Under the pieces are notes generated by a model that saw only the letters and a program-made list of their open reading frames with translations, ran no database searches and was not told the origin of the DNA. From Desulfarculaceae bacterium (GTDB lineage: Bacteria; Desulfobacterota; Desulfarculia; Desulfarculales; Desulfarculaceae), in NCBI GenBank assembly GCA_021737145.1, contig JAIPEN010000005.1, positions 1 through 64,000 of the forward strand: DNA of 64,000 bases. Direction: 5' to 3'. The translations under genes and the position numbers were made by a program. This document shows positions 1 to 64,000 of the stretch, piece after piece; within the stretch, counting starts at the first letter, position 1, and every line of letters begins with the position of its first letter.

Positions 1-25
1 GCCCCGCCGTCATTGACGGCGGGGC
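1..25. terminator. Perfect hairpin at window edge, possible terminator
   Basis: Two 11-base arms (1-11 and 15-25) are perfect reverse complements around a 3-base loop. The hairpin lies 22 bases beyond the stop codon of the minus-strand gene that ends at 47, so it is well placed to end that transcript. The T-tract that would prove it lies outside the window on the minus strand, so the direction is unproven. Confidence 0.5.
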
Positions 26-46
26 CTTCTAATCGAGCCTGGCGCC

Positions 47-895
47 TCAGTCCCGGTTCATCTCCTCGAGCATCTTGCCCAAGTATCGCAAATGCTCCAG
101 CTCCTCGCCGCCCAACTCCTGGAACACCTTTTGGCTGCTGGCCAGTTCCATGCGCTGGGCCAGGCGCAGATACAGGTCCATGGCCTGGGTCTCCAGGCCC
201 ATGGCCATCATCACCACCTCGGCCGGGTCCTGGGTCTGCTCGCGGTGATGGGCCACGAACTGGTCCACATCCCAGCCGCCCTCCATGCGCACAGACCGGC
301 CGTCATCGCTAAGCTCCACCCCTTGGCGCAGACCGGGCTCCAGTTTCCCGAAAGCGTCTTGCAGGCGCTCCATGTGCTTGTCCTCGAACCCGGCCAGGCG
401 CTGGTACAGCTCGCGCAGCGCTTGGTCTTGGGCCTGGTCGGCCAGGGCCTGGTAACAGGCCTGTAGGCCCAGCTCCAGGCCGTAAGCCGATGCAATGGCC
501 TGGCCGGGACTGTCGCCCGGATCGGCCAGCTCCATGCCCCAGCTCTCGGGTCCGGTGGCCACCTGGCCGTCCCAGGCCTTGATGCCCCCGCTCAGGTTGT
601 AGACCTCGCTGAAACCCTGGCCTTGCAGAAACTGGGCCGCCGCCCGGCTGCGTCCGCCCACCGCGCAATAGGTCACCACCGGTTTGCCCGGCTCCAGCTC
701 GGACAGGCGCTCCTTCAGCTCGGGCAGCGGGATGAGCGTGGCCCCGGGCAGATGGCGCTCCTGGTATTCCTTGGGCTGGCGCACGTCCAGCAGGGTCCAG
801 GCCCCGGCCGGATGCTCCTGGCGAAAGGTCCTCAACTCGTCCGGGCTCATGCCCGGGGCAGGGCGCAACCAAGCCCCGAACTTCATTTTGGTCAT
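47..895 (-). CDS. Rhodanese-like / ferritin-like (rubrerythrin-type) fusion protein
   Basis: A 282-residue cytosolic protein with two domains. Residues about 15-110 form a rhodanese domain with the active-site loop CAVGGRSR (Cys77), typical of single-domain sulfurtransferases that carry a persulfide. Residues about 135-280 are helical and hold two ExxH-type metal motifs (EDKH near 171-174 and ELEH near the C terminus), as in rubrerythrin/ferritin-like diiron proteins. The pairing suggests a role in sulfur transfer or oxidative-stress protection in an anaerobe, but the substrate cannot be read from the sequence. The start at 895 follows a weak purine-rich stretch; a second ATG nine bases downstream is equally possible. 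It is transcribed alone, toward a hairpin at the window edge. Confidence 0.85.
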   Translation of the reverse strand: MTKMKFGAWLRPAPGMSPDELRTFRQEHPAGAWTLLDVRQPKEYQERHLPGATLIPLPELKERLSELEPGKPVVTYCAVGGRSRAAAQFLQGQGFSEVYNLSGGIKAWDGQVATGPESWGMELADPGDSPGQAIASAYGLELGLQACYQALADQAQDQALRELYQRLAGFEDKHMERLQDAFGKLEPGLRQGVELSDDGRSVRMEGGWDVDQFVAHHREQTQDPAEVVMMAMGLETQAMDLYLRLAQRMELASSQKVFQELGGEELEHLRYLGKMLEEMNRD

Positions 896-928
896 TGCTT
901 TCCCGATCTCGGCTTAATAATTGGCGGG

Positions 929-962
929 CCGGGCGCGGCCGGTTGGGTTCGGCCGCGCCCGG
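929..962 (-). terminator. Likely terminator of the lipoprotein gene
   Basis: Arms 929-941 and 950-962 form a 13-bp GC-rich stem with an 8-base loop. It lies 25 bases past the stop codon of the minus-strand lipoprotein gene. On the minus strand it is followed by an AT-rich stretch (CAATTATTAA) rather than a pure T-run, so it is probable, not certain. Confidence 0.55.
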
Positions 963-986
963 GATTCCCCCCGGTAGCGAAGCCGG

Positions 987-1427
987 CTAGCCGGCCAGTT
1001 CGGCCTTGGCCTTTTGATAGGCCTCTTGCAGGTTCTTGAGCGCCTCTTCCAGCTCGGCCTTGGCCTTGTCATAGGCGTCGGCGGTGGCGTCCTTGAAGGC
1101 CTGCCATTTTTCCTCGGCCACCTTCTGCTTGGCCCGGATGTCGGCCATCAGCTCCTTGGCCTTTTCCTGGCCCTGGGAGGCTTCTTCCTGGGCCTGCTCC
1201 ATGAGCTGAGTTGTTTCCTGTTGCAGCTCCTGATACTGGACCTTGGCCTTTTCCATGAACTCCTGGTGCTTCTGCTTGGTGTAGGTCACCGCGGCGTCCA
1301 CCGCCTCCTTGGCCTCTTTTTTCACCTTTTCAGCGGTCATCTTCTGGTCATCGCCGTTGCTGCAACCAGCCAGGGCCAAACCCAGGACAAGCATCATGGC
1401 CATCACGGCCAGGGATAGCTTTCTCAT
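987..1427 (-). CDS. Small coiled-coil lipoprotein
   Basis: A 146-residue protein with a lipoprotein signal peptide: basic start, hydrophobic run 5-20 and lipobox LAGC with the modified Cys at residue 22. The mature part (about 30-146) is almost entirely charged, Ala/Glu/Lys-rich helix and should form a long coiled coil like Lpp or apolipoprotein-type envelope proteins. Asp follows Ser at +2/+3 of the lipid anchor rather than sitting at +2, so outer-membrane placement is possible. A Shine-Dalgarno AGGTGAG lies just before the ATG. No enzymatic motif is visible; a structural envelope role is inferred only. Confidence 0.8.
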   Translation of the reverse strand: MRKLSLAVMAMMLVLGLALAGCSNGDDQKMTAEKVKKEAKEAVDAAVTYTKQKHQEFMEKAKVQYQELQQETTQLMEQAQEEASQGQEKAKELMADIRAKQKVAEEKWQAFKDATADAYDKAKAELEEALKNLQEAYQKAKAELAG

Positions 1428-1482
1428 ATTATCACCTCACCTTAGCAGGGGTAAATGTTCGAGAGTGAAGACACCGGGTTCG

Positions 1483-1662
1483 TCACGGGCGCGGCGCTCT
1501 GCCCCGCGTAACCAGCCCCGCGATCAAGGCTACCAGGAACAGGATGATAAAAGCGAAGAAGAGTATCTTGGCGATGCCCGCCGCGGCCGCGGCGATGCCG
1601 CCGAAGCCGAACAAGGCGGCGATCAGCGCGATTATCAAAAATATGACAGCCCACCTAAGCAT
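1483..1662 (-). CDS. DUF1328-type small membrane protein (59 aa)
   Basis: A 59-residue peptide that begins [20 protein letters not shown] and contains a central Gly/Ala-rich segment followed by a second hydrophobic helix (about 33-50), ending in a short basic tail RGRAPRP. This two-helix pattern is that of the DUF1328 (YtjA-like) family. A strong Shine-Dalgarno AAGGAG sits eight bases before the ATG. Function in the family is not established; members are often envelope-stress associated. It lies just upstream of the coiled-coil lipoprotein gene on the same strand (55 bases apart), so the two may be co-transcribed envelope genes. Confidence 0.85.
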
Positions 1663-1986
1663 TGTTTTCTCCTTGAGGTTTGCGATTGTCTCGAGTGGGG
1701 CAAGTAAAGGGTTATTACTTAATACTCTGAGGCCGGATTTCAGCTTAGGCCATACTCAAAATGTAGTAATTTCCCGGTCAGAAGAACCCAGGGCCCAGGA
1801 TCGCCCACCAAATTGCTAGTATGGATAAATAGTTCGCACCACCAGCCAGGGGTGGGAAATTTTTTAGCGCGGCGGCCGGAGCCCACGCCCCACCGGCAAA
1901 AACCCACTAGCGCATCATACTGATTATACTGCACTAATTTAAGACAATCCCCCATCTACCCTTATGGCACGCCCCGTGCTTACTTT

Positions 1987-2002
1987 GCGAACGACCGTTC
2001 GC
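1987..2002. promoter_or_regulatory. Second operator-like palindrome, GCGAACG-N2-CGTTCGC
   Basis: Perfect 7-base arms with a 2-base centre. It shares the GAACG/CGTTC half-site with the larger palindrome about 50 bases downstream, so it is probably an additional binding site for the same TetR-family repressor. The inference rests on sequence similarity of the half-sites only. Confidence 0.5.
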
Positions 2003-2037
2003 CGGTCTTGCCGCCAAGGCTGAAAGCGTTCGTCAAC

Positions 2038-2075
2038 TTGACATACGAACGTTTGTTCGATACAAACGTTCGTAT
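2038..2075 (+). promoter_or_regulatory. Promoter overlapped by TetR-type operator
   Basis: A -35 TTGACA (2038-2043) and -10 TACAAA (2061-2066) are 17 bases apart. A perfect palindrome with 14-base arms (2043-2056 and 2062-2075, spacer TCGAT) covers the spacer and the -10 box. Binding there would block RNA polymerase, the standard arrangement for autoregulation by a TetR repressor. The predicted transcription start near 2073 also excludes an upstream start codon at 2008 for the regulator and supports ATG 2089. Confidence 0.85.
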
Positions 2076-2088
2076 CCGAGAGGTGAAC

Positions 2089-2736
2089 ATGAAACTGGAA
2101 CCCCACAACAACGGCGACGCAACCCGGGAGCGCATCCTGGACGAGGCGGAGCGGTTGTTCGCCCAAAAGGGCTACGACGCGGTCACGGTGCGCGAGATAA
2201 CCTCGGCGGCCGGGGCCCACTTGGCGGCGGTGAATTACCACTTCAGCAACAAGGAGAACCTCTATTTGGAGGTCTTCCGGTCCCGCTGGATGCAAAGGGC
2301 CCTCAAGATGCGCCAGCCCCTTTTGGAGCTGGAACAGAGGGACGATTTCACCGCCGAGGACGTGGTGCGCACCCTGGCCCGGGCCTTTTTGGCCGGGGAT
2401 CTGACCGCCGAGCAGCGCCAGCGTCATTCCCTGCTCGCCTCCCGGGAGATGGGCAACCAGTCCGGGGTGTTCAAGCTGCTGGCCCAGGAGTCCATGGTGC
2501 CTTTCATGGACCTGGTGGTGCGCCTGTGGCAACGCTGCCTGCCCCGGCCCATGGCCGTGGAGAGCCTCGAGCTCATCGCGCTGTCGATCTTTTCCCAAGT
2601 CCTCTATTTCAACTTCGCCCGGCCGGCGGTCTCCCTGGTCACCGGCCGGGAATATGACACCGAGTTCGTGGAGCAACTGGTGGATCACATCACCAACTTC
2701 GCCCTGCATGGGCTGAATGGAGACGAGACGCAATGA
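2089..2736 (+). CDS. TetR-family repressor (CecR/YbiH-like) of the efflux operon
   Basis: A 215-residue DNA-binding protein. The N-terminal helix-turn-helix shows the TetR pattern: ILDEAERLFAQKGY, then VREITSAAG, then AAVNYHFSNKENLY. The wording around AAVNYHF and the long all-helical ligand domain resemble the CecR/YbiH group with a DUF1956-type C terminus. ATG 2089 is chosen because GAGAGGTG precedes it and because it lies downstream of the predicted transcription start. Its stop overlaps the next start (ATGA), so it is translationally coupled to the RND efflux genes and should repress them and itself through the palindromes at 1987 and 2043. The inducer is unknown. Confidence 0.9.
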   Translation: MKLEPHNNGDATRERILDEAERLFAQKGYDAVTVREITSAAGAHLAAVNYHFSNKENLYLEVFRSRWMQRALKMRQPLLELEQRDDFTAEDVVRTLARAFLAGDLTAEQRQRHSLLASREMGNQSGVFKLLAQESMVPFMDLVVRLWQRCLPRPMAVESLELIALSIFSQVLYFNFARPAVSLVTGREYDTEFVEQLVDHITNFALHGLNGDETQ

Positions 2737-4187
2737 CTTCCCGTCTCGCATGGGCCCTGCTGGCCCTGGTTTTGGCCTCTCCCCTGGCCCTGGGCGCCAC
2801 GGGCTGCCTAAAGGTGGGCCCGGACTACCAGCGGCCCAAGTTCGCCTTCAAGACGCCGGCCACCTACGACCAGGCCGTGGCCAAATCGCCCTACGCCAAG
2901 CTGGACAAGTGGTGGGAGCAGTTCGGCGATCCCCAGCTCAACCAGGTGGTGCAGGACGTGCTCAAGCAAAACCTGGACCTGGAGGCGGCGGCCGGGCGGG
3001 TCTTGGAGTTGCAGAGCGCCTTTGTGGTCAGCCGCTCCCAGCGCTTCCCCACGGTCACCCTGGAAGGTACCGGACAGCGGCAGCGGTCGGTGAGCTCGGT
3101 GAGCCTGCCCACCACCCAGACCATCTCCGGCGAGCGCGAGACCTACAACCTGTCCCTGGCCGCCAGCTTCGAGGTGGACCTGTGGGGCAAGCTGGCCCGC
3201 TCCGAGGCCTCGGCCAAGGCCAACCTGTTGCAGGCCGAGGAAACCCGCCGCACCGTGGCCCAGACCGTGGTGGCCTCGGCGGTTACCGGCTACTTCAACA
3301 TCCGGGCCCTGCAGCGCCGCGTGGCCGTGAACCAGCAGAGCATCGATGCCTACAAAAAGAGCGTGACCGTGGTGGATGGGCGCTACCGCCGGGGCCTGAC
3401 CAGCATCCTGGACCTCAGGCAGGCGCGGCGCTCCCTGGCCCAGGCCAAGGCGCAGCGCCCCTCCTTGGAGCAGGAGCTGGGCCTGGCCAAGCAGCAGCTG
3501 GCCGTGCTCCTGGGGCGCTACCCCCAGATAAAGCCCGACCCCGACAAGGGCATCGACTACCTGGCCCGCATGAAACAAGTGCCCCCGGGCCTGCCCTCCG
3601 AACTGCTGCTCAGGCGGCCGGACCTCCGGGCGGCCGAGGCGGGCCTGGTCTCGCTCAGCGAAAAGATCGGGGTGGCCCGGGCGGCCCGTTTCCCCAGCAT
3701 CACCCTAACCGGCGGCTTCGGCTACACCTCCAGCGGCCTGGACAGCCTGTTCACCCCGGCCAACCAGCTTTGGAACCTGGCCCTGGGGCTTAGCCAGCCG
3801 GTGTTCAACGCCGGGCGCCTGGAGGCCCAGGAAAAGGCGGCCCGGGCCCGCTACAGCCAGGGGGTGGCCGACTACGCCAAAACGGTGCTGAGCGCCTTTG
3901 GCGAGGTGGAGGGCGCGCTGCTCACCCGCCAACAGCAACAGGGCCGGCGCGATCTGCTCAAGGACGCGGTCCAGGAGGCCGTGGCCACTCAGGACACCGC
4001 CCAGCGGCGCTACCTGCGTGGCCTGCAGGACTACCTGAGCGTGCTCGAGGCCCAACAGACCCGTTACAGCCTGGCCGACAGTTTGGTGCTCAACGAACAG
4101 GCGATATTGACCAATCGCGTAACCCTGTACCGCGTCCTGGGCGGAGGCTGGGCTCAGCCCCCGGCCCTGGCCCGGGCGGAGAAGTAG
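2733..4187 (+). CDS. RND efflux outer-membrane lipoprotein, NodT/OprM family
   Basis: A 484-residue outer-membrane channel protein of the TolC/OprM superfamily. The first 25 residues are a lipoprotein signal ending in GATGC. The KVGPDYQRP stretch right after it and the later GGFGYTSSGL segment are hallmarks of the NodT family. Two repeated helical OEP domains follow. As a trimer it would form the exit duct of a tripartite pump together with the adaptor and permease encoded directly downstream. The ATG overlaps the TetR stop. Confidence 0.92.
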   Translation: MTSRLAWALLALVLASPLALGATGCLKVGPDYQRPKFAFKTPATYDQAVAKSPYAKLDKWWEQFGDPQLNQVVQDVLKQNLDLEAAAGRVLELQSAFVVSRSQRFPTVTLEGTGQRQRSVSSVSLPTTQTISGERETYNLSLAASFEVDLWGKLARSEASAKANLLQAEETRRTVAQTVVASAVTGYFNIRALQRRVAVNQQSIDAYKKSVTVVDGRYRRGLTSILDLRQARRSLAQAKAQRPSLEQELGLAKQQLAVLLGRYPQIKPDPDKGIDYLARMKQVPPGLPSELLLRRPDLRAAEAGLVSLSEKIGVARAARFPSITLTGGFGYTSSGLDSLFTPANQLWNLALGLSQPVFNAGRLEAQEKAARARYSQGVADYAKTVLSAFGEVEGALLTRQQQQGRRDLLKDAVQEAVATQDTAQRRYLRGLQDYLSVLEAQQTRYSLADSLVLNEQAILTNRVTLYRVLGGGWAQPPALARAEK

Positions 4188-4193
4188 ATAGTC

Positions 4194-5369
4194 ATGGCCG
4201 TCAGAAAAAAAGTCATGTGGCAAATCCTGGTGGTGATCGTGCTCCTGGCTGCGGGAGCCGCGGCCTTGGCCGCCTTTGCCCTGAGCAAGAAGCCGCCCTC
4301 GCGCAAAAAGGCGGTGATCATGAGCCCCATGGTGCGCACCATCCAGGTGGGCAGCGGCCCCCGGCAGGTGGTGGTGCACGGCGAGGGCACGGTGACCCCG
4401 CTCAGCCAGGCCATTTTGGCCGCCGAGGTGGCCGGCCAGGCGGAGTTCGTCTCGCCCAAGCTGGTGGCCGGCGGGGCGTTCAAAAAAGGCGACCTGCTGC
4501 TGCGCATCCAGCAAAAGGACTATGAGCTGGCCCTGACCCTGGCCGAGGCCAAGGTCAAGGCGGCCGAAACCAGCCTGAGCACCACCAAGGAAGAGGCCGC
4601 CGCGGCCCGCGAGGAATGGCGCCTGCTGGACCAGGACGACGGCAAGGACCGGGGCGAGCCCCCCGCCCTGCTGGTCAAGGAGCCCCAGCTGGCCCAGTAC
4701 CAGGCCAGCCTGGAGGCGGCCCGGGCCGAGGTGGAGCAGGCCCGGGTGAACCTGGCCCGCACCGAGATACGCGCCCCCTTTGACGGACGGGTGGCCAGCG
4801 AGTCGGTGGACCTGGGCCAGTATCTGAGCAAGGGCGCCACCGTGGCCACGGTGTTTTCCATCGAGGCGGTGGAGATCAACGTGTACATCGAGGACCGGGA
4901 CCTGGCCTGGCTCCTGGTGCCCGGGCTGACCAGCAGAGGGGCCGAAGGCTCCCCGGCGGTGGTCAAGGCCGACTTCGCCGGCCAGGAGCGCTCCTGGCAG
5001 GGGCGCGTGGTGCGCGCCCTGGGCCGGGTGAACCAGAGCACCCGCCTGGTGGGCGTGGTGGTGCGGGTGGACCGGCCCTATGCCAGCCTGCCCCCCCTGG
5101 CCATGGGCGTGTTCGTCAAGGTGGCCCTCCAGGGCAACACCCTGCCCGGGGCCAGCCTGATCCCCCGCGCCGCCCTGCGCGAAGGCGACGTGGTGTGGAC
5201 CGTGGGCCCGGATGGCAAGCTGGTGTTCACCAAGGTCAAGGTGGCCCGTTTGCAGGGCAGCCAGGCCCTCTTGGACCCCGGCCTGCCCCAGGGCACCGAG
5301 GTGGTAACCACCAACCTCCGCGAGGTCAGCGACGGCATGAAGGTGCGCCTGGCCGGCCGGGAGGGTTAA
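4194..5369 (+). CDS. RND efflux periplasmic adaptor (membrane fusion protein)
   Basis: A 391-residue adaptor anchored by one N-terminal membrane helix (about 9-28). The order of parts is typical: beta-barrel/lipoyl half near 60-105 (AAEVAGQAEFVSPKLVAGG), an alpha-helical hairpin rich in Ala/Glu (about 108-185), the second lipoyl half (RTEIRAPFDGRVASESVDLG), then beta-barrel and membrane-proximal domains. It links the inner-membrane permease to the outer-membrane channel. It starts 6 bases after the channel gene and stops 3 bases before the permease gene. Confidence 0.92.
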   Translation: MAVRKKVMWQILVVIVLLAAGAAALAAFALSKKPPSRKKAVIMSPMVRTIQVGSGPRQVVVHGEGTVTPLSQAILAAEVAGQAEFVSPKLVAGGAFKKGDLLLRIQQKDYELALTLAEAKVKAAETSLSTTKEEAAAAREEWRLLDQDDGKDRGEPPALLVKEPQLAQYQASLEAARAEVEQARVNLARTEIRAPFDGRVASESVDLGQYLSKGATVATVFSIEAVEINVYIEDRDLAWLLVPGLTSRGAEGSPAVVKADFAGQERSWQGRVVRALGRVNQSTRLVGVVVRVDRPYASLPPLAMGVFVKVALQGNTLPGASLIPRAALREGDVVWTVGPDGKLVFTKVKVARLQGSQALLDPGLPQGTEVVTTNLREVSDGMKVRLAGREG

Positions 5370-5372
5370 GTC

Positions 5373-8300
5373 ATGAAAAGCATCATTGCCTGGTTCGCGC
5401 GCAACCATGTGGCCGCGAACCTGCTGATGATCTTCTTCCTGCTGGCCGGGGCGGTCACCGCCCTGACCATGAAGCTGGAGGTGTTCCCCGAGACCAGCCT
5501 GGACACCATCACCATCACCGTGGAATACCGCGGGGCCAGCCCGGCCGAGGTGGAAGAGGGGGTGATCCGCAAGATCGAGGAGAACATCGCCGGTCTGGCC
5601 GGCATCCGCCGCATCGACTCCAAGGCCACCGAGGGCCTGGCCAACATCATCGTGGAGGTGGTCAAGGGCTGGGACCTGCAAAAGCTTCTGGACGAGATAA
5701 AGAGCGAGGTGGACCGCATAACCACCCTGCCCGACGAGGCGGAAAAGCCGGTGATCCGCGAGACCACCCGGCGCACCCAGGTGCTGTGGGTGGCGGTTTT
5801 CGGCGACGTGTCCGAATCCACCCTCAAGGCGGTGACCCAGCGGCTCAAGGACGACATCACCGCCCTGCCCGGGGTGACCATGGCCGACCTGTTCGGGGTG
5901 CGCGACAGCGAAATCCACATCGAGATATCCGAGCAGACCCTGCGGCGCTACAACCTGACCCTGCAGAGCGTGGCCAACGCGGTGGCCAAGGCCAGCCTGG
6001 ACCTGCCCGCGGGCAGCGTGAAGACCGAGGGCGGCGAGGTGCTGGTCAGGGCCAAGGGCCGCAAGTACCGCGCGGCGGAATACTCCGAAGTGCCGGTGAT
6101 CACCCGCACCGACGGCAGCAAGGTGACCCTGGGGCAGATCGCCCGGATCAAGGAGGGCTTCCAGGACACCCAGGAGCTCTTCGCCCGCTTCAACGGCAAG
6201 CCGGCCAACCTGATCCAGGTCTACCGGGTGGCCGACCAGAACGCCCTGGACGTGGCCAGCGAGGTCAAGGAATACATCGCCAAGATCAGCCCGGACCTTC
6301 CCGCGGGCATCAAGATGGACTTCTTCGCCGACCGCTCCAAGATTCTCAAGAGCCGCATCGACCTGTTGCTCCGGAACATGATCCAGGGCCTGATCCTGGT
6401 GATCATCATCCTGGGGCTGTTCCTCAGCGCCCGCCTGTCCTTCTGGGTGACCCTGGGCATCCCCATCTCCTTCCTGGCGGCCATATGGTCACTGCCCTAC
6501 TTCGACCTGTCCATCAACATGATCAGCCTGTTCGCCTTCATCATGGTATTGGGCATCGTGGTGGACGACGCAATCGTGGTGGGGGAGCAGGTCTTCACCC
6601 TGCGCGAGGAGGGCATGCCTCCCATGAAGGCCTCCATCGAGGGGGCCACCATAATCGGCAAGCCGGTGATCTTCTCGGTGCTCACCACGGTGGCCGCCTT
6701 CATGCCCCTGATGATGGCCTCGGGCATGATGGGCAAGATCATGCGCAACATCCCGGTGGTGGTCATCGCGGTGTTGTTGGCCTCCCTGGTGGAGTGCCTG
6801 TTCATCCTGCCCTCCCACCTCTCCCGGTCCAAGGACAAGCCCCGGCCGGAGAACAAGGACAAGCTCAGCGCCCGCTGGCTCAAGCGCTTCATCCGGGGGC
6901 CCTATGCCAGGGTTCTGGACTCCTGCCTGCGCTGGCGCTACGCCACCCTGGCCTCGGGCCTGGTGGTGCTGATGGTCGCGGTGGGCCTGCTGATGGGCGG
7001 CTACATCAAGTTCACCCTGTTCCCGATGGTGGAAGGCGACATGCTCACCGCCAACCTGGAGCTGCCCGCCGGCGCCCCGCCCGAGCAGACCATCAAGGTG
7101 GTGGGCCAACTGGAAAAGTCGGTCAGCGACGTCCTGCACGAGACGGACCAGAAGCGGCCCAAGGGCTCCGAGCCCCTGCATAAGTACACGGTGAGCCTGG
7201 TGGGGATCAGCACCGGGGGGCGCGCCAGCCACAGCGGCGGCTCCGCCAGCGCGGGCGGCCATCTGGCCACGGTGTTCGTGGAGCTCTTGGAGGGCGAAAA
7301 GCGCGACATGAGCACCAAGGAGCTGGTGGCCGCCTGGCGCAAGCGCACCGGCACGGTGCCCGAGGCCGAGTCGCTCACCTTCACCGGCGAGCTGTTCAGC
7401 GCGGGCAACCCCATCGAGGTGCACCTGTCCGCCCCCAGCGAGGACGAGCTTATCCGGGCCTCGGACGACCTCAAGGAAAGGCTGAGCACCTACACCGGCG
7501 TGTTCGACATCTCCGACAGCTTCACTCCCGGCAAGTGGGAGATGCAGTTGGAGCTCAAGCCCGCCGCCCGCAGCCTGGGCCTCACCCTGCAGGACCTGGC
7601 CCAGCAGGTGCGCTACGCCTTTTACGGGGCCGAGGCCCTGAGGCTGCAGCGCGACCAGGACGAGGTGCGGGTGCTGGTGCGCTATCCCGAGAGCGAGCGC
7701 CGGGCCCTGACCGACGTGCACAACATGCGCATCCACACCGCCAGCGGCGACGAGGTGCCTTTCAGCCAGGTGGCCCAGGTAAAGATGACCCGCGGCTACA
7801 CCAGCGTGGACCGGGCCCAGCGCCGCCGGGTGATCAAGGTGACCGCCGACGTGAACCCGGATCAGGCCAACGCCAGCGAGCTGAGGGCCTGGCTGGAAAA
7901 GACGGTGTTGCCCGAGATGGGCGCCAAGTATCAGGGCCTGCGCTACACCATGGAAGGGGCGGGCCGCGAGGAGCGCGAGTCCCTATCGGACGTGCTCAAC
8001 GGCTTCGTGTTCGCCCTGTTCCTCATCTACGCCCTGCTGGCCATCCCCTTCCGCTCCTTCAGCCAGCCCTTTATCGTCATGGCCGCCATCCCCTTCGGGC
8101 TGGTGGGGGCCCTGGCCGGGCACTTCATCATGGGGCTGGGCACCAGCCTGCTCAGCCTCTTCGGCATGGTGGGGCTCACCGGAGTGGTGGTCAACGACTC
8201 GTTGGTGTTGATCGACGCGGCCAATCGTTTGCGCGGGACGGGCATAAGCGCCGGCGAGGCCATCCGCCTGGCCGGGCCCATGCGCTTCAGGGCCATCATC

Positions 8301-8534
8301 CTCACCTCGCTGACCACCTTCGGCGGCCTGGCCCCCATCATCTTCGAGCGCAGCCTGCAGGCCCAGTTCCTCATCCCCATGGCGGTCAGCCTGGGCTTCG
8401 GGGTTCTCTTCGCCACCGGGGTCACCCTGCTGCTGATCCCCTGCGGGTATCTTATCCTGGAAGACGCCCAAAACCTGGTGGGCCGCCTGCTGGGACGCAA
8501 GCAAAAGGACGATGTTCTGGCCGAAGAAAACTAG
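5373..8534 (+). CDS. RND multidrug efflux permease (AcrB-like, HAE family)
   Basis: A 1053-residue inner-membrane proton-driven exporter, close to the usual family length. It shows the N-terminal helix start (IIAWFARNHVAANLLM), large periplasmic porter loops, the TM4 signature GIVVDDAIVVGE with the paired aspartates of the proton relay, and the matching TM10/11 region (VGLTGVVVNDSLVLID). It forms the pump with the two genes before it and is under the same TetR repressor. The stop codon falls inside the left terminal repeat of the element at 8531-8821. Substrate range cannot be predicted. Confidence 0.93.
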   Translation: MKSIIAWFARNHVAANLLMIFFLLAGAVTALTMKLEVFPETSLDTITITVEYRGASPAEVEEGVIRKIEENIAGLAGIRRIDSKATEGLANIIVEVVKGWDLQKLLDEIKSEVDRITTLPDEAEKPVIRETTRRTQVLWVAVFGDVSESTLKAVTQRLKDDITALPGVTMADLFGVRDSEIHIEISEQTLRRYNLTLQSVANAVAKASLDLPAGSVKTEGGEVLVRAKGRKYRAAEYSEVPVITRTDGSKVTLGQIARIKEGFQDTQELFARFNGKPANLIQVYRVADQNALDVASEVKEYIAKISPDLPAGIKMDFFADRSKILKSRIDLLLRNMIQGLILVIIILGLFLSARLSFWVTLGIPISFLAAIWSLPYFDLSINMISLFAFIMVLGIVVDDAIVVGEQVFTLREEGMPPMKASIEGATIIGKPVIFSVLTTVAAFMPLMMASGMMGKIMRNIPVVVIAVLLASLVECLFILPSHLSRSKDKPRPENKDKLSARWLKRFIRGPYARVLDSCLRWRYATLASGLVVLMVAVGLLMGGYIKFTLFPMVEGDMLTANLELPAGAPPEQTIKVVGQLEKSVSDVLHETDQKRPKGSEPLHKYTVSLVGISTGGRASHSGGSASAGGHLATVFVELLEGEKRDMSTKELVAAWRKRTGTVPEAESLTFTGELFSAGNPIEVHLSAPSEDELIRASDDLKERLSTYTGVFDISDSFTPGKWEMQLELKPAARSLGLTLQDLAQQVRYAFYGAEALRLQRDQDEVRVLVRYPESERRALTDVHNMRIHTASGDEVPFSQVAQVKMTRGYTSVDRAQRRRVIKVTADVNPDQANASELRAWLEKTVLPEMGAKYQGLRYTMEGAGREERESLSDVLNGFVFALFLIYALLAIPFRSFSQPFIVMAAIPFGLVGALAGHFIMGLGTSLLSLFGMVGLTGVVVNDSLVLIDAANRLRGTGISAGEAIRLAGPMRFRAIILTSLTTFGGLAPIIFERSLQAQFLIPMAVSLGFGVLFATGVTLLLIPCGYLILEDAQNLVGRLLGRKQKDDVLAEEN

Positions 8535-8821
8535 CCCGCTTATTTCATGAGGGCTGGGTGGCCTTAAACAACGAATCGAGAATTATGGGGCCATCGTCAA
8601 AAAAGCGCTTGGATTGTCAAGCTAAGGTTTGCGCCCAGACTCGGCACAGCCAGCCGCAGGCAGACAAGGCGGCCCAAGGCTTGGGCTGCCAAGGGGCTTC
8701 ACCGGGAGCCTTGGATGCTGGTGGAGGCAAATAACCGCCTGACTCGCTTTGCAGCCAGCAACCCCCTATGCCGGTGGCTGGCGAAGCCGGACGCGCGGCC
8801 TTCATGAAATATGCTGGCTAG
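8531..8821. repeat. Intergenic element with 24-bp imperfect terminal inverted repeats
   Basis: The left end (8531-8554) and the reverse complement of the right end (8798-8821) match at 21 of 24 bases, including a perfect 10-base core TATTTCATGA. The element is about 290 bases and contains no credible gene. Both flanking convergent genes (RND permease and radical SAM protein) end in a TAG that lies inside the repeat (CTAGCC at each end). It could be a MITE-like non-autonomous element or a large bidirectional stem structure. No target-site duplication is obvious. Confidence 0.5.
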
Positions 8822-10104
8822 GAGCTCCGCGAGGACTCCAGCTTGGGATTGAAATAGCCGTGCTTGAGCGCCGGGAAACGACGCCCCAGCGCGGTTATCA
8901 TTTCCGGGATGCCCAGGCGCTCGGTCGGCGGCTCCAGGCCCAGGGCCTCCAAATACACCTCGGGGTCGATGTTGAGGTTGCGCCACTGGATCAGGTCCAG
9001 GCCGGTCTGCTCCACCGCGGCCGCGATGGCCTCGAACTCCTCGGGCCGGTCGGTGACCCCGGGCAGGGTGAGCAGGTTGAACGAGGCGTGGCCTCCGGCC
9101 TCCTTGACCACCTTCACCGACTCCAGGGCGTCGGCCAGGGACCATCCCCTGGGCTGGTAATAGGCCTCGTGGCGCTCGGGGATGAGACTGTTGAGCGACA
9201 CCCGGATGGAGCTGAGCCCCGCCTCCATGAGCCGCGAGACCACTCCGGGCAGCGAGCCGTTGGAGTTCAGGTTGATGGTGCCCTTGGGCTCCTTGGCCCG
9301 GATGAGCCGAATGGCATCCTCCAGCAGGCCGCCCTGGGTCAGGGGCTCGCCCTCGCAGCCCTGGCCGAAACTCACCAGGGGATCGCGGCCGGTGGCGAAA
9401 TGGTGCAGGGCCACCTCGGCCACCTCCTCGGGATAGGGGGTGAAGGCGATGCGCTCCTGGGTCACCGGGAACACGCCCTCGGGTTGGCTGGAGATGCAGC
9501 CCACGCAGGAGGCGTTGCAGGCCGCCGCGGTGGGCAGGGGGGCCTCCCAACGGCCCAGCATGAGGTTCCTGGCCGCCGGACAGCCGTAGCCCAGGGCGCA
9601 GTGCCCCAGATGCTGCATGAGGCGGTTGTCCGCGAAGCGCCGGAGCAGGCGCTGGGCCGAGGACTGCAAGCGCTGGGGCGGAGGAAAGCGCTCCGGGTCC
9701 TGGCGGGGCAGCTGGTCCACCCGAAGGGCGGTGGTGACCATGCGGCCCCGGGCGAAGCCCACCGCCGCGTAGGCGAACAGGGGCAGGTTGGGCGCGTCGG
9801 GCTGGCGGTCATAGGCGGCCCAAAGAGTGGCGGTGTGGGCCGGGGCCAAAAAGGCGGCCACCGCGCTCACCGAGCCTTCCCCTCCCTCGGGGTCGGCGGT
9901 TACCACCTCGAAGCCATTATCCTGGTTCACGCCCACCGGCCTGCGGCCCGGCAGCAAAAACAGCTCGCTGCCCGGCGGCAGGGGGATGCATTGGGCCTCG
10001 TCCACCGTTTCCCACCGCCCGCCGGCCGAGCCGGCCAGGCCCAGGCCCGGGTGGTCCAGGATGTTGCCGTCCTGGTCGGCGTACAGCAGGCGCACCGTGC
10101 TCAT
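8818..10104 (-). CDS. Radical SAM protein of unknown substrate
   Basis: A 428-residue protein with the radical SAM cluster motif C-x3-C-x2-C at Cys196, Cys200 and Cys203, placed unusually far from the N terminus. Residues 1-190 form a separate leader domain with two further cysteines (169, 175) close to the motif. The barrel region follows (FGQGCEGEPL, INLNSNGS, IRVSLNS). Such GE-type motifs match molybdenum-cofactor/PqqE-like radical SAM architectures in general, but no specific family is recognised. It stands alone, convergent with the RND operon, with its stop codon in the intergenic element. Confidence 0.75.
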   Translation of the reverse strand: MSTVRLLYADQDGNILDHPGLGLAGSAGGRWETVDEAQCIPLPPGSELFLLPGRRPVGVNQDNGFEVVTADPEGGEGSVSAVAAFLAPAHTATLWAAYDRQPDAPNLPLFAYAAVGFARGRMVTTALRVDQLPRQDPERFPPPQRLQSSAQRLLRRFADNRLMQHLGHCALGYGCPAARNLMLGRWEAPLPTAAACNASCVGCISSQPEGVFPVTQERIAFTPYPEEVAEVALHHFATGRDPLVSFGQGCEGEPLTQGGLLEDAIRLIRAKEPKGTINLNSNGSLPGVVSRLMEAGLSSIRVSLNSLIPERHEAYYQPRGWSLADALESVKVVKEAGGHASFNLLTLPGVTDRPEEFEAIAAAVEQTGLDLIQWRNLNIDPEVYLEALGLEPPTERLGIPEMITALGRRFPALKHGYFNPKLESSRSS

Positions 10105-10208
10105 GGAATGACTCCGAGGTTGGGTATGGTGCCTTGTTTAACACGCCGCCCGCTCCCCGGCAAGGCGGGCGCTTGTTAGGGCGGTTCCGCCGTGATAAAA
10201 GCGAGCAC

Positions 10209-11381
10209 ATGAAGCGTTGCTGGGATGCCATAGTGGTGGGCCTGGGGCCGGCCGGGGCGGCCGCGGCCTGCGAGCTGGCCGAGGCCGGCCGGCGGGTGCT
10301 AGTGCTGGACGGAGCCCCGGCGCGGGCCAAGCCCTGCGGCGGGTGTCTGTCGGACAGGGGCCTGGAGGCCCTGGCCTGGCTGGAGCCGCCGGCCTGGCTG
10401 CGCGAGCATCCGGTGCGCCGGCTGTGGATCGGCTTTCCGGGCAAATCCGCGGCGCAATATGTCTCTCCCCGGGTGGGGGCCTGGCTGGTGGAGAGGGCCC
10501 GCCTGGACGCCTGGCTGGCCGGCCGGGCCCGCCAGGCCGGGGCCGAGGTGCTGCCCGCGCGGGCGAGCCGCCTGAGCCGCGAGAACGGCCTTTGGCAAGC
10601 CCGGGGCAAGGACGGCGCTTGGCGGGCGCCCTGGCTGGTGTTGGCTTCCGGGGCGGGAGCGCGCCTGGCCGACGCCCTGCCGGGCCTGGAGCCGGGGCAG
10701 TGGCGTTTCGCCGCCCTGGTGAGCGAGCGTCCTTTGCCGCCTGGGATGGAGCCCTATCTGCGCGACGCCGGCCTGCTGGAGCTGGGCGGGGTGGCCGGGG
10801 GCTATGGCTGGGCATTCGGGCGGGGCGGTGTGCTCAACCTGGGCATCGCCGGACTGCTGGGCCGGGACCAGGGAGGCCCCGGCGGACTGCACCGCCGCAT
10901 GGAGGCCTTCACCCGGCGCCTGGGCCTGGAGCCCATGGGCGCACCCCGGGGGGCCATGATCCCCTGCCCCCACCGCCGCCGCCTGGTGCTGGCCCAGGGG
11001 CGGGCCGCCCTGGTGGGCGACGCGGCCGGATTGGCCGATCCGGTGTTGGGCGAGGGCATCGCCCAGGCCGTGGCCAGCGGACGCATGGCCGCCCGGGCCA
11101 TATTGGCCGGCGATCTGGGACTGTATCAAAAACGGGCCGAGGCAACCCTTCTCAGGGACCACCACCACGCCCGCCTGCTGGCCCGGCTCATCTACCGCTT
11201 CCCGGCCGCTTTTCACGGCCTGGCCCGCCGCCGCCCAGGCGGGGTGGAGCTGGGCTTCAACTGGCTGCGGGGAGAGCTGGCCCCGGTAGACATGTGGGGG
11301 GCCCTGGCGCGGGGATTTTTGGGCCGCGCGCCCCGGCTTGCGCGCTTTCCCGGGGCATACTATAGTTCACCTCTGGATTAG
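10209..11381 (+). CDS. FAD-dependent oxidoreductase, geranylgeranyl reductase family
   Basis: A 390-residue flavoprotein. The Rossmann FAD motif VVGLGPAGAAAACELAEAG is at residues 9-28, a KPCGGCLS segment typical of geranylgeranyl-reductase-like proteins is near 41-48, and the second FAD motif ALVGDAAGLADPVLGEGI is near residue 270. The family reduces isoprenoid chains of lipids or quinones. I use ATG 10209, where homology begins, rather than an upstream in-frame start at 10134 that would add 25 low-complexity residues. It precedes the ftsB-like gene by 19 bases. Confidence 0.85.
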   Translation: MKRCWDAIVVGLGPAGAAAACELAEAGRRVLVLDGAPARAKPCGGCLSDRGLEALAWLEPPAWLREHPVRRLWIGFPGKSAAQYVSPRVGAWLVERARLDAWLAGRARQAGAEVLPARASRLSRENGLWQARGKDGAWRAPWLVLASGAGARLADALPGLEPGQWRFAALVSERPLPPGMEPYLRDAGLLELGGVAGGYGWAFGRGGVLNLGIAGLLGRDQGGPGGLHRRMEAFTRRLGLEPMGAPRGAMIPCPHRRRLVLAQGRAALVGDAAGLADPVLGEGIAQAVASGRMAARAILAGDLGLYQKRAEATLLRDHHHARLLARLIYRFPAAFHGLARRRPGGVELGFNWLRGELAPVDMWGALARGFLGRAPRLARFPGAYYSSPLD

Positions 11382-11400
11382 ACCTTGGCGGGAGAGGGAA

Positions 11401-11712
11401 ATGGCCTCCAAGCAGCGCGCCCGCTATTGGTGGCCCATAATCCTGGCTGCGGTTATCGTCCTTTGCGGCCTGGTCATCTATAGAGGAGCGGCCAACCTGT
11501 CCAAGCTGAGGGCCGAGTTGGAGCAGGCTCAGCAGGCCAACCAGCGCCTGGACAGCGACAACCGGGCCCTTTACCGCCAGGTGCAGCGCCTGAGGCAGGA
11601 CAAGGCCGCCCTGGAGCGGGCCGCCCGCCGCGAGATGGGCCTGGTGGGCGACGACGAGATTATCTACACCACCCCCGGCAAGACCCCGCCCGAGGGTGGC
11701 GCTCAAAAATAG
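11401..11712 (+). CDS. FtsB/DivIC-like septum formation initiator
   Basis: A 103-residue bitopic protein: short basic N terminus, one membrane helix (about 9-28), then a coiled coil (about 30-75) rich in Leu/Glu/Gln, then a short tail. Length, topology and the LRQDKAALERAARREMGLV segment fit the FtsB/DivIC family, which bridges FtsL and FtsQ in the divisome. GGGAGAGGG precedes the ATG at 11401. It lies between the flavoprotein gene and efp and is likely co-transcribed with efp. Confidence 0.8.
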   Translation: MASKQRARYWWPIILAAVIVLCGLVIYRGAANLSKLRAELEQAQQANQRLDSDNRALYRQVQRLRQDKAALERAARREMGLVGDDEIIYTTPGKTPPEGGAQK

Positions 11713-11731
11713 AGTATTTCCGGAGGATTTC

Positions 11732-12289
11732 ATGTACAGCACGGCAGAGTTTCGCCGCGGTTTGAAAATCGAGATCGACGGCAAGCCCTTCACCATCGTG
11801 GAGTTTCAGCACGTCAAGCCCGGCAAGGGCGGAGCCTTCGTGCGCACCAAGCTCAAGAACCTGGAGACCGGCCAGGTGCTGGAGCAGACCTTCCGCTCCG
11901 GCGCCAAAGTGGACATCCCGGACCTGGAAGAGAAGAACACCCAGTACCTGTATCAGGACGGCGACCAGTACGTGTTCATGGACAACGACACTTATGACCA
12001 GCTGTTCATCGTAGAGGAGTACCTGGGCGAGGCGGTGAGCTTCTTCAAGCCCAACATCGAGGTGAACGTGCTGTTCTTCAACGGCAAGCCCATCGGGGTG
12101 GATCTGCCCATCACCGTGGAGCTGGAGGTCACCGAAACCGAGCCCGGAGTCAAGGGCGACACCGCCACCGGCGCCACCAAGGCGGCCACCCTGGAATCGG
12201 GGCTCACCGTGCAGGTGCCCCTGTTCATCGAGCAGGGCGACGTATTGAAAATCGACACCCGCAGCGGAGATTATCTGGAACGTGCCTGA
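11732..12289 (+). CDS. efp: Elongation factor P
   Basis: A 185-residue protein with the three beta-barrel domains of EF-P: KOW-like N domain, central OB domain and C-terminal OB domain. It relieves ribosome stalling at polyproline. The tip loop reads KPGKGGAF, with Lys32 at the position that receives a modification in many bacteria; a KamA-family enzyme is encoded at 17424 in this window. The C-terminal signature (DVLKIDTRSGDYLERA) is intact. CGGAGGA precedes ATG 11732; an in-frame start at 11696 is rejected because it would extend into the ftsB-like gene with no conserved sequence. Confidence 0.95.
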   Translation: MYSTAEFRRGLKIEIDGKPFTIVEFQHVKPGKGGAFVRTKLKNLETGQVLEQTFRSGAKVDIPDLEEKNTQYLYQDGDQYVFMDNDTYDQLFIVEEYLGEAVSFFKPNIEVNVLFFNGKPIGVDLPITVELEVTETEPGVKGDTATGATKAATLESGLTVQVPLFIEQGDVLKIDTRSGDYLERA

Positions 12290-13340
12290 GAATTTCGCCC
12301 CATACTTCACGGCCACGGGCATAGGCACCCTGCCCCACCCGGACCCGGCCCAGGCCGTGGCCGACGTGCTGGGCCGCCTGGAGCAGATGCCCTATTGGCC
12401 CCAGCTGCCCCAGCGGAACCCCTGCGAGGACATGGCCCCCCAGTACGTCTCGGCCCTGGCCCCCCTGGTCAGCGGCCAGGCCGGATCGCGCCAGGTCCGG
12501 GCCTTTGGCGGCCTGGCCCGCGAGGAGGCGCTGGCCGCCTTTTACGAGCGCCTGATGAGCGATCCCCTGGAGAGCTTCGCGCCCGACCCGGCCTGCGCGG
12601 CGGGCTGGCCGGTGTTCCTGGAGGCCATCGGCGCGGCCCGGGGCGACCAATATCCCTGGCTCAAGGGCCACGTCACCGGCCCGGTGACCATGTGCCTGGC
12701 CGTGCCCGGCGATGACGGCAAATCGTTGCTCTATGACGACGAGGCGGCCGAGGCCGTGGCCCGGGGCCTGGGAGCGGCGGCCGGAGCCCAGGCGGCGGAG
12801 CTGGCCTCCCTGGGGCGGAAGGCCATGATCTTCATCGACGAGCCGGCCCTGTCCGGTTTCGGCAGCGCCTTCACCCCGGTGAGCCGGGAGACGGTGCTGG
12901 GCCTGCTGGGCGCCTGCATGGAAGAGGCCCGGACCCGCTGCGACGTGGTTTTGGGGGTGCACTGCTGCGGCAACACCGACTGGTCCCTGCTGGTGGATTC
13001 CGGGGCGGACGTGATCAACCTGGATTCCGAAGGCTACGGCGACCACCTGCTGCTCTATCCCGAGTCGGTGGACACCCTGCTGGCCCGGGGCGGGGCCGTG
13101 GCCTGGGGCGCGGTGCCCACCCTGGAGTACAAGGGCAGCGAGACCGCCGAGGGCCTGTGGGACGGGCTGCGCGCCCTGCTCAAAGGGTTCGAGGAAAAGG
13201 GCCTGGCCAAGGAGCGCCTGGCCAGCCAGTCCCTGGTCTCCCCGGCCTGCGGCATGGGCTCCATGAAGATGGAGCAGTCCCTGGCCATCCTGGACCTGAC
13301 CGTGGGGGTTGGCCGCCTGGCCCGGGAGCAGTACCTCTAG
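12282..13340 (+). CDS. Core MetE-like / cobalamin-independent methyltransferase homologue
   Basis: A 352-residue TIM-barrel protein resembling the C-terminal catalytic half of MetE (about 340-350 residues) without the N-terminal half. It shows GIGTLPHPDP at the start, GHVTGPVT, a zinc-site HCCGN near residue 228 and the C-terminal SPACGMGS cysteine. Such short forms in archaea and some anaerobes methylate homocysteine from a corrinoid protein rather than from methyl-folate. The start is a GTG that overlaps the end of efp, since the conserved N terminus begins only nine codons later. A terminator follows. The methyl donor is inferred, not shown. Confidence 0.7.
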   Translation: MPENFAPYFTATGIGTLPHPDPAQAVADVLGRLEQMPYWPQLPQRNPCEDMAPQYVSALAPLVSGQAGSRQVRAFGGLAREEALAAFYERLMSDPLESFAPDPACAAGWPVFLEAIGAARGDQYPWLKGHVTGPVTMCLAVPGDDGKSLLYDDEAAEAVARGLGAAAGAQAAELASLGRKAMIFIDEPALSGFGSAFTPVSRETVLGLLGACMEEARTRCDVVLGVHCCGNTDWSLLVDSGADVINLDSEGYGDHLLLYPESVDTLLARGGAVAWGAVPTLEYKGSETAEGLWDGLRALLKGFEEKGLAKERLASQSLVSPACGMGSMKMEQSLAILDLTVGVGRLAREQYL

Positions 13341-13369
13341 GAAGCCGGCTTACGCCTAAAAAATTCGCG

Positions 13370-13407
13370 GAGCCGCTCCAGCCAATTGGCCGGAGCGGCT
13401 CTTTTTT
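13370..13407 (+). terminator. Rho-independent terminator
   Basis: A 10-bp stem (13370-13379 with 13392-13401) and 12-base loop are followed by six Ts. It lies 30 bases after the MetE-like gene and ends the plus-strand ftsB-efp-metE-like unit before the convergent glnS. Confidence 0.9.
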
Positions 13408-13481
13408 GCTTGGGGGCGCGGGGCCAGCGGCGGCCGATGGGCGCCTGGCGGCACACGATGCGGCGGGGGGCCACCTCGGGG

Positions 13482-15236
13482 CTAGCCCTTGTTTTTCTGC
13501 TGCTTCTTTTTCTTCTTGGCCGCGCGGGCTTGGGCGGCGGCCTCGCGTTTCGCCGCCTCCACGATCTTGGCCCAGGAGTCCCTCAGGGTCACGATGCGGT
13601 TGAACACCGGCTTGCCGGGCGCGCTGTCGGCGGGGTCCACGTAAAAGTAGCCCTTGCGCTCGAACTGGTAGCGGGTGTCCGGCTCGGCCTCGGCCAGCAC
13701 CGGCTCCAGCACCGCGCCCGGCATGTCCACCCGGGACTCGGGGTTCAAGAACTCCTTGTAGTCGCGGGTCTTGTCCGCGTCCGGGTTGGGCACGGTGAAC
13801 AAACGGTCGTAGAGGCGCACCGTGGCCGGCACCCCGTGGCGGGCCGAGACCCAGTGCAGGGTGCCCTTGACCTTGCGGCCGTCCGGGGCGTCGCCGCCCT
13901 TGGTGGCCGGATCATAGGTGCAGCGCAGCTCCACGATGTTGCCGTCCGCGTCCTTGATCACCTCGTCGCAGGTGATGAAGTAGGCCCACCTGAGGCGCAC
14001 CTCCCGGCCGGGAGCCAGGCGCCAGAACTTCTTGGCCGGCACCTCCATGAAGTCGTCCCGCTCGACCAACAGCTCGCGGCAGAAGGGCACCTTGCGGCTG
14101 CCCATGGCCGGGGGATCGTCCGGGAAGAAGGGAGCCTCGAAAAACTCCTCCTGATCCTCGGGGTAGTTGGTGAGCACCACCTTGATTGGGTCCAGCACGC
14201 CCATGACCCGGGGAACCTTGGGGTTCAGATCGTCGCGCACCGCCTTTTCCAGCCAGTACATGTCGATCCAGGACTCTTTTTTGCCCACCCCGATGCGCTC
14301 GCAGAACAGGCGGACCGAGGCGGGGGTGAAGCCCCGGCGGCGCATGCCCCGGATGGTGAGCATGCGCGGGTCGTCCCAGCCGTCCACGTGGCCGTCCTTG
14401 ACCAGCTCCAGCAGCTTGCGCTTGGACATCACCGCGAACTCCAGGTTGAGCCGGGCGAACTCGATCTGCTGGGGATGGTAGACCTCCAGCTGGTTCAGGA
14501 CCCAGTCGTACAGGGCGCGGTTGTCCTCGAACTCCAGGGTGCAGATGGAGTGGGTGATCTGCTCGATGGAGTCGGAGATGCAGTGGGTGAAGTCGTACAT
14601 GGGGTAGATGCACCACTTGTCCCCGGTGCGGTGATGGATCACCCGCCGAATGCGGTACAAGGTGGGGTCGCGCATCACCAGGTTGGGATGGGCCATGTCG
14701 ATCTTGGCCCTGAGCACCCGCGATCCGTCCGGGAACTGGCCGTCCTTCATGCCCGTGAACAGCTCCAGGTTCTCCTCCACCGAGCGGCCGCGATAGGGGC
14801 TGTCCTTGCCCGGCTCGGTCAGGGTGCCCCGGTGGGCCCGGATCTCCTCGGCGCTCAGGTCGTCCACATAGGCCTTGCCGCCGCGGATGAGCTTGAGGGC
14901 GAACTCGTAGAGCTGGTCGAAGTAGTTGGAGGCGTAGTAGAGATGCTCGCCCCAGTCAAAGCCCAGCCAGCGCACATCGTCCATGATGGAGTCGATGTAC
15001 TCCTGCTCCTCCTTGGCCGGGTTGGTGTCGTCGAAGCGCAAATGACAGCGGCCCTGGTAGTCGCGGGCCAGGCCGAAGTTCAGGCAGATGCTCTTGGCAT
15101 GACCGATGTGCAGATAGCCGTTGGGCTCGGGCGGAAAGCGGGTGACCACCCGGCCGTCGAAGCGGCCGTTCTTGTTGTGCTCATCGATGATATTGCGGAT
15201 GAAATTGGTAGGAGCGGGGGTTTCGGCCGCGGCCAT
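13482..15236 (-). CDS. glnS: Glutaminyl-tRNA synthetase
   Basis: A 584-residue class I synthetase that charges tRNA-Gln. The HIGH signature is at 43-46 within [12 protein letters not shown] and the KMSKS equivalent is VMSKRKL near residue 268. The anticodon-binding beta-barrel domain occupies the last third ([22 protein letters not shown]). The C terminus ends in a lysine-rich tail ([11 protein letters not shown]) beyond the catalytic fold. Many Desulfobacterota make Gln-tRNA by the GatCAB amidotransferase route, so a GlnRS gene here probably has a history of transfer; this is inference. Confidence 0.95.
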
Positions 15237-15264
15237 CTTGGGGCTCCCTTTCTGGGTTTAGTCA

Positions 15265-15301
15265 CACGGAGCCGTGGCGCACGGGCTCCGTGGCATTTTT
15301 T
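15265..15301 (+). terminator. Hairpin plus T-run facing the plus strand, in the glnS leader
   Basis: A 9-bp stem (15265-15273 with 15284-15292) is followed by GCATTTTTT. On the plus strand it looks like an intrinsic terminator, but no plus-strand gene ends here. On the minus strand it lies in the untranslated leader of glnS as a hairpin without T-run. It may stop antisense transcription or shape the glnS leader. Confidence 0.4.
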
Positions 15302-15380
15302 AACACGTGACCGGGCAAAAGGCCACCGGCCATAAAAGAACAATCCCTAAGCTGTGATGGATGTGTGGACGAGTAGGCGG

Positions 15381-15629
15381 CTAGGCCGCCTGTTGGTCGT
15401 AGCGGCCCTGCAGGCGCAGCCAGAAGTTCACGGCCAAGCCGTAGTGCTGGGCCAGCTTGTGGGCCAGGGCCAGGGACATGGAAGCCTCGCCGGAGATGAC
15501 CCGCCGGAGCATGTCCAAAGGCACCCCCAGCGTGGCGGCCAGGCCGTTGAGGGTCTCGCGGCGCGGGACCATGAACTGGTCCAGCAACACGTCCCCTGGA
15601 TGCATCGGCTCGGGCTCGTTCCGGATCAT
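15381..15629 (-). CDS. HigA-family antitoxin-like HTH protein (no toxin seen)
   Basis: An 82-residue protein with the HigA pattern: HPGDVLLDQFMVP near the start, then an XRE-type helix-turn-helix (LNGLAATLGVPLDMLRRVISGE) and SLALAHKLAQHYG, ending in NFWLRLQGRYDQ. AAGAGGAG precedes ATG 15629; a TTG 33 bases upstream is rejected. HigA normally represses its own operon and neutralises the HigB mRNA interferase. No HigB gene is visible upstream or downstream, so it is an orphan antitoxin or a stand-alone regulator. Confidence 0.85.
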   Translation of the reverse strand: MIRNEPEPMHPGDVLLDQFMVPRRETLNGLAATLGVPLDMLRRVISGEASMSLALAHKLAQHYGLAVNFWLRLQGRYDQQAA

Positions 15630-15652
15630 GACTAGTACTCCTCTTAATAATA

Positions 15653-15682
15653 AATATACCAAATATTGTGGCTACCCGGCAA
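15653..15682 (-). promoter_or_regulatory. Promoter of the higA-like gene
   Basis: On the minus strand TTGCCG and TATATT are 18 bases apart and lie about 25 bases upstream of the start codon, inside a markedly AT-rich patch. The match is moderate. Confidence 0.5.
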
Positions 15683-15814
15683 GCAAATACTACATGTCGC
15701 GTTTTTGGCGTTTTTTCAGGTGGTTGTCCGGTCGGATCGCGGAAAGGCCCCATGGGGTCTGGGCCTGGCGCGGAGGCCGCTGGCGGCGGGCCTTGGAGGC
15801 CGGCGTCTGGGAGC

Positions 15815-16456
15815 CTATTGCTGGCCGTAGGTTTCGAACTTGGCCAGCACCTTGGCCATCTGTTGGCGGCTGAGAATCTTGGGGTCGCCCACCGCCTTGG
15901 CCTGGTAATAGACCCGCGCGGCGAACTCCACCTCCTCGGCCACGGCAAAGGCCCGGGTCAGGCTGGGCCCCACTGCCACCAGGCCATGGTTGGCCAACAG
16001 GGCCGCGTTGTAGCCCCGCATGGTCTTGACCACCGCCGCGGCCAGCTCCGGGGTGCCGTAGGTGTGATAGGGCGCCAGGGGAACCTTGGGCCCGGCGAAG
16101 CCCACCAGGTAATGGGCCGGAGGCAGCTCCCAGCCCAGGCAGGCCAGGGTGGTGGCATAGGGCGAGTGGGTGTGCACCACCGCCATGGCCTCGGGCCGCT
16201 CGCGGTACAGGGAAAGGTGGAATCCCAGCTCGCTGGAGGGGCGGCCGGGGCCATCCGCCTGCTTGCCCTCCAGGTCCACCAGCACCACCTGACCCGGAGT
16301 CATCTCCAGGTAGTCCACCCCGCTGGGGGTGATGGCCGCCAGGGTCCGCGCCTGGTTGAGCAGGCTGATGTTGCCGCCCGAGCCGGTGGTCAATCCGCCC
16401 GCCACCATCTTGCGTCCGAACTCGGTCACCAGCTTTCTTTCCCTGAGCATGCGCAT
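15815..16456 (-). CDS. Class II aldolase (fuculose-phosphate aldolase-like)
   Basis: A 213-residue zinc-dependent aldolase of the AraD/FucA family. All four metal/catalytic positions are visible: Glu76 (SSE), His95 and His97 (HTHSPYA) and His157 (ANHG). The phosphate-binding GGNIS (28-31) and TPSG segments are intact. The family splits or epimerises sugar phosphates such as fuculose-1-phosphate or ribulose phosphates, and some members act on methylthio-sugar phosphates. No sugar pathway gene is adjacent, so the substrate is open. Confidence 0.85.
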   Translation of the reverse strand: MRMLRERKLVTEFGRKMVAGGLTTGSGGNISLLNQARTLAAITPSGVDYLEMTPGQVVLVDLEGKQADGPGRPSSELGFHLSLYRERPEAMAVVHTHSPYATTLACLGWELPPAHYLVGFAGPKVPLAPYHTYGTPELAAAVVKTMRGYNAALLANHGLVAVGPSLTRAFAVAEEVEFAARVYYQAKAVGDPKILSRQQMAKVLAKFETYGQQ

Positions 16457-16556
16457 GCGGCTCCTCCTTGGCCCGTGAGGCCCTAATATAGCACGCCCCG
16501 CCAGCCAGGGGGCCGAGCCGGGGCGCGCAAAGGCCTTGCCCTGGGCAGGGGCGGGA

Positions 16557-16838
16557 CTAGTGGGCGAATACCTTCTCGGCCAGGGCGAAAATCTCTTCCA
16601 CCTTGCGGCCGGTTGCCTCCACCTGGGGGATGCGCTTGTCCCAGGTGTCTTCCAGGGGCGACTCCCGCTTGATGGCCCCCAGCTCGTTGCGGAACTCGTC
16701 CTTGGCCTTCATCAGGTCCAGGATGATCTTTTTTTGCTTGGGGTCGTCGCCAGCCTTGTCCTGGAACTTCTTGATCTCCACGTCCCAGGTTTTGATTTTC
16801 TCTTCCATCTGGTTTTCAGAATCCGTCTCGTCAGGCAT
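16557..16838 (-). CDS. Small charged helical protein, unknown function
   Basis: A 93-residue acidic, Lys/Glu-rich protein predicted to be mostly helical, with no cysteines, signal peptide or membrane segment. The start at 16838 (MPDETDSEN) is chosen because GGAGGGAG lies just upstream; a longer form starting at 16901 would add 21 unconserved-looking residues. Stretches such as EEKIKTWDVEIKKF and KVEEIFALAEKVF suggest a coiled-coil bundle. Similar small proteins in Desulfobacterota are uncharacterised. It stands alone. Confidence 0.65.
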   Translation of the reverse strand: MPDETDSENQMEEKIKTWDVEIKKFQDKAGDDPKQKKIILDLMKAKDEFRNELGAIKRESPLEDTWDKRIPQVEATGRKVEEIFALAEKVFAH

Positions 16839-17423
16839 GAAAGCTCCCTCCGCATGGTTAGGTTGTGGCGGCCGGGATCGGGGCACTGCGCCAGATTTCA
16901 CACTAAAGCCATGGCCCGGCTAGGCCCATAGGCATATTTAGTTTATTTACCTAAGAAAATTTTGCAGGCCCTTCCCGCCCCACCTCCCTGGGTGGCTTTT
17001 TTGTGCGCCATCTCCATGGCCCGGCCGCGCCCGGCGGGGATACAACCAGGGGCATGATTAAACCTTTATCGTCATTCATCACAATTTTGTCGTTGCTCTT
17101 AACGGCAGGATTTGTTATATCTTGGCGGTCTAAGTCTTCGGCGCAGGTGCTGGCAGAGCCGTGTGGAGCTTATCCACGGCCAGCCGGGCCAAGCGCCAAT
17201 CGCTTACAGGCTGACGCTTCGCGGCCCCTCCCGGGGCGGGGTCCACCCCTGCCTCGGAGCGGTGCACGGCCACCCCGTTTTATCGGGGCGAGCGCACCGG
17301 CCTGCCCAAGCGGGGAAGACCACGGACCCGGGCCGGAAAGCCCGGCCCTGGCGGCACTCTTTACAATGCGACTCACGCGGCCGCTCCCGCCGCCGACGGC
17401 CCATCAAGAATGTGCAAACTGTT
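16839..17423. other. Divergent intergenic region and long structured leader of the KamA gene
   Basis: No credible gene is present. Near 16980-17002 a short 5-bp stem followed by six Ts resembles a weak plus-strand terminator with no gene before it. From about 17128 the region would be the 5' leader of the KamA-family gene, nearly 300 bases long, and it holds several consecutive hairpins: 17238-17249, 17273-17288 and 17328-17345. I could not match it to tmRNA, RNase P, SRP or 6S RNA by eye. Confidence 0.45.
17093..17121 (+). promoter_or_regulatory. Possible promoter for the KamA-family gene
   Basis: TTGCTC and TATATC are separated by exactly 17 bases in the only AT-rich patch upstream of the gene. 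The match is moderate. It would give a leader of about 296 bases. Confidence 0.45.
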
Positions 17424-18758
17424 ATGACCAACCTCAGCAACGCGACCCACGGTTACCATCCCGTGACCCTGAAAAACCTGGCCGACACCCCTCAATGGTC
17501 CCGGCTCAGCCCGGAACAGCGCCAGGGCATCCGCACCGTGGCCCAGGTGTATCCCTTTCGCACCAACCGCTACCTCATGGACGAACTCATCGACTGGGAC
17601 GCGGTGCCCGACGATCCCATCTTCCGCCTGACCTTCCCCCAGCCGGAGATGCTCTCCCCCCGGGAGCTCTCGCGCCTGGCCGGGGCCATGGCCCAGGACG
17701 ACAAGCGGGCCCTGAAGCGGGAGGTGGAGGAGATCCGGCGCAGCCTTAATCCTCATCCTGCCGGCCAGCTGACCCACAACCAGGCCATGCTGGAAGACGA
17801 GCCGCTGCCCGGTTTGCAACACAAGTACGACCAGACCGTGCTGTTTTTTCCCAGCCAGGCCCAGACCTGCCACGCCTACTGCACCTTCTGCTTCCGCTGG
17901 GCCCAGTTCGTGGGCATGCCCGGGCTCAAGATCGCCTCCAAGGAGGTGGAGCACCTGTCCGCCTATCTCAAGGCCCATACCGAGGTCAGCGACGTGCTCA
18001 TCACCGGCGGAGACCCCATGTTCATGGGAGCCCCGGCCCTGGCCCGCTGCCTGGAGCCCCTGCTGGAGCCGGAGCTGGAGCATGTGCGCAATATCCGCAT
18101 CGGCACCAAGAGCGTGTCCTACTGGCCCATGCGCTATTTCTCCGACCCGGACGCGGACCAGGTGCTGGCCCTGTTCGAGCAGGTGGTGGCCGCGGGCAAG
18201 CATTTGGCCCTCATGGCCCACTTCGACCACCCCCGCGAACTGGAGGCCCCGGCCGCCCGCGAGGCCATCAGGCGCATACGCTCCACCGGCGCGGTGGTGC
18301 GGGTGCAGGCTCCCCTGCTGAGGCACATCAACGACGACGCCCGTCTCTGGGCCCGCCTGTGGCGCGGCGCGGTGGAACAGGGCGCGGTGCCTTACTACAT
18401 GTTCGTGGCCCGCGACACCGGGGCCCAGGAGTACTTCCAGGTGACCCTGCACCGGGCCTGGCGCCTTTTCCGGCAGGCCATGGAGAGCGTCTCCGGCCTA
18501 GCCCGCACGGTGCGCGGCCCTTCCATGAGCGCCCACCCGGGCAAGGTGCGCCTGCTGGGCCTGAGCAAGCTGGGCGGCAGGCGGGTGTTCGTGCTGGATT
18601 ATCTGCAGGCCCGCTCGGCCGAGCTGGTGGGACGGCCCTTTTTCGCCCGCTTCGATCCCGAGGCGGTCTGGTTTGACGAGCTGAAGCCCGCCTCACCCGA
18701 CGACGAACCCTTTTTCCCGGACCTGGACGACGGCCTCAAGCTGGCCGCGGGCAGCTAA
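17424..18758 (+). CDS. KamA-family radical SAM protein (lysine 2,3-aminomutase-like)
   Basis: A 444-residue radical SAM protein. The cluster motif C-x3-C-x2-C is at Cys149, Cys153 and Cys156 (CHAYCTFCFRW), as in lysine 2,3-aminomutase and EpmB. ITGGDPM and a C-terminal GPSMSAHPGKVRL segment, whose Lys may hold PLP, follow. It is longer than EpmB (about 340 residues) and lacks the PGGGGK loop of classic KamA, so it belongs to a separate branch. It might make beta-lysine, for instance as an osmolyte, or modify EF-P; neither is proven. Start ATG 17424 is used; no clear ribosome site is seen and upstream in-frame sequence is unconserved in character. Confidence 0.75.
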   Translation: MTNLSNATHGYHPVTLKNLADTPQWSRLSPEQRQGIRTVAQVYPFRTNRYLMDELIDWDAVPDDPIFRLTFPQPEMLSPRELSRLAGAMAQDDKRALKREVEEIRRSLNPHPAGQLTHNQAMLEDEPLPGLQHKYDQTVLFFPSQAQTCHAYCTFCFRWAQFVGMPGLKIASKEVEHLSAYLKAHTEVSDVLITGGDPMFMGAPALARCLEPLLEPELEHVRNIRIGTKSVSYWPMRYFSDPDADQVLALFEQVVAAGKHLALMAHFDHPRELEAPAAREAIRRIRSTGAVVRVQAPLLRHINDDARLWARLWRGAVEQGAVPYYMFVARDTGAQEYFQVTLHRAWRLFRQAMESVSGLARTVRGPSMSAHPGKVRLLGLSKLGGRRVFVLDYLQARSAELVGRPFFARFDPEAVWFDELKPASPDDEPFFPDLDDGLKLAAGS

Positions 18759-18817
18759 GGCAAACAATAAGTGTATAAGTGGCCGATCATGCCGCCGAAA
18801 ACAGGCGGACCCCGAAA

Positions 18818-18846
18818 TTGACTTGACCCGCATCTCCGGGTATTAT
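18818..18846 (+). promoter_or_regulatory. Promoter of the korDABC-hdr operon
   Basis: TTGACT and TATTAT are separated by 17 bases, a near-consensus vegetative promoter. The predicted transcript start near 18853 leaves a GC-rich leader of about 175 bases before korD. Confidence 0.7.
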
Positions 18847-19028
18847 GGTGGAATTTGGGCCACGGGACCCTGGCTGCTGCAATGGGCCCACTAGAGGCGC
18901 GCCGGGGTTCGCCCCCACGGCGATGCGGCCTCGGGGCTGACGGCATCGGACGAGGTCAGAACCACACCCGAAAAACAGAGCTTGATCATTTTCACCAACG
19001 GCCTCTCATGGGGGCCGGGAGCCGGCTA

Positions 19029-19289
19029 ATGAAGTTTTGGCGCGAACCGCTGGACGTGGGCGACATCAAGGTGACCAAGGGCAAGGTGACCGTGGTGGAA
19101 GAGCGCTGCAAGGGCTGCGAGTTTTGCATCTCCTACTGTTCCCGCGGCGTGCTGGCCATGAGCCAGACCTTCAACCGCAAGGGATACCACTTCCCCGAGG
19201 TGGTGGCTCCCAAGCTCTGTGTGAACTGTCATTTCTGCGAGGTGATCTGCCCCGAGTTCGCCATTTTTTCGCAAGAAGAAGACCAGTAG
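19029..19289 (+). CDS. korD: 2-oxoacid:ferredoxin oxidoreductase, delta (ferredoxin) subunit
   Basis: An 86-residue protein with two 4Fe-4S motifs: Cys27, 30, 33, 37 and Cys64, 67, 70, 74. It passes electrons from the thiamine centre of the oxidoreductase to ferredoxin. It heads a set of four subunit genes in the order delta, alpha, beta, gamma, which is the 2-oxoglutarate/2-oxoisovalerate ferredoxin oxidoreductase layout. ATG 19029 is chosen because the conserved MKFWREPLDV begins there; the longer in-frame extension is low-complexity. Confidence 0.88.
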   Translation: MKFWREPLDVGDIKVTKGKVTVVEERCKGCEFCISYCSRGVLAMSQTFNRKGYHFPEVVAPKLCVNCHFCEVICPEFAIFSQEEDQ

Positions 19290-19304
19290 GCCCAGGAGAG
19301 CAAC

Positions 19305-20465
19305 ATGGCGGGCAAGGCGGTATTAACCGGTACCCACTTCATGAACGGCGACGAGGCCTGCTGCGAGGGCGCCCTGGCCGCGGGCTGCCGCTTTTTCGCG
19401 GGCTACCCCATCACCCCGGCCACCGAGGTGGCCGAGCGCATGAGCCGCCGCCTGCCCCAGGTGGGCGGGGTCTTCGTGCAGATGGAGGACGAGATCGCCT
19501 CCATGGCCGCCATCCTGGGCGGCTCCTGGGGGGGCGCCAAGTCCATGACCAGCACCTCGGGCCCGGGCTACTCCCTGATGCTGGAGAACATCGGCCTGGG
19601 CCTGTGCACCGAGACCCCCTGCGTGGTCTGCAACGTGCAGCGGGCGGGGCCCAGCACCGGCCTGCCCACCCTGGTGGGCCAGGGCGACATGATGCAGGCC
19701 CGCTGGGGCTCCCACGGGGTGTACGAGGTGATCGCGGTGGCCCCGGCCTCGCCCCAGGAGATGTTCGACTTCACCATCAAGGCCTTCAACCTCTCCGAGG
19801 AGTTCCGCCTGCCGGTGACCATCCTGGCCGACGAGGTGGTGGGCCACATGAACGAGCGGGTGGTGGTTCCCCCGGCCGACCAGATCGTGGTCAAGGACCG
19901 GCTAAAGCCCACCGTGCCCAAGGAGAGCTACCTGCCCTACCAGCCCGGCCCCTACGGGGTGGCGCCCATGGCCAACGCGGGCGACGGCTACTACATGCAC
20001 GTAACCGGCCTGACCCACGATGAGCGGGGCTATCCGGGCATGGACGCGGCCACCCAGGTGGAGATGACCACCCGCCTGAGGGACAAGATCCAAAACAACC
20101 TGGAGCGCATCCTGGACTACGACACGGTGATGCTCGACGACGCCGAGGTGGCGGTGGTGGCCTACGGCATCAGCGCCCGCTCGGCCCGGGGGGCGGTCTT
20201 GGCCGCGCGGGAGCGGGGCCTCAAGGTGGGCCTGATCAAGCTCAACGTGGTCTGGCCCTTCCCCGAGCAGTTCTTCCGCGAACTGGCTCCCAAGGTCAAG
20301 GCCATGATCATGCCCGAGATCAACCTGGGACAGATGGTGCTGGAGCTGGAGCGGGTGGTCGGCGGCCGTTGCCCGGTGGAGCTGGTGGCCCACCCCGGCG
20401 GAGCCATCATCACCCCGGACCGGATCATCAAGGCGGTTCAGGCCGCGCTGGAGGAAAAGCCGTGA
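19305..20465 (+). CDS. korA: 2-oxoacid:ferredoxin oxidoreductase, alpha subunit
   Basis: A 386-residue subunit carrying the pyrimidine-binding and transketolase C-terminal domains. FAGYPITPATEVAERMS and MEDEIASMAAILGGSWGGAKSMTSTSGPG are diagnostic of the 2-oxoacid:acceptor oxidoreductase alpha chain. The enzyme oxidatively decarboxylates a 2-oxoacid to acyl-CoA and reduced ferredoxin, or runs in reverse for CO2 fixation. GAGAG precedes the ATG. The stop overlaps the korB start. Which 2-oxoacid is used cannot be told by eye. Confidence 0.92.
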   Translation: MAGKAVLTGTHFMNGDEACCEGALAAGCRFFAGYPITPATEVAERMSRRLPQVGGVFVQMEDEIASMAAILGGSWGGAKSMTSTSGPGYSLMLENIGLGLCTETPCVVCNVQRAGPSTGLPTLVGQGDMMQARWGSHGVYEVIAVAPASPQEMFDFTIKAFNLSEEFRLPVTILADEVVGHMNERVVVPPADQIVVKDRLKPTVPKESYLPYQPGPYGVAPMANAGDGYYMHVTGLTHDERGYPGMDAATQVEMTTRLRDKIQNNLERILDYDTVMLDDAEVAVVAYGISARSARGAVLAARERGLKVGLIKLNVVWPFPEQFFRELAPKVKAMIMPEINLGQMVLELERVVGGRCPVELVAHPGGAIITPDRIIKAVQAALEEKP

Positions 20466-21361
20466 GCGCCCAAGCCCAAGCCGCGCCCCAGGCGGCGCAT
20501 CCCCAGGACGAGCTGCTGCGCACCGACCGCATCCCGCACATCTGGTGTTCCGGCTGCGGCATCGGCATCGCCTTCGGCTCGCTCATGGCGGCCATCGCCA
20601 AGTGCGACACCCCCCGCGACGACATCAGCGTGGTCTCGGGCATCGGCTGCACCGGCCGCCTGGCCGGCTACATCCATCTGGACAGCTTCCACACCACCCA
20701 CGGCCGGGCCATCCCCTTTGCCACCGGCCTGCACCTTACCCGTCCCCAGAACAAGGTGATCGTGGCCTCGGGCGACGGCGATCTTTTGGCCATCGGCGGC
20801 AACCACTTCATCCACGCCGCCCGGCGCAACGTGGACCTAACGGTCATCTGCGTAAACAACTTCAACTACGGCATGACCGGCGGGCAGCTGGCCCCCTCCA
20901 CCCCCTTCGGGGCCAAGACCACCACCACCCCCATGGGCAGCCCGGACGAGCCCTTCAACTTCTGCGCCCTGGCCGCGGCCTGTGGCGCCACCTACGTGGC
21001 CCGCTGGACCGCCCTGCACATCCGGCGGCTCACCACGGCCATCAGCGAGGCCATGAACAAAAAGGGCTTCTCCTTCGTGGAGGTGATCGCGCCCTGCCCC
21101 ACCGCCTTTGGCCGCCGCAACAAGATCCGGCGCTCCCTGGACCTGCTCCGGTTCTATTACGAGCGCTCGGTGGTCAAAAACCACCTGGCCCCCGGCGAGG
21201 CCACCATAGATTTCGACAACAAGCTGGTGGTGGGCAAGTTCGTGGACATAGAGCGGCCCACCTATCTGGATCAGTACGACATGGTCAACCGTGGCGAGCT
21301 GGAGGCCTGGCCGGCCACCGGCGTGGACGCCTCGGCGGCCGGACAGCGCAAGGCGGGATGA
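20462..21361 (+). CDS. korB: 2-oxoacid:ferredoxin oxidoreductase, beta (TPP-binding) subunit
   Basis: A 299-residue thiamine-diphosphate-binding subunit. WCSGCGIGIA near the N terminus and the TPP/magnesium motif GDGDLLAIGGNHF with NNFNYGMTGGQ are intact. The start is taken as GTG 20462, overlapping the korA stop (GTGA), since upstream in-frame sequence belongs to a shadow of korA. The stop overlaps the korC ATG. It works with korD, korA and korC. Confidence 0.92.
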   Translation: MSAQAQAAPQAAHPQDELLRTDRIPHIWCSGCGIGIAFGSLMAAIAKCDTPRDDISVVSGIGCTGRLAGYIHLDSFHTTHGRAIPFATGLHLTRPQNKVIVASGDGDLLAIGGNHFIHAARRNVDLTVICVNNFNYGMTGGQLAPSTPFGAKTTTTPMGSPDEPFNFCALAAACGATYVARWTALHIRRLTTAISEAMNKKGFSFVEVIAPCPTAFGRRNKIRRSLDLLRFYYERSVVKNHLAPGEATIDFDNKLVVGKFVDIERPTYLDQYDMVNRGELEAWPATGVDASAAGQRKAG

Positions 21362-21963
21362 GCGGCATGGAAACCAGCAAGCAGCGCGAGGTGGTCATCA
21401 CCGGCTTCGGCGGACAGGGCATCATCCTCACCGGCAACATCCTGGGCAAGGCGGCCACCATCGGCGACGGCAGGCACGCCACCATGACCCAGTCCTACGG
21501 GCCCGAGGCCCGGGGCGGCTCCTGCTCCACCCAGGTAATCGTGTCCGACGGGGAGATCGCCTTCCCCTACGCCGAGCATCCCCAGCTTTTGGTGTGCATG
21601 AGCCAGGAGGGCTACGAGAAGAACCAGGAAGCCCTGGTGCCCGGCGGCACCATCGTCTGGGACACCGACCTGGTGGAGACCGGCGAGCTGAACCCCGATT
21701 GGCGGGCCTACCACGTGCCGGCCACCCGCCTGGCCGAAGAGCTGGGCAACAAGATGATGGCCAACATCGTGATGCTGGGATTCGTCTCGGCGGTTAGCGA
21801 TGTGGTGGGGGTGGATTCGCTCAAGGAGGCCATGCTGAGCTCGGTGCCGCCCCACACCAAGGCCAACAACGACGCCGCCTTCGAGCGCGGCCGGGAGTAC
21901 GGCCAGGCCATCCTCAAGAGCCGGGCCAAACGGGAGTCCTCCGGGGAGCCGTCCGGCTCGTGA
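21358..21963 (+). CDS. korC: 2-oxoacid:ferredoxin oxidoreductase, gamma subunit
   Basis: A 201-residue subunit with GFGGQGIILTGNILGKAA and SYGPEARGGSCSTQVIVSD, the signature of the pyruvate/2-oxoacid oxidoreductase gamma domain that binds CoA. It overlaps korB by ATGA and the next gene by four bases (GTGA). The continuous overlap with the downstream GltD-HdrA fusion indicates that the oxidoreductase and the Hdr-like proteins are made together. Confidence 0.9.
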   Translation: MSGMETSKQREVVITGFGGQGIILTGNILGKAATIGDGRHATMTQSYGPEARGGSCSTQVIVSDGEIAFPYAEHPQLLVCMSQEGYEKNQEALVPGGTIVWDTDLVETGELNPDWRAYHVPATRLAEELGNKMMANIVMLGFVSAVSDVVGVDSLKEAMLSSVPPHTKANNDAAFERGREYGQAILKSRAKRESSGEPSGS

Positions 21964-24900
21964 ACCAAAATGGCAGCAAAGACCCCGCCCCGGGCGTGCT
22001 GGTGGTGGGTTCGGGCTACGGCGCGCTCAAGGCGGCCGAAGACCTGTCCCACGCGGGCATCCCGGTTATCTGGGCCACCCGCTCCTCCCAGTTTTTGGAT
22101 CTGCCCGAAGGGGTGGAGCCTTTTGAGGACTGGCCCGGGGACCTGAACTTCCAGTTCCGGCCCCTGTATCTGCGCGTGACCCGCCATCCCCTGGTCACCC
22201 CCCTGACCCAGACCCGGCTGGAGAGCCTGTCCCTGGAGGACGGCTCCTGCGCGGCCCATCTGCGCCAGGACCCGGTGTACGTGGACTACGACCTGTGCAC
22301 CGGCTGCTCCCGCTGCATGGAGCTGTGCCCCCTGAACCACGGCGAGCACCCTCCCCTGCAGCGCAGCCCGGCCTTTTGCCCCTCGCGGGCCCTTTTGCTG
22401 GACAAGCGGCCGGTGAGCCCCTGCCGCCAGGCCTGTCCCCTGGGGGTGAACGCCCAGGCCTATCTGGCCCTCACCGCGGCCGGCAGCTATGACAAGGCCC
22501 TGGCCGTGGTGCGGCGCGACAACCCCCTGCCCGGGGTGTGCGGCTACATCTGCTCCCACCCCTGCGAGTCCGCCTGCCGCCGGGGCGAGCTGGACGAGCC
22601 CCTGGCCATCCGGGACATCAAACGCTTTTTGTTCGACCACGAGGCCGAGCTGGGCCCCGCGGCCCTGCCCGAGCCCGAGATGGGGCCACGCGGCCAAAAG
22701 GTGGCCGTGGTGGGCTCGGGCCCGGCCGGATTGAGCGCGGCCCACTTCCTCAACCAGCAGGGCTTCGCGGTGACCATTCTGGAGGCCGCCGCTCAGGCCG
22801 GAGGCATGCTGCGGCGGGGCATCAACGCCTTCCGCCTGCCCCGCCCGGTGCTGGAGGCGGAGGTGGAGGCCCTGGAACAGAGCGGGGTCGAGATCATCAC
22901 CGGCACCAAGGTGGAGTCCGCGCGGCATCTGCTGGACCAGGGATTCGACGCGGTGCTGTTGACCGTGGGCACCCAGCGGGACCTGCGCCTCAACCTGCCC
23001 GGCGAGGAGCTGGACGGGGTGCTGCACTGCCTGGACTTCCTGAGCGCGGTGAACCTGGGCGAAGGCGGTTCGGTGGGCCAACGCACCGTGGTCATCGGCG
23101 GGGGCAACTCGGCCATGGACGCGGCCCGCACCGCGGTGCGCCTGGGGGCCCGCCAGGTCACGGTGGTGGCCATCGAGACCGAATACGAGCTGCCCGCCTC
23201 GCCCCGCGAGGTGGCCGAGGCCGCCGAAGAGGGCGTGGCCTTCCAATTGGGCTACGCCCCGGTGGGGCTGAGCGGAGAAGGGGCCATCGCCGAGGTGTCC
23301 CTGCGCCGGGCCCATTGGGAACGCCCCGAGGACGGCCCCCCGCGCATCGAGTTCGACAGCGAGGACATCGAGAGCATCGAGGCGGACACGGTGATCGTGG
23401 CCATCAGCCAGAGCACCGACCTGCCCGGCAGCCCCCTGGGCGACGAGGTGAAGCTGGGCGGAGGCGGCCGGCTGGCGGTGAACGAGGATTTGGCCACCTC
23501 CCTGGACGGGGTCTTCGCGGCCGGCGACGCGGTTAGCGGGCCCTCCACCGTGGTGCAGGCCATGGCCGCGGGCCGCAGGGCCGCCGCGCGCGTGCACGGC
23601 TATCTCACCGGCGAAGCCTCGCCCTGGCGGGAGCTGGACCAGGACCCCCACGGGGTGGGCGAGCATCTGCCCATCTCCGAGGACCTTTTGCGCGAGCCCC
23701 GCCAGCGCATGGCCCAGCGCCAGCCCAAGGTGCGCCGCCGCGACTTCGAGGCCGTGGACCTGGGCCTGACCGTTTCCCAGGCCCAGGCCGAGGCTGAGCG
23801 CTGTTTGCAGTGCGCCTCCTGCTGCGAGTGCCTGGAGTGCGAGGCCGCCTGCGAGCAGGTGGGAGCCATAGACCACTCCCGCCAGGGACGCGCCCTTCAG
23901 GTGCGGGCCCCGGCCGTGGTGTGGGCCGAGGCCGGCGCCCCGCCCTGGCAGGGCCAGGCCGCGCCGGAGCGGGTCTTCCCCATCGACCCGGAAAGCTATT
24001 CCGCCGACCTCATGGACGTGCTCATGATGGGCAGCGCGGCCGCCGGGCTGGCCATGGCTCCGGCCGCCGGGCTCCGGGTGCCCGCGGTGCCCGCGGAGGC
24101 CCCGCCCCGCCCCCGTCCGGCCACCGGGCGCATCGGCTTTTTCCTGTGCGCCTGCAATGGCTCCATGGCCCCGGCCCCGGCCCTGGAGCGCATCCTGGAC
24201 CTGGCCCGGCCGGTGCCCGGCGTGGCCCACGTGGACAGCGTGTTCTCGGTGTGCCATCCCCAAGGCGCCGACCAGATCGCCGAGGCGGTGGACCGGCACC
24301 AGCTCTCCCAGATCATTCTGGCCTCCTGCGTGTGCTGTCCCCTGAACTTCCAGTGCATAAGCTGCAACGACCAGCGCACCCGGGCCCGGATGCATCTGTT
24401 CGAGCGCCTGGGCCTGGACCGGGGCATGGTGGAGACGGTGAACCTGCGCGACCATCTGCACGCCGGCCAGTTCAGCCAGGAGCAGATCGTGCAGCGCGCC
24501 CGGGCCATGCTGCGCCCCGCCTTCATCCGAATGCGCCATCCGGGGGCCCTGCGCATGGGCGACACGGAGATCAAAAAGCGGGTGCTGGTGTTGGGCGGCT
24601 CCCAGGTGGGCATAAGCGCGGCGCGCAACCTGGCCCTGCAGGGCCTGAGCGTGCGCCTGGTGCACCGGGCCTGGCCCAGCGGCCAGGAGCTGCCCGATAG
24701 CATCGCGGCCCGTCCCCTGGACGACAGCCTGGAGGACAACATCACCGCCGTGGAGGCGGCCGAGATAGAGGCCATCCGGGGGGTGCTGGGCGACTTCAAG
24801 GTCAAGGCCAAGCTGGACGGGCGCTGGCGCACCTGGAGCGCGGACGTGGTCTGCCTGACCGACGAGAACCTCATCGGCCTGTCCCTGTACGCCGGCCAGA

Positions 24901-25319
24901 CCGGGCTCAAAAAGTTCTATCGCTACGATTTCTCTTTTTTCAACACGCCGCACAGCGGGGTCTACCGCATCATGCCGGTCACCCTGGAGCGGGTGGACCC
25001 CTGGCAGGCCGGGGCGGCCCTGGCCGGCGAGGTGGCCACCACCGCGGCCAAGGCCTATCTGCTGGACCACCAGCTCAGCCCGGTGGTGGACCCGGCCCGT
25101 TGCCGGGGCTGCGGCCGCTGCGCCGAGATCTGCCCCTTCGAGGCCATCACCCTGAAGCAAAACCCGGACGGCAGCTTCACCTCCCAGGTCTTCCGCCACA
25201 ACTGCGTGGGCTGCGGAGGCTGCGTGGGGCGCTGCCCGGTGTCGGCCCTGGACATCCCCTACTTCTCCAACCAACTCCTGGAGCAGATGGTGGCCGGTGT
25301 CATGGGAAGCGAGGTCTGA
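21960..25319 (+). CDS. HdrA-like / GltD(NfnB)-like flavoprotein-ferredoxin fusion
   Basis: A 1119-residue cytosolic flavin/iron-sulfur protein. Order: HdrA-like N-terminal Rossmann segment (about 13-30); 4Fe-4S motif CTGCSRCMELC (113-123); a GltD/NfnB-type unit from about 153 with Fe-S cysteines, FAD motif [14 protein letters not shown] (250) and NAD(P) motif VIGGGNSAMDAA (377) closing at FAAGDAVSGPST (520); Cys-rich CLQCASCCECLECEAAC (615-631); a second HdrA-like part with ACNG (731), CVCC (790s) and another Rossmann motif (875); and two C-terminal ferredoxin motifs (about 1048 and 1082). It likely links NAD(P)H with Hdr and ferredoxin partners. It starts at a GTG overlapping korC. It lacks the DC-U/C motif found in the two other HdrA proteins here. 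Confidence 0.8.
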   Translation: MNQNGSKDPAPGVLVVGSGYGALKAAEDLSHAGIPVIWATRSSQFLDLPEGVEPFEDWPGDLNFQFRPLYLRVTRHPLVTPLTQTRLESLSLEDGSCAAHLRQDPVYVDYDLCTGCSRCMELCPLNHGEHPPLQRSPAFCPSRALLLDKRPVSPCRQACPLGVNAQAYLALTAAGSYDKALAVVRRDNPLPGVCGYICSHPCESACRRGELDEPLAIRDIKRFLFDHEAELGPAALPEPEMGPRGQKVAVVGSGPAGLSAAHFLNQQGFAVTILEAAAQAGGMLRRGINAFRLPRPVLEAEVEALEQSGVEIITGTKVESARHLLDQGFDAVLLTVGTQRDLRLNLPGEELDGVLHCLDFLSAVNLGEGGSVGQRTVVIGGGNSAMDAARTAVRLGARQVTVVAIETEYELPASPREVAEAAEEGVAFQLGYAPVGLSGEGAIAEVSLRRAHWERPEDGPPRIEFDSEDIESIEADTVIVAISQSTDLPGSPLGDEVKLGGGGRLAVNEDLATSLDGVFAAGDAVSGPSTVVQAMAAGRRAAARVHGYLTGEASPWRELDQDPHGVGEHLPISEDLLREPRQRMAQRQPKVRRRDFEAVDLGLTVSQAQAEAERCLQCASCCECLECEAACEQVGAIDHSRQGRALQVRAPAVVWAEAGAPPWQGQAAPERVFPIDPESYSADLMDVLMMGSAAAGLAMAPAAGLRVPAVPAEAPPRPRPATGRIGFFLCACNGSMAPAPALERILDLARPVPGVAHVDSVFSVCHPQGADQIAEAVDRHQLSQIILASCVCCPLNFQCISCNDQRTRARMHLFERLGLDRGMVETVNLRDHLHAGQFSQEQIVQRARAMLRPAFIRMRHPGALRMGDTEIKKRVLVLGGSQVGISAARNLALQGLSVRLVHRAWPSGQELPDSIAARPLDDSLEDNITAVEAAEIEAIRGVLGDFKVKAKLDGRWRTWSADVVCLTDENLIGLSLYAGQTGLKKFYRYDFSFFNTPHSGVYRIMPVTLERVDPWQAGAALAGEVATTAAKAYLLDHQLSPVVDPARCRGCGRCAEICPFEAITLKQNPDGSFTSQVFRHNCVGCGGCVGRCPVSALDIPYFSNQLLEQMVAGVMGSEV

Positions 25320-25320
25320 G

Positions 25321-25746
25321 ATGGCGCGGGTGAACATCCTGGGCATCGCCTGCAACTGGAGCCCCTGGTGCTGCTACAACGCGGCGGGCCAGGCCGGGCT
25401 GGAGCTGCCCTCCAACTTCAAGATCATGCGGGTGATGTGCATCGGCCGCATCAACCAGGCCCTTATCTTGCGGGCCTTTGAGCACGGAGCCGACGGGGTG
25501 ATCCTCTTGGAATGCGAGGACTCCGACTGCCGCTACGGCCCCGGCCCCGAGTTGGGCCACTCCAACGTGGCCCGGGTGCGCCGTCTGCTGCACTACCTGG
25601 GCATCGGCCAGAAGCGGCTCAAGGAGATGACCTTCCAGGCCGACCAAAAGCAGGAGCTGGTGGACGCGTTGTGGGAGTTCGCGGGCCGCATCGAAAAAAT
25701 GGGCCCCAACCCCGGCAAGCCCGGACGGGAGCGCAAGGCATCGTGA
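25321..25746 (+). CDS. MvhD/FlpD-type hydrogenase iron-sulfur subunit (cysteine form)
   Basis: A 141-residue [2Fe-2S] protein of the MvhD family, which passes electrons to HdrA. The conserved cysteines are Cys11, Cys17/18, Cys40, Cys65 and Cys70 (CNW...CCYNAAG, MCIGR, ECEDSDC). Here the second cysteine site is a normal Cys codon, unlike the paralogue at 37186. It starts one base after the stop of the fusion gene and overlaps the HdrCB start (GTGA). Confidence 0.88.
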   Translation: MARVNILGIACNWSPWCCYNAAGQAGLELPSNFKIMRVMCIGRINQALILRAFEHGADGVILLECEDSDCRYGPGPELGHSNVARVRRLLHYLGIGQKRLKEMTFQADQKQELVDALWEFAGRIEKMGPNPGKPGRERKAS

Positions 25747-26966
25747 AGCTGGACAGCCCTGAAATCAAGCGGATCATCAAGGAGCGCTCCCTGTACATGT
25801 GCCTGGAGTGCGGCAAGTGCTCCGCCTCCTGCCCCCGGCTTCTCACCGGCAAGGAGTACTCGCCCCGCCTGCTGGCCCACAAGCTCATCGCCGAGCCGGG
25901 CGACCTGGCCTACATCCAAAACGCGGTGTGGGAGTGCCTCACCTGCGGGCTGTGCGAAGAGCGCTGCCCCTCGGGGGTGCAGTTCAGCCAGGCCATCCTG
26001 GACCTGCGCGCCGAGCTGAGCAAAGCCCTGGGGCTCACCGGCTTCCGGGCCCACGACGGGGCGGTGCACTCCTGGATGCGCATCATGACCTCGCCGCGTT
26101 TGGAGCAGAACCGCCTGGACTGGCTCACCCCGGAGCTCAAGGTGGCCACGGACGGGCCGGTGGCCTTTTTCACCGGCTGCGTGCCCTACTTTGACGTGTT
26201 TTTTTCCAACATCGGGGTGGACACCCTGAGCCTGTCCTCGGACGCCATCCGCCTGCTCAACTTCCTGGACATCGAGCCGGTGGTGCTGGGCAACGAGCGC
26301 TGCTGCGGCCACGACCTGCTTTGGACCGGCGACCGCGATAACTTCGCGGCCCTGTGCCGCTTGAACTACCAGGAGTTCAAGGACCACGGGGTCGAGGAGG
26401 TCATCACCAACTGCCCCGAGTGCTACCAGGCCCTGGGCACCTACATGCCCCAGGTCATCGAGGGCTTCGACCTCAAGGTGACCCTGCTGATAGACCTGCT
26501 GGAGCGCGAGGTGAACAAGGGCGGGCTCTCCTTCCGGCCTTTGGAGCAAAAGGTGACCTACCAGGACCCCTGCCGCCTGGGCCGGGGCGCCGGGCGCTAC
26601 GAGGAGCCGCGCAACCTGCTCAAGCGGGTGCCCGGCCTGGAGCTGGTGGAAATGGCCAACAACCGCCACAGCGCCATCTGCTGCGGCAACAGCTCCTTTA
26701 TCAACTGCGACGCCTTTTCCAAGCGCATCCAGGCCGCCCGCCTGGACCAGGCCCGCGACACCGGGGCCGAGACCCTGGTCACCGCCTGCCCCAAGTGCAT
26801 GATCCACACCTCCTGCGCCCTGCGCGACCCCGCGCCCGGCCCCCAGGCCCCGCTCAAGGTGCGCGGCCTGGTGAGCATCCTGGCCGAGCAGATCGAGTGG
26901 GCCCAGGACGAGACCCCGCGCCGCAAGTCCGGCGCGGGCGGCGGGAGCCGAGGCGACAAGATTTAA
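25743..26966 (+). CDS. HdrC-HdrB fusion (HdrD-like), iron-sulfur protein
   Basis: A 407-residue protein. The N-terminal HdrC part has two 4Fe-4S motifs (Cys20, 23, 26, 30 and Cys65, 68, 71, 75). The C-terminal part has two CCG domains (ERCCGHDLLW...NCPEC and DPCRLGRG...ICCGNSS...ACPKC), which in HdrB hold the non-cubane 4Fe-4S clusters that reduce disulfides. The soluble HdrC-HdrB fusion resembles HdrD or glycolate-oxidase-type GlcF/LldE proteins. It starts at GTG 25743 overlapping the MvhD gene. The natural disulfide or other acceptor is unknown in sulfate reducers. Confidence 0.85.
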   Translation: MKLDSPEIKRIIKERSLYMCLECGKCSASCPRLLTGKEYSPRLLAHKLIAEPGDLAYIQNAVWECLTCGLCEERCPSGVQFSQAILDLRAELSKALGLTGFRAHDGAVHSWMRIMTSPRLEQNRLDWLTPELKVATDGPVAFFTGCVPYFDVFFSNIGVDTLSLSSDAIRLLNFLDIEPVVLGNERCCGHDLLWTGDRDNFAALCRLNYQEFKDHGVEEVITNCPECYQALGTYMPQVIEGFDLKVTLLIDLLEREVNKGGLSFRPLEQKVTYQDPCRLGRGAGRYEEPRNLLKRVPGLELVEMANNRHSAICCGNSSFINCDAFSKRIQAARLDQARDTGAETLVTACPKCMIHTSCALRDPAPGPQAPLKVRGLVSILAEQIEWAQDETPRRKSGAGGGSRGDKI

Positions 26967-27033
26967 CGCCCTGGCCGGGCCCGCGGGTTTCGCGGACCGG
27001 ATACGGCCGGGGCTAGCCGCAAGGGAACCATAG

Positions 27034-29460
27034 ATGAGCGAGCAAAACCAGAACATCGAGCCCCGGGTGGGGGTGTACGTCTGCCACTGCGGACTGAACA
27101 TCGCCGGGGTGGTGGACTGCGAGGCGGTGGCCGACTACGCCGCCGGCCTGGACGGGGTGGTGGTAAGCCGGCACGACGGCTACTGCTGCTCGGAGCCGGG
27201 CCAGAACCGCATCAAGCAGGACATCGCCGAGCAGGGCCTCAACCGGGTGGTGGTGGCCTCCTGTTCGCCCCGCCTGCACGAGTCCACCTTCCGCCAGTGC
27301 CTGGCCGGGGCGGGGCTGAACCCCTACCTGCTGGAAATGGCCAACCTCCGCGAGCAGTGCTCCTGGGTGCACGGCGCCGAGCCCGAGGCGGCCACGGGCA
27401 AGGCCCGCGACCTGGTTCGCTCGGCCGTGGCCCGCACCAAGGGCCTCACCGTGCGCACCGAGATCGAGGTGCCCATGGCCAAGTCCACCCTGGTCATCGG
27501 GGGTGGCGTGGCCGGGGTGCAGGCGGCCCTGGACCTGGCCGACGCAGGCTACCAGGTGACCCTGGTGGAAAAAGAGCCCAGCATCGGAGGGATGATGGCC
27601 AGGTTGGATAAGACCTATCCGACCATGGACTGCTCCATATGAATTCTCGGGCCTAAGATGGCGGATGCCGGTCGGCATCCCAACATAACCCTCCTGACGG
27701 GAAGTCAGGTGGAATCGGTCGGCGGCTACGTGGGCAACTTCACTGCCCGCATTCTCAAGAAAGCCCGCTTCGTGCGCGAGGGCGAGTGCACCGCCTGCGG
27801 CGACTGCGTGGAGGTCTGCCCGGTGGTGGTGCCCGACGAGTTCAACGTGGGGCTCTCCTCGCGGCGGGCCATATACCAGCCCTTCCCCCAGGCCGTGCCC
27901 TCGGCCTATGTCCTGGACCAGGACAACTGCCTGGGCCACGACCCCATCAAGTGCGGCAAGTGCGCCGAGGCCTGCCAGAAGAACTGCATCGACTTCGACA
28001 TGAACGACGAGGAGATCGAAGTGTCGGTGGGCACCATCATCGTGGCCACGGGCATGGAGGTCTACGACCCCACCGTCCTGGACGAGTACGGCTACACCCG
28101 CCACCAGAACGTGCTCACCTCCTTGGAGCTGGAGCGCCTGATATCCTCGGGCGGGCCCACCCAGGGCGAGGTGGTGCGTCTCACCGACCGCCAGGTTCCC
28201 AAGTCGGTGGCCTTCATCCAGTGCGTGGGCTCGCGCTCCCAGCGCAGGGGCAATCCTTATTGCTCCAACATCTGCTGCATGAACACCATCAAGAGCACCC
28301 TGCAGCTCAAGGAGCACTACCCGGAGGTGGAGCTCAAGGTCTTTTACATCGACATCAGGGCCTTTGGTAAAGGCTTTGAAGACATGTTCCGCCGTTCACG
28401 CGGCGAGGGGGTTCACTTCATCCGGGGCCTGCCCGGCGAGATCAAGGAAGACTCGGATAACCAGGACCTGATCCTCACCGTGGAGAACACGGCCACCAAC
28501 CAGCTGGAGGAGCACCGGGCCGAGATGGTGGTGCTGGCCACGGGCGTGCATCCGCCCGAGGAGATGCACATCGTCCAGGAGATGCTGGCCTTGCAGAAAT
28601 GCTCGGACGGCTTCTATTTGGAAGCCCATCCCAAGCTGCAACCCGTGGACTCGGCCACCCGGGGCATCTTCTTCGCCGGCTGCGCCGAGGGCCCCAAGGA
28701 CATCAAGGAGTCGGTGACCCAGGCCTCGGCCGCGGCGGCCCGGGCCATGCGCCTTATGACCCCGGGCAAGCTCCTGGTGGAGGCCATCACCGCCGAGGTG
28801 CGCCCCGAGGCCTGCACCGTGTGCGGCATCTGCGCCAAGGTCTGCCCCTACAACGCCATCGTGGTGGACAAGAAGTCGGGCAAGCCGGCGGTGGTCACCG
28901 AGGCGGCCTGCGCCGGCTGCGGCACCTGCGCGGCCGAGTGCCCGGCCGACGCCATCCACATGCACCACTTCACCGACGGGCAGATCAACGCCCAAATCGA
29001 CGCCATCCTGGAAGACGATCCCGCCGGGGTGATCCCGGTGTTCGCCTGCAACTGGTGCTCCTACGCCGGGGCCGACTTCGCGGGCGTGTCCCGTTTGCAA
29101 TACCCGGCCAACACCCGCCTGATCCGCACCATGTGCTCGGGCCGGGTGGACGAGGACTTCGTGTGGCGGGCCTTCAAGCAGGGCGCGGCGGTGGTGCTGG
29201 TATCTGGCTGCCACTTCGGCGACTGCCACTACATCGACGCCAACCACTGGACCGACAAGCGCATCAAGCGCATGCACCGCAAGATGGAAAAGCTGGGCAT
29301 CCGGCCCGAGCGCCTGCAACTGGAGTGGATCAGCGCGGCCGAGGGAGTGCGTTTCCAGGGCGTGATGCAAGATATGGAACAGCTGCGCGCCGGGGTCAGC
29401 CCCAAGGAGATCAAGGAGACCCAGCGCGTCCTGGCCGAGCAGAAGAAGAAAAAGAAATAG
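27034..29460 (+). CDS. hdrA: HdrA-MvhD fusion, selenoprotein (Sec203 at in-frame TGA)
   Basis: Read through the single TGA at 27640, the gene encodes 808 residues in one frame. Order: N-terminal CHCG Hdr segment; FAD motif VIGGGVAGVQAALDLADAG (about 153); the HdrA motif MDCSI-U-ILGPKM, where homologues have Cys in place of Sec203; 4Fe-4S motif CTACGDCVEVCP (252) and CGKCAEAC; CVGSR...CSNICCMNTI; two C-terminal ferredoxin motifs (about 594 and 630); and a fused MvhD domain from about 670 (ACNWCSYAGADFAG). HdrA bifurcates electrons through its FAD. Both halves are fully conserved and a SECIS-like hairpin follows the TGA, so a frameshift or stop is very unlikely. A 67-base gap separates it from hdrCB upstream. 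Confidence 0.92.
27640..27680 (+). promoter_or_regulatory. UGA selenocysteine codon with bacterial SECIS hairpin (hdrA)
   Basis: The TGA is at 27640-27642. A perfect 7-bp stem (27663-27669 with 27674-27680) closes a GGTC loop. The apical G is about 30 bases from the U of UGA, within the range for bacterial SECIS elements, and the GGUC loop matches the SelB-recognised loop of E. coli fdhF. Confidence 0.85.
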
Positions 29461-29487
29461 TCCCCGCGGCGGGTGATCCGGCCGGGG

Positions 29488-29997
29488 CTACCAGTTCTTG
29501 GGGCGTTGCTGGGCCTTATAGGGCAGATCGAAGCGCTCGGACAGGGCCTCCACCGCCAGGCCGGCCTGGGAGCCGGGCACCACGCAGGACACGCTGGATA
29601 TGCTGGTGCTGATGGCCTGGGGGCAGACCCCTACCGAGGCCAGGCTGGTGAACATCACGCCCGGGATGCGCGGTTTTTCCCGCAGGTGGGGCCCGAACAG
29701 GGTGAGCACGGTCACGTCGGGAAGATAGGTGATGGCCCGGGCCTCCAGGTCGTGCTTGGCCTTCTCCAGCACCACCAGGGCGTGCTCCAGGTCCTTGCCC
29801 GCCACCACCAGCGACAGGTTAAAGGCGTCCTCCTGGTCCAGGCCGGAGACCAAAAGCTCCACGTTGATGCCCTGGGCGGCCAGGGCGGCCATGACCACCC
29901 CCGGCCCGTCCATGGTGTTGAGGGCGGAGAGCACCCGCAGCATGGAGCGGCCGTCGCTCTGCATCAGCCCCCCTACCTTGAGCTTTTCTTCCGCCAT
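29488..29997 (-). CDS. ACT-domain protein
   Basis: A 169-residue protein that reads as two ACT-type beta-alpha-beta units (about 10-80 and 90-160); the segments MDGPGVVMAALAAQGINVELLVSG and PGVMFTSLASVGVCPQAISTS match the aspartate-kinase type of ACT repeat. ACT domains bind amino acids or other small ligands. The gene is 23 bases downstream of the acyl-CoA ligase gene on the same strand; such ligase-ACT pairs are common next to 2-oxoacid ferredoxin oxidoreductases, so it may sense or channel an aryl or branched acid. It converges with hdrA. Confidence 0.8.
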   Translation of the reverse strand: MAEEKLKVGGLMQSDGRSMLRVLSALNTMDGPGVVMAALAAQGINVELLVSGLDQEDAFNLSLVVAGKDLEHALVVLEKAKHDLEARAITYLPDVTVLTLFGPHLREKPRIPGVMFTSLASVGVCPQAISTSISSVSCVVPGSQAGLAVEALSERFDLPYKAQQRPKNW

Positions 29998-30020
29998 CTA
30001 GGCCGCCCCGCCCATGTGCC

Positions 30021-31304
30021 CTAGTCCCACTTGCGCCGGTCCAGGATCTTGCCGTGGAAGTCGGGGATCGTGCCCCGAGGCACCACCTCCACCTGGCCCT
30101 TCACCGTAAGGAACTCGCGCAAATCCTGCTCCAGCATGCGGCACAGGGCCAGCTCCCGCCCCACATCCTCGGTCAGCTCCACCTTGAGGGTGAGCAGGTC
30201 CTGGTCCTGGTGCCGGCTCACCTCGGCCTGGTACTTGAACACCTCGGGCCGCGCGGCGAACAGCTCGTCCAGCTGCCAGGGGTGCACAAAAGTGCCCCGT
30301 ACCTTCACCGCCTGATCCATGCGCCCCAAGACGCCCTTCAGGCGGGGGCTGGTGCGGCCGCAGGAGCATTGGCCCTCCATCCACATGGACAAATCTCCGG
30401 TGGCCAGGCGCAGCATGGGATAGGCCGGGCTCAGGTTGCTGGCCACCACCTCGCCAGCCTTGCCCGGGGGCTGGGCCTGGCCGGTGGCCGGGTCCACCAC
30501 CTCCACCAGCATGCCCTGGGGCACGTGCAGGCCCTGGGCCGCTTGGCACTCGTAGCCCAGGCAGCCCAGATACACCGTTGCGTAGCTCTGGCGCACCGTG
30601 ATGCCCAGCTTTTCCTGCAAACGCCGGCGCAGGCTCTCGGGCAACATCTCCGCCCCCACCACCGCCGCCTCCAGAGCCAGGTCCGCGGCCGGGTCCAGGC
30701 CCATGGCCTCGGCCCGTTGGGCCAGGGTCATCAAAAAACTGGGGGTGCCCATGTAGGCGCTCACTTTTAGTTTTTGCATCACGCGCACCTGCATGAAGGC
30801 GTTGCCCGTGCCGCTGGGCAGCACCGTGGCCCCCAGCATCTTCAGGGAGTCGTCGAGCATGTGGGCATAGGGCCAGAGGTGATAGGAGAAGGTGTTGAGC
30901 ACCCGGTCGCCGGGCAGGATGCCCCCCCCGCACAGGGCCTCGGCCAGGGAGGTCTGTTGGTAGCCGCTCTCGCCGGGCTGCCAGATGAAGCCTGGGTTGA
31001 TGTAGATGCGGTGAAACTGCTCGGCCGGAACCGTCTCGAAGCCGCCGAAAGGCGGGTCCCGCTCCTGCCGGGCCACCAGGTCACTCATGCGCATCAGGGG
31101 AAGGCGGTCCAGGTCGCCCAGGCCCTGAAAGGATCCCGCCACCACCCCGGCCTGGCCGTAGATCTGGCCGTAGGCCGGGGAGCGCTCCAAGACCAACTCC
31201 ACGGTCTGGCGCAGCCGGCCCTCCAGCTCAGCCTGACTGACGGACCAGGGGCCGGTTTCGGCGGGCTGGTCGAAATAGCGCCAAGGGCGCTGGTTGCTGG
31301 CCAT
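30021..31304 (-). CDS. Phenylacetate-CoA ligase-family (PaaK-like) AMP-forming enzyme
   Basis: A 427-residue adenylate-forming enzyme. It has the PaaK-type layout and C-terminal region (RLATGDLSMWMEGQCSCGRTSPRLKGVLGRMDQAVKVRG is split into TGDLS, CSCGR and a hinge GR.DQ). The usual P-loop TSGTTG-like site is replaced by the variant INPGFIWQPGESGYQQT, so activity on the usual acid is uncertain. Start 31304 (MASNQRPWRYF) is preferred because AAAGGGG precedes it; an in-frame start at 31400 lies upstream of the predicted promoter. It forms an operon with the ACT protein and is divergent from the MetF cluster. Confidence 0.78.
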   Translation of the reverse strand: MASNQRPWRYFDQPAETGPWSVSQAELEGRLRQTVELVLERSPAYGQIYGQAGVVAGSFQGLGDLDRLPLMRMSDLVARQERDPPFGGFETVPAEQFHRIYINPGFIWQPGESGYQQTSLAEALCGGGILPGDRVLNTFSYHLWPYAHMLDDSLKMLGATVLPSGTGNAFMQVRVMQKLKVSAYMGTPSFLMTLAQRAEAMGLDPAADLALEAAVVGAEMLPESLRRRLQEKLGITVRQSYATVYLGCLGYECQAAQGLHVPQGMLVEVVDPATGQAQPPGKAGEVVASNLSPAYPMLRLATGDLSMWMEGQCSCGRTSPRLKGVLGRMDQAVKVRGTFVHPWQLDELFAARPEVFKYQAEVSRHQDQDLLTLKVELTEDVGRELALCRMLEQDLREFLTVKGQVEVVPRGTIPDFHGKILDRRKWD

Positions 31305-31341
31305 CTGTGCCCCTTTCTTGCGGCCCAGCGGGATGCTTTCC

Positions 31342-31371
31342 AGCATATCCCAGGCGGGGATTTGGTTACAA
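31342..31371 (-). promoter_or_regulatory. Promoter of the ligase-ACT operon
   Basis: On the minus strand TTGTAA and TATGCT are 18 bases apart, giving a leader of about 30 bases before the start at 31304. Confidence 0.55.
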
Positions 31372-31404
31372 GCGGGGGCGCGGCGGCCGGGCGGCAGCAA
31401 CTTC

Positions 31405-31433
31405 TTGACAACAAATACCGGCTTGGCAATAAT
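31405..31433 (+). promoter_or_regulatory. Near-consensus promoter of the MetF-HdrA cluster
   Basis: TTGACA and AATAAT are separated by exactly 17 bases (-35 at 31405-31410, -10 at 31428-31433) within an AT-rich patch. The start of transcription would be near 31440, about 370 bases before the first gene. Confidence 0.75.
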
Positions 31434-31808
31434 AAAGATCGATTAACTATGAATTGCATGCCTTGATCGCCAGGTAGCTGTTGATGAGTGACACGATCCT
31501 GATCTCCCACGGCGGCCCCCAACCGGCAAACCCTCGGCGGATTCCCTTTTCTTCCCATCTGCTCGCACTCCTTGGCTCGTACAGCGGTTTTTTCACCGAC
31601 CGCCGCCCTGGCCTCACATCAAACTCCTCTATCGTGCGTTCGGCTTCTTGCGCCGCCCTTAGCGCGGCCCGGGAAGCTTCGATCAGATAGGTCCGCCCGG
31701 CGGGCCGTTTTTATTGGTTTTTTTCTAATGGGACCGGTCCCGCCGCTCCCCTAGCCGCCCCCCCGTGGACGGCGGTCAGTTGGGCGGGCGCCTGTGTTGA
31801 GAGGGGAT
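31434..31808 (+). other. Long leader (about 370 bases) of the MetF-HdrA cluster
   Basis: The region between the promoter and the first start codon has no credible gene. It is pyrimidine-rich on the plus strand and contains an intrinsic terminator at 31690-31725. A promoter followed by a terminator before the first gene suggests transcription attenuation by a ligand, protein or peptide, or a separate small RNA of about 270 bases. I could not match it to a known riboswitch; in particular no cobalamin-type GCCACTG box is present. Confidence 0.5.
31690..31725 (+). terminator. Intrinsic terminator inside the leader (candidate attenuator)
   Basis: A GC-rich stem (31690-31695 with 31701-31706) and 5-base loop are followed by TTTTTATTGGTTTTTTT. 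It faces the plus strand and lies 83 bases before the MetF-like gene and 250 bases after the promoter. Confidence 0.65.
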
Positions 31809-32672
31809 ATGAGTTTCGCGCAGAAGCTGGCAGATGGTCAGTTCGCAACCCTGGTTGAGTTGGAGCCGCCCAAGGGCGTGGAGGTGGGCGCCTTTGTGGG
31901 GCACGCCCAACGCATCAAGGGCAAGGTGGATGCGGTGGTGGTGCCGGAGATGGCCAACGCGGTGATGAAATTGAGCTCTCTGGGAGGCTGCATGCTTCTT
32001 GCGGGCAAGGGCTTGGAGACGGTGCTGCAGGTCTGCTGCCGCGACCGCAACCGCCTGGCCCTGCAGGCAGACCTATTGGCCGCGGCGTCCCTGGGTATCA
32101 CCAACGTCATGGCCGTGGAGGGCGAAGCGCCCAGCTATGGCGACCATCACAAGGCCAGGGCGGTCTACGACCTGGACGAGCTGGAGCTGATGCAGGTCAT
32201 CGCCAAGCTCTGCGCGGGCAAGGACATGGCCGGGGTGGAGCTGGAGGGAGCCCCCAGCTTCACCGTGGGCGCCACGCTCAACACCGGCGCCCTGGGCACG
32301 GTGCAACAGGAGCTGGCCGAGCTGGACAAGAAACTGGCCGCCGGGGCCCAGTATTTCCTCACCCCGCCGGTGTTTGATCTGGATTCTCTGGCCGCCTTCA
32401 CCAAACACCTGGGCGACCGCGAGGTGAAGCTGATCCCCAACGTGTTGCTGCTCAAGTCGGTGGGCATGGCCCGGGCCATCGGCCGCCACCTGAAGCACGT
32501 GCACATGCCCGATTCGCTCATCGGGCGGGTCAAAGACGCTCCGGACCGGGTGCGCGAGTGCGTGCTCATCGCCCAGGAGCTCATCGCTGGCATCAAAGCG
32601 GCCGGCTACAGCGGGGTGATGATATCCCCCCTGGGCTGGGAAGACCGGCTGCCGCAGATATTGGGGGCGTAA
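31809..32672 (+). CDS. Methylenetetrahydrofolate reductase-like protein (MetF paralogue 1)
   Basis: A 287-residue TIM-barrel protein of the MetF family. VELEPPKG near the start, the [38 protein letters not shown] region (split here as CRDRNR and VMAVEGEAP) and a final [12 protein letters not shown] correspond to the flavin/folate-binding strands of MetF. It is more divergent than the second copy at 38320. GAGGGGAT precedes ATG 31809. As the first gene of the cluster it may be a second folate-binding subunit or act on a different C1 carrier; which is unknown. Confidence 0.75.
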
Positions 32673-32719
32673 TTCAGGCGGCGGCCGCCACGGCCGCGCC
32701 AAAGCCAAGGAAGAAGTGC

Positions 32720-35700
32720 ATGGCACAGCGCGCGCAAGGAACGGGCAACACGGCCCCGGCCCCGCCGGTGGGGCGGGTCATGGTGGTGGGGGGCGGCATC
32801 GCGGGCATGCAGTCGGCCCTGGACCTGGCCAATTCCGGCTACTACGTCTATCTGGTGGAGAACGACCCGGCCATCGGCGGTCTGATGTCCCAACTGGACA
32901 AGACCTTCCCGACCAACGACTGCGCGATGTGAATAATCTCGCCTAAACTGGTCGAGGTCGGCCGGCATCTGAACATAGAGCTTCTCACCAACGCGGAACT
33001 CCTGGCCCTGGACGGCGAGGAAGGCGACTTCACCGCCCGGGTGCTGCAGCATCCCCGCTTCGTGGACCTGGAAAAATGCACCGCTTGCGGCGAGTGCGCC
33101 AAGGTCTGCCCCATCCCCCTGGATAGCGAGTACGACGCGGGCATCGCCCAGCGGAGGGCTGCCTACAAGCGCTACGCCCAGGCCATTCCCGGGGCCTATT
33201 CCATTAGCAAACGGGGCCAAAGCCCCTGCAAGGTGGCCTGCCCGGCCCACATAGCGGTGCAGGGTTACGTGAACCTCATCGCGGCGGGGCGCTATCGCGA
33301 GGCCCTGCGCGTCATCCGCGACGAAAACCCGCTTCCCGCGGTCTGTGGCCGGGTGTGCACCCATCCCTGCGAGGCGGCCTGCGCCCGGGGGGATCTGGAC
33401 GAGCCCATCGCCATCCGCGACCTCAAGCGCTTCGTGGCCGAGTGGGAAATCGAGCAGGGCGAGATGGACCTGCCCGAAACCAAGCCGCCTCGGGGAGAGA
33501 AGATAGCCATCATCGGATCCGGCCCGGCCGGGCTCTCGGCGGCCTACTACCTTTCCCTGGAAGGCTTCGAGGTCACCATCTTCGAGTCTCTGCCCGTGGC
33601 CGGGGGCATGCTCCGGGTGGGCATCCCCGACTACCGCCTGCCCCAGCGCATCCTGGACTACGAGATCGACTACATCAAGGCCCTGGGGGTGGAGATACGG
33701 CTCAACAGCACCCTGGGCGAGGACTTCACCGTGGGCCAGCTCCAGCAAGAGGGCTACAAGGCGGTGATCATGGCCGTGGGCGCTCACCGCTGCCTCACCC
33801 TGGGGGTGGACGGCGAGGACGCGGCCGGGGTGCAGCCGGGCGTGGAATTTTTGCGCCAGGCCGGCCTGGGCCAGGCCAAATCTCCCGGCAAGCGGGTGGT
33901 GGTGGTGGGCGGCGGCAACGTGGCCGTGGACTCGGCCCGCACCGCCCTGCGCCTGGGCAGCCAAGAGGTCACCATCCTCTACCGCCGCACCCGCAAGGAG
34001 ATGCCGGCCTACGAAGACGAAGTCGAGGAGGCCCTGGAAGAGGGCGTCAACATCGAGTTCCTGGTGGCGCCTAAGCGCTTCATCTCCACCGACGGCAAAC
34101 TCAGCGGGGTGGAGGTGGTCAAGATGGAGCTGGGCGAGCCCGACGCCTCGGGCCGGGCCCGGCCCCAGGAAATACCCGGCTCGGAGTACGTCATAGAGGT
34201 CGACGGCGCCATGGCCTCCATTGGCCAGGAGCCGGACCTGGAGTGCCTGGACGACACCTGCCGCCTGGACGTGGGCCGCAAGAACTGCCTCCAGGTTGAC
34301 GATGTGAGCCTACAGACCAACCTGGCCTTTGTCTTCGCCGGCGGCGACGCGGTGCTGGGACCGGCCACGGTCATCGAGGCGGTGGCCCAGGGCAAGGAGG
34401 CGGCCCGCTCGGTCACGGCCATGATCGAGGGCCGGGACATGAAACAAGGCCGGCCCCGCAAGCTCAACCCGGTGCAACCGGAGAGCATCAACCAGCCGGA
34501 GCAGGCCCGGGAGCATCTGCCCCATGCCGACCCGGTGGAGCGGGCCAAGAACTTCCAGGAGGTGCTGGGCCCCTATACCGAGGAGCAGGCCCAGGCCGAG
34601 GCCTCCCGCTGCCTGGCCTGCGCCGGGTGCGCCGAATGCATGCTCTGCGTGGATGCCTGCCTGGCCGAGGCGGTTAACCATGACCAGGAGCCCCGCGAGC
34701 TGGCCCTGGAGGTGGGTTCGGTGGTGCTCTCCAGCGGCGCCCGGCCCTTCCAGCCCGAGACCTCGGGCCTGGACTTCCGCTACGGCCAAAACCCCAACGT
34801 GCTCACCGGCCTGGAGTTCGAGCGCCTGCTCAGCCCGGCCGGCCCCACCCAGGGCCATTTGGTGCGCCTGTCGGACCACAAGGATCCCCTGAAAATCGCC
34901 TGGCTGCAATGCGTGGGGTCGCGGGACACCAACCGCTGCGGCAACGGCTACTGCTCCTCGGTTTGCTGCATGTACGCCATCAAGCAGGCCCTGGTGGCCA
35001 AGGAGCACGCCCCCGGCGATTTGGAATGCACCATCTTCAACATGGACATCCGCACCTTTGGCAAGGACTACGAGCTCTACTACCACCGCGCCCGGGACCA
35101 GGAGGGGGTGCGCTTCATCAAGTCGCGGGCCCACACCATCTACGACGACCCGAAAACCGGCGGGGCGCGCATCGAGTACGCCACCGACGACGGCCAGGCC
35201 ATGGAGGAAGTCTTCGATCTAGTGGTGCTTTCGGTGGGCCTGCAGGTGCCGGCCTCCAGCGGCGAGCTGGCCCAGCGCATCGGGGTGGAGCTGGACCAGT
35301 ACCGCTTCGCCCAGACCGATCCCATGGCCCCGGTGGCCACCAACCGGCCGGGAGTCATGGTGTGCGGCAGCTTCCAAGGCCCCAAGGACATCCCCAGCTC
35401 GGTCACCGAGGCTAGCGCGGCGGCGGCGGCGGCGGCGGGCAAGCTGGCTCCGGCCCGCTGGAGCGCCACCAAGAGCCTGGAGATGCCGGCCGAGCGCGAC
35501 GTGGCCGCCGAGGAGCCCAGGGTGGGGGTGTTCGTGTGCAAATGCGGCATCAACATCGCCGGAGTGGTGGATGTGCCCTCGGTTACCGAATACGCCGCCA
35601 CCTTGCCGGGCGTGGTGGTGGCCGACGACGGACTGTTCGTCTGCTCCCAGGACGTGCAGGAGCAGATGAAGGAGAAGATCGCCGAGCACAACCTCAACCG

Positions 35701-37186
35701 GGTGGTGGTGGCCTCATGCAGCCCCAAGACGCACGAGCCCATCTTCATGGACACCCTCACCTCTTGCGGCCTGAACAAGTACCTGTTCGAGATGGCCAAC
35801 ATACGCAACCACGACTCCTGGGTGCACACCGCCGAACCTGCCCTGGCCACGTCCAAGGCCAAGGACCTGGTGCGCGCGGCGGTGGCCCGGGTGACCACCC
35901 ACCGCGCCCTGCCCAAGATGACGGTCGGGGTCAAATCCCGCTGCCTGGTGGTGGGGGCCGGAGTGGCCGGCATGACCGCCGCCCTGTCCCTGGCCGACCA
36001 AGAGTTCGAGGTGGTGCTGGTGGAGCGCGAGCCCATGCTGGGCGGCTTCTCCCGCCAGCTGACCCACACCATCGAGGGAGCGGACATCAACGCCCACCTG
36101 GATACGCTCATGGAGCGGGTGCTGGAGCACGAAAACATCCAGGTGCTCACCGAAACGGTGATCACCGGTTTCAGCGGCTATAGGGGCAACTTCACCACCG
36201 AGGTGATCGTGGGCCCGGCCATGTACGAACGCAAGATCAACCACGGGGCCCTGATTCTGGCCACCGGGGCCAGTGAGTACGAGCCCACCGAATTCGGCTA
36301 CGGCCAGGAGTCCCGCGTGGTCACGCAAGTGGAGTTGGCCCAGCGCCTGGAGGAGCCCGACGGGGCCCAAGGGCTCGACTCGGTGGTGATGATCCAGTGC
36401 GTGGGCTCGCGGCGCGAGGACTACCCCAACTGCTCGCGCATCTGTTGCCAAAGCGCGGTGAAGAACGCCCTGCATCTCAAGGAACTCAACCCCGATATGC
36501 AGGTCTACGTGCTCTACCGCGACATCCGCACCTACGGCCTCATGGAGGACTACTACACCGAGGCCCGCCAGAAGGGCGTGGTCTTCTTCCGTTTCGCCCA
36601 GGAGCTCCCCCCGGTGGTTACCCCGGGCGAGGACGGCATGCTGGTCAGCTTCATCGACCACGTGCTGGGCCGCGAAATTCAGGTGAGGGCCGACCTGGTC
36701 ACCCTGAGCGCGGGCATGCGCCCCCGCGAATCCGAGGACTTGTGGTCCATCATGAAGCTGGCGCGCAACGCCGACGGCTACCTGCTGGAGGCCCACGTAA
36801 AGCTGAGGCCGGTGGACATGGCCAGCGACGGGGTCTACGTGTGCGGCACGGCCCACGGACCCAAGCTGGTCTCCGAGTCCATCTCCCAGGCCCTGGCCGC
36901 GGCCGGCCGGGCGGCCACCCTGTTGGCCCAGACCGAGCTGGAGCTGTCGCCGGTCACCTCGCGGGTGAACCCGGAGCTGTGCGCCTCCTGCCTGGTGTGC
37001 GTCTATTCCTGCCCCTATCAGGTGCCGCGCATCAACCAAGACGGAGTCAGCCAAATAGACGAGGCCCTGTGCCGGGGCTGCGGCATCTGCGCCGCCGAGT
37101 GCCCGGCCAAGGCCATAGAACTCAATTGGTACGAGGACGACCAGATCCTCGCTCAGGTGGATGGTCTGCTAGAGGGAGCAATGTAA
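32720..37186 (+). CDS. hdrA: Giant HdrA with inserted GltD/NfnB unit and second HdrA, selenoprotein (Sec71)
   Basis: Read through the single TGA at 32930, one frame encodes 1488 residues. Order: FAD motif (about 21); NDCAM-U-IISPKL, where HdrA homologues have Cys instead of Sec71; [12 protein letters not shown] (120); GltD/NfnB unit with Cys motifs (168-230), FAD motif [14 protein letters not shown] (264), NADPH motif [12 protein letters not shown] (394) and closing [11 protein letters not shown] (541); [13 protein letters not shown] (631); rest of HdrA unit 1 (CVGSR...CSSVCCM near 731-755); HdrA unit 2 from CKCG (937), FAD motif (1075), CVGSR...CSRICC (1227); two ferredoxin motifs (1421, 1452). 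It should use NAD(P)H and two HdrA flavins with the MetF/MetV partners. The second HdrA unit has no Sec. Its TAA overlaps the next ATG. Confidence 0.92.
32930..32965 (+). promoter_or_regulatory. UGA selenocysteine codon with SECIS-like hairpin (giant hdrA)
   Basis: TGA at 32930-32932. A 6-bp stem with two G-U pairs (32948-32953 with 32960-32965) closes a GAGGTC loop whose GGUC is shared with the SECIS of the other hdrA. The apical G is about 26 bases from the UGA. Confidence 0.8.
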
Positions 37187-37653
37187 TGGAGGCCTTTGAG
37201 CCGGTGATTGTGGCTTTCTGCTGCAACGCCTGAGGTTATTCAGCCGCGGACCTGGCAGGTTCGATGCGACTGAATTACCCGGTGCACGTACGCATAATCC
37301 GCGTGCCCTGCACCGGGAAAGTGGACATTTTGCACATCCTGCGCGCCTTTGAAAAAGGCGCCGACGGGGTTTACCTGGTGGGCTGCATGGAAGGGAGCTG
37401 CTTCTATGAGCAGGGCAACTTCAAGGCCCGCAAAAGGGTGGAGCACGCCCAGCGCCTGCTGGAGCAGGTGGGCACCGGCGGCGAAAGGGTGCAGATGTAC
37501 AACCTCACCTCGGGCGAGGCCCCGAAGTTCGCCCAATATGCCCGGGAGATGAGCGAACGCATCATGGCCCTGGGGCCCAATCCGGCCAAGCTGGCCGGCG
37601 CGGCTTCCGCCGCCCCGGCCAAGGGACAGGCGGCGGAAAGAGGAGCGGCGTGA
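37186..37653 (+). CDS. MvhD-type iron-sulfur subunit, selenoprotein (Sec16)
   Basis: Read through the TGA at 37231, the frame encodes 155 residues. CCNA-U-GYSAADLAG at the N terminus aligns with the CNWC-YAGADLAG motif of MvhD proteins, so Sec16 replaces a cluster cysteine. Further conserved cysteines follow (VPCTGKVD, GCMEGSCFY). In methanococci the related VhuD subunit is also a selenoprotein. It passes electrons to HdrA. The ATG overlaps the TAA of the giant hdrA and it ends one base before metV. Without readthrough only a 15-residue peptide would be made, and the remaining open frame would lack its start and first cluster cysteines. Confidence 0.92.
37231..37272 (+). promoter_or_regulatory. 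UGA selenocysteine codon with SECIS-like hairpin (MvhD)
   Basis: TGA at 37231-37233. A long interrupted hairpin spans 37241-37272: outer CAG/CTG, middle CGC/GCG and upper 6-bp stem (37248-37253 with 37257-37262) with a GGC apex. The apical G is about 23 bases from the UGA. Confidence 0.78.
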
Positions 37654-37654
37654 A

Positions 37655-38323
37655 ATGATCGTAGCGAACGGCAAACCCCTTGAAGAAATCATCGAGGTAG
37701 TCAAGGACCACCGCAAAATCCTGGTGGCCGGCTGCAACGAATGCGTCACGGTTTGCGAGGTGGGAGGCAGCAAGGAGGTCGGCATCCTGGCCTCGGCCCT
37801 GCGCCTGCACTTCCTGAACCAAGGCATCGACGCCCAGGTAGGCGAAACCACCCTGCAACGCCAGTGCGACCGCGAGTACGTGGTGGGGGCCCGCGAGGAA
37901 GTGGAGCCCCACGACATCGTGGTCTCCATCGCCTGCGGCGTGGGCTGCCAGTTCATGGCCGAGGAGTACGACACCATGCCCGTGGTGCCCGGCGTGAACA
38001 CCTCCTTCATGGGCGGGGCCCTGGAGCGCGGCATATGGAGTGAGCGTTGTCAGGGCTGCGGGGCCTGTGTGCTGGCCACCACCGCGGGCATCTGCCCGGT
38101 CAGCCGCTGCGCCAAGAGGGTGCTCAACGGCCCCTGCGGCGGCTCCACCAAGGGCAAGTGCGAGATTTCCAAGGACCTGGACTGCGCCTGGCAGCTCATC
38201 GTCGACCGCCTGAAGTCCCTGGGCCGCCTGGAGGACTACGAGACGCTGGCCCCCATCAAGGATTGGACCACCGACCGGGCGGGGGGGCCGCGCACCCGCG
38301 TCAAGGAGGAGGTGGCGTCATGA
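37655..38323 (+). CDS. metV: MetV, methylenetetrahydrofolate reductase iron-sulfur partner
   Basis: A 222-residue cysteine-rich protein. Cys27, 30 and 34 (GCNECVTVC) open the N-terminal domain, ACGVGCQF follows, and the C-terminal zinc/Fe-S part reads CQGCGACVLATTAGICPVSRC and NGPCGGSTKGKC. This is the MetV (MTHFR C-terminal-like) architecture of the Moorella-type MetFV complex, where it carries electrons from HdrA/MvhD to MetF. It starts one base after the MvhD stop and its own stop overlaps the metF ATG (ATGA). Confidence 0.9.
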   Translation: MIVANGKPLEEIIEVVKDHRKILVAGCNECVTVCEVGGSKEVGILASALRLHFLNQGIDAQVGETTLQRQCDREYVVGAREEVEPHDIVVSIACGVGCQFMAEEYDTMPVVPGVNTSFMGGALERGIWSERCQGCGACVLATTAGICPVSRCAKRVLNGPCGGSTKGKCEISKDLDCAWQLIVDRLKSLGRLEDYETLAPIKDWTTDRAGGPRTRVKEEVAS

Positions 38324-39252
38324 GCGTGAACACCCCCAGCAAACTGGAAAAGATGCTCAAGGCCGGCCACCAGGCGGTTACCAGCGAGTGCGGCCCGCCC
38401 CGGGGCAGCGCGGCCGAGGAGATCAAGGAGAAGGCCGAGCTGATCAAGGACCACGTGGACGCCATCAACATCACCGACAACCAGACCTCGGTGACCCGGC
38501 TCTGCTCCCTGGCTTCCTGCATCCACCTGAAGCTGGCCGGTTTGGAGCCCATCCTGCAAATGGTGACGCGGGACCGCAACCGCATCGCCATGCAGAGCGA
38601 CATTCTGGGCGCGGCCTCCTTTGACATCAACAACATCCTGTGCCTGTCCGGCGATCACCAGAGCTTCGGCGACTGCTCGGAAGGCCAAAACGTGCACGAC
38701 CTGGACTCCATGCAGCTCATCCAGACCGTCAGGCACATGCGCGACGAGGGCAAGTTCCTGGGCGGCGACGACATCAAGCGGCCGCCCGACATGTTCGTGG
38801 GGGCGGCGGCCAATCCCTTTGCCGATCCTTACGAGATCCGGGTGCCCCGCCTGGCCAAGAAGGTGGCTGCCGGGGTGGAGTTCATCCAGACCCAGTGCAT
38901 CTTCAACCTGGACAAGTTCGAGCAGTGGCTGGGCGAGGCCCGCGACCGGGGCCTGTTGGAACAGGTCTACATCCTGGCCGGGCTCACCCCGCTCAAGTCG
39001 GCGGGCATGGCCAAATACATGAAAAACCGGGTGCCGGGCATGGACGTGCCCGACGAGGTGGTGGAGCGCATCGCCGGGGTGCCCAAGGAAAAGCAGGCCG
39101 AGGAAGGCGTCAAGATGTGCATCGAGTCGGTGCAGCGCCTAAAGGACGTGGAAGGGGTGCACGGCTTCCACGTCATGGCCATCGAGTGGGAGGAGAAGGT
39201 GCCCGAGATCGTGGAGGGCGCCGGCCTCTATCCCCGGCCCAAGCTGGACTGA
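38320..39252 (+). CDS. metF: Methylenetetrahydrofolate reductase (catalytic subunit)
   Basis: A 310-residue FAD-dependent TIM-barrel enzyme that interconverts methylene- and methyl-tetrahydrofolate in the methyl branch of the Wood-Ljungdahl pathway. TSECGPPRG, DAINITDNQ, VTRDRNRIAMQSDILGA and LCLSGDHQSFGD are the expected folate/FAD segments. Overlap with metV and the cluster context (two HdrA units, MvhD) indicate an Hdr-linked reductase as in acetogens rather than a simple NADH enzyme. In a complete-oxidising sulfate reducer it would run oxidatively. A terminator follows. Confidence 0.92.
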   Translation: MSVNTPSKLEKMLKAGHQAVTSECGPPRGSAAEEIKEKAELIKDHVDAINITDNQTSVTRLCSLASCIHLKLAGLEPILQMVTRDRNRIAMQSDILGAASFDINNILCLSGDHQSFGDCSEGQNVHDLDSMQLIQTVRHMRDEGKFLGGDDIKRPPDMFVGAAANPFADPYEIRVPRLAKKVAAGVEFIQTQCIFNLDKFEQWLGEARDRGLLEQVYILAGLTPLKSAGMAKYMKNRVPGMDVPDEVVERIAGVPKEKQAEEGVKMCIESVQRLKDVEGVHGFHVMAIEWEEKVPEIVEGAGLYPRPKLD

Positions 39253-39297
39253 AAAAGGCGACGCCCTGGGCGGCTTTTGCGGGAGGGATGAAACCCG

Positions 39298-39339
39298 CCC
39301 GGTTGGGGACGAAACGCCCCAACTGGGCGGCGTTTTTTT
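39298..39339 (+). terminator. Rho-independent terminator after metF
   Basis: An 11-bp stem with one G-U pair (39298-39308 with 39317-39327) and an 8-base loop is followed by CGGCG and seven Ts. The T-run overlaps the last codons of the convergent histidine kinase gene. Confidence 0.85.
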
Positions 39340-40831
39340 ATTCGACCGGCAGGGTGACGGTGAAGCTGCTGCCCTTGCCCAGCTCGCTGTCCACCTCCAC
39401 CGTGCCGCCCAGGGAATCCACCACGCTCTTGACGATGGGCAGCCCCAGGCCGGTGCCGGTGACGTAGCGGGTCTTCTCGTTTTTGATGCGGTAGAACCTG
39501 TCGAAGATCTTGCCTACTTTCTCGGGCTCTATGCCAAAGCCCTCGTCGCTCACCGTCACCTTGAGCATGCCGCCCTCGGCCCAGGCCTTTAGGGTCACCC
39601 GGCCTCCGTCCGGCGAGTAGTTGATGGCATTGGCCGCCAGGTTGGTGAACACGCTCTCCACCCCCACCGGATCGGCCAGCAGTAAGGGCAGCGGCTCCTC
39701 GGGCAGCTCCAGGCTCAGGGTCATTCCGCGGCTCTGGGCCTGGGGGCTCAGCGCCTCCTTCACCGCGGCCAGCATTTTTCCCGGGCTCACCGGAACCGGC
39801 TCCGCCGCCGTGGCTCCACCGTCCTCCAGGCGGCTCAGGTCCAACAGGTCGCGTACAAAGGAGATGAGCCCCTGGGTGCGCTCCCGGGCCCGCGACAGCA
39901 AATGGCGGTGCCCCTGGGGCGGAGCGGTGCCCTCTTCGCCCAGAAGCAGGGTCAGTTGCAGAAGGATGGTGGACAATGGCGAACGCAGCTCATGACTCAC
40001 CTTGGCCACGAACTCCTGCCGGAGCTGGTCCAGCATGCGGTAGGGAGTCACGTCGATGAACACCAGCACCGCTCCCAGGCTGGCGCCCCCTTCGCCCAGC
40101 ACCGGCGTGGCCTGGGCCAACAGGGTGCGCTCCTGATCGGTGGTGAACTCCACCGCGGGCGGATCGCCTTGCTGGTCTTGCTCCTGTTGCGAGGCGCGGC
40201 GGGCCAACTCGTGCACCTTGGGCTCGCGCAGGTAGCGGGATATGTCCTGCCCCGGCGCGCTGTCGGGCTCCAAGCCGGCCATCTGGCAGAAGGTTGGGTT
40301 GTGCAGCACCACCTGGCCATCGGTCTGAGTGACCAGGATGCCCAGAGGCAAGGCGCTGATCACGGTGCGCAGGCGGCTCTGCTCACCGGCCAGGTCGGCC
40401 AGGGTCTGCCGGCGTTCGCGCTCCAGGCGCTCGGTCTCCCGGGTCAGCCGCAGGCGCTCCATGGCCCGCCCCACGGTTAGCCGTAGCTGGTCGGGCTGGA
40501 AAGGCTTGGGCAAGAAATCGTAGGCCCCCAGCTTCATGGCCTCGATGGCGGTCTCCACCGTGGCGTAGCCGGTGATGACGATGACCAGCACCTGGGGGTG
40601 GGACTGGCGCAGGAGCTTGAGCACCTCCAGGCCGTCCATGCCGGGCATCTTCAGGTCCAAAAGCACGATGTCCGCCGGGCTGCGTTCCATGGCCTCCAGG
40701 CCGGCCGCTCCGTCTGGCGCCTTGTCCACCGAGCATCCCTGGCGGCTCAGGATGCGCTGGCAGCCGTCGCGAATGTCCCGTTCGTCGTCGATTACCAAAA
40801 CCGGCACGGGAGCCGAGTCGCTGTTGGTCAC
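39338..40831 (-). CDS. Hybrid receiver-PAS-histidine kinase
   Basis: A 497-residue cytoplasmic signalling protein. An N-terminal receiver domain (1-125) has phospho-acceptor Asp59 and KPF; a PAS domain (about 150-260) follows, then HisKA with His280 in KVSHELRSPLSTIL, then HATPase with NAINYSPDG, DEGFGIEP and TGTGLGLPIV. No membrane segment is visible. The start is GTG 40831 behind a perfect AGGAGG; the longer frame upstream is a shadow of the neighbouring kinase. It is 11 bases downstream of the second kinase gene, so phosphorelay between them is likely: the first kinase may phosphorylate this receiver. Confidence 0.88.
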   Translation of the reverse strand: MTNSDSAPVPVLVIDDERDIRDGCQRILSRQGCSVDKAPDGAAGLEAMERSPADIVLLDLKMPGMDGLEVLKLLRQSHPQVLVIVITGYATVETAIEAMKLGAYDFLPKPFQPDQLRLTVGRAMERLRLTRETERLERERRQTLADLAGEQSRLRTVISALPLGILVTQTDGQVVLHNPTFCQMAGLEPDSAPGQDISRYLREPKVHELARRASQQEQDQQGDPPAVEFTTDQERTLLAQATPVLGEGGASLGAVLVFIDVTPYRMLDQLRQEFVAKVSHELRSPLSTILLQLTLLLGEEGTAPPQGHRHLLSRARERTQGLISFVRDLLDLSRLEDGGATAAEPVPVSPGKMLAAVKEALSPQAQSRGMTLSLELPEEPLPLLLADPVGVESVFTNLAANAINYSPDGGRVTLKAWAEGGMLKVTVSDEGFGIEPEKVGKIFDRFYRIKNEKTRYVTGTGLGLPIVKSVVDSLGGTVEVDSELGKGSSFTVTLPVE

Positions 40832-40842
40832 GCCTGTACCTC

Positions 40843-42465
40843 CTAGGCGGCGGTGATTGATGGCAGCTTGATTACAAACTGAGTGCCCTGGCCGCGAGGG
40901 CTGAAGACCTCGATGCTGCCATGGTGATTCTTGACGATGCCGAAGGCCACGCTGAGGCCCAAGCCGGTGCCCTCGCCCTCCTCCTTGGTGGTGAAGAAAG
41001 GCTCGAAAACATGGGGCAGCACGTCGGGGGGAATGCCCGGCCCGGTGTCCTTGATCTCCACCAGCACCCCCCGGCCGCCCGGGAAGCGGCGGGTTCGCAC
41101 CTTGATGCTTCCATTGCCCTGCATGGCCTCGGCCGCGTTTAGGATAATGTTCATGAACACGTGGTTGAGCTGCTGGATGTCCGCCGGCACCTGGGGCAGC
41201 TCGGCATCCAGGTCCATGCGCACGTCGATGTTTTGAAACTGAGACTGGTTTTCCAGCAGGAACATGGTGCGGGTCAGGGCCTGATTGAGGTCGGCCGGAC
41301 GCATCACCCGCTTGGTTTGACGGGCGAACTGCAACAACTCCTTTATGGTGTCGCGGCAACGCTGGGCGTTGTCCAGGATGCGCTTCAAGTCGTCGCGGGC
41401 ATCGTCGGGCAGCTTGTACTCCTCGGCCACCAGGTTGGCGTAGAGGGTTATGCCGGCAAGGGGGTTGTTGAGCTGGTGGGCCACCCCAGCGGCCAGCTTG
41501 CCGATGGAGGCCATCTTTTCCGACTGCAACAGCTGCATGCGGGTGTGATCCAGCTCCCGCTCCATGCGCTGCTTGGCCCGGAGGTCGTAAAAAAAGCCCA
41601 CCGTGGCCACCTCGTTGTCGTCCTCGGTGACCACCGCCGCCGACAGGCTGATGGGCGCCGTGCTGCCGTCCTTGCGCAGCAGGCGCACCTCGTGGGACTT
41701 CAGCTTGCCCTCGCCGCCGTGCTCCTTATCGCGCAGCAGGGCCATAATCTCCCGCGCCCCGTCACCGGGGTAGATGTCGCGGATGTCCAGCTCTTTGAGC
41801 GCCTCCCGCTCGCTGTAGCCGGTTATGTCCCCGGCCGCCTCGTTGAACAGGATGACGCGGCCGGTCATGTCCGCGGCGATCACCGCGTCCACGGAGCTTT
41901 TAATCAAATTGCGCAAAAAGCTGTTGGAGCGAATCAGCTCCCGGTTAACTTTCTGAAAGCGGTGCCAGGCCCGCTGGCGGCGGGTGATGTCGCGGTGCAC
42001 GTGCACCACCCGGGCCACCTCGCCGCTGGAGCCGATGACCGGCAGGGCGGTGCATTCGATGTAACGCTCGCTGCCGTCCGGGGCGGTCTGCACATGTTCG
42101 GAAACGGTGGGGCGGCCGCTCTTGAGGGCCTCGATGGCGTGGCAGGCGTCCTTGCGCTCCTGGCAGGGTTCGGGGCGGCGGCGGGTGAGCTGATAGCAGG
42201 TGTGGCCGATCACCTTGTCGCGCTTGAGGCCCAGGTGGTCCAGAAACACCTGGTTGCAGTCCATCACCTTGTAGTTGACCGGGTCCACCACGTAGATGGC
42301 GTCGGGCAGGCTGTCGAGCACCATCTCGCTGAACTTGCGCTCTCGGGCCATCTCCCTCTGGAGCTGCCGGCTCTCGGCCTGAGCCTCCTCCAACTCCCTG
42401 ATCCGTTCCCGCAAGGCGATGATCTCGGCGGCCAGATCCTCGGCCGAGGGCCTTGTTGCTTCCAT
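40843..42465 (-). CDS. PAS-PAS sensor histidine kinase with cysteine-rich PAS domain
   Basis: A 540-residue cytoplasmic kinase. A short N-terminal coiled coil precedes PAS1 (about 45-160) and PAS2 (about 175-295); HisKA has His330 in AGVAHQLNNPLAGI, and the HATPase shows NIILNAAEAM, DTGPGIP and GTGLGLSVAFGIV, like NtrB-type kinases. PAS1 contains Cys70, 90, 101, 108 and 138, including C-x10-C-x6-C, which could bind a metal, Fe-S or redox signal. It is first in a two-gene minus-strand operon with the hybrid kinase. Confidence 0.88.
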   Translation of the reverse strand: MEATRPSAEDLAAEIIALRERIRELEEAQAESRQLQREMARERKFSEMVLDSLPDAIYVVDPVNYKVMDCNQVFLDHLGLKRDKVIGHTCYQLTRRRPEPCQERKDACHAIEALKSGRPTVSEHVQTAPDGSERYIECTALPVIGSSGEVARVVHVHRDITRRQRAWHRFQKVNRELIRSNSFLRNLIKSSVDAVIAADMTGRVILFNEAAGDITGYSEREALKELDIRDIYPGDGAREIMALLRDKEHGGEGKLKSHEVRLLRKDGSTAPISLSAAVVTEDDNEVATVGFFYDLRAKQRMERELDHTRMQLLQSEKMASIGKLAAGVAHQLNNPLAGITLYANLVAEEYKLPDDARDDLKRILDNAQRCRDTIKELLQFARQTKRVMRPADLNQALTRTMFLLENQSQFQNIDVRMDLDAELPQVPADIQQLNHVFMNIILNAAEAMQGNGSIKVRTRRFPGGRGVLVEIKDTGPGIPPDVLPHVFEPFFTTKEEGEGTGLGLSVAFGIVKNHHGSIEVFSPRGQGTQFVIKLPSITAA

Positions 42466-42606
42466 GGGTTCCTCATGCGGCCGGGCGGTTGCGGCAGTGC
42501 GGCCCGTGCAAAGACCAGCCTAGGATAACGTATCATAGCGATAGGTTTACTAGCAATCCCCGACCCCAAAAGAGCGGCCAGAACCAGCGCCCGGAGGTTG
42601 AGTTTA

Positions 42607-42636
42607 TTGACAGTTTACCCATGATCTTGCTATGCT
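42607..42636 (+). promoter_or_regulatory. Promoter of the response regulator gene
   Basis: TTGACA (42607-42612) and TATGCT (42631-42636) are 18 bases apart, about 50 bases before the start codon. Confidence 0.65.
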
Positions 42637-42684
42637 TACAATCGTTCCAATTGAGCCTGATTACCTGTTGGGAGAGGGGTTGCC

Positions 42685-43071
42685 ATGGCCGGTAAGAGAG
42701 TGCTCATCATAGACGACGATCCCGATTTGGTTGAAGCGGTAAGCATGCTGCTGGAGGCGGAGGGCATGGAGCCCCTGGCCGCATATGGAGGGATCGAGGG
42801 TCTGGAAAAGGCCCGCAAGGAAAGTCCGGACCTCATCATCTTGGACGTGATGATGGAGGACAAGGACGGCTTCGCGGTGGCCAAGGAGGTCGCCAATGAC
42901 CAGTCGCTGGGAGACATCCCGGTGATCATGCTCACCGCCGTGGCCGAGCACGCCATGGACACCAGTTACGCACCTCAGGCAGCCATCAAGTCCCTGGAAG
43001 CTGACGAGTGGTTCGACAAGCCGGTCGACCCGGCTGCCCTGGTGGAACGCATCAAGGAATTCATCGGCTGA
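42685..43071 (+). CDS. Single-domain response regulator (CheY-like)
   Basis: A 128-residue receiver domain alone. The acidic pair is Asp10-Asp12, the phospho-acceptor is Asp54 in LIILDVMM, the switch Thr is in VIMLTAVAEH and the conserved Lys is in WFDKPVD. No output domain is present, so it acts by protein contact or as a phosphorelay intermediate. It is divergent from the two kinases, its probable partners. GGGAGAGGGG precedes the ATG. Confidence 0.9.
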   Translation: MAGKRVLIIDDDPDLVEAVSMLLEAEGMEPLAAYGGIEGLEKARKESPDLIILDVMMEDKDGFAVAKEVANDQSLGDIPVIMLTAVAEHAMDTSYAPQAAIKSLEADEWFDKPVDPAALVERIKEFIG

Positions 43072-43177
43072 GCCCGCTGCCCTATTCCGGGCGGCACGAC
43101 CTTTGGATGCACTGCGGCCTTTGCCGCGGCGCGGCGGCGCGCCCGCGGGACAAGGGCATATTCCCATGGAATAAAAC

Positions 43178-43216
43178 GGCCCCTCCGCTGCTCCGCGGAG
43201 GGGCCGGGTTTGTTTA
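43178..43216. terminator. Bidirectional terminator
   Basis: A perfect 11-bp stem (43178-43188 with 43195-43205) has a 6-base loop. T-rich sequence follows on the plus strand (GGGTTTGTTTA) and GTTTTAT follows on the minus strand, so it can end both the response regulator and the convergent acyl-CoA dehydrogenase transcripts. Confidence 0.85.
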
Positions 43217-43230
43217 GGGGGATGCGCGGC

Positions 43231-45048
43231 CTAGAAGGCCTCTTCCGGAATCTCCAGGGCCGAGGTGTCTTCTTGCTGCAGGGCCACGTAGCGGCCGAAC
43301 ACGTTTGTTAACACGTTGCGGCAGAAGAACTTGGCCGAAGCCATCTTGCCCTGATAGAAGAATTTGTCGCCGCTGCCCAGGCCCTCCTGGGCCAGCTTGT
43401 CCCGGGCGATGAGCCCCTGCTCCAAAAGCAGGTTGGCCAACACCGTTTCCGCGAAGTTCTCCAAAAAACGGGTGGCGTACAGGGGCACCAGGGAGAGGCG
43501 GCCCTCCTGAAAGTATTGGGTGAAGCGCCGTGCGTTGTCGCCCACCATGCCCGCCGCCTTGCCCAGCAGGGCGAAGTCCGGCCCAAAGTCAGGGTCCTCG
43601 CCATGGGCCTGGGCAAAGCCCATCACCTCCATGATCCACTCCTTGAACACCGATCCCTTGGCAATGCCCAGCTTGCGGCCCACCAGGTCCAGGGACTGGA
43701 TGTAATTGGTGCCTTCCCAGATGGAGAGGATCTTGATGTCCCGGGCGTACTGTTCCACCGGGAAGTCGGAGCAATAGCCCGAGCCTCCCAGCACCTGGAT
43801 GGCGTCGCGGGTGAGCATGTAGCCAAAGTCGGTGTTGTAGGCCTTGACCAGGGGGGTGAGTATCTCCATGCGGTGGAAGGAGCGTTGCCGCGCCTCGGGG
43901 TCCGGGTCGTGCTTGGCCACGTCGGTGTGGAACAGCAGATAGGCCACCAGGGCCCGCATGGCCTCGGAGCCGGCCTTGAGGTTCATGAGCATGCGGCGCA
44001 CGTCCTCGTGATGCACGATGGTCACCGCCTCGCCGTGGCGGTCGGCCAGGGGCGCGCCCTGCACCCGCTCCCTGGCGTAGGCCTTGGCCGCGTCATAGGC
44101 GCTGGCCGTGACGCCGCAGGCCTGGATGCCGCAGCCGATGCGGGCCTCGTTCATCATCTGGAACATCTTGGCCATGCCGCTGTGGGGCTCGCCCAAAAGG
44201 ATGCCCCGGCAACCGCCGTTCTCGCCGAAGCTCAGGGAGCAGGTGGGCGAACCGTGGATGCCCATCTTGTGCTCGATGCCCGAGCAAAACATGTCGTTGG
44301 GCTGCCCCAGGGAGCCGTCAGGCTCCACCCATATCTTGGGCACGATGAACAGGCTCAGGCCCTTGGTGCCGGCCGGCGCGCCCTCGATGCGGGCCAGGGT
44401 CAGGTGGATGATGTTCTCGCACAGGTCGTGCTCGCCGCAGGTGATAAAGCGCTTGGTGCCCTCGATGCGATACACGCCCTCCCCGCTGTCCGGGTCGGGC
44501 ACGGCCTTGGTGCGCGAGGCCCCCACGTCCGAGCCCGCGTCGTTTTCGGTCAGGCACATGGTGCCCGCCCACACCCCGGTGTACATCTTTTCCACGAACA
44601 GGGCCCGGTCCTGGTCGGTGCCGTAATTCTCGATGAGATGCCCGGCTCCCACCGCCAGGCCGGGGAAGGTCATAAAGGCCATGTTGGCCGCGTTGTGCAG
44701 CTCGCGGATGAGCCCGCCCACCATCAGGGGCAGGCCCTGTCCCCCGAACTCGGGATTGGAGGTGGCCCCGGTCCAGCCGTTTTCGGCCAGCACCCGCCAG
44801 CACTCCTTCCAGTAGTCCGGAGTGGTTACCACGCCGTCGTCCCAGGCGCAGCCCACGCGGTCGCCGTCCTGCAGGCCCGGGCCCAGCACCTCGCGGCCCA
44901 CCTTCAGCCCCTCCTCCAGCATCATCTCCACGTCCTCTTGGCTGAAGTCGGCAAAGGCGGGATAAGAGAGCAGCTTGCTCAGGCCCAGGTGCTCCAGGAG
45001 CAGGAATTTGCTGTCGCGCGTGTCGCGGCGGAAGTAATTGACGCCCAT
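43231..45048 (-). CDS. Acyl-CoA dehydrogenase (long, about 600-residue type)
   Basis: A 605-residue FAD enzyme that introduces the alpha-beta double bond in an acyl-CoA. MCLTENDAGSDVG and the [19 protein letters not shown] and QVLGGSGYCSDFPVEQYARD segments are diagnostic. The extra 200 C-terminal residues place it in the long family used by anaerobes for fatty or aryl-alkyl acyl-CoA, with ETF as electron acceptor. GGGAG precedes the ATG. It is the last gene of the minus-strand transporter-ligase operon. Confidence 0.92.
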   Translation of the reverse strand: MGVNYFRRDTRDSKFLLLEHLGLSKLLSYPAFADFSQEDVEMMLEEGLKVGREVLGPGLQDGDRVGCAWDDGVVTTPDYWKECWRVLAENGWTGATSNPEFGGQGLPLMVGGLIRELHNAANMAFMTFPGLAVGAGHLIENYGTDQDRALFVEKMYTGVWAGTMCLTENDAGSDVGASRTKAVPDPDSGEGVYRIEGTKRFITCGEHDLCENIIHLTLARIEGAPAGTKGLSLFIVPKIWVEPDGSLGQPNDMFCSGIEHKMGIHGSPTCSLSFGENGGCRGILLGEPHSGMAKMFQMMNEARIGCGIQACGVTASAYDAAKAYARERVQGAPLADRHGEAVTIVHHEDVRRMLMNLKAGSEAMRALVAYLLFHTDVAKHDPDPEARQRSFHRMEILTPLVKAYNTDFGYMLTRDAIQVLGGSGYCSDFPVEQYARDIKILSIWEGTNYIQSLDLVGRKLGIAKGSVFKEWIMEVMGFAQAHGEDPDFGPDFALLGKAAGMVGDNARRFTQYFQEGRLSLVPLYATRFLENFAETVLANLLLEQGLIARDKLAQEGLGSGDKFFYQGKMASAKFFCRNVLTNVFGRYVALQQEDTSALEIPEEAF

Positions 45049-45157
45049 GTTTTTCTCCCAGGTGATCCGGCCCCGCCATTCGCGGGGCGGGTTTCAATGA
45101 TGGTGGCGGCTTTGCCTTGGGCGGGCGGCCCCAGGCGGGGCGCGCCCGTGAAAACGC

Positions 45158-45907
45158 TCAGAGTCCCAGGTAGGTCTTGCGGATGACCTCGTCTTCCAGA
45201 AGCTCCTGGCCCTTGCCTTGGGCGATTATCTTGCCCGAGGAGAGCACGTAGTTGCGGCTGGCCATCTTGAACACCGTGGCCACCTCCTGCTCCACCAGCA
45301 GGATGGTGATGCCCAGCTCGCGGATGGCCTCTATGCGTTTGAACACCTCGGTGCGCATCAGGGGGGCCAGGCCGGTGGACGGCTCGTCGATGCACAAGAG
45401 CTTGGGCCGGGACATCAGGGCCCGCCCCACGGCCAGCATCTGCTGCTCCCCGCCGGACAGGGTGCCCGAAACCTGCTTGGAGCGCTTTCCCAGCACCGGG
45501 AAGAGCTGGTAGACCGTGTCCAGGTCTTGCTCCATCTGCTGCTTGTCGCCGTGCAGATAGGCCCCGGCGTGCAGGTTCTCCAATACGCTCATCTCCCGGA
45601 AGGGCCGCCGCCGCTCCGGGCAGTGCACCAGACCCATCTTCACGATCTCGTGGGCCGGGGCCTTGACGATGGACTTGCCTTCAAAGTTGATGGAGCCCTT
45701 GAGGGTGATGTCGCCGAGGGCGGTGCCACGCTGGGTCATCTTTTCCCAGGCCACCAGCCCGGTGATGGCCCTCAGCAGGGTGGTCTTGCCCGCCCCGTTG
45801 GGGCCCACCAGGCTCACCAACTCCCCGGCCTCCACGTGCATGCTCAAGTCGTTGATCAACACGGCCTTGTCGTAGCAGACCTTCAGGTTGGAAACCTCCA
45901 GCAGCAC
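45158..45907 (-). CDS. livF: ABC transporter ATP-binding protein, LivF type
   Basis: A 249-residue ATPase: Walker A GPNGAGKTT (36-44), signature LSGGEQQMLAVGRAL and Walker B KLLCIDEPSTGL. The family is the second ATPase of branched-chain amino-acid-type importers. Start is GTG 45907, immediately next to the livG stop. The neighbouring acyl-CoA synthetase suggests a carboxylic acid as cargo. Confidence 0.92.
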   Translation of the reverse strand: MLLEVSNLKVCYDKAVLINDLSMHVEAGELVSLVGPNGAGKTTLLRAITGLVAWEKMTQRGTALGDITLKGSINFEGKSIVKAPAHEIVKMGLVHCPERRRPFREMSVLENLHAGAYLHGDKQQMEQDLDTVYQLFPVLGKRSKQVSGTLSGGEQQMLAVGRALMSRPKLLCIDEPSTGLAPLMRTEVFKRIEAIRELGITILLVEQEVATVFKMASRNYVLSSGKIIAQGKGQELLEDEVIRKTYLGL

Positions 45908-46675
45908 TTAGACGCCTCCCTCCCCCAGATAGGCCTCGATCACCTCGGGGATCTCCACGACCTGCTGGGGAGTGCCGTCGGCGATGATGGTGCCGAAATT
46001 CAAAACGATGATGCGGTCCACGATCTTCATGAGCTGCTGCAGCTTGTGCTCGATGATGATCATGGCCGGGCCTTCGCTGTGCAGGCGGCCGAAGCGCCCC
46101 CCCTTGTGCAGGCGGGCCACGGACTTGGCCATCAGCTCGGTCTCGGCCGGGCTCAGGCCCCCGAAGGGCTCGTCCAGGATCAGCAGCTCGGGGTCGGTGG
46201 CCACGGCCCGGGCCACCTCCAGGCGTTTTAGGTCGCCCTGGCTCAGGGTGCTGGCCTTTTCCAGGGCCATGTCCGAGATGCCCGCGAACTCCAGGGCGTC
46301 CATGGCCTTGGCCTCCACCTTCTTGACCCATTCGCCCCGCTTCATGGCCCGGGGGCTCAGGCAGGAGACCATCACGTTGGCGATGATGGGCAGGCGCCTG
46401 AAGGGCCGCATGTTCTGGAAGGTGCTGGCAATGCCCAGGTTCACGATGTCATAGGCCTTCTTGCCGGTGATTTCCTTGCCCTTGAAGCGCACCTTGCCCC
46501 GGTCCGGCTTGAGTATGCCGTTGATCAGGCGCACCAGGGTGGTCTTGCCCGCCCCGTTGGGCCCGATGAGCCCCACCATCTCCTGGCGGCCCATGTCGAA
46601 GCTCACGCTGTTGGTGGCGGTGAGGCCCCCGAAGTCCTTGTGCAGCTCCTTTATTTCCAAGAAGGGAGCCGGCAT
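45908..46675 (-). CDS. livG: ABC transporter ATP-binding protein, LivG type
   Basis: A 255-residue ATPase: Walker A GPNGAGKTT, the LivG-typical TFQNMRPFRRL, signature LSQGDLKRLEVARA and Walker B LLILDEPFGGLSP. It pairs with LivF. An insertion HKGGRFGRLHSEG near residue 200 breaks the usual H-loop neighbourhood and is slightly unusual. It starts 2 bases after the acyl-CoA synthetase stop. Confidence 0.92.
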   Translation of the reverse strand: MPAPFLEIKELHKDFGGLTATNSVSFDMGRQEMVGLIGPNGAGKTTLVRLINGILKPDRGKVRFKGKEITGKKAYDIVNLGIASTFQNMRPFRRLPIIANVMVSCLSPRAMKRGEWVKKVEAKAMDALEFAGISDMALEKASTLSQGDLKRLEVARAVATDPELLILDEPFGGLSPAETELMAKSVARLHKGGRFGRLHSEGPAMIIIEHKLQQLMKIVDRIIVLNFGTIIADGTPQQVVEIPEVIEAYLGEGGV

Positions 46676-46677
46676 GA

Positions 46678-48390
46678 TCAGGCCTCCTCGCCCTCTTCGC
46701 GCAGCTCGCGGCGCGAGACCTTGCCCACGTCGGTCTTGGGCAGCTCGCCCCGGAACTCGATGATCTGGGGCACCTTGTAGTGGGCCAGCTCCTGCTTGCA
46801 GTAGTCGATCAGCTCCTCCTCGGAGACCTTGCCCCGGGCCTCGCCCTGCAGCACCACGTAGGCCTTTATGAGCTGGCCCACCTTGGGATCGGGCACCCCC
46901 ACCACTCCGGCCGCCTTGACCTGGGGATGGTTGTAGAGCACCTCCTCCACGTGCTTGGCGAACACCGAGTAGCCCTTGTGCTTGATCAGGTCGCGCTTGC
47001 GGTCGAAGAAATGGAAATAGCCCTCCTCGTCCATGCTCACCAGATCGCCGGTGCGCAGCCAGCGCTTGCCGGCCAGGTCGATCATGGTCTCGGCGTTGTC
47101 CTCGTCCCGTTGCCAATAGCCCTGCATGATGTTGGGCCCGGAGAGGACCATCTCCCCCACCTCGCCCACGGGCATGGCCTCGGTGCCTTCCACGTCGATG
47201 ATGGCCGCGGTCACGTTGGGGATGGGCAAGCCGAAGGAGCCCTTTTTGGTGCGGTGCAGGGGGTTGGTGTGGCTCACCGCGGCGGTCTCGGTCATGCCGT
47301 AACCCTCCACGATGTGGCTGCCGGTGCGCCGCTCCCAGTCTTCCACCGTGGTCTCGTGCAGGGTGTCGGCCCCGCATACGATGATCTTTAGCTTCTTCCA
47401 GTTCACCCGGGCGGTCTTGTCGTACTCCTTGAGATACTCGTACAGGGTGGGCACCCCGTAGAAGCCCGAGGCGCCGTAGCGCTCCACCGCGGCCAATATC
47501 TCGTCCAGGTCCGGGGTGGTGAACAGCACCAGGGTGTAGCCGTGCACCAGGCCGGTGAGCATGATGACCACCTGGCCGTAGATGTGGAACAGGGGCAAGA
47601 AGGCGATGATGGTCTCGTTGCCCTCCTCGAACTGGTGCTCCCAGAAGGCCAGGGCCTGGGACTGGCAGGCGATGATGTTCTGGTGGGTGAGCATGGCCGC
47701 CTTGGGGTGGCCGGTGGTGCCGCCGGTGTAGGGCAAGGCGGCCAGGTCGGTCGCCGGGTCGAAGTTTATGTCCGGCGGGCTGGGCTGGTTCTGCTTTAGC
47801 AGGTCCTGCATCTTCAAGAGCCCGGCCTCGGCGATCAGGGCCGCGTCGGGAATATGCATGCCGCCGTAGGCCTTGGCTATGACCCCCTTGGCGAACATCT
47901 TCTTGAGCTTGGGCAGATACTCGTCCACCCCGGTGATGACCACGTTGTCCAGGGGCACTCCGGCCGCGGCCACGTTGTCGTAGAGGATGTCCTGGCACAC
48001 CACCGTCTTGGCCCCGCTGTCCGACAGCTGGTGGCGCACCTCCTGGCTGGTGTAGACCGGGCTCACCGGGGTGACCACCGCGCCGGCCTTCAGGGCGCCC
48101 ATGTAGGCGATGAGGTACTGGGGGCAGTTGAGCAGGTACAAGGCGACCCTGTCGCCCTTTTGCACTCCCAGCCCGGCCAGGGCGGCGGCAAAGCGGTCCG
48201 CCTGCTCCTTGAGCTCCTTGTAGGAGAGCTTCTTGCCGTAAAAGATCACCGCGGCCTTGTTGCCGAACTTCTCCGCGACCTGGTCGAACAGCTCGGGGAT
48301 GGATACGTTGGGGATGTCGATCTCGGGGTTGACGTGGTCCGGATAGTGAGCCAACCACGGTTTGTCCAGATAAGCCTGCATGGCGTCCAT
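46678..48390 (-). CDS. Acyl-CoA synthetase (AMP-forming, long-chain type)
   Basis: A 570-residue adenylate-forming ligase that activates a carboxylic acid with ATP and CoA. The P-loop YTGGTTGHPK, the EGYGMTETAA motif, RTGDLVSMDEEGYFHFFDRKRDLIKHKGY hinge (shown in parts) and final KTDVGKVSRREL lysine are all present. It lies inside the liv-type transporter operon between the permease and ATPase genes, which suggests that imported acid is activated at once. Chain length or ring type of the acid is not readable. Confidence 0.9.
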   Translation of the reverse strand: MDAMQAYLDKPWLAHYPDHVNPEIDIPNVSIPELFDQVAEKFGNKAAVIFYGKKLSYKELKEQADRFAAALAGLGVQKGDRVALYLLNCPQYLIAYMGALKAGAVVTPVSPVYTSQEVRHQLSDSGAKTVVCQDILYDNVAAAGVPLDNVVITGVDEYLPKLKKMFAKGVIAKAYGGMHIPDAALIAEAGLLKMQDLLKQNQPSPPDINFDPATDLAALPYTGGTTGHPKAAMLTHQNIIACQSQALAFWEHQFEEGNETIIAFLPLFHIYGQVVIMLTGLVHGYTLVLFTTPDLDEILAAVERYGASGFYGVPTLYEYLKEYDKTARVNWKKLKIIVCGADTLHETTVEDWERRTGSHIVEGYGMTETAAVSHTNPLHRTKKGSFGLPIPNVTAAIIDVEGTEAMPVGEVGEMVLSGPNIMQGYWQRDEDNAETMIDLAGKRWLRTGDLVSMDEEGYFHFFDRKRDLIKHKGYSVFAKHVEEVLYNHPQVKAAGVVGVPDPKVGQLIKAYVVLQGEARGKVSEEELIDYCKQELAHYKVPQIIEFRGELPKTDVGKVSRRELREEGEEA

Positions 48391-48437
48391 ATTCTCTTCA
48401 CCTCACACGTTGCATGGAACCAATGTTCGACCAGGAT

Positions 48438-49499
48438 TCACGACAAAGAGGTGTCGCAGACCCGGCACCTCTGCCGTATGAAAACGTTGCGCAGCTTGCA
48501 GCGGGGGCACTCGTTCTCCAGCTTGTCGCGCACCCAGGGGATGAGCCCCTCGGGCATGAACAGCAGGGTGACCAGCACCAGGCCCGCGAAGATGAACATG
48601 CGGATCTCGGGCAGGCTGGGGAAGTTGCCCAGCGCCACCCGGAGCACCTCCATAAGGGGGTTGAGGATGAACACCCCGGCGATGGGCCCGTAAATGGAGA
48701 CCATGCCCCCGAACACCGACCAGATGATCACCTGGAACGACAGGGACACCTCCAGGGTGGAGGGCCCGGCCAGGCGCATGAAATGGGCGTAGAGCCCGCC
48801 GGCGATGCCCGCGAAAAAGCCGCTCATGCAAAAGGCCAAGAGCTTGTAGCGGATGGTGTTGATCCCCGAGGAGCGCACCGCCACCTCGTCCTCGCGGATG
48901 GCGTGCAGGATGATGCCGGTCTTGGAGTCGGTGATCTTCCACATGGCGAAACCCAGGATCACCACCAGGCTGGAACAAAGGTAATAGTCCATCACCCGGG
49001 AGCCGGTCAGCCTGGACAGGCCGGACAGCCCCAGCTCGCCGCCGGTGATGTCGGGCATGGCGAAGACCAGGCCGGTGAGGATGATGGGAAAGGCCAGGGT
49101 GGTCAGGGCCAGGTACGAGCCTCTGAGCCGAAGGCAGGGTATGCCCACCACCAGGCCGGCCAGCACGCCGCCCACCGCGCCCAGGGGGATGGACAGATAG
49201 GGCGGGAAGCCCAGGTCCAGGTTGAGCAGGGCGGTGACATAGGCGGCCACCCCGAAGAACAGGGCGTGGCCGAAGTTCATCTGGCCGGTGAAGCCGGACA
49301 ACAGATCCCAGCTGGCGGCGAAGATGGCGAAGATGCAGGTCAGGATGAGAATGCGCAGGATGTAATAGTCCTGGGTGAACAGGGGCACGGCCATGAGCGC
49401 GATGATGAACAGCAGCACGGCCAGGCGGCTGGGCAACACCAGCACCTCGGAACGCAGAATGGTCCAGCCCCGGCGGAAGTAAGCGCTGACCAGTCCCAT
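48438..49499 (-). CDS. livM: ABC transporter permease, LivM type, with C-terminal zinc-ribbon
   Basis: A 353-residue inner-membrane permease with about nine or ten hydrophobic helices and the LivM features SGFTGQMNFGHALFFGVAAY and GPIAGVFILNPL. After the normal family end (MPEGLIPWVRDKLE) there is an extra tail with C-x2-C-x10-C-x2-C (CPRC...CRVC), a zinc-ribbon-like knuckle that is not part of LivM. Four bases separate it from livH (TAAAATG). Confidence 0.9.
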   Translation of the reverse strand: MGLVSAYFRRGWTILRSEVLVLPSRLAVLLFIIALMAVPLFTQDYYILRILILTCIFAIFAASWDLLSGFTGQMNFGHALFFGVAAYVTALLNLDLGFPPYLSIPLGAVGGVLAGLVVGIPCLRLRGSYLALTTLAFPIILTGLVFAMPDITGGELGLSGLSRLTGSRVMDYYLCSSLVVILGFAMWKITDSKTGIILHAIREDEVAVRSSGINTIRYKLLAFCMSGFFAGIAGGLYAHFMRLAGPSTLEVSLSFQVIIWSVFGGMVSIYGPIAGVFILNPLMEVLRVALGNFPSLPEIRMFIFAGLVLVTLLFMPEGLIPWVRDKLENECPRCKLRNVFIRQRCRVCDTSLS

Positions 49500-49500
49500 T

Positions 49501-50370
49501 TTAGCGCTCCTCCTCGAAGGACACCCCGAAGAGCCCGTCCGGCCTTATCAGGAGCACCAGGATCATGATCGACAGGGCCACCGAGTCCTTGAGGAACGCG
49601 CCCATGGGCAGCAAAAACACCACCAGGGATTCGGCGAAGCCCAGGATGTAAGCTCCCACGAAGCTGCCCTCGATGCTGCCCAGGCCGCCCAGGACCACGA
49701 TGGCCAGCATCATGATCAGGGGGTGCATCCACATGGTGGGCTCCACCGTGACCAGGGGGACCACGATGGCCCCGGTGATGGCCGCCAGGCCCACCGAAAC
49801 CCCCATGGTGCCCATGGCCACCCGGGTCACGTTCATGCCCATGAGGTTGGCCACCTCCCGGTCCTGGGCCGTGGAGCGGATGGCCAGTCCCAGGCGGGTC
49901 TTGAGCAGGAACAGGCGCACCCCCACCAGGATCACCAGGGCCAGGCCCAAGGCCAGCAAGTGCTGGTAGGTGACCTTGACCCCCATGATGGTGGCGTAGC
50001 CCTCGACCAGGGGGCTGACTCCCAGGTAGTGGCCGCCGAAGGTCATGAGGAAGACCTCCTGGATCATCATGGCCACCGCGATGGTGGCGATGAGCACCGC
50101 GGCCTCGTGCTCCTGGATGGGACGGATGAAAAAGTTGTAGATCAAAAGGCCCAGGATCACGGTGAGCACGATGGAGGCCAGCATGGCCACCGGGGCCGGC
50201 AGGCCCATGAGCTTGGTGCCCATGTAGATCAAATAGGCCGCGGTCATGTACAGGGCGGTGTGGGCGATGTTGATGATGCGCGCCACGCCCAGCACCAGTG
50301 AAAAGCCAATGGCCAGCAGGGCGTAAACGCTGCCCTTTATCAGGCCGTCGATGATGATGTCCAGTAACAT
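49501..50370 (-). CDS. livH: ABC transporter permease, LivH type
   Basis: A 289-residue permease with about eight hydrophobic helices. The N-terminal GLIKGSVYALLAIGFSLVLG and the IRSTAQDREVANLMGMN and GGLGSIEGSFVGA segments are typical of LivH. Start ATG 50370 is used; a longer frame from 50397 adds nine unsupported residues. It follows the binding-protein gene after a hairpin. Confidence 0.92.
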   Translation of the reverse strand: MLLDIIIDGLIKGSVYALLAIGFSLVLGVARIINIAHTALYMTAAYLIYMGTKLMGLPAPVAMLASIVLTVILGLLIYNFFIRPIQEHEAAVLIATIAVAMMIQEVFLMTFGGHYLGVSPLVEGYATIMGVKVTYQHLLALGLALVILVGVRLFLLKTRLGLAIRSTAQDREVANLMGMNVTRVAMGTMGVSVGLAAITGAIVVPLVTVEPTMWMHPLIMMLAIVVLGGLGSIEGSFVGAYILGFAESLVVFLLPMGAFLKDSVALSIMILVLLIRPDGLFGVSFEEER

Positions 50371-50460
50371 GCGTCCACCCCGCGGGCCCTTGGCCAAGGG
50401 CTCGGCTGGCAGCGGCGGGAGGGCGGCCTCCGCGCCTAGGTTGGCGGATCGTGCCTAGTC

Positions 50461-50493
50461 GGCCTCCCCGGGGCCTGGGGCCCGGGGGAGGCC
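50461..50493 (-). promoter_or_regulatory. Stable hairpin between binding-protein and permease genes
   Basis: A 9-bp perfect stem (50461-50469 with 50485-50493) in the 136-base gap has no T-run on the minus strand. It probably protects the upstream mRNA end so that more binding protein than permease is made. Confidence 0.5.
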
Positions 50494-50506
50494 TTGCGCG
50501 GCATGC

Positions 50507-51790
50507 CTACTTCTTGTTCTTCCAGTAATCGATGATCCAGGGAGCCAGCTTGTAGGGCACGGTGCCCTTGTAGAACACCTTCTGCCAGTGGTAGGGCCAC
50601 ACGCACTTCATCTCGCCGTCCTGCCACTGGGTGCCGATGGAGGTCACGTAGTTCGGACCCCAGGTCACGTCGTGGGACTTGTCGAACACCACCCGGCCGG
50701 CGGTGTCGATGTAGTCGGTCTTCTCCAGGGCGCTCACCACCTTGTCGCTGTCCACGGTGCCGACCCGCTCCACCGCCTCCTTGAGGATGTACAGGGCGTC
50801 ATAGGTGCCGGCGGTGTAGTTGGGTGCCTGCTTGTAGAGCTTCACGTACTTGTCGTAGAAAGGAATGGTCTTGGGGGTGATCTCCACCCGGGCGTAGGTG
50901 TTGATGGTCTCGGCGTACTCGCCCTTGCCGCCGGTGGCCCCCCAGAAACCGGACTTCTGGGACTCCACGTTGATGCCCACCGCCGCGGCCGGCACCTTGA
51001 GCTCGCCCATCTGCTTGGCGAAGGTCAGGCCCACCGAGGAAGAGAAGGTGGTGAACACGATATGGGCTCCGGCCCTCTGGATGGCGCTCAGCTCGGCGGT
51101 GCAGTCCTTGGCCACCGGCGAGGGACGCCACACGCCCACCACCTCCATGCCCATCTTGGCGGGCAGGAGCTTCTTGGAGATGTTGACGATGGGGTCGGCC
51201 CAGGCGGCCTTTTCGGCCACCACCGCCACCTTGATCTTCTTGATGCCCAGGGTCTTTTTCATGATGTGGGCCACGGTGCCCAGCAGGATGAAGTCCACCT
51301 TGCCCAGGAACTTGGAGTTGATGGGGGTCAGGCGGAACCAATACTTGTAGCGGTCGTAGTCCTTGGTCACCTTGGTGCACAGGGCCGGGTGGGCCGCGCC
51401 GCAGCCAATGAAGACCTTCTTGGCGTCCATGGCGATGTCCTGCATCACCAGCACCGCCTCGGTGCGGAAGCCGCCCACCAAAAAGTCCACCTTGTGGCGG
51501 CGCACGGCCAGCTCGGCCGCGTTGGTGGCGTCGGGGATGCTCAGGAACTCGTTGGTGTCAACCTTGACCAGCTCGATGGGCCGCATTTCCTTGCCCACCT
51601 TGATGCCCCCGGCCTTGTTGATCTCATCGGCGGCCATGCTGGCCCCGTTCCAGTGACCCTCGCCCTGGGTGAAGGACATGGGCCCCAATACGCCGATCTT
51701 GATGGGGGCCGCTGCCCCGGCCGGCAGGCACAGAGCAAAGCTCAGCACCAGGGCGGCAAAAACCAAACCAAAAAGCTTAAGAGTTTTCAC
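50507..51790 (-). CDS. ABC transporter substrate-binding protein (LivK-like)
   Basis: A 427-residue periplasmic binding protein with a Sec signal peptide (cleavage near residue 26, PAGAAA). IKIGVLGPMSFTQGEGHWNGASMAADEINKAGG (in parts IGVLGPMS and GASMAADEIN) and LVGGFRTEAV match the receptor family of branched-chain amino-acid and aromatic/fatty-acid importers. The start is GTG 51790 behind GGGAGGGG. It leads the minus-strand operon that continues through the synthetase to the acyl-CoA dehydrogenase. Confidence 0.9.
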   Translation of the reverse strand: MKTLKLFGLVFAALVLSFALCLPAGAAAPIKIGVLGPMSFTQGEGHWNGASMAADEINKAGGIKVGKEMRPIELVKVDTNEFLSIPDATNAAELAVRRHKVDFLVGGFRTEAVLVMQDIAMDAKKVFIGCGAAHPALCTKVTKDYDRYKYWFRLTPINSKFLGKVDFILLGTVAHIMKKTLGIKKIKVAVVAEKAAWADPIVNISKKLLPAKMGMEVVGVWRPSPVAKDCTAELSAIQRAGAHIVFTTFSSSVGLTFAKQMGELKVPAAAVGINVESQKSGFWGATGGKGEYAETINTYARVEITPKTIPFYDKYVKLYKQAPNYTAGTYDALYILKEAVERVGTVDSDKVVSALEKTDYIDTAGRVVFDKSHDVTWGPNYVTSIGTQWQDGEMKCVWPYHWQKVFYKGTVPYKLAPWIIDYWKNKK

Positions 51791-52403
51791 GACTGTCCCC
51801 TCCCTTGTGGCTGGTGGGCCACCACGCCGTACGGGCGTTTCCCGTGACGGCGGCCAAACGTGGCCATAAATCCTTGATCATGGGCGGCAGTGGCTGACAG
51901 CCGCCTATAACTAAAGAAGACGGCCGCCTAAACCGCGGCCGCCTCCCATGGGATCATCCACCAGATAGCCCGGGACTCATCGCCTCCGGCCAGGCTCGGC
52001 CGCGCCAGGCGGCACGGCGGCGTCAGGCCGGAGAGGGTCCCGTGGGCAAGCCCGGGCCCCGCGGGGAGGCTACGGACATAGGATCGGGTTGAAAGGCGCA
52101 AGCTATGCTCCTGCCGTGGTAGTCGCTCTGGAGAAGGCTAGCTGCGAAAGTGCGGCGGTAGGTGGGGATGCGTGATGATTGGCCGCCACCGCGGAAATTA
52201 TGCTCTGAGCCGCGGGGCGCCTGTCAAGGGCGCGCCGCCTTTTAATACGGTTGTTTTGCCTCGCCGGGGCGGCCGGGCGGTTCCGGCCGGGCCGCGCCTC
52301 GGGCGCCCTTCGGCCGACCCAGGCAATTTCTTCAGACATGCAAACCGTATACTGTATATCCATACTCAACGTTTAGCTCAGATATGCGTCATTAATGATT
52401 TAC

Positions 52404-52432
52404 ACAATATAAATATGGTGATATATTGTCAA
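52404..52432 (-). promoter_or_regulatory. Palindrome ACAATATA-N10-TATATTGT overlapping a minus-strand promoter
   Basis: Perfect 8-base arms (52404-52411 and 52422-52429). On the minus strand TTGACA (52432-52427) and TATTGT (52409-52404) are 17 bases apart, so the palindrome covers the promoter spacer. It points toward the transporter operon with a leader of about 600 bases. Confidence 0.5.
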
Positions 52433-52534
52433 CCGTAAACTTCTGAGCGCCCTTAATTAATATTGCTTCAAAGAGTTAAGCCGCCAGGAGAACAGGCCGA
52501 ATCGCCGGCAACACCGGGAGGAGACAGAAGCGGT

Positions 52535-52571
52535 GCACCCTGGCCTCAAGCCTGCCCCGAGGCCAGGGTGC
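52535..52571. repeat. Perfect 13-bp inverted repeat (hairpin)
   Basis: Arms 52535-52547 and 52559-52571 are perfect reverse complements around an 11-base loop. A further 6 bases (CGGGAG, CTCCCG) pair outside it. No T-run follows on either strand. Function is unknown; it lies between the AT-rich control block and the MerR promoter. Confidence 0.5.
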
Positions 52572-52591
52572 CTCTCCCGAGCGCACCTAAT

Positions 52592-52622
52592 TTGGGTTTG
52601 GGCGAAGAATTTAGAGTATAAA
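52592..52622 (+). promoter_or_regulatory. Possible MerR-type promoter with 19-base spacer
   Basis: TTGGGT and TATAAA are 19 bases apart, the long spacing typical of promoters activated by MerR regulators. The -35 box is weak, so this is tentative. It lies about 60 bases before the MerR-family gene. Confidence 0.35.
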
Positions 52623-52683
52623 TGAGGCGCGCTCACCAACCACACCGCTCCGGCTTGACGGAGGGAACAGGCATCCCGAGTTC

Positions 52684-53376
52684 ATGAAGATCAGCGAACT
52701 GGCCAAACGCACCGGCGTGCCCAAGCAGACCATTCATTACTATATAAGGGCTGGCCTGCTGCCCAAACCCCGCAAGCTGGGCAGCAACTCGGCGGACTAC
52801 GACAACAGCTACGTGGATCGCATCCGGCTGATCAAGGAACTGCAGAACGACTTCTTCTTCCCCCTGCCCACCATCAAGAAAATCCTTTGGGAGCACCGCA
52901 GCGCCAGCAAGCAGGCCATGCTCAAACTGCGCATGGAATACTTCCGCCCCATGGAGCACTACCTGGGCAACGGCGTGAAGGGCGACGAGGCCTTTTTGGA
53001 GGCCACCGGCCTGGCCGAGCGCTGGCTGCCCCAGCTCCAGGAATGGGGCCTGCTCAGCCCCAAGCAGGAAGACGGCCAGAACGTCTATTCCCAGGACGAC
53101 ATCATCATCGGCAAGGTGATGGTGAACATGGCCAAGATCGGCATCCACCGGGCCAACGACTTCAAGCCCGAAATGACCCTGCCCATGCTGGCCACCTCCT
53201 TCAAAAGTATCGCCAAAGACCTCATCGACGACTTCCAACGGGCCACGGTTAGCATGAAGCCGGCCGAGCGCACCGAGTTGGCCCGGAGGGGCCACGAGAT
53301 CATGGGCGTGCTCTTCTACCACCTCTATCGCAAGTACGCCCAGGCCTATCTGAGCGAGATGAAAAGCGAGGACTAG
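52684..53376 (+). CDS. MerR-family transcriptional regulator
   Basis: A 230-residue regulator. The winged helix-turn-helix is at the N terminus (MKISELAKRTGVPKQTIHYYIRAGLLP), followed by the wing YVDRIRLIKELQ and a coiled-coil dimer helix. The C-terminal 130 residues form a helical effector domain without the cysteines of metal-sensing MerR proteins, so an organic ligand such as an acyl-CoA is plausible. Position between the transporter-ligase operon and the beta-oxidation genes suggests it controls one or both. Confidence 0.85.
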   Translation: MKISELAKRTGVPKQTIHYYIRAGLLPKPRKLGSNSADYDNSYVDRIRLIKELQNDFFFPLPTIKKILWEHRSASKQAMLKLRMEYFRPMEHYLGNGVKGDEAFLEATGLAERWLPQLQEWGLLSPKQEDGQNVYSQDDIIIGKVMVNMAKIGIHRANDFKPEMTLPMLATSFKSIAKDLIDDFQRATVSMKPAERTELARRGHEIMGVLFYHLYRKYAQAYLSEMKSED

Positions 53377-53433
53377 CAGGCCCGCCGGAGCTTGGCGGCC
53401 CGCCTTCACCCCCCCCAGCACACGGACCGCGCC

Positions 53434-54570
53434 ATGAACCTGAACTTCCCCGGCGACATTACCTTCGCGCCCGGCAGCCTGAACGCCCTGGGCAAAAAAA
53501 TCGCCTCCCTGGACATCGAGCGCCCCCTGCTGATCAGTGACCCGGCCATGACCGGCCTGGGCCTCACCGCCCGCGCGGCCGAGCTGGCCGCCGGCCCGGA
53601 CGGCCCCCCTCCCCTGTACGACCGCTGCGTGGAAAACCCGCGCGCCCCGGAGGTGAGCGAGGCGGCGGCCATGTATCGCGACGAGGGTTGCGACGGGGTG
53701 GTGGCCCTGGGCGGAGGCAGCGTCATCGACGTGGCCAAGGGGGTGCGGGTGGTGGCCGCGGGCGGCGGCGAAATCCTGAACTACGACATGGCCAAGGGCG
53801 GCATCAAGCGCATCGGCCGCGACCTGCCCCCCATGATCGCGGTGCCCACCACCGCGGGCAGCGGCAGCGAGACCACCCTGGGCGCGGTGATCATCGACCC
53901 GGAGATCCAGTTCAAGGTGCTCATCTTCAGCCCCTTCCTCATCTCCACCGCCATCCTGCTGGACCCCGAGATCACCCTGACCATGCCTCCCAAGCTCACC
54001 GCGGCCACGGGAATGGACGCCCTGGTGCACGCCATCGAGGCCTACACCTCGCCGGCGGACAACCTGGTGGCCGACGGCCTGTGCATGGCCACCTTCCAGG
54101 CGGTGGGGCAAAACCTGCCCCGCGCCGTGGCCGAAGGCCAGGATATAAAGGCCCGGGGCAACATGATGCTGGCCGCGCTCATGGGCGGCATGGCCTTCGC
54201 GGCCAAGGGTCTGGGCGCGGTGCACGCCCTGGCCCACCAGCTCAGCAGCCACTACGGCCTGCCTCACGGCCTGGCCAACGCCCTCATGCTGCCCGTGGTC
54301 ATGCGCTACAACGCCGAGGCGGCCGGAGAAAAATACCTGACCGTGTGCCGGGCCATGGGCCTGGAGGCCGAAACCCCGGACCAGGCGGTGGAGGCCCTGG
54401 CCGCCTTTGCCCGCGGCCTGGACATGGCCGGGGCCTTGCGCGAGTTCGGAGTGAAGGAGGCCAAGCTCGCCGAAATGGCCGCCAGCGCGGCCCAGGACCT
54501 GTCCCTGCGCTCCAACCCGGCGCCCTGTACGCCGGAAGACCTGGCCGGACTCTACCGCCAGGCGCTCTAG
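53434..54570 (+). CDS. Iron-containing alcohol dehydrogenase
   Basis: A 378-residue NAD(P)-dependent group III alcohol dehydrogenase. GGGSVIDVAKG binds the nucleotide; TTAGSGSETT, GMDALVHAIEAY and the iron-binding HALAHQLSSHYGLPHG histidines are intact. It interconverts alcohols and aldehydes. Start ATG 53434 is used, where similarity begins, though no clear ribosome site is seen. It lies 57 bases after the MerR gene and may feed alcohols into acid activation and beta-oxidation. Confidence 0.9.
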   Translation: MNLNFPGDITFAPGSLNALGKKIASLDIERPLLISDPAMTGLGLTARAAELAAGPDGPPPLYDRCVENPRAPEVSEAAAMYRDEGCDGVVALGGGSVIDVAKGVRVVAAGGGEILNYDMAKGGIKRIGRDLPPMIAVPTTAGSGSETTLGAVIIDPEIQFKVLIFSPFLISTAILLDPEITLTMPPKLTAATGMDALVHAIEAYTSPADNLVADGLCMATFQAVGQNLPRAVAEGQDIKARGNMMLAALMGGMAFAAKGLGAVHALAHQLSSHYGLPHGLANALMLPVVMRYNAEAAGEKYLTVCRAMGLEAETPDQAVEALAAFARGLDMAGALREFGVKEAKLAEMAASAAQDLSLRSNPAPCTPEDLAGLYRQAL

Positions 54571-54680
54571 ATTCCCCTGCCCCGGTTCGGTTCCCGCCCC
54601 GGAGACCAGGAGCGCGGCCTTGCGTCCTAGGGGTGGTTCAGTGCTCGCAAAAGACACTTTTCCTACTATTTTTTGGTTGC

Positions 54681-54708
54681 AATATACACTTTAATTTGCT
54701 TGTATATT
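54681..54708. promoter_or_regulatory. Palindrome AATATACA-N12-TGTATATT upstream of the beta-oxidation operon
   Basis: Perfect 8-base arms (54681-54688 and 54701-54708) in an AT-rich patch about 150 bases before the FadJ-like gene. It shares a CAATATA-type half-site with the palindrome at 52404, which suggests a common regulator. No clean -35/-10 pair could be placed. Confidence 0.45.
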
Positions 54709-54859
54709 CCTACCTTTGCAAATGCAGCATTGAGTAACGCAAAACGTTAAAGCGGCAAGGGCCAAATTGCCAACAAATACTTGGTGCTAAGCGTGGGGGC
54801 CGTGCAACGCGCCCCCCAAAACCGGGGCGGGCCACTTCTTCTAGCCCAGGGAGAGACAG

Positions 54860-56989
54860 ATGAAAACGGACTATAAGACGGTGAAGATCGAGTTGGTAGA
54901 CGGCGTGGCCATCCTCAGCATGGACAACCCCCCGGTCAATCAGATGTCAGAGCATTTCATCCTGGAGCTCAAGGAGGCCTCCCTGGCCGCCCTGGCCGAT
55001 CCCGAGGTCAAGGCCCTGGTCATCACCGGCACGGGCAAGAACTTCATGGCCGGGGCCGACGTGACCCAGCTACTTCCGGTCACCGACAAGGCCCCCTTCG
55101 TGGAAAAGCTCATGGAGGTGCACCGCTGGTTCAACGCCCTGGAGCAGGACCCCACCCCGGTGGTCGCGGCCATCAACGGCAACTGCCTGGGCGGGGGCAT
55201 GGAGCTGGCCCTGGCCTGCAACTACCGCGTGGCCGCCTCGGGGGTCAGCGTGGGCCTGCCCGAGGTCAAGCTGGGCCTGCTGCCCGGCAGCGCGGGCACC
55301 CAGCGCATGCCCCGGCTCATCGGCCTGCCCGACGCCCTGGACCTGATCACCACCGGCAAGTTCATCAAGGCGGAGAAAGGCTTCTCCCTGGGCTTCATCG
55401 ACGAGGTGGCGCCCGCGGACCAGCTCATCGACACCGCCCTGGCCGGGGCCAAGAAGTTCCTCTCCCGCGAGTTGGACATCCGCACCCGCATGGCCAGCCG
55501 CCGCTTCGACCGCCTGCCCAGCGCCAGCGAAAAGGAGCACCTGCTCAACTACGTGAAGATGGAGACCGCCAAGAAGGCCAAGGGCTACGTGGCCCCCTTC
55601 AAGATCATCGAGGCCATGGAAAAGGGCCTGTCCATGGACTTCGAGGCGGACATCGCCCTGGAGGCCGAGCTCTTCGGCGACTGCCTGGTGTCCCACGTGG
55701 CCAAGAACCTCATCGGCATCTTCCTGAACGAGCGCGCCGCCGGGCGCCTGCCCCGCATCGAGGGCCTCACGCCGGCCAAGATCAAAAAGGTGGGCATGCT
55801 GGGCGGGGGGGTCATGGGATCGAGCATCGTGCATCTGCTGCTGTCCCACGGCTTCGAGGCGGTGCTCTGGGAGATCAACCAGGAGGCCCTGGACAAGGCG
55901 GTGGGGGCTGTCAAGAAGACCTTCGCCTACAAGCTCAAGACCAAAAAGCTCAAGCCCGATCAGCTCGAATCCCTTATGACCGAAAAGCTGACCACTGCCA
56001 CCGACCTGGCCGCCATGGCCGACTGCGACCTGATCATCGAGGCGGTGGTGGAAAACATGGAGGTCAAGCAGGACATCTGGAAAAAGCTGGAGGGCATCTG
56101 CCGGCCGGAGGTGGTGTTCGGAACCAACACCTCGGCCCTGCCCATCACCGACATGGCCACCGTATTGGCCGACCCCGGCCGCATGATCGGCCTGCACTTC
56201 TTCAACCCCGCCGAGCGCATGCCCTTGCTGGAGATCATCTGCGCGGAGCAGACCTCGGACCAGACCCTGGCCAGCAGCGTGGCTTTCGGCCGGGCCATCA
56301 GGAAGGTGCCGGTGGTGGTCAACGACGGCCCCGGCTTCTACGTGTCCCGCCAGTTGGGCGGGCTCATGGGCGGCTCGGTATTCCTGGTGGCCGACGGGGT
56401 GAACTCCATGGCCATTGAAAAGGCCATGCGCTCCTTTGGCATGCCCATGGGGCCGGCCACCCTGGCCGATCTCACCGGAATCGACATCAACTATCACGTG
56501 AACCAGACCTTTGCCAAACGCCTGGGGCCGCGCTACGATGTGCATCCGCTGACCGAGGCCATCTTCCAGCTGGGCGACTACGGCCGCAAGACCGGGCGGG
56601 GCTACTTTGACTACACCGGTCCCGAGCCAATGCCCAACCAGCGCCTGCAAAAGGTGGTGGACGACTACCTGGCCGCCAACAAGGTGCAGCCCAAGGAGAT
56701 GAGCCAGCAGGAGATCATCGACGCCATGCTGGCCCTGGCCATCAACGAGGCGGCCCTGATGATGGAACAAGGCATCTGCGACCGCCCGGCGGACATGGAC
56801 CTGGCCATGATTTACGGCACCGGCTTCCCGCCCTATCGCGGCGGCATTCTGCGCTATGCCGACCAGTGGGGCCTGCCCAACGTCCTGGCCAAGCTGGAGG
56901 AGCTGGAGGCCGCCTATGGCCCCCGCTTCGCCCCGGCCGGCCTGATAAAGAAAATGACAGCTGACAACCAGACCTTCTACCAGATGTGA
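54860..56989 (+). CDS. Bifunctional enoyl-CoA hydratase / 3-hydroxyacyl-CoA dehydrogenase (FadJ/FadB-like)
   Basis: A 709-residue beta-oxidation enzyme. The hydratase half (1-190) has AGADVTQL for the oxyanion hole and GGGMELALACNYR and LPEVKLGLLPGSAGTQR. The dehydrogenase half starts with the NAD motif KVGMLGGGVMGSSIVHLLL (about 310) and has the FFNPAERMPLLEI and NDGPGFYVSR catalytic regions. GGGAGAGACAG precedes the ATG. It is first of three beta-oxidation genes; the thiolase partner is two genes downstream. Confidence 0.95.
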   Translation: MKTDYKTVKIELVDGVAILSMDNPPVNQMSEHFILELKEASLAALADPEVKALVITGTGKNFMAGADVTQLLPVTDKAPFVEKLMEVHRWFNALEQDPTPVVAAINGNCLGGGMELALACNYRVAASGVSVGLPEVKLGLLPGSAGTQRMPRLIGLPDALDLITTGKFIKAEKGFSLGFIDEVAPADQLIDTALAGAKKFLSRELDIRTRMASRRFDRLPSASEKEHLLNYVKMETAKKAKGYVAPFKIIEAMEKGLSMDFEADIALEAELFGDCLVSHVAKNLIGIFLNERAAGRLPRIEGLTPAKIKKVGMLGGGVMGSSIVHLLLSHGFEAVLWEINQEALDKAVGAVKKTFAYKLKTKKLKPDQLESLMTEKLTTATDLAAMADCDLIIEAVVENMEVKQDIWKKLEGICRPEVVFGTNTSALPITDMATVLADPGRMIGLHFFNPAERMPLLEIICAEQTSDQTLASSVAFGRAIRKVPVVVNDGPGFYVSRQLGGLMGGSVFLVADGVNSMAIEKAMRSFGMPMGPATLADLTGIDINYHVNQTFAKRLGPRYDVHPLTEAIFQLGDYGRKTGRGYFDYTGPEPMPNQRLQKVVDDYLAANKVQPKEMSQQEIIDAMLALAINEAALMMEQGICDRPADMDLAMIYGTGFPPYRGGILRYADQWGLPNVLAKLEELEAAYGPRFAPAGLIKKMTADNQTFYQM

Positions 56990-57001
56990 GGCAAGCACCC
57001 C

Positions 57002-58804
<1,803 letters not shown>

Positions 58805-58871
58805 GCCCGGCGCGGCCCCAAAAAAGAAACAAGCGGGTGCGAGCCACCCCGTCAAGGCAAGGAGAATCCAA

Positions 58872-60077
58872 ATGCAAGAAGTAGTTATCGCCGGGTACCT
58901 GCGCACCGCCCAGTCGCGCTGCCGCCCCGCCGATCCCGGCCGGGACTGGCTGCACTCCCTGCGGGCCGACGAGCTCCTGGCCCTGGTGCTGCCCGAGTTG
59001 ATCAAACGCACCGGCATCGAGCCCCAGGAGGTGGACGACTTCATCGTGGGCTCGGCCACCGGGGTGGGCGAGCAGTGGACCTACGGCGGCCGCACCCCCA
59101 TCTTCCTGGCCGACCTGCCCGAGACCATCGCGGCCAAGTTCGTGGACCAGCAGTGCGGCTCGGCCATGGCCGGGGTGCACATCGGCTACATGGAGATCGC
59201 CCAGGGTTTCGCCGACACGGTGATGATCGGCGGCATGGAGCACATGACCCGGGTGCCCATGGGCGGCACCACCAAGGACCGGGGCCTGGTCCAGCCCAAC
59301 CTGAACCTGTTCCTAAACCCCGAGCTGGCCCACTGGGACATGATGTCCGCCATGAACATGGGCCTCACCGCGGAGAAGCTGTTCGTGCAGAGCGGCTGCA
59401 GCAAGCAGGAGATGGACCAGTGGGCGGTGCGCTCCCACACCCTGGCCGCCCAGGCCCAGGAAGACGGCTTCTTTGACGGCGAGATCCTGCCGGTGGAGGC
59501 CAAGCAGGCCGACGGCAGCGTGATGACCGTGACCAAGGACCAGGCGGTGCGCGGCGACACCACCCTGGAGGGCCTGGCCGGCCTAAAGCCCGTCTTCAAA
59601 AAAGACGGGGTCATCACCGCCGGAGTCAGTTCCCCGCTCAACGCGGCGGGCACCGCCTTGATCCTCATGTCCAAGGAAAAGGCCCTGGCCAAGGGCATCA
59701 AGCCCCTGGCCACCCTGCGCTCCATCGGCTTCGCCGGGGTGGACCCCACCATCATGGGCGCGGGCCCGGTGCCGGCCAGCCGCAAGGCCTTGGAGCACCT
59801 GGACATGAAGCCCGGGGAGATCGATTTCTGGGAGATCAACGAGGCCTTCGCCATCGTGGCCCTGAACTGCATCAAGGAACTGGGCCTGGACCCGGACAAG
59901 GTCAACGTCATGGGCGGCGGCCTGGCCATCGGCCATCCCCTGGGCGCCACCGGCAACCGCCTGGTGGGCACCCTGGCCCGCATCCTGGAGGCCAAGGGCG
60001 CCCGCTGGGGTTGCGCCAATGCCTGCGTGGGCGGCGGTCAGGGCGTGGCCACCATCATCGAGCGCGAGGACTACTAA
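58872..60077 (+). CDS. Acetyl-CoA acyltransferase (3-ketoacyl-CoA thiolase)
   Basis: A 401-residue thiolase that cleaves 3-ketoacyl-CoA to acetyl-CoA and shortened acyl-CoA. The nucleophile is in QQCGSAMAG, the NEAFA and GHPLGATG histidine motifs are present and the second catalytic Cys is in NACVGGGQG. AAGGAGAATCC precedes ATG 58872. It completes the operon with the FadJ-like and dehydrogenase genes and is followed by a terminator. Confidence 0.95.
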   Translation: MQEVVIAGYLRTAQSRCRPADPGRDWLHSLRADELLALVLPELIKRTGIEPQEVDDFIVGSATGVGEQWTYGGRTPIFLADLPETIAAKFVDQQCGSAMAGVHIGYMEIAQGFADTVMIGGMEHMTRVPMGGTTKDRGLVQPNLNLFLNPELAHWDMMSAMNMGLTAEKLFVQSGCSKQEMDQWAVRSHTLAAQAQEDGFFDGEILPVEAKQADGSVMTVTKDQAVRGDTTLEGLAGLKPVFKKDGVITAGVSSPLNAAGTALILMSKEKALAKGIKPLATLRSIGFAGVDPTIMGAGPVPASRKALEHLDMKPGEIDFWEINEAFAIVALNCIKELGLDPDKVNVMGGGLAIGHPLGATGNRLVGTLARILEAKGARWGCANACVGGGQGVATIIEREDY

Positions 60078-60094
60078 TCCCTCTTTCTTCGCAG

Positions 60095-60131
60095 GCCCCT
60101 CCCGCGCCTCGGGTGCGGGAGGGGCTTTTTT
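60095..60131 (+). terminator. Rho-independent terminator of the beta-oxidation operon
   Basis: A perfect 11-bp stem (60095-60105 with 60115-60125) and 9-base loop are followed by six Ts, 18 bases after the thiolase stop. Confidence 0.93.
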
Positions 60132-60200
60132 GTGCCCCCGGTCTCCCCCGGCGCGACGGACGAAAAACCTGCCCCCCCGGGGCTTGCCTCATGGCCCGGC

Positions 60201-61148
60201 ATGGGTCATGCTTTTATGTGGGTCCGGGACGCGGGTTTCACTCCGGGCCGGCCAACCGCACGGCGAAGCAAAACCCAACTCGAGTACGCAACAACCTTGT
60301 CCAATCTTCCAGCATATAAAGCGGTGGTGTTTGCCGGAGGCGGGGCCCGCTGTTTCTGGCAGGCCGGATTCTGGGAAGCGGTGTCCCCTTCCCTGCCCCG
60401 GCCGCCGGAGGTGGTCACCGCGGTCAGCGCCGGGGCCAGCACCGCCTGCCACGCCCTGTCCGGCTGCTCCCAACAAGCCATGGAATATTATCTGGAGGGG
60501 CATGCCGCCCGGGCCCAAAGCGGCTACCACCGCCATCCCCTCAGCCTAAAGCCGGACCGCGAGCGGGTGGCCTTTTACCGCGACGCCTTTCTGGATGTGC
60601 TGGGGGACGAATCCCTAGAGCGCCTGCGCTCCGGGCCGGAGATACGGGTGCTCATGGCCACGGCCCCGGTCTGGGCTCCTGGCAGCTTGGGCATCCTGGT
60701 GGGCTTTTTGGCCTACAGCCTGGAAAAGGCGATCAAGGCTCCCCTGCATCCCATCTGGGCCCAGGCGCTGGGCTTCAAGCCGGTGGTGGGATTTGCCGAC
60801 CGCTGCGCCACGGTGGAGCAGGTGGCCGATCTGGTGTTGGCCTCCTCCTGCGTGCCGCCCATCATGGAGCCGGTGCGCTGGCAGGGGCAGGCGGTGCTGG
60901 ACGGCGGTCTCATCGACAACGCGCCCGTGGCCCTGCTGGCCGAACACGAGCGCCCGGCCCTGGTCATGCTCACCCGGCGCTATCCCCCGGAAAAGCTGCG
61001 GGGCCACCCCGGCCTCACCTACGTGCAACCGTCGGAGCCCCTTCCCATATCCAAGTGGGAAAGCGCCAACCCGGACGCCTTGCACCGCGCGGTGGAGCTG
61101 GGCATGGCCGATGGCGAGCGCTTCCTGCGCTCCGGACCAGCCGCCTGA
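60201..61148 (+). CDS. Patatin-like phospholipase family protein
   Basis: A patatin-fold serine hydrolase. The oxyanion loop is AGGGARCFWQAGF, the nucleophile elbow is AVSAGAS (a variant of GxSxG) and the catalytic Asp is in DGGLID. The family hydrolyses acyl chains from lipids. The exact start is uncertain: ATG 60201 gives 315 residues; a TTG at 60297 would begin right before the conserved core; a GTG at 60132 is rejected because it abuts the terminator. No signal peptide is seen. It converges with the SDR gene 15 bases away. Confidence 0.75.
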   Translation: MGHAFMWVRDAGFTPGRPTARRSKTQLEYATTLSNLPAYKAVVFAGGGARCFWQAGFWEAVSPSLPRPPEVVTAVSAGASTACHALSGCSQQAMEYYLEGHAARAQSGYHRHPLSLKPDRERVAFYRDAFLDVLGDESLERLRSGPEIRVLMATAPVWAPGSLGILVGFLAYSLEKAIKAPLHPIWAQALGFKPVVGFADRCATVEQVADLVLASSCVPPIMEPVRWQGQAVLDGGLIDNAPVALLAEHERPALVMLTRRYPPEKLRGHPGLTYVQPSEPLPISKWESANPDALHRAVELGMADGERFLRSGPAA

Positions 61149-61163
61149 TTCAAGTGAGTTCTC

Positions 61164-61925
61164 CTAAACGATGCTGGACCCGCCGTCCACCAGGATGGTC
61201 TGCCCGGTGATGTAGGAGGCCGCGTCCGAGGCCAAAAAGAGCACCGGCTCCACCACGTCGCCGGTCTCGGCCAGGCGGCCCGCCGGGATGCGGGCGGTGA
61301 TCTGGTCGTGCTTGTCCTGGTTGGACCAGAAGGGCTGGGAAAAACCGGTCTTGACCATGCCCGGAGCCACGGCGTTCACCTGCACCTGGTCCCCGGCCAG
61401 CTCGGCGGCCAGCACCTTGGTCATCATCTCGATGGCCGCCTTGGCGATGCCGTAGATGCCCATGGGCGGGGCTGCCCGGTGGGCCGCGGTGGAGGATACG
61501 TTGATGATCTTGCCTCCGCCCTGGCCGCGCATGAGCCGCGCCGCCTCCCGGGCGCAGAGGAAGCTGCCGGTTAGGTTGCTGTCCACGATCTTTTGCCACA
61601 GGGCCAGCTCGGTCTCGGCCAGGCCCGGGGTGAACAGGTTCATGCCCACGTTGTTCACCAGGATGTCCAGGCGGCCAAAAGCCTCCTTTGCCTGCGCGAA
61701 CAGGGCTGCCACCTGATCCTCCTTGGCCACGTGGCAGGGCACGGCCAACAGGTTGTCCGAAGCCAGCTCCTCGGCCGCGGCGCTCAGGCCCTCGGCCTTG
61801 CGCGCGCAGATGGCCACCTTGGCCCCCTCGGCCAAAAGCCGCCGGGCCAGGTCCAAACCGATGCCCCGGCTCCCGCCGGTGACCAGGGCCACCTTGTCCT
61901 TGAGTCCGTACACCGCCATGGCCAT
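61164..61925 (-). CDS. Short-chain dehydrogenase/reductase
   Basis: A 253-residue SDR. The NAD(P) motif is TGGSRGIG, the NNVG stability motif is present and the catalytic set is NVSS...YGIAK. The C terminus ITGQTILVDGGSS is classical FabG-like. It probably oxidises or reduces a hydroxyacyl or keto substrate. Starts at 61925 or 61919 are equally possible. It lies 15 bases after the 3-hydroxyacyl-CoA dehydrogenase gene on the same strand. Confidence 0.9.
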   Translation of the reverse strand: MAMAVYGLKDKVALVTGGSRGIGLDLARRLLAEGAKVAICARKAEGLSAAAEELASDNLLAVPCHVAKEDQVAALFAQAKEAFGRLDILVNNVGMNLFTPGLAETELALWQKIVDSNLTGSFLCAREAARLMRGQGGGKIINVSSTAAHRAAPPMGIYGIAKAAIEMMTKVLAAELAGDQVQVNAVAPGMVKTGFSQPFWSNQDKHDQITARIPAGRLAETGDVVEPVLFLASDAASYITGQTILVDGGSSIV

Positions 61926-61940
61926 GCTCCCCTCCCTTGC

Positions 61941-62822
61941 TCAGTCCTCGTCGCCCCAGGGCTCGCGCTTGCCCTCGGGGGTGTAGCGGTAAAAGCCCTT
62001 GCCCACCTTGCGCCCCAGACGCCCCTGGTCCGCCAGGCGCTTCACCAGGCCCGACTTGGCCACCAGCTTGTCCTCGCCCTGGGAAATGAGGAACTCGTCG
62101 ATCAGGGCGATGGTGTCCAGGCCGGCGTTGTCGGCGATCTCAAAGGGCCCCGCCTTCCAGCCATAGCCCAGGCGCATGCCCGCGTCAACGTCTTCCGGAG
62201 TGCAGACCCCGGCGGCCACCAGGTCCACCGCTTCGCTCAGGGCGGCCGCGAACACCCGGTTCATCACGAACCCGGGCAGATCCTTGGTCACCTTGACCGG
62301 CGTCTTGCCCAGGGAGCGGATGAACTCCAGGCTGCGCTCGAACACCTGGTCCGAGGTGGCCTCGCCCTTGATCACCTCCACCAGGCCCATGAGCGGCACC
62401 GGGCCGAAGAAGTGCAGGCCCAGCACCCGGCCGGGATGCTGGCAGGCCCCGGCCAGGCGGCCGATGGGAATGGACGATGTATTGGAGCCGATGGGCGTGG
62501 CCGCGGGGGCCAGGCGGTCAAGCTCCGCGAACAGCTCCAGCTTGAGCCCCTCTTTTTCCAGGGCCGCCTCGATGATCCAGTCGGCCTGCTCGGCGGCGGC
62601 CAAATCCTGCTCCAGGCTCAGGCGGGCCAGCACCTGCTCCGGCGTCTCGGCGATCACCCCCTTGGCCGACAAGCGGCCCAGGGAGAACTCCATGCCCGCC
62701 TTGGCCTTTTGCAGGGCCTGGGACGACACGTCCATGAGATTAACCTGCCGCCCGCTCTGGGCGCAGACCTGGGCGATGCCCCCGCCCATGAACCCGGCTC
62801 CCACCACCAACACCCGTTCCAT
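61941..62822 (-). CDS. 3-hydroxyacyl-CoA dehydrogenase (Hbd type)
   Basis: A 293-residue stand-alone enzyme. The NAD motif VVGAGFMGGGIAQV is at the start; SNTSSIPI, HFFGPVPLMGLVEVI and KDLPGFVMNRV hold the catalytic His-Glu pair region and the C-terminal domain is typical (GWKAGPFEIADNAGLD). It converts 3-hydroxyacyl-CoA to 3-ketoacyl-CoA. Together with the SDR and the DUF362 gene it forms a minus-strand group separate from the beta-oxidation operon. Confidence 0.93.
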   Translation of the reverse strand: MERVLVVGAGFMGGGIAQVCAQSGRQVNLMDVSSQALQKAKAGMEFSLGRLSAKGVIAETPEQVLARLSLEQDLAAAEQADWIIEAALEKEGLKLELFAELDRLAPAATPIGSNTSSIPIGRLAGACQHPGRVLGLHFFGPVPLMGLVEVIKGEATSDQVFERSLEFIRSLGKTPVKVTKDLPGFVMNRVFAAALSEAVDLVAAGVCTPEDVDAGMRLGYGWKAGPFEIADNAGLDTIALIDEFLISQGEDKLVAKSGLVKRLADQGRLGRKVGKGFYRYTPEGKREPWGDED

Positions 62823-62852
62823 GACTCGCTCCTTGGCCGGACGCCCGGCCGC

Positions 62853-64000
62853 CTAGTCCACCGTGAACAGGCTCTGGTCGAACTCCGGCTTGTCCTTGTA
62901 GCGCTTCATGTAAAAGCCGGGCATGCGGTCCACGTGCTCGAACAAAGCCGGGTCGGCCATGATGCCCGCCTGGTGCAGGGCCTTGATGATCTGCTCCGGC
63001 TTGGGCGGGCAGCCCTTCACCGGGATCATCTCGGCGATGTCCGGGTTGTCCTTGTGGGCCTGATACATGCATTTGCCCAGGAGGATGGTCTTCTTGGCTC
63101 CAGGCCTGGGCTGCATGGCCTTGCCGGTGAGCACCTCCACATCGTCAAAGGGCTCGCCGTTGAAGGCCCCGATGATGGCGGCCAGCACCACCCCGTTGGC
63201 TCCGGAGCAATAGGTGCAAAGGGTGTTGTCGTACTTGTAGTAACCCAGGCCCTTGATGCCCTTCTTTTCCAGGCCCAGGGGGAGGCTGCTGTCCTCGTTG
63301 TAGGGGAAGGACCACTCGTGGAGCTTGGCGTGCTCCTCCAGGGGCTCGCCCTTGATCTCCACGTCGGACAGGTCCAGGGGGCGGCCGGCCCGCTTCAGGG
63401 CGTGCACCATATGGGGCACCTTTTCCGGCGCATGGCCCAGCAGGCTGGCCCCCACCTTGTCGGCCGAGAGCAGGTCCCAGGAGGCCACCAGCAGGTCGCT
63501 ACGGTGGGCCAGCCCCTCGAAGCCGGGGCCGTACTCGCTGGTGAAAATGCCGTCGATCACCGCCATCACCGGCGGCAGGGGCTCGGCCAGGCGCGACACC
63601 CAGTAGTGCAGGTTCTTTTCCGGGTCCGCGTTGTGGCAGCGCTTGCGCGAGTTCACGTCGATCAGGCCCTTCAGGTTCTTCAGGGCCATGCTCACCGTGG
63701 TCTGGGCGTGGGTCTTCATCACCGGCAGGCTGATCACCAGATCGCCCTCCAGCACGTCGGCGTTGTAGGAGAGCTTCATGCCCTCGCCCAGGTCCATCTC
63801 CTTGTAGGAGCGCTGAAAGGCGTCCAGCACCTTGATCCCGTAGCGCTTCTTGAGCTCGTTGTAGCCCAGGCTCTCAAAGGCGTGTTCCGTGACCTCGGTC
63901 TGGCCGGGCCGCCCCAGCACCATGCCCTCCACGATGGAGATGTCGTCCACCCCCCGCTCCTTGAGCAGGTGCACCATGTCCTGCATCACCCGGCTGGTGG
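62853..64000 (-). CDS. DUF362 domain protein, 5' end cut by the window
   Basis: The visible 382 codons encode a DUF362-type protein. The segments DLVISLPVMKTHAQTTVSMALKNLKGL (as VISLPVMKTH and SMALKNLKG), SEYGPGFEG and DLLSADKVGASLLGH are typical. Later cysteines (LCTYCSGANGV, LLGKCMYQ, VKGCPPKP) could hold an Fe-S cluster. The frame stays open to the last base of the window, so the true start lies outside it. The function of DUF362 proteins is unsettled; several are predicted iron-sulfur proteins. Confidence 0.8.
   Translation of the reverse strand, partial: TSRVMQDMVHLLKERGVDDISIVEGMVLGRPGQTEVTEHAFESLGYNELKKRYGIKVLDAFQRSYKEMDLGEGMKLSYNADVLEGDLVISLPVMKTHAQTTVSMALKNLKGLIDVNSRKRCHNADPEKNLHYWVSRLAEPLPPVMAVIDGIFTSEYGPGFEGLAHRSDLLVASWDLLSADKVGASLLGHAPEKVPHMVHALKRAGRPLDLSDVEIKGEPLEEHAKLHEWSFPYNEDSSLPLGLEKKGIKGLGYYKYDNTLCTYCSGANGVVLAAIIGAFNGEPFDDVEVLTGKAMQPRPGAKKTILLGKCMYQAHKDNPDIAEMIPVKGCPPKPEQIIKALHQAGIMADPALFEHVDRMPGFYMKRYKDKPEFDQSLFTVD

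Follow-up and report, generated by a model that had tools for sequence, protein, structure and literature searches.

Three probable selenoproteins of the HdrA, HdrL and MvhD kind in a metF/metV locus of a Desulfarculaceae bacterium

The window analysed here is a 64,000-nucleotide stretch of DNA from Desulfarculaceae bacterium (assembly GCA_021737145.1, contig JAIPEN010000005.1, positions 1-64,000, forward strand). It contains an hdrA gene and a five-gene metF-hdrL-mvhD-metV-metF cluster. Three of the genes carry an in-frame TGA, a candidate selenocysteine (Sec) codon.

27034-29460, + strand: hdrA1, HdrA with a C-terminal MvhD domain (translation, PDB match, Pfam, own-genome codons)
31809-32672, + strand: metF, first copy, methylenetetrahydrofolate reductase, PF02219 (Pfam)
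32720-37186, + strand: hdrL, HdrL-type double HdrA (translation, Pfam)
37186-37653, + strand: mvhD, PF02662, with putative Sec in a CxxU motif (translation, Pfam)
37655-38323, + strand: metV, PF12225 (DUF5981), MTHFR C-terminal type (Pfam, phylum search)
38317-39252, + strand: metF, second copy, PF02219, start codon unsettled (Pfam)

Residues 9-661 of hdrA1 align to the solved HdrA 5odc_A (777 bits), with the Fe-S and FAD regions covered. This full-length homology and the ferredoxin and FAD-type domains found with Pfam identify the protein as an HdrA. The MvhD domain fused to it has Cys at both MvhD Sec sites. hdrL is composed of an N-terminal HdrA half, a GltD-like insert and a C-terminal HdrA half. 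The N-half carries the Sec codon and is devoid of the N-terminal Fe-S domain; the C-half has that domain and has neither Cys nor Sec at the aligned site. The same holds for relatives: all 59 C-half stretches compared lack Cys and Sec there, 7 of them through a gap. mvhD belongs to the MvhD/FlpD family (PF02662, 160 bits versus a cut-off of 22) and could also start at GTG 37183. Two minus-strand ORFs (29488-29997 and 30021-31400) separate hdrA1 from the five-gene cluster, which thus probably forms a second transcription unit. hdrB and hdrC are absent from the cluster (31809-39252), where there is no room between genes; the closest gene that might fill the HdrB/HdrC role is HdrD-like (25743-26966).

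The three TGA codons are in frame at the positions given by the initial annotation, and reading continues past each of them.

27640-27642, + strand: putative Sec codon TGA of hdrA1, residue 203 (translation, own-genome codons, phylum matches)
32930-32932, + strand: putative Sec codon TGA of hdrL (translation, relatives' codons)
37231-37233, + strand: putative Sec codon TGA of mvhD, site 1 (translation, relatives' codons)

All three align with a conserved Cys of homologues, and HdrA or MvhD (PF02662) homology is found on both sides. The alignment with Cys homologues that the initial annotation had proposed shows either TGA or TGC/TGT at the HdrL site in relatives. Among 521 confirmed GTDB stretches, the best 80, closest to the hdrL N-half, have 74 TGA, 4 TGC and 2 TGT codons; 27 of these 80 stretches have no MvhD. 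At the hdrA1 site, the 30 best phylum matches show 20 TGA, hdrA1 itself counted, and 10 Cys codons. Within the genome itself, TGA occurs at four HdrA places and four MvhD places.

The genome contains selA, selB, selC and selD, each above its curated cut-off. Profile scores are 611 bits for selA, 402 bits for selB and 375 bits for selD, which has one TGA inside the gene. The selC tRNA-Sec (73 bits) has the anticodon TCA. The initial annotation had named a missing selB or selC, or TGC/TGT on resequencing, as grounds for giving up the selenoprotein call; the sel genes are found and TGA recurs in other assemblies.

A hairpin follows each UGA, as first noted from the letters of the window. The distance given then, 23-30 bases, is close to the 27, 22 and 20 nt that we measure to the loops.

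27663-27680, + strand: hdrA1 putative SECIS hairpin GGATGCC-GGTC-GGCATCC, loop 27 nt past the UGA (folding, conservation with compensatory change)
32948-32965, + strand: hdrL putative SECIS hairpin CTGGTCG-AGGT-CGGCCGG, loop 22 nt past the UGA (folding, conservation)
37247-37263, + strand: mvhD putative SECIS hairpin CGGACCT-GGC-AGGTTCG, loop 20 nt past the UGA (folding, conservation)

The bacterial SECIS model, as described in the cited part of PMC13188914, places the loop 16-37 nt past the UGA, with a G in the first two loop positions. All three hairpins fit this model in loop distance and loop G (GGUC in hdrA1, AGGU in hdrL, GGC in mvhD), and all show selection. An Rfam scan of the window at the gathering threshold gave no match and so no SECIS call there. 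Stability was dropped as a SECIS test, being uninformative in GC-rich DNA (66% GC): among 4,619 other codon anchors, 7% (hdrA1), 15% (hdrL) and 26% (mvhD) match or beat the hairpin. Likewise, the median energy rank of MvhD is no better at TGA sites than at Cys sites (0.141 versus 0.149). This comparison kept 83 HdrL and 54 MvhD sites, after exclusion of those with less than 60 nt after the codon or fewer than 50 anchors and of HdrL matches below 60% identity.

Conservation, rather than stability, distinguishes the three hairpins. In distinct HdrL sequences with TGA, six pairs are intact in 75/75 and the outermost pair in 72/75, while the hairpin is broken in all six Cys orthologues. A second sample, the MetV set (n=80), comprises the best 40 listed matches after the window's own and 40 hand-picked from the remaining list, two being from this genome. 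There, all six inner pairs are intact in 17/17 TGA versus 4/42 Cys HdrL genes, and in 46/50 TGA versus 0/23 Cys MvhD genes. Codon choice tells the same story for HdrL and MvhD, where codons within the hairpin hardly vary among TGA genes, unlike among Cys genes. The mean modal-codon share inside versus outside the hairpin is 0.99 versus 0.60 in HdrL TGA genes (Cys genes, 0.58 versus 0.64) and 0.93 versus 0.57 in MvhD TGA genes (Cys genes, 0.49 versus 0.53). For hdrA1, the values are 0.85 versus 0.56 with TGA and 0.69 versus 0.72 with Cys. The window itself and sites with flanks beyond the locus end are excluded from these figures. The second pair of the hdrA1 stem is C-G in 12, U-A in 6 and U-G in 2 of 20 sequences, hence always paired; the exchange of C-G for U-A is a compensatory change.

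The UGA codons at 27640, 32930 and 37231 are most probably decoded as selenocysteine, yielding three bacterial selenoproteins; we put the probability of this reading, made from sequence data, at about 0.9. SelB and tRNA-Sec would decode each UGA, steered by the stem-loop 20-27 nt downstream. That TGA is reassigned or leaky throughout the genome, an ordinary residue being inserted without selenium, agrees with the frame staying open past the TGA in all three genes. We give this virtually no credence: tRNA-Sec and selA/B/D are present, and mvhD itself uses TGA as its normal stop codon (37651-37653), which shows that the codon has not been reassigned. Moreover, a codon-usage scan found no other clear read-through in the window. 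Besides 27640 and 32930, it returned two in-frame TGAs with coding-like flanks, which we read as gene ends with a fresh in-frame ATG 5-6 codons later; it missed 37231, so Sec codons near a gene start can escape it. Nonsense mutations or sequencing errors in three broken genes are a negligible prospect: a plain ORF caller does split each gene at its TGA, as foreseen in the initial annotation, but relatives have TGA at the same codon in 74/80 and Cys in 6/80 cases (best 80 of 521), the downstream hairpin is selectively frozen, and one genome has TGA at four HdrA and four MvhD places. Automatic annotation would thus split three genes of central energy metabolism.

Selenoproteins of the HdrA/HdrL/MvhD kind are already known and the three genes are further members. 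The initial annotation was right in naming Sec forms of HdrA and VhuD in methanococci and of HdrA and MvhD in Deltaproteobacteria (cited parts of PMC2933860, PMC1794560 and PMC2702500). VhuD and HdrA are the selenoproteins described for the Methanococcus Vhu-Hdr system (in the cited parts of PMC2933860 and PMC11097638). A close likeness is with Desulfobacterium autotrophicum HRM2, for which PMC2702500, in the part cited, reports Sec in HdrA1/A2, HdrL1/L3 and MvhD1/2/3/5. As here, a Sec HdrL (an Hdr/glutamate synthase fusion) is followed by mvhD, and Sec HdrA, a full set of sel genes and Cys paralogues are present. However, that part of the report neither places hdrL beside metV/metF nor maps Sec to a cluster ligand. 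Syntrophobacter fumaroxidans likewise has several Sec copies in one deltaproteobacterium, 7 HdrA and 8 FrhD, but three of its operons are of the hydrogenase type, glpC-hdrA-frhD-frhG-frhA (PMC1794560, cited part).

Moorella belongs to another phylum than the Desulfarculaceae bacterium. The MetVF-HdrABC-MvhD complex of Moorella thermoacetica nevertheless resembles the present cluster in its double HdrA, its GltD insert, the complementary arrangement of Cys197 and N-terminal domain, and the company of MetV, MetF and MvhD (PMC9430772, PMC5861303 and PMC9012536, in part). HdrA and FrhD of this organism are listed as selenoproteins in the cited part of PMC1794560. In contrast to the present cluster, as far as these sources describe it, that of Moorella includes hdrB and hdrC. 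hdrL-mvhD sits with metF/metV and shares the Moorella HdrA domain plan, so its most likely product is an MTHFR of the Wood-Ljungdahl pathway that is linked to NAD(P)H and works by electron bifurcation or confurcation. This role, predicted from the architecture, is less certain than the selenocysteine decoding.

The HdrA Sec site aligns with residue 197 of 5odc_A. In a solved HdrA, the N-terminal [4Fe-4S] cluster, which is on the route from FAD to ferredoxin, is described as having Cys197 of the partner subunit as a ligand (PMC9012536, cited part). Sec would take its place and bridge two HdrA units, one providing the ligand and the other the N-terminal cluster. For HdrL, alignment and the published structure description suggest that a single chain would contain both partners of this contact, the N-half Sec and the C-half cluster. 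The MvhD Sec would replace a conserved Cys of CxxC in the [2Fe-2S] subunit and would presumably bind that cluster. These ligand roles are less certain than the decoding. The proposal that selenium tunes the path between MvhD and HdrA fits in part: the MvhD Sec belongs to the [2Fe-2S] subunit supplying HdrA with electrons, and the HdrA Sec, aligned with a ligand of the cluster on the FAD-to-ferredoxin route, would be on a different leg. Because PMC12350162, in the part cited, locates HA3, the shuttle cluster, at the C-terminal end of HdrA, identity of the Cys197 cluster with HA3 is not secured. Residue 197 offers a testable position for the role of selenium at an iron-sulfur ligand.

In the solved complex 9sfi, the exact HdrA position and the MvhD position are both occupied by a residue X, presumably Sec. 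Of the solved chains (9sfi/9t1s), 9sfi thus aligns with the present proteins at the same positions in HdrA and MvhD, but its MvhD chain shows a further X at a place occupied by Cys in mvhD. From its molecule names, 9sfi is archaeal, and archaea direct Sec insertion with a SECIS of a different kind.

MvhD has two putative Sec sites that alternate. We paired each HdrA with the first MvhD located downstream of it on its own strand (2.7-6.0 kb). This gave 106 pairs, 4 of them without a readable second MvhD site; in the remaining 102, Sec is at site 1 only in 67, site 2 only in 18, both in 1 and neither in 16. We rejected the idea that short-type operons combine Sec-HdrA with Cys-MvhD, as most such MvhD carry second-site Sec. 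MetV-linked MvhD has Sec in 23/23 cases of the GTDB set, which was selected for closeness to hdrL. The suggestion that it always does fails in the wider MetV set, where site 1 is TGA in 52, Cys in 23, another codon in 1 and unreadable in 4.

Sec and Cys paralogues raise the possibility that the UGA doubles as a selenium switch, whereby low selenium would give a truncated piece and the cell would fall back on Cys paralogues. The genome has three MetV-linked HdrA/HdrL-MvhD operons with two, one and zero Sec. Methanococcus maripaludis and M. voltae swap Sec and Cys isoforms with selenium (PMC11097638, cited part), and the HRM2 authors proposed likewise (PMC2702500, cited part). Against this, the paralogues may serve different reactions, and we lean away from the switch while considering it a serious contender.

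A functional dependence of the HdrA Sec on Sec in the partner MvhD is unlikely in our view. Sec in the next MvhD, at either site, does accompany Sec-HdrA in 54/58 unfused pairs versus 32/44 for Cys-HdrA. However, four Sec-HdrA pairs have no Sec MvhD (L052, L063, L083 and L093), and 20 Sec fusions of the hdrA1 type have Cys at MvhD site 1; site 2 is Cys in the copy of this genome, the sole copy considered. A MetV tree (quick method, with L233 scored as Sec) has 3 HdrL and 7 MvhD changes and 1 well-supported independent pair. The tree does not support an independent coupling between the HdrL state and the MvhD state. Changes being so few, kinship may explain the co-occurrence.

A broader and rather doubtful proposal is that the cluster that moves during bifurcation is the one marked by selenium, with the MvhD Sec as its match and with graded operons retained. 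The low-potential electron would be shuttled by the N-terminal [4Fe-4S] cluster, to which Sec197 of the other unit would be bound, and Sec197 would soften and speed a bond made and broken during mobile-arm rotation. A second Sec, at either of two interchangeable [2Fe-2S] ligand positions of MvhD, would match the donor side. Selection would hold both Sec together, as in the 54/58 pairs, and MetV-linked enzyme versions with two, one and zero Sec would be kept for differing selenium supply. The alternating MvhD sites and the graded series are leads for which novelty is not firmly claimed; two Sec in MvhD are already allowed by a review table (PMC13188914, cited part). HdrA and each of the two MvhD sites occur in a Sec and a Cys version, and the SECIS hairpins are conserved; this clean comparative series can be used to study the effect of selenium at an iron-sulfur ligand during electron bifurcation. 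One MvhD with TGA at site 2 is that at C7:27812.

The initial annotation had reported one in-frame TGA in each of two HdrA genes and one MvhD gene, and translation shows that all three reading frames are real:

27034-29460: hdrA1, HdrA–MvhD fusion of 808 residues, TGA at 27640 (Sec, residue 203)
32720-37186: hdrL, HdrL-type double HdrA, TGA at 32930
37186-37653: mvhD, TGA at 37231, with the CxxU motif close to the N-terminal start

In each gene, the TGA is spanned by Pfam and PDB matches. The stop codon of mvhD is also a TGA. A codon-usage scan of the window recovered 27640 and 32930. Because it missed 37231, the scan is blind near gene starts. It also returned two more in-frame TGA codons with coding-like sequence on either side, which we read as gene ends followed by an in-frame ATG 5-6 codons on.

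selA, selB, selC and selD, the four genes proposed as a check, are all present in the genome, which spans 4.03 Mb in 29 contigs and is 94.7% complete. A tRNA-Sec (selC) with anticodon TCA scores 73 bits (cut-off 47), in agreement with ARAGORN; a second place reaches 47.1 bits, barely above the cut-off. Matches to selA, selB and selD score 611, 402 and 375 bits, the last of these (contig C19, 137897-138823) having one in-frame TGA of its own.

As the initial annotation had claimed, the TGA codons stand where homologues have Cys: aligned relatives have TGA or Cys codons, with few exceptions. In the N-half of HdrL, the best 80 of 521 GTDB loci have TGA (74), TGC (4) or TGT (2). The 30 best phylum matches to hdrA1, itself counted, have 20 TGA and 10 Cys codons. 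At site 1 of MvhD, the usual Sec position, 80 regions around metV have TGA (52), Cys (23), ACA (1) or an unreadable codon (4). Other codons occurred only in divergent members, namely 5 of 168 distinct domains for MvhD and, within this genome, HdrA C-halves and one HdrA-like paralogue (GAG).

The bacterial SECIS model, in the accessible text of PMC13188914, places the loop 16-37 nt after the UGA, with a G within the first two loop positions. The hairpins noticed after the three UGA codons (27663-27680, 32948-32965 and 37247-37263) all fit this model. Hairpin energy was rejected as evidence: 7%, 15% and 26% of 4,619 anchors score equally well and, for MvhD, Cys and TGA sites rank alike. At the sequence level, the evidence for SECIS elements is conservation, not energy. 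The best HdrL hairpin lies exactly 22 nt after the UGA, with loop AGGT, at 77/77 TGA sites versus 0/6 Cys sites; its stem is unbroken in 75/75 distinct TGA sequences, the outermost pair being kept in 72. Of 29 MvhD TGA sites, 27 have the loop GGC; at the 25 Cys sites the loops are scattered. In the metV regions, all six inner pairs are kept in 17/17 TGA versus 4/42 Cys genes for HdrL, and in 46/50 versus 0/23 for MvhD. The mean modal-codon share of TGA genes inside versus outside the hairpin is 0.99/0.60 (HdrL), 0.93/0.57 (MvhD) and 0.85/0.56 (hdrA1); that of Cys genes inside it (0.58, 0.49 and 0.69) is not above the outside value. Across 20 TGA genes, one pair of the hdrA1 stem is C-G (12), U-A (6) or U-G (2), pairing always being kept; at least two stem pairs are broken in 10/10 Cys versions. 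Within this genome, the SECIS core CTGGTCGAGGTCGGCCGG recurs unchanged in three distinct Sec-HdrA genes (loci L113 and L114, and window 32948-32965).

This kind of selenoprotein is already known, as the initial annotation stated, and the sequence evidence is unusually complete here. The accessible texts describe Sec HdrA, HdrL or MvhD in deltaproteobacteria (PMC1794560, PMC2702500, PMC5109826) and methanogens (PMC2933860, PMC11097638); the Moorella selenoprotein list includes HdrA and FrhD (PMC1794560).

The HdrA Sec aligns with residue 197 of 5odc_A and with the residue given as X in 9sfi_A, and the MvhD Sec with the first X of 9sfi_K. Cys197 is described as a ligand that reaches across subunits to the N-terminal [4Fe-4S] cluster, on the path from FAD to ferredoxin. 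In fused HdrAs, Moorella's included, Cys197 and N-terminal domains are described as complementary (PMC9012536, in part). HdrL likewise has Sec in its N-half and a C-half without Cys or Sec at the site; none of 59 stretches of relatives has either at the aligned C-half position, 7 of the 59 being gaps. The available text of PMC12350162 describes a mobile arm, an MvhD [2Fe-2S] cluster that passes electrons to FAD, and a shuttle cluster HA3 that accepts the low-potential electron. That text locates HA3 at the HdrA C terminus, so that identifying it with the Cys197 cluster is only our inference.

In this genome, TGA occurs in 4/20 HdrA-region and 4/16 MvhD-domain places.

HdrA/MvhD pairs assignable by neighbourhood among these places (C, contig)
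Sec/Sec: window HdrL; C7:24785/27812 (MvhD Sec at site 2, the second Cys/Sec position); C17
Sec/Cys: hdrA1 fusion
Cys/Sec: C22
Cys/Cys: C7:259k; C7:135k; C26

The pairs adjoining metV (window, C22, C26) have 2, 1 and 0 Sec, a series covering three of the five metV matches. Another MvhD-like domain, the third of the window, lies at 25318-25746 next to GltD-like and HdrD-like genes; its site 1 codon is AGC, neither Cys nor Sec, but it has a shifted CC.

Across 168 distinct MvhD domains of the loci compared, sites 1 and 2 are U,C in 79, C,C in 63, C,U in 20, U,U in 1 and other in 5 (U, Sec; C, Cys), with TGA at site 2 in 21. The MvhD of C7:27812-28180 (L098) has Cys at site 1 and an in-frame TGA at the second Cys (SG-TGA-HPGDC), the position of the second X in 9sfi_K. 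The domain at L058 9082 is the only one with TGA at both sites. In 102 unfused HdrA-MvhD pairs, 2.7-6.0 kb apart and with both MvhD sites readable, a Sec-MvhD neighbours 54/58 Sec-HdrA versus 32/44 Cys-HdrA. This co-occurrence is a lead rather than a demonstrated dependence, because relatedness is strong: the MetV tree has 3 HdrL and 7 MvhD changes and one well-supported independent pair.

The genes are arranged as MetF, HdrL, MvhD, MetV and a second MetF. HdrL of the window has the plan of Moorella HdrA, an NADH-oxidising protein with a GltD insert (PMC9430772, accessible text). By analogy, the cluster would most likely encode a methylene-THF reductase that is NAD(P)H-linked and either bifurcating or confurcating. 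Two points speak against this role: the cluster lacks hdrB and hdrC, and the Hdr part of Sporomusa did not copurify with MetVF, with no NADH oxidation in the assay. hdrA1, adjoined by an HdrD-like gene, is probably a unit apart from this cluster. The second metF is followed, at 39295-39330, by a terminator-like hairpin of 14 pairs and a T run; it is the longest of 6 such sites in the region, a number that matches the 5.8 expected by chance.
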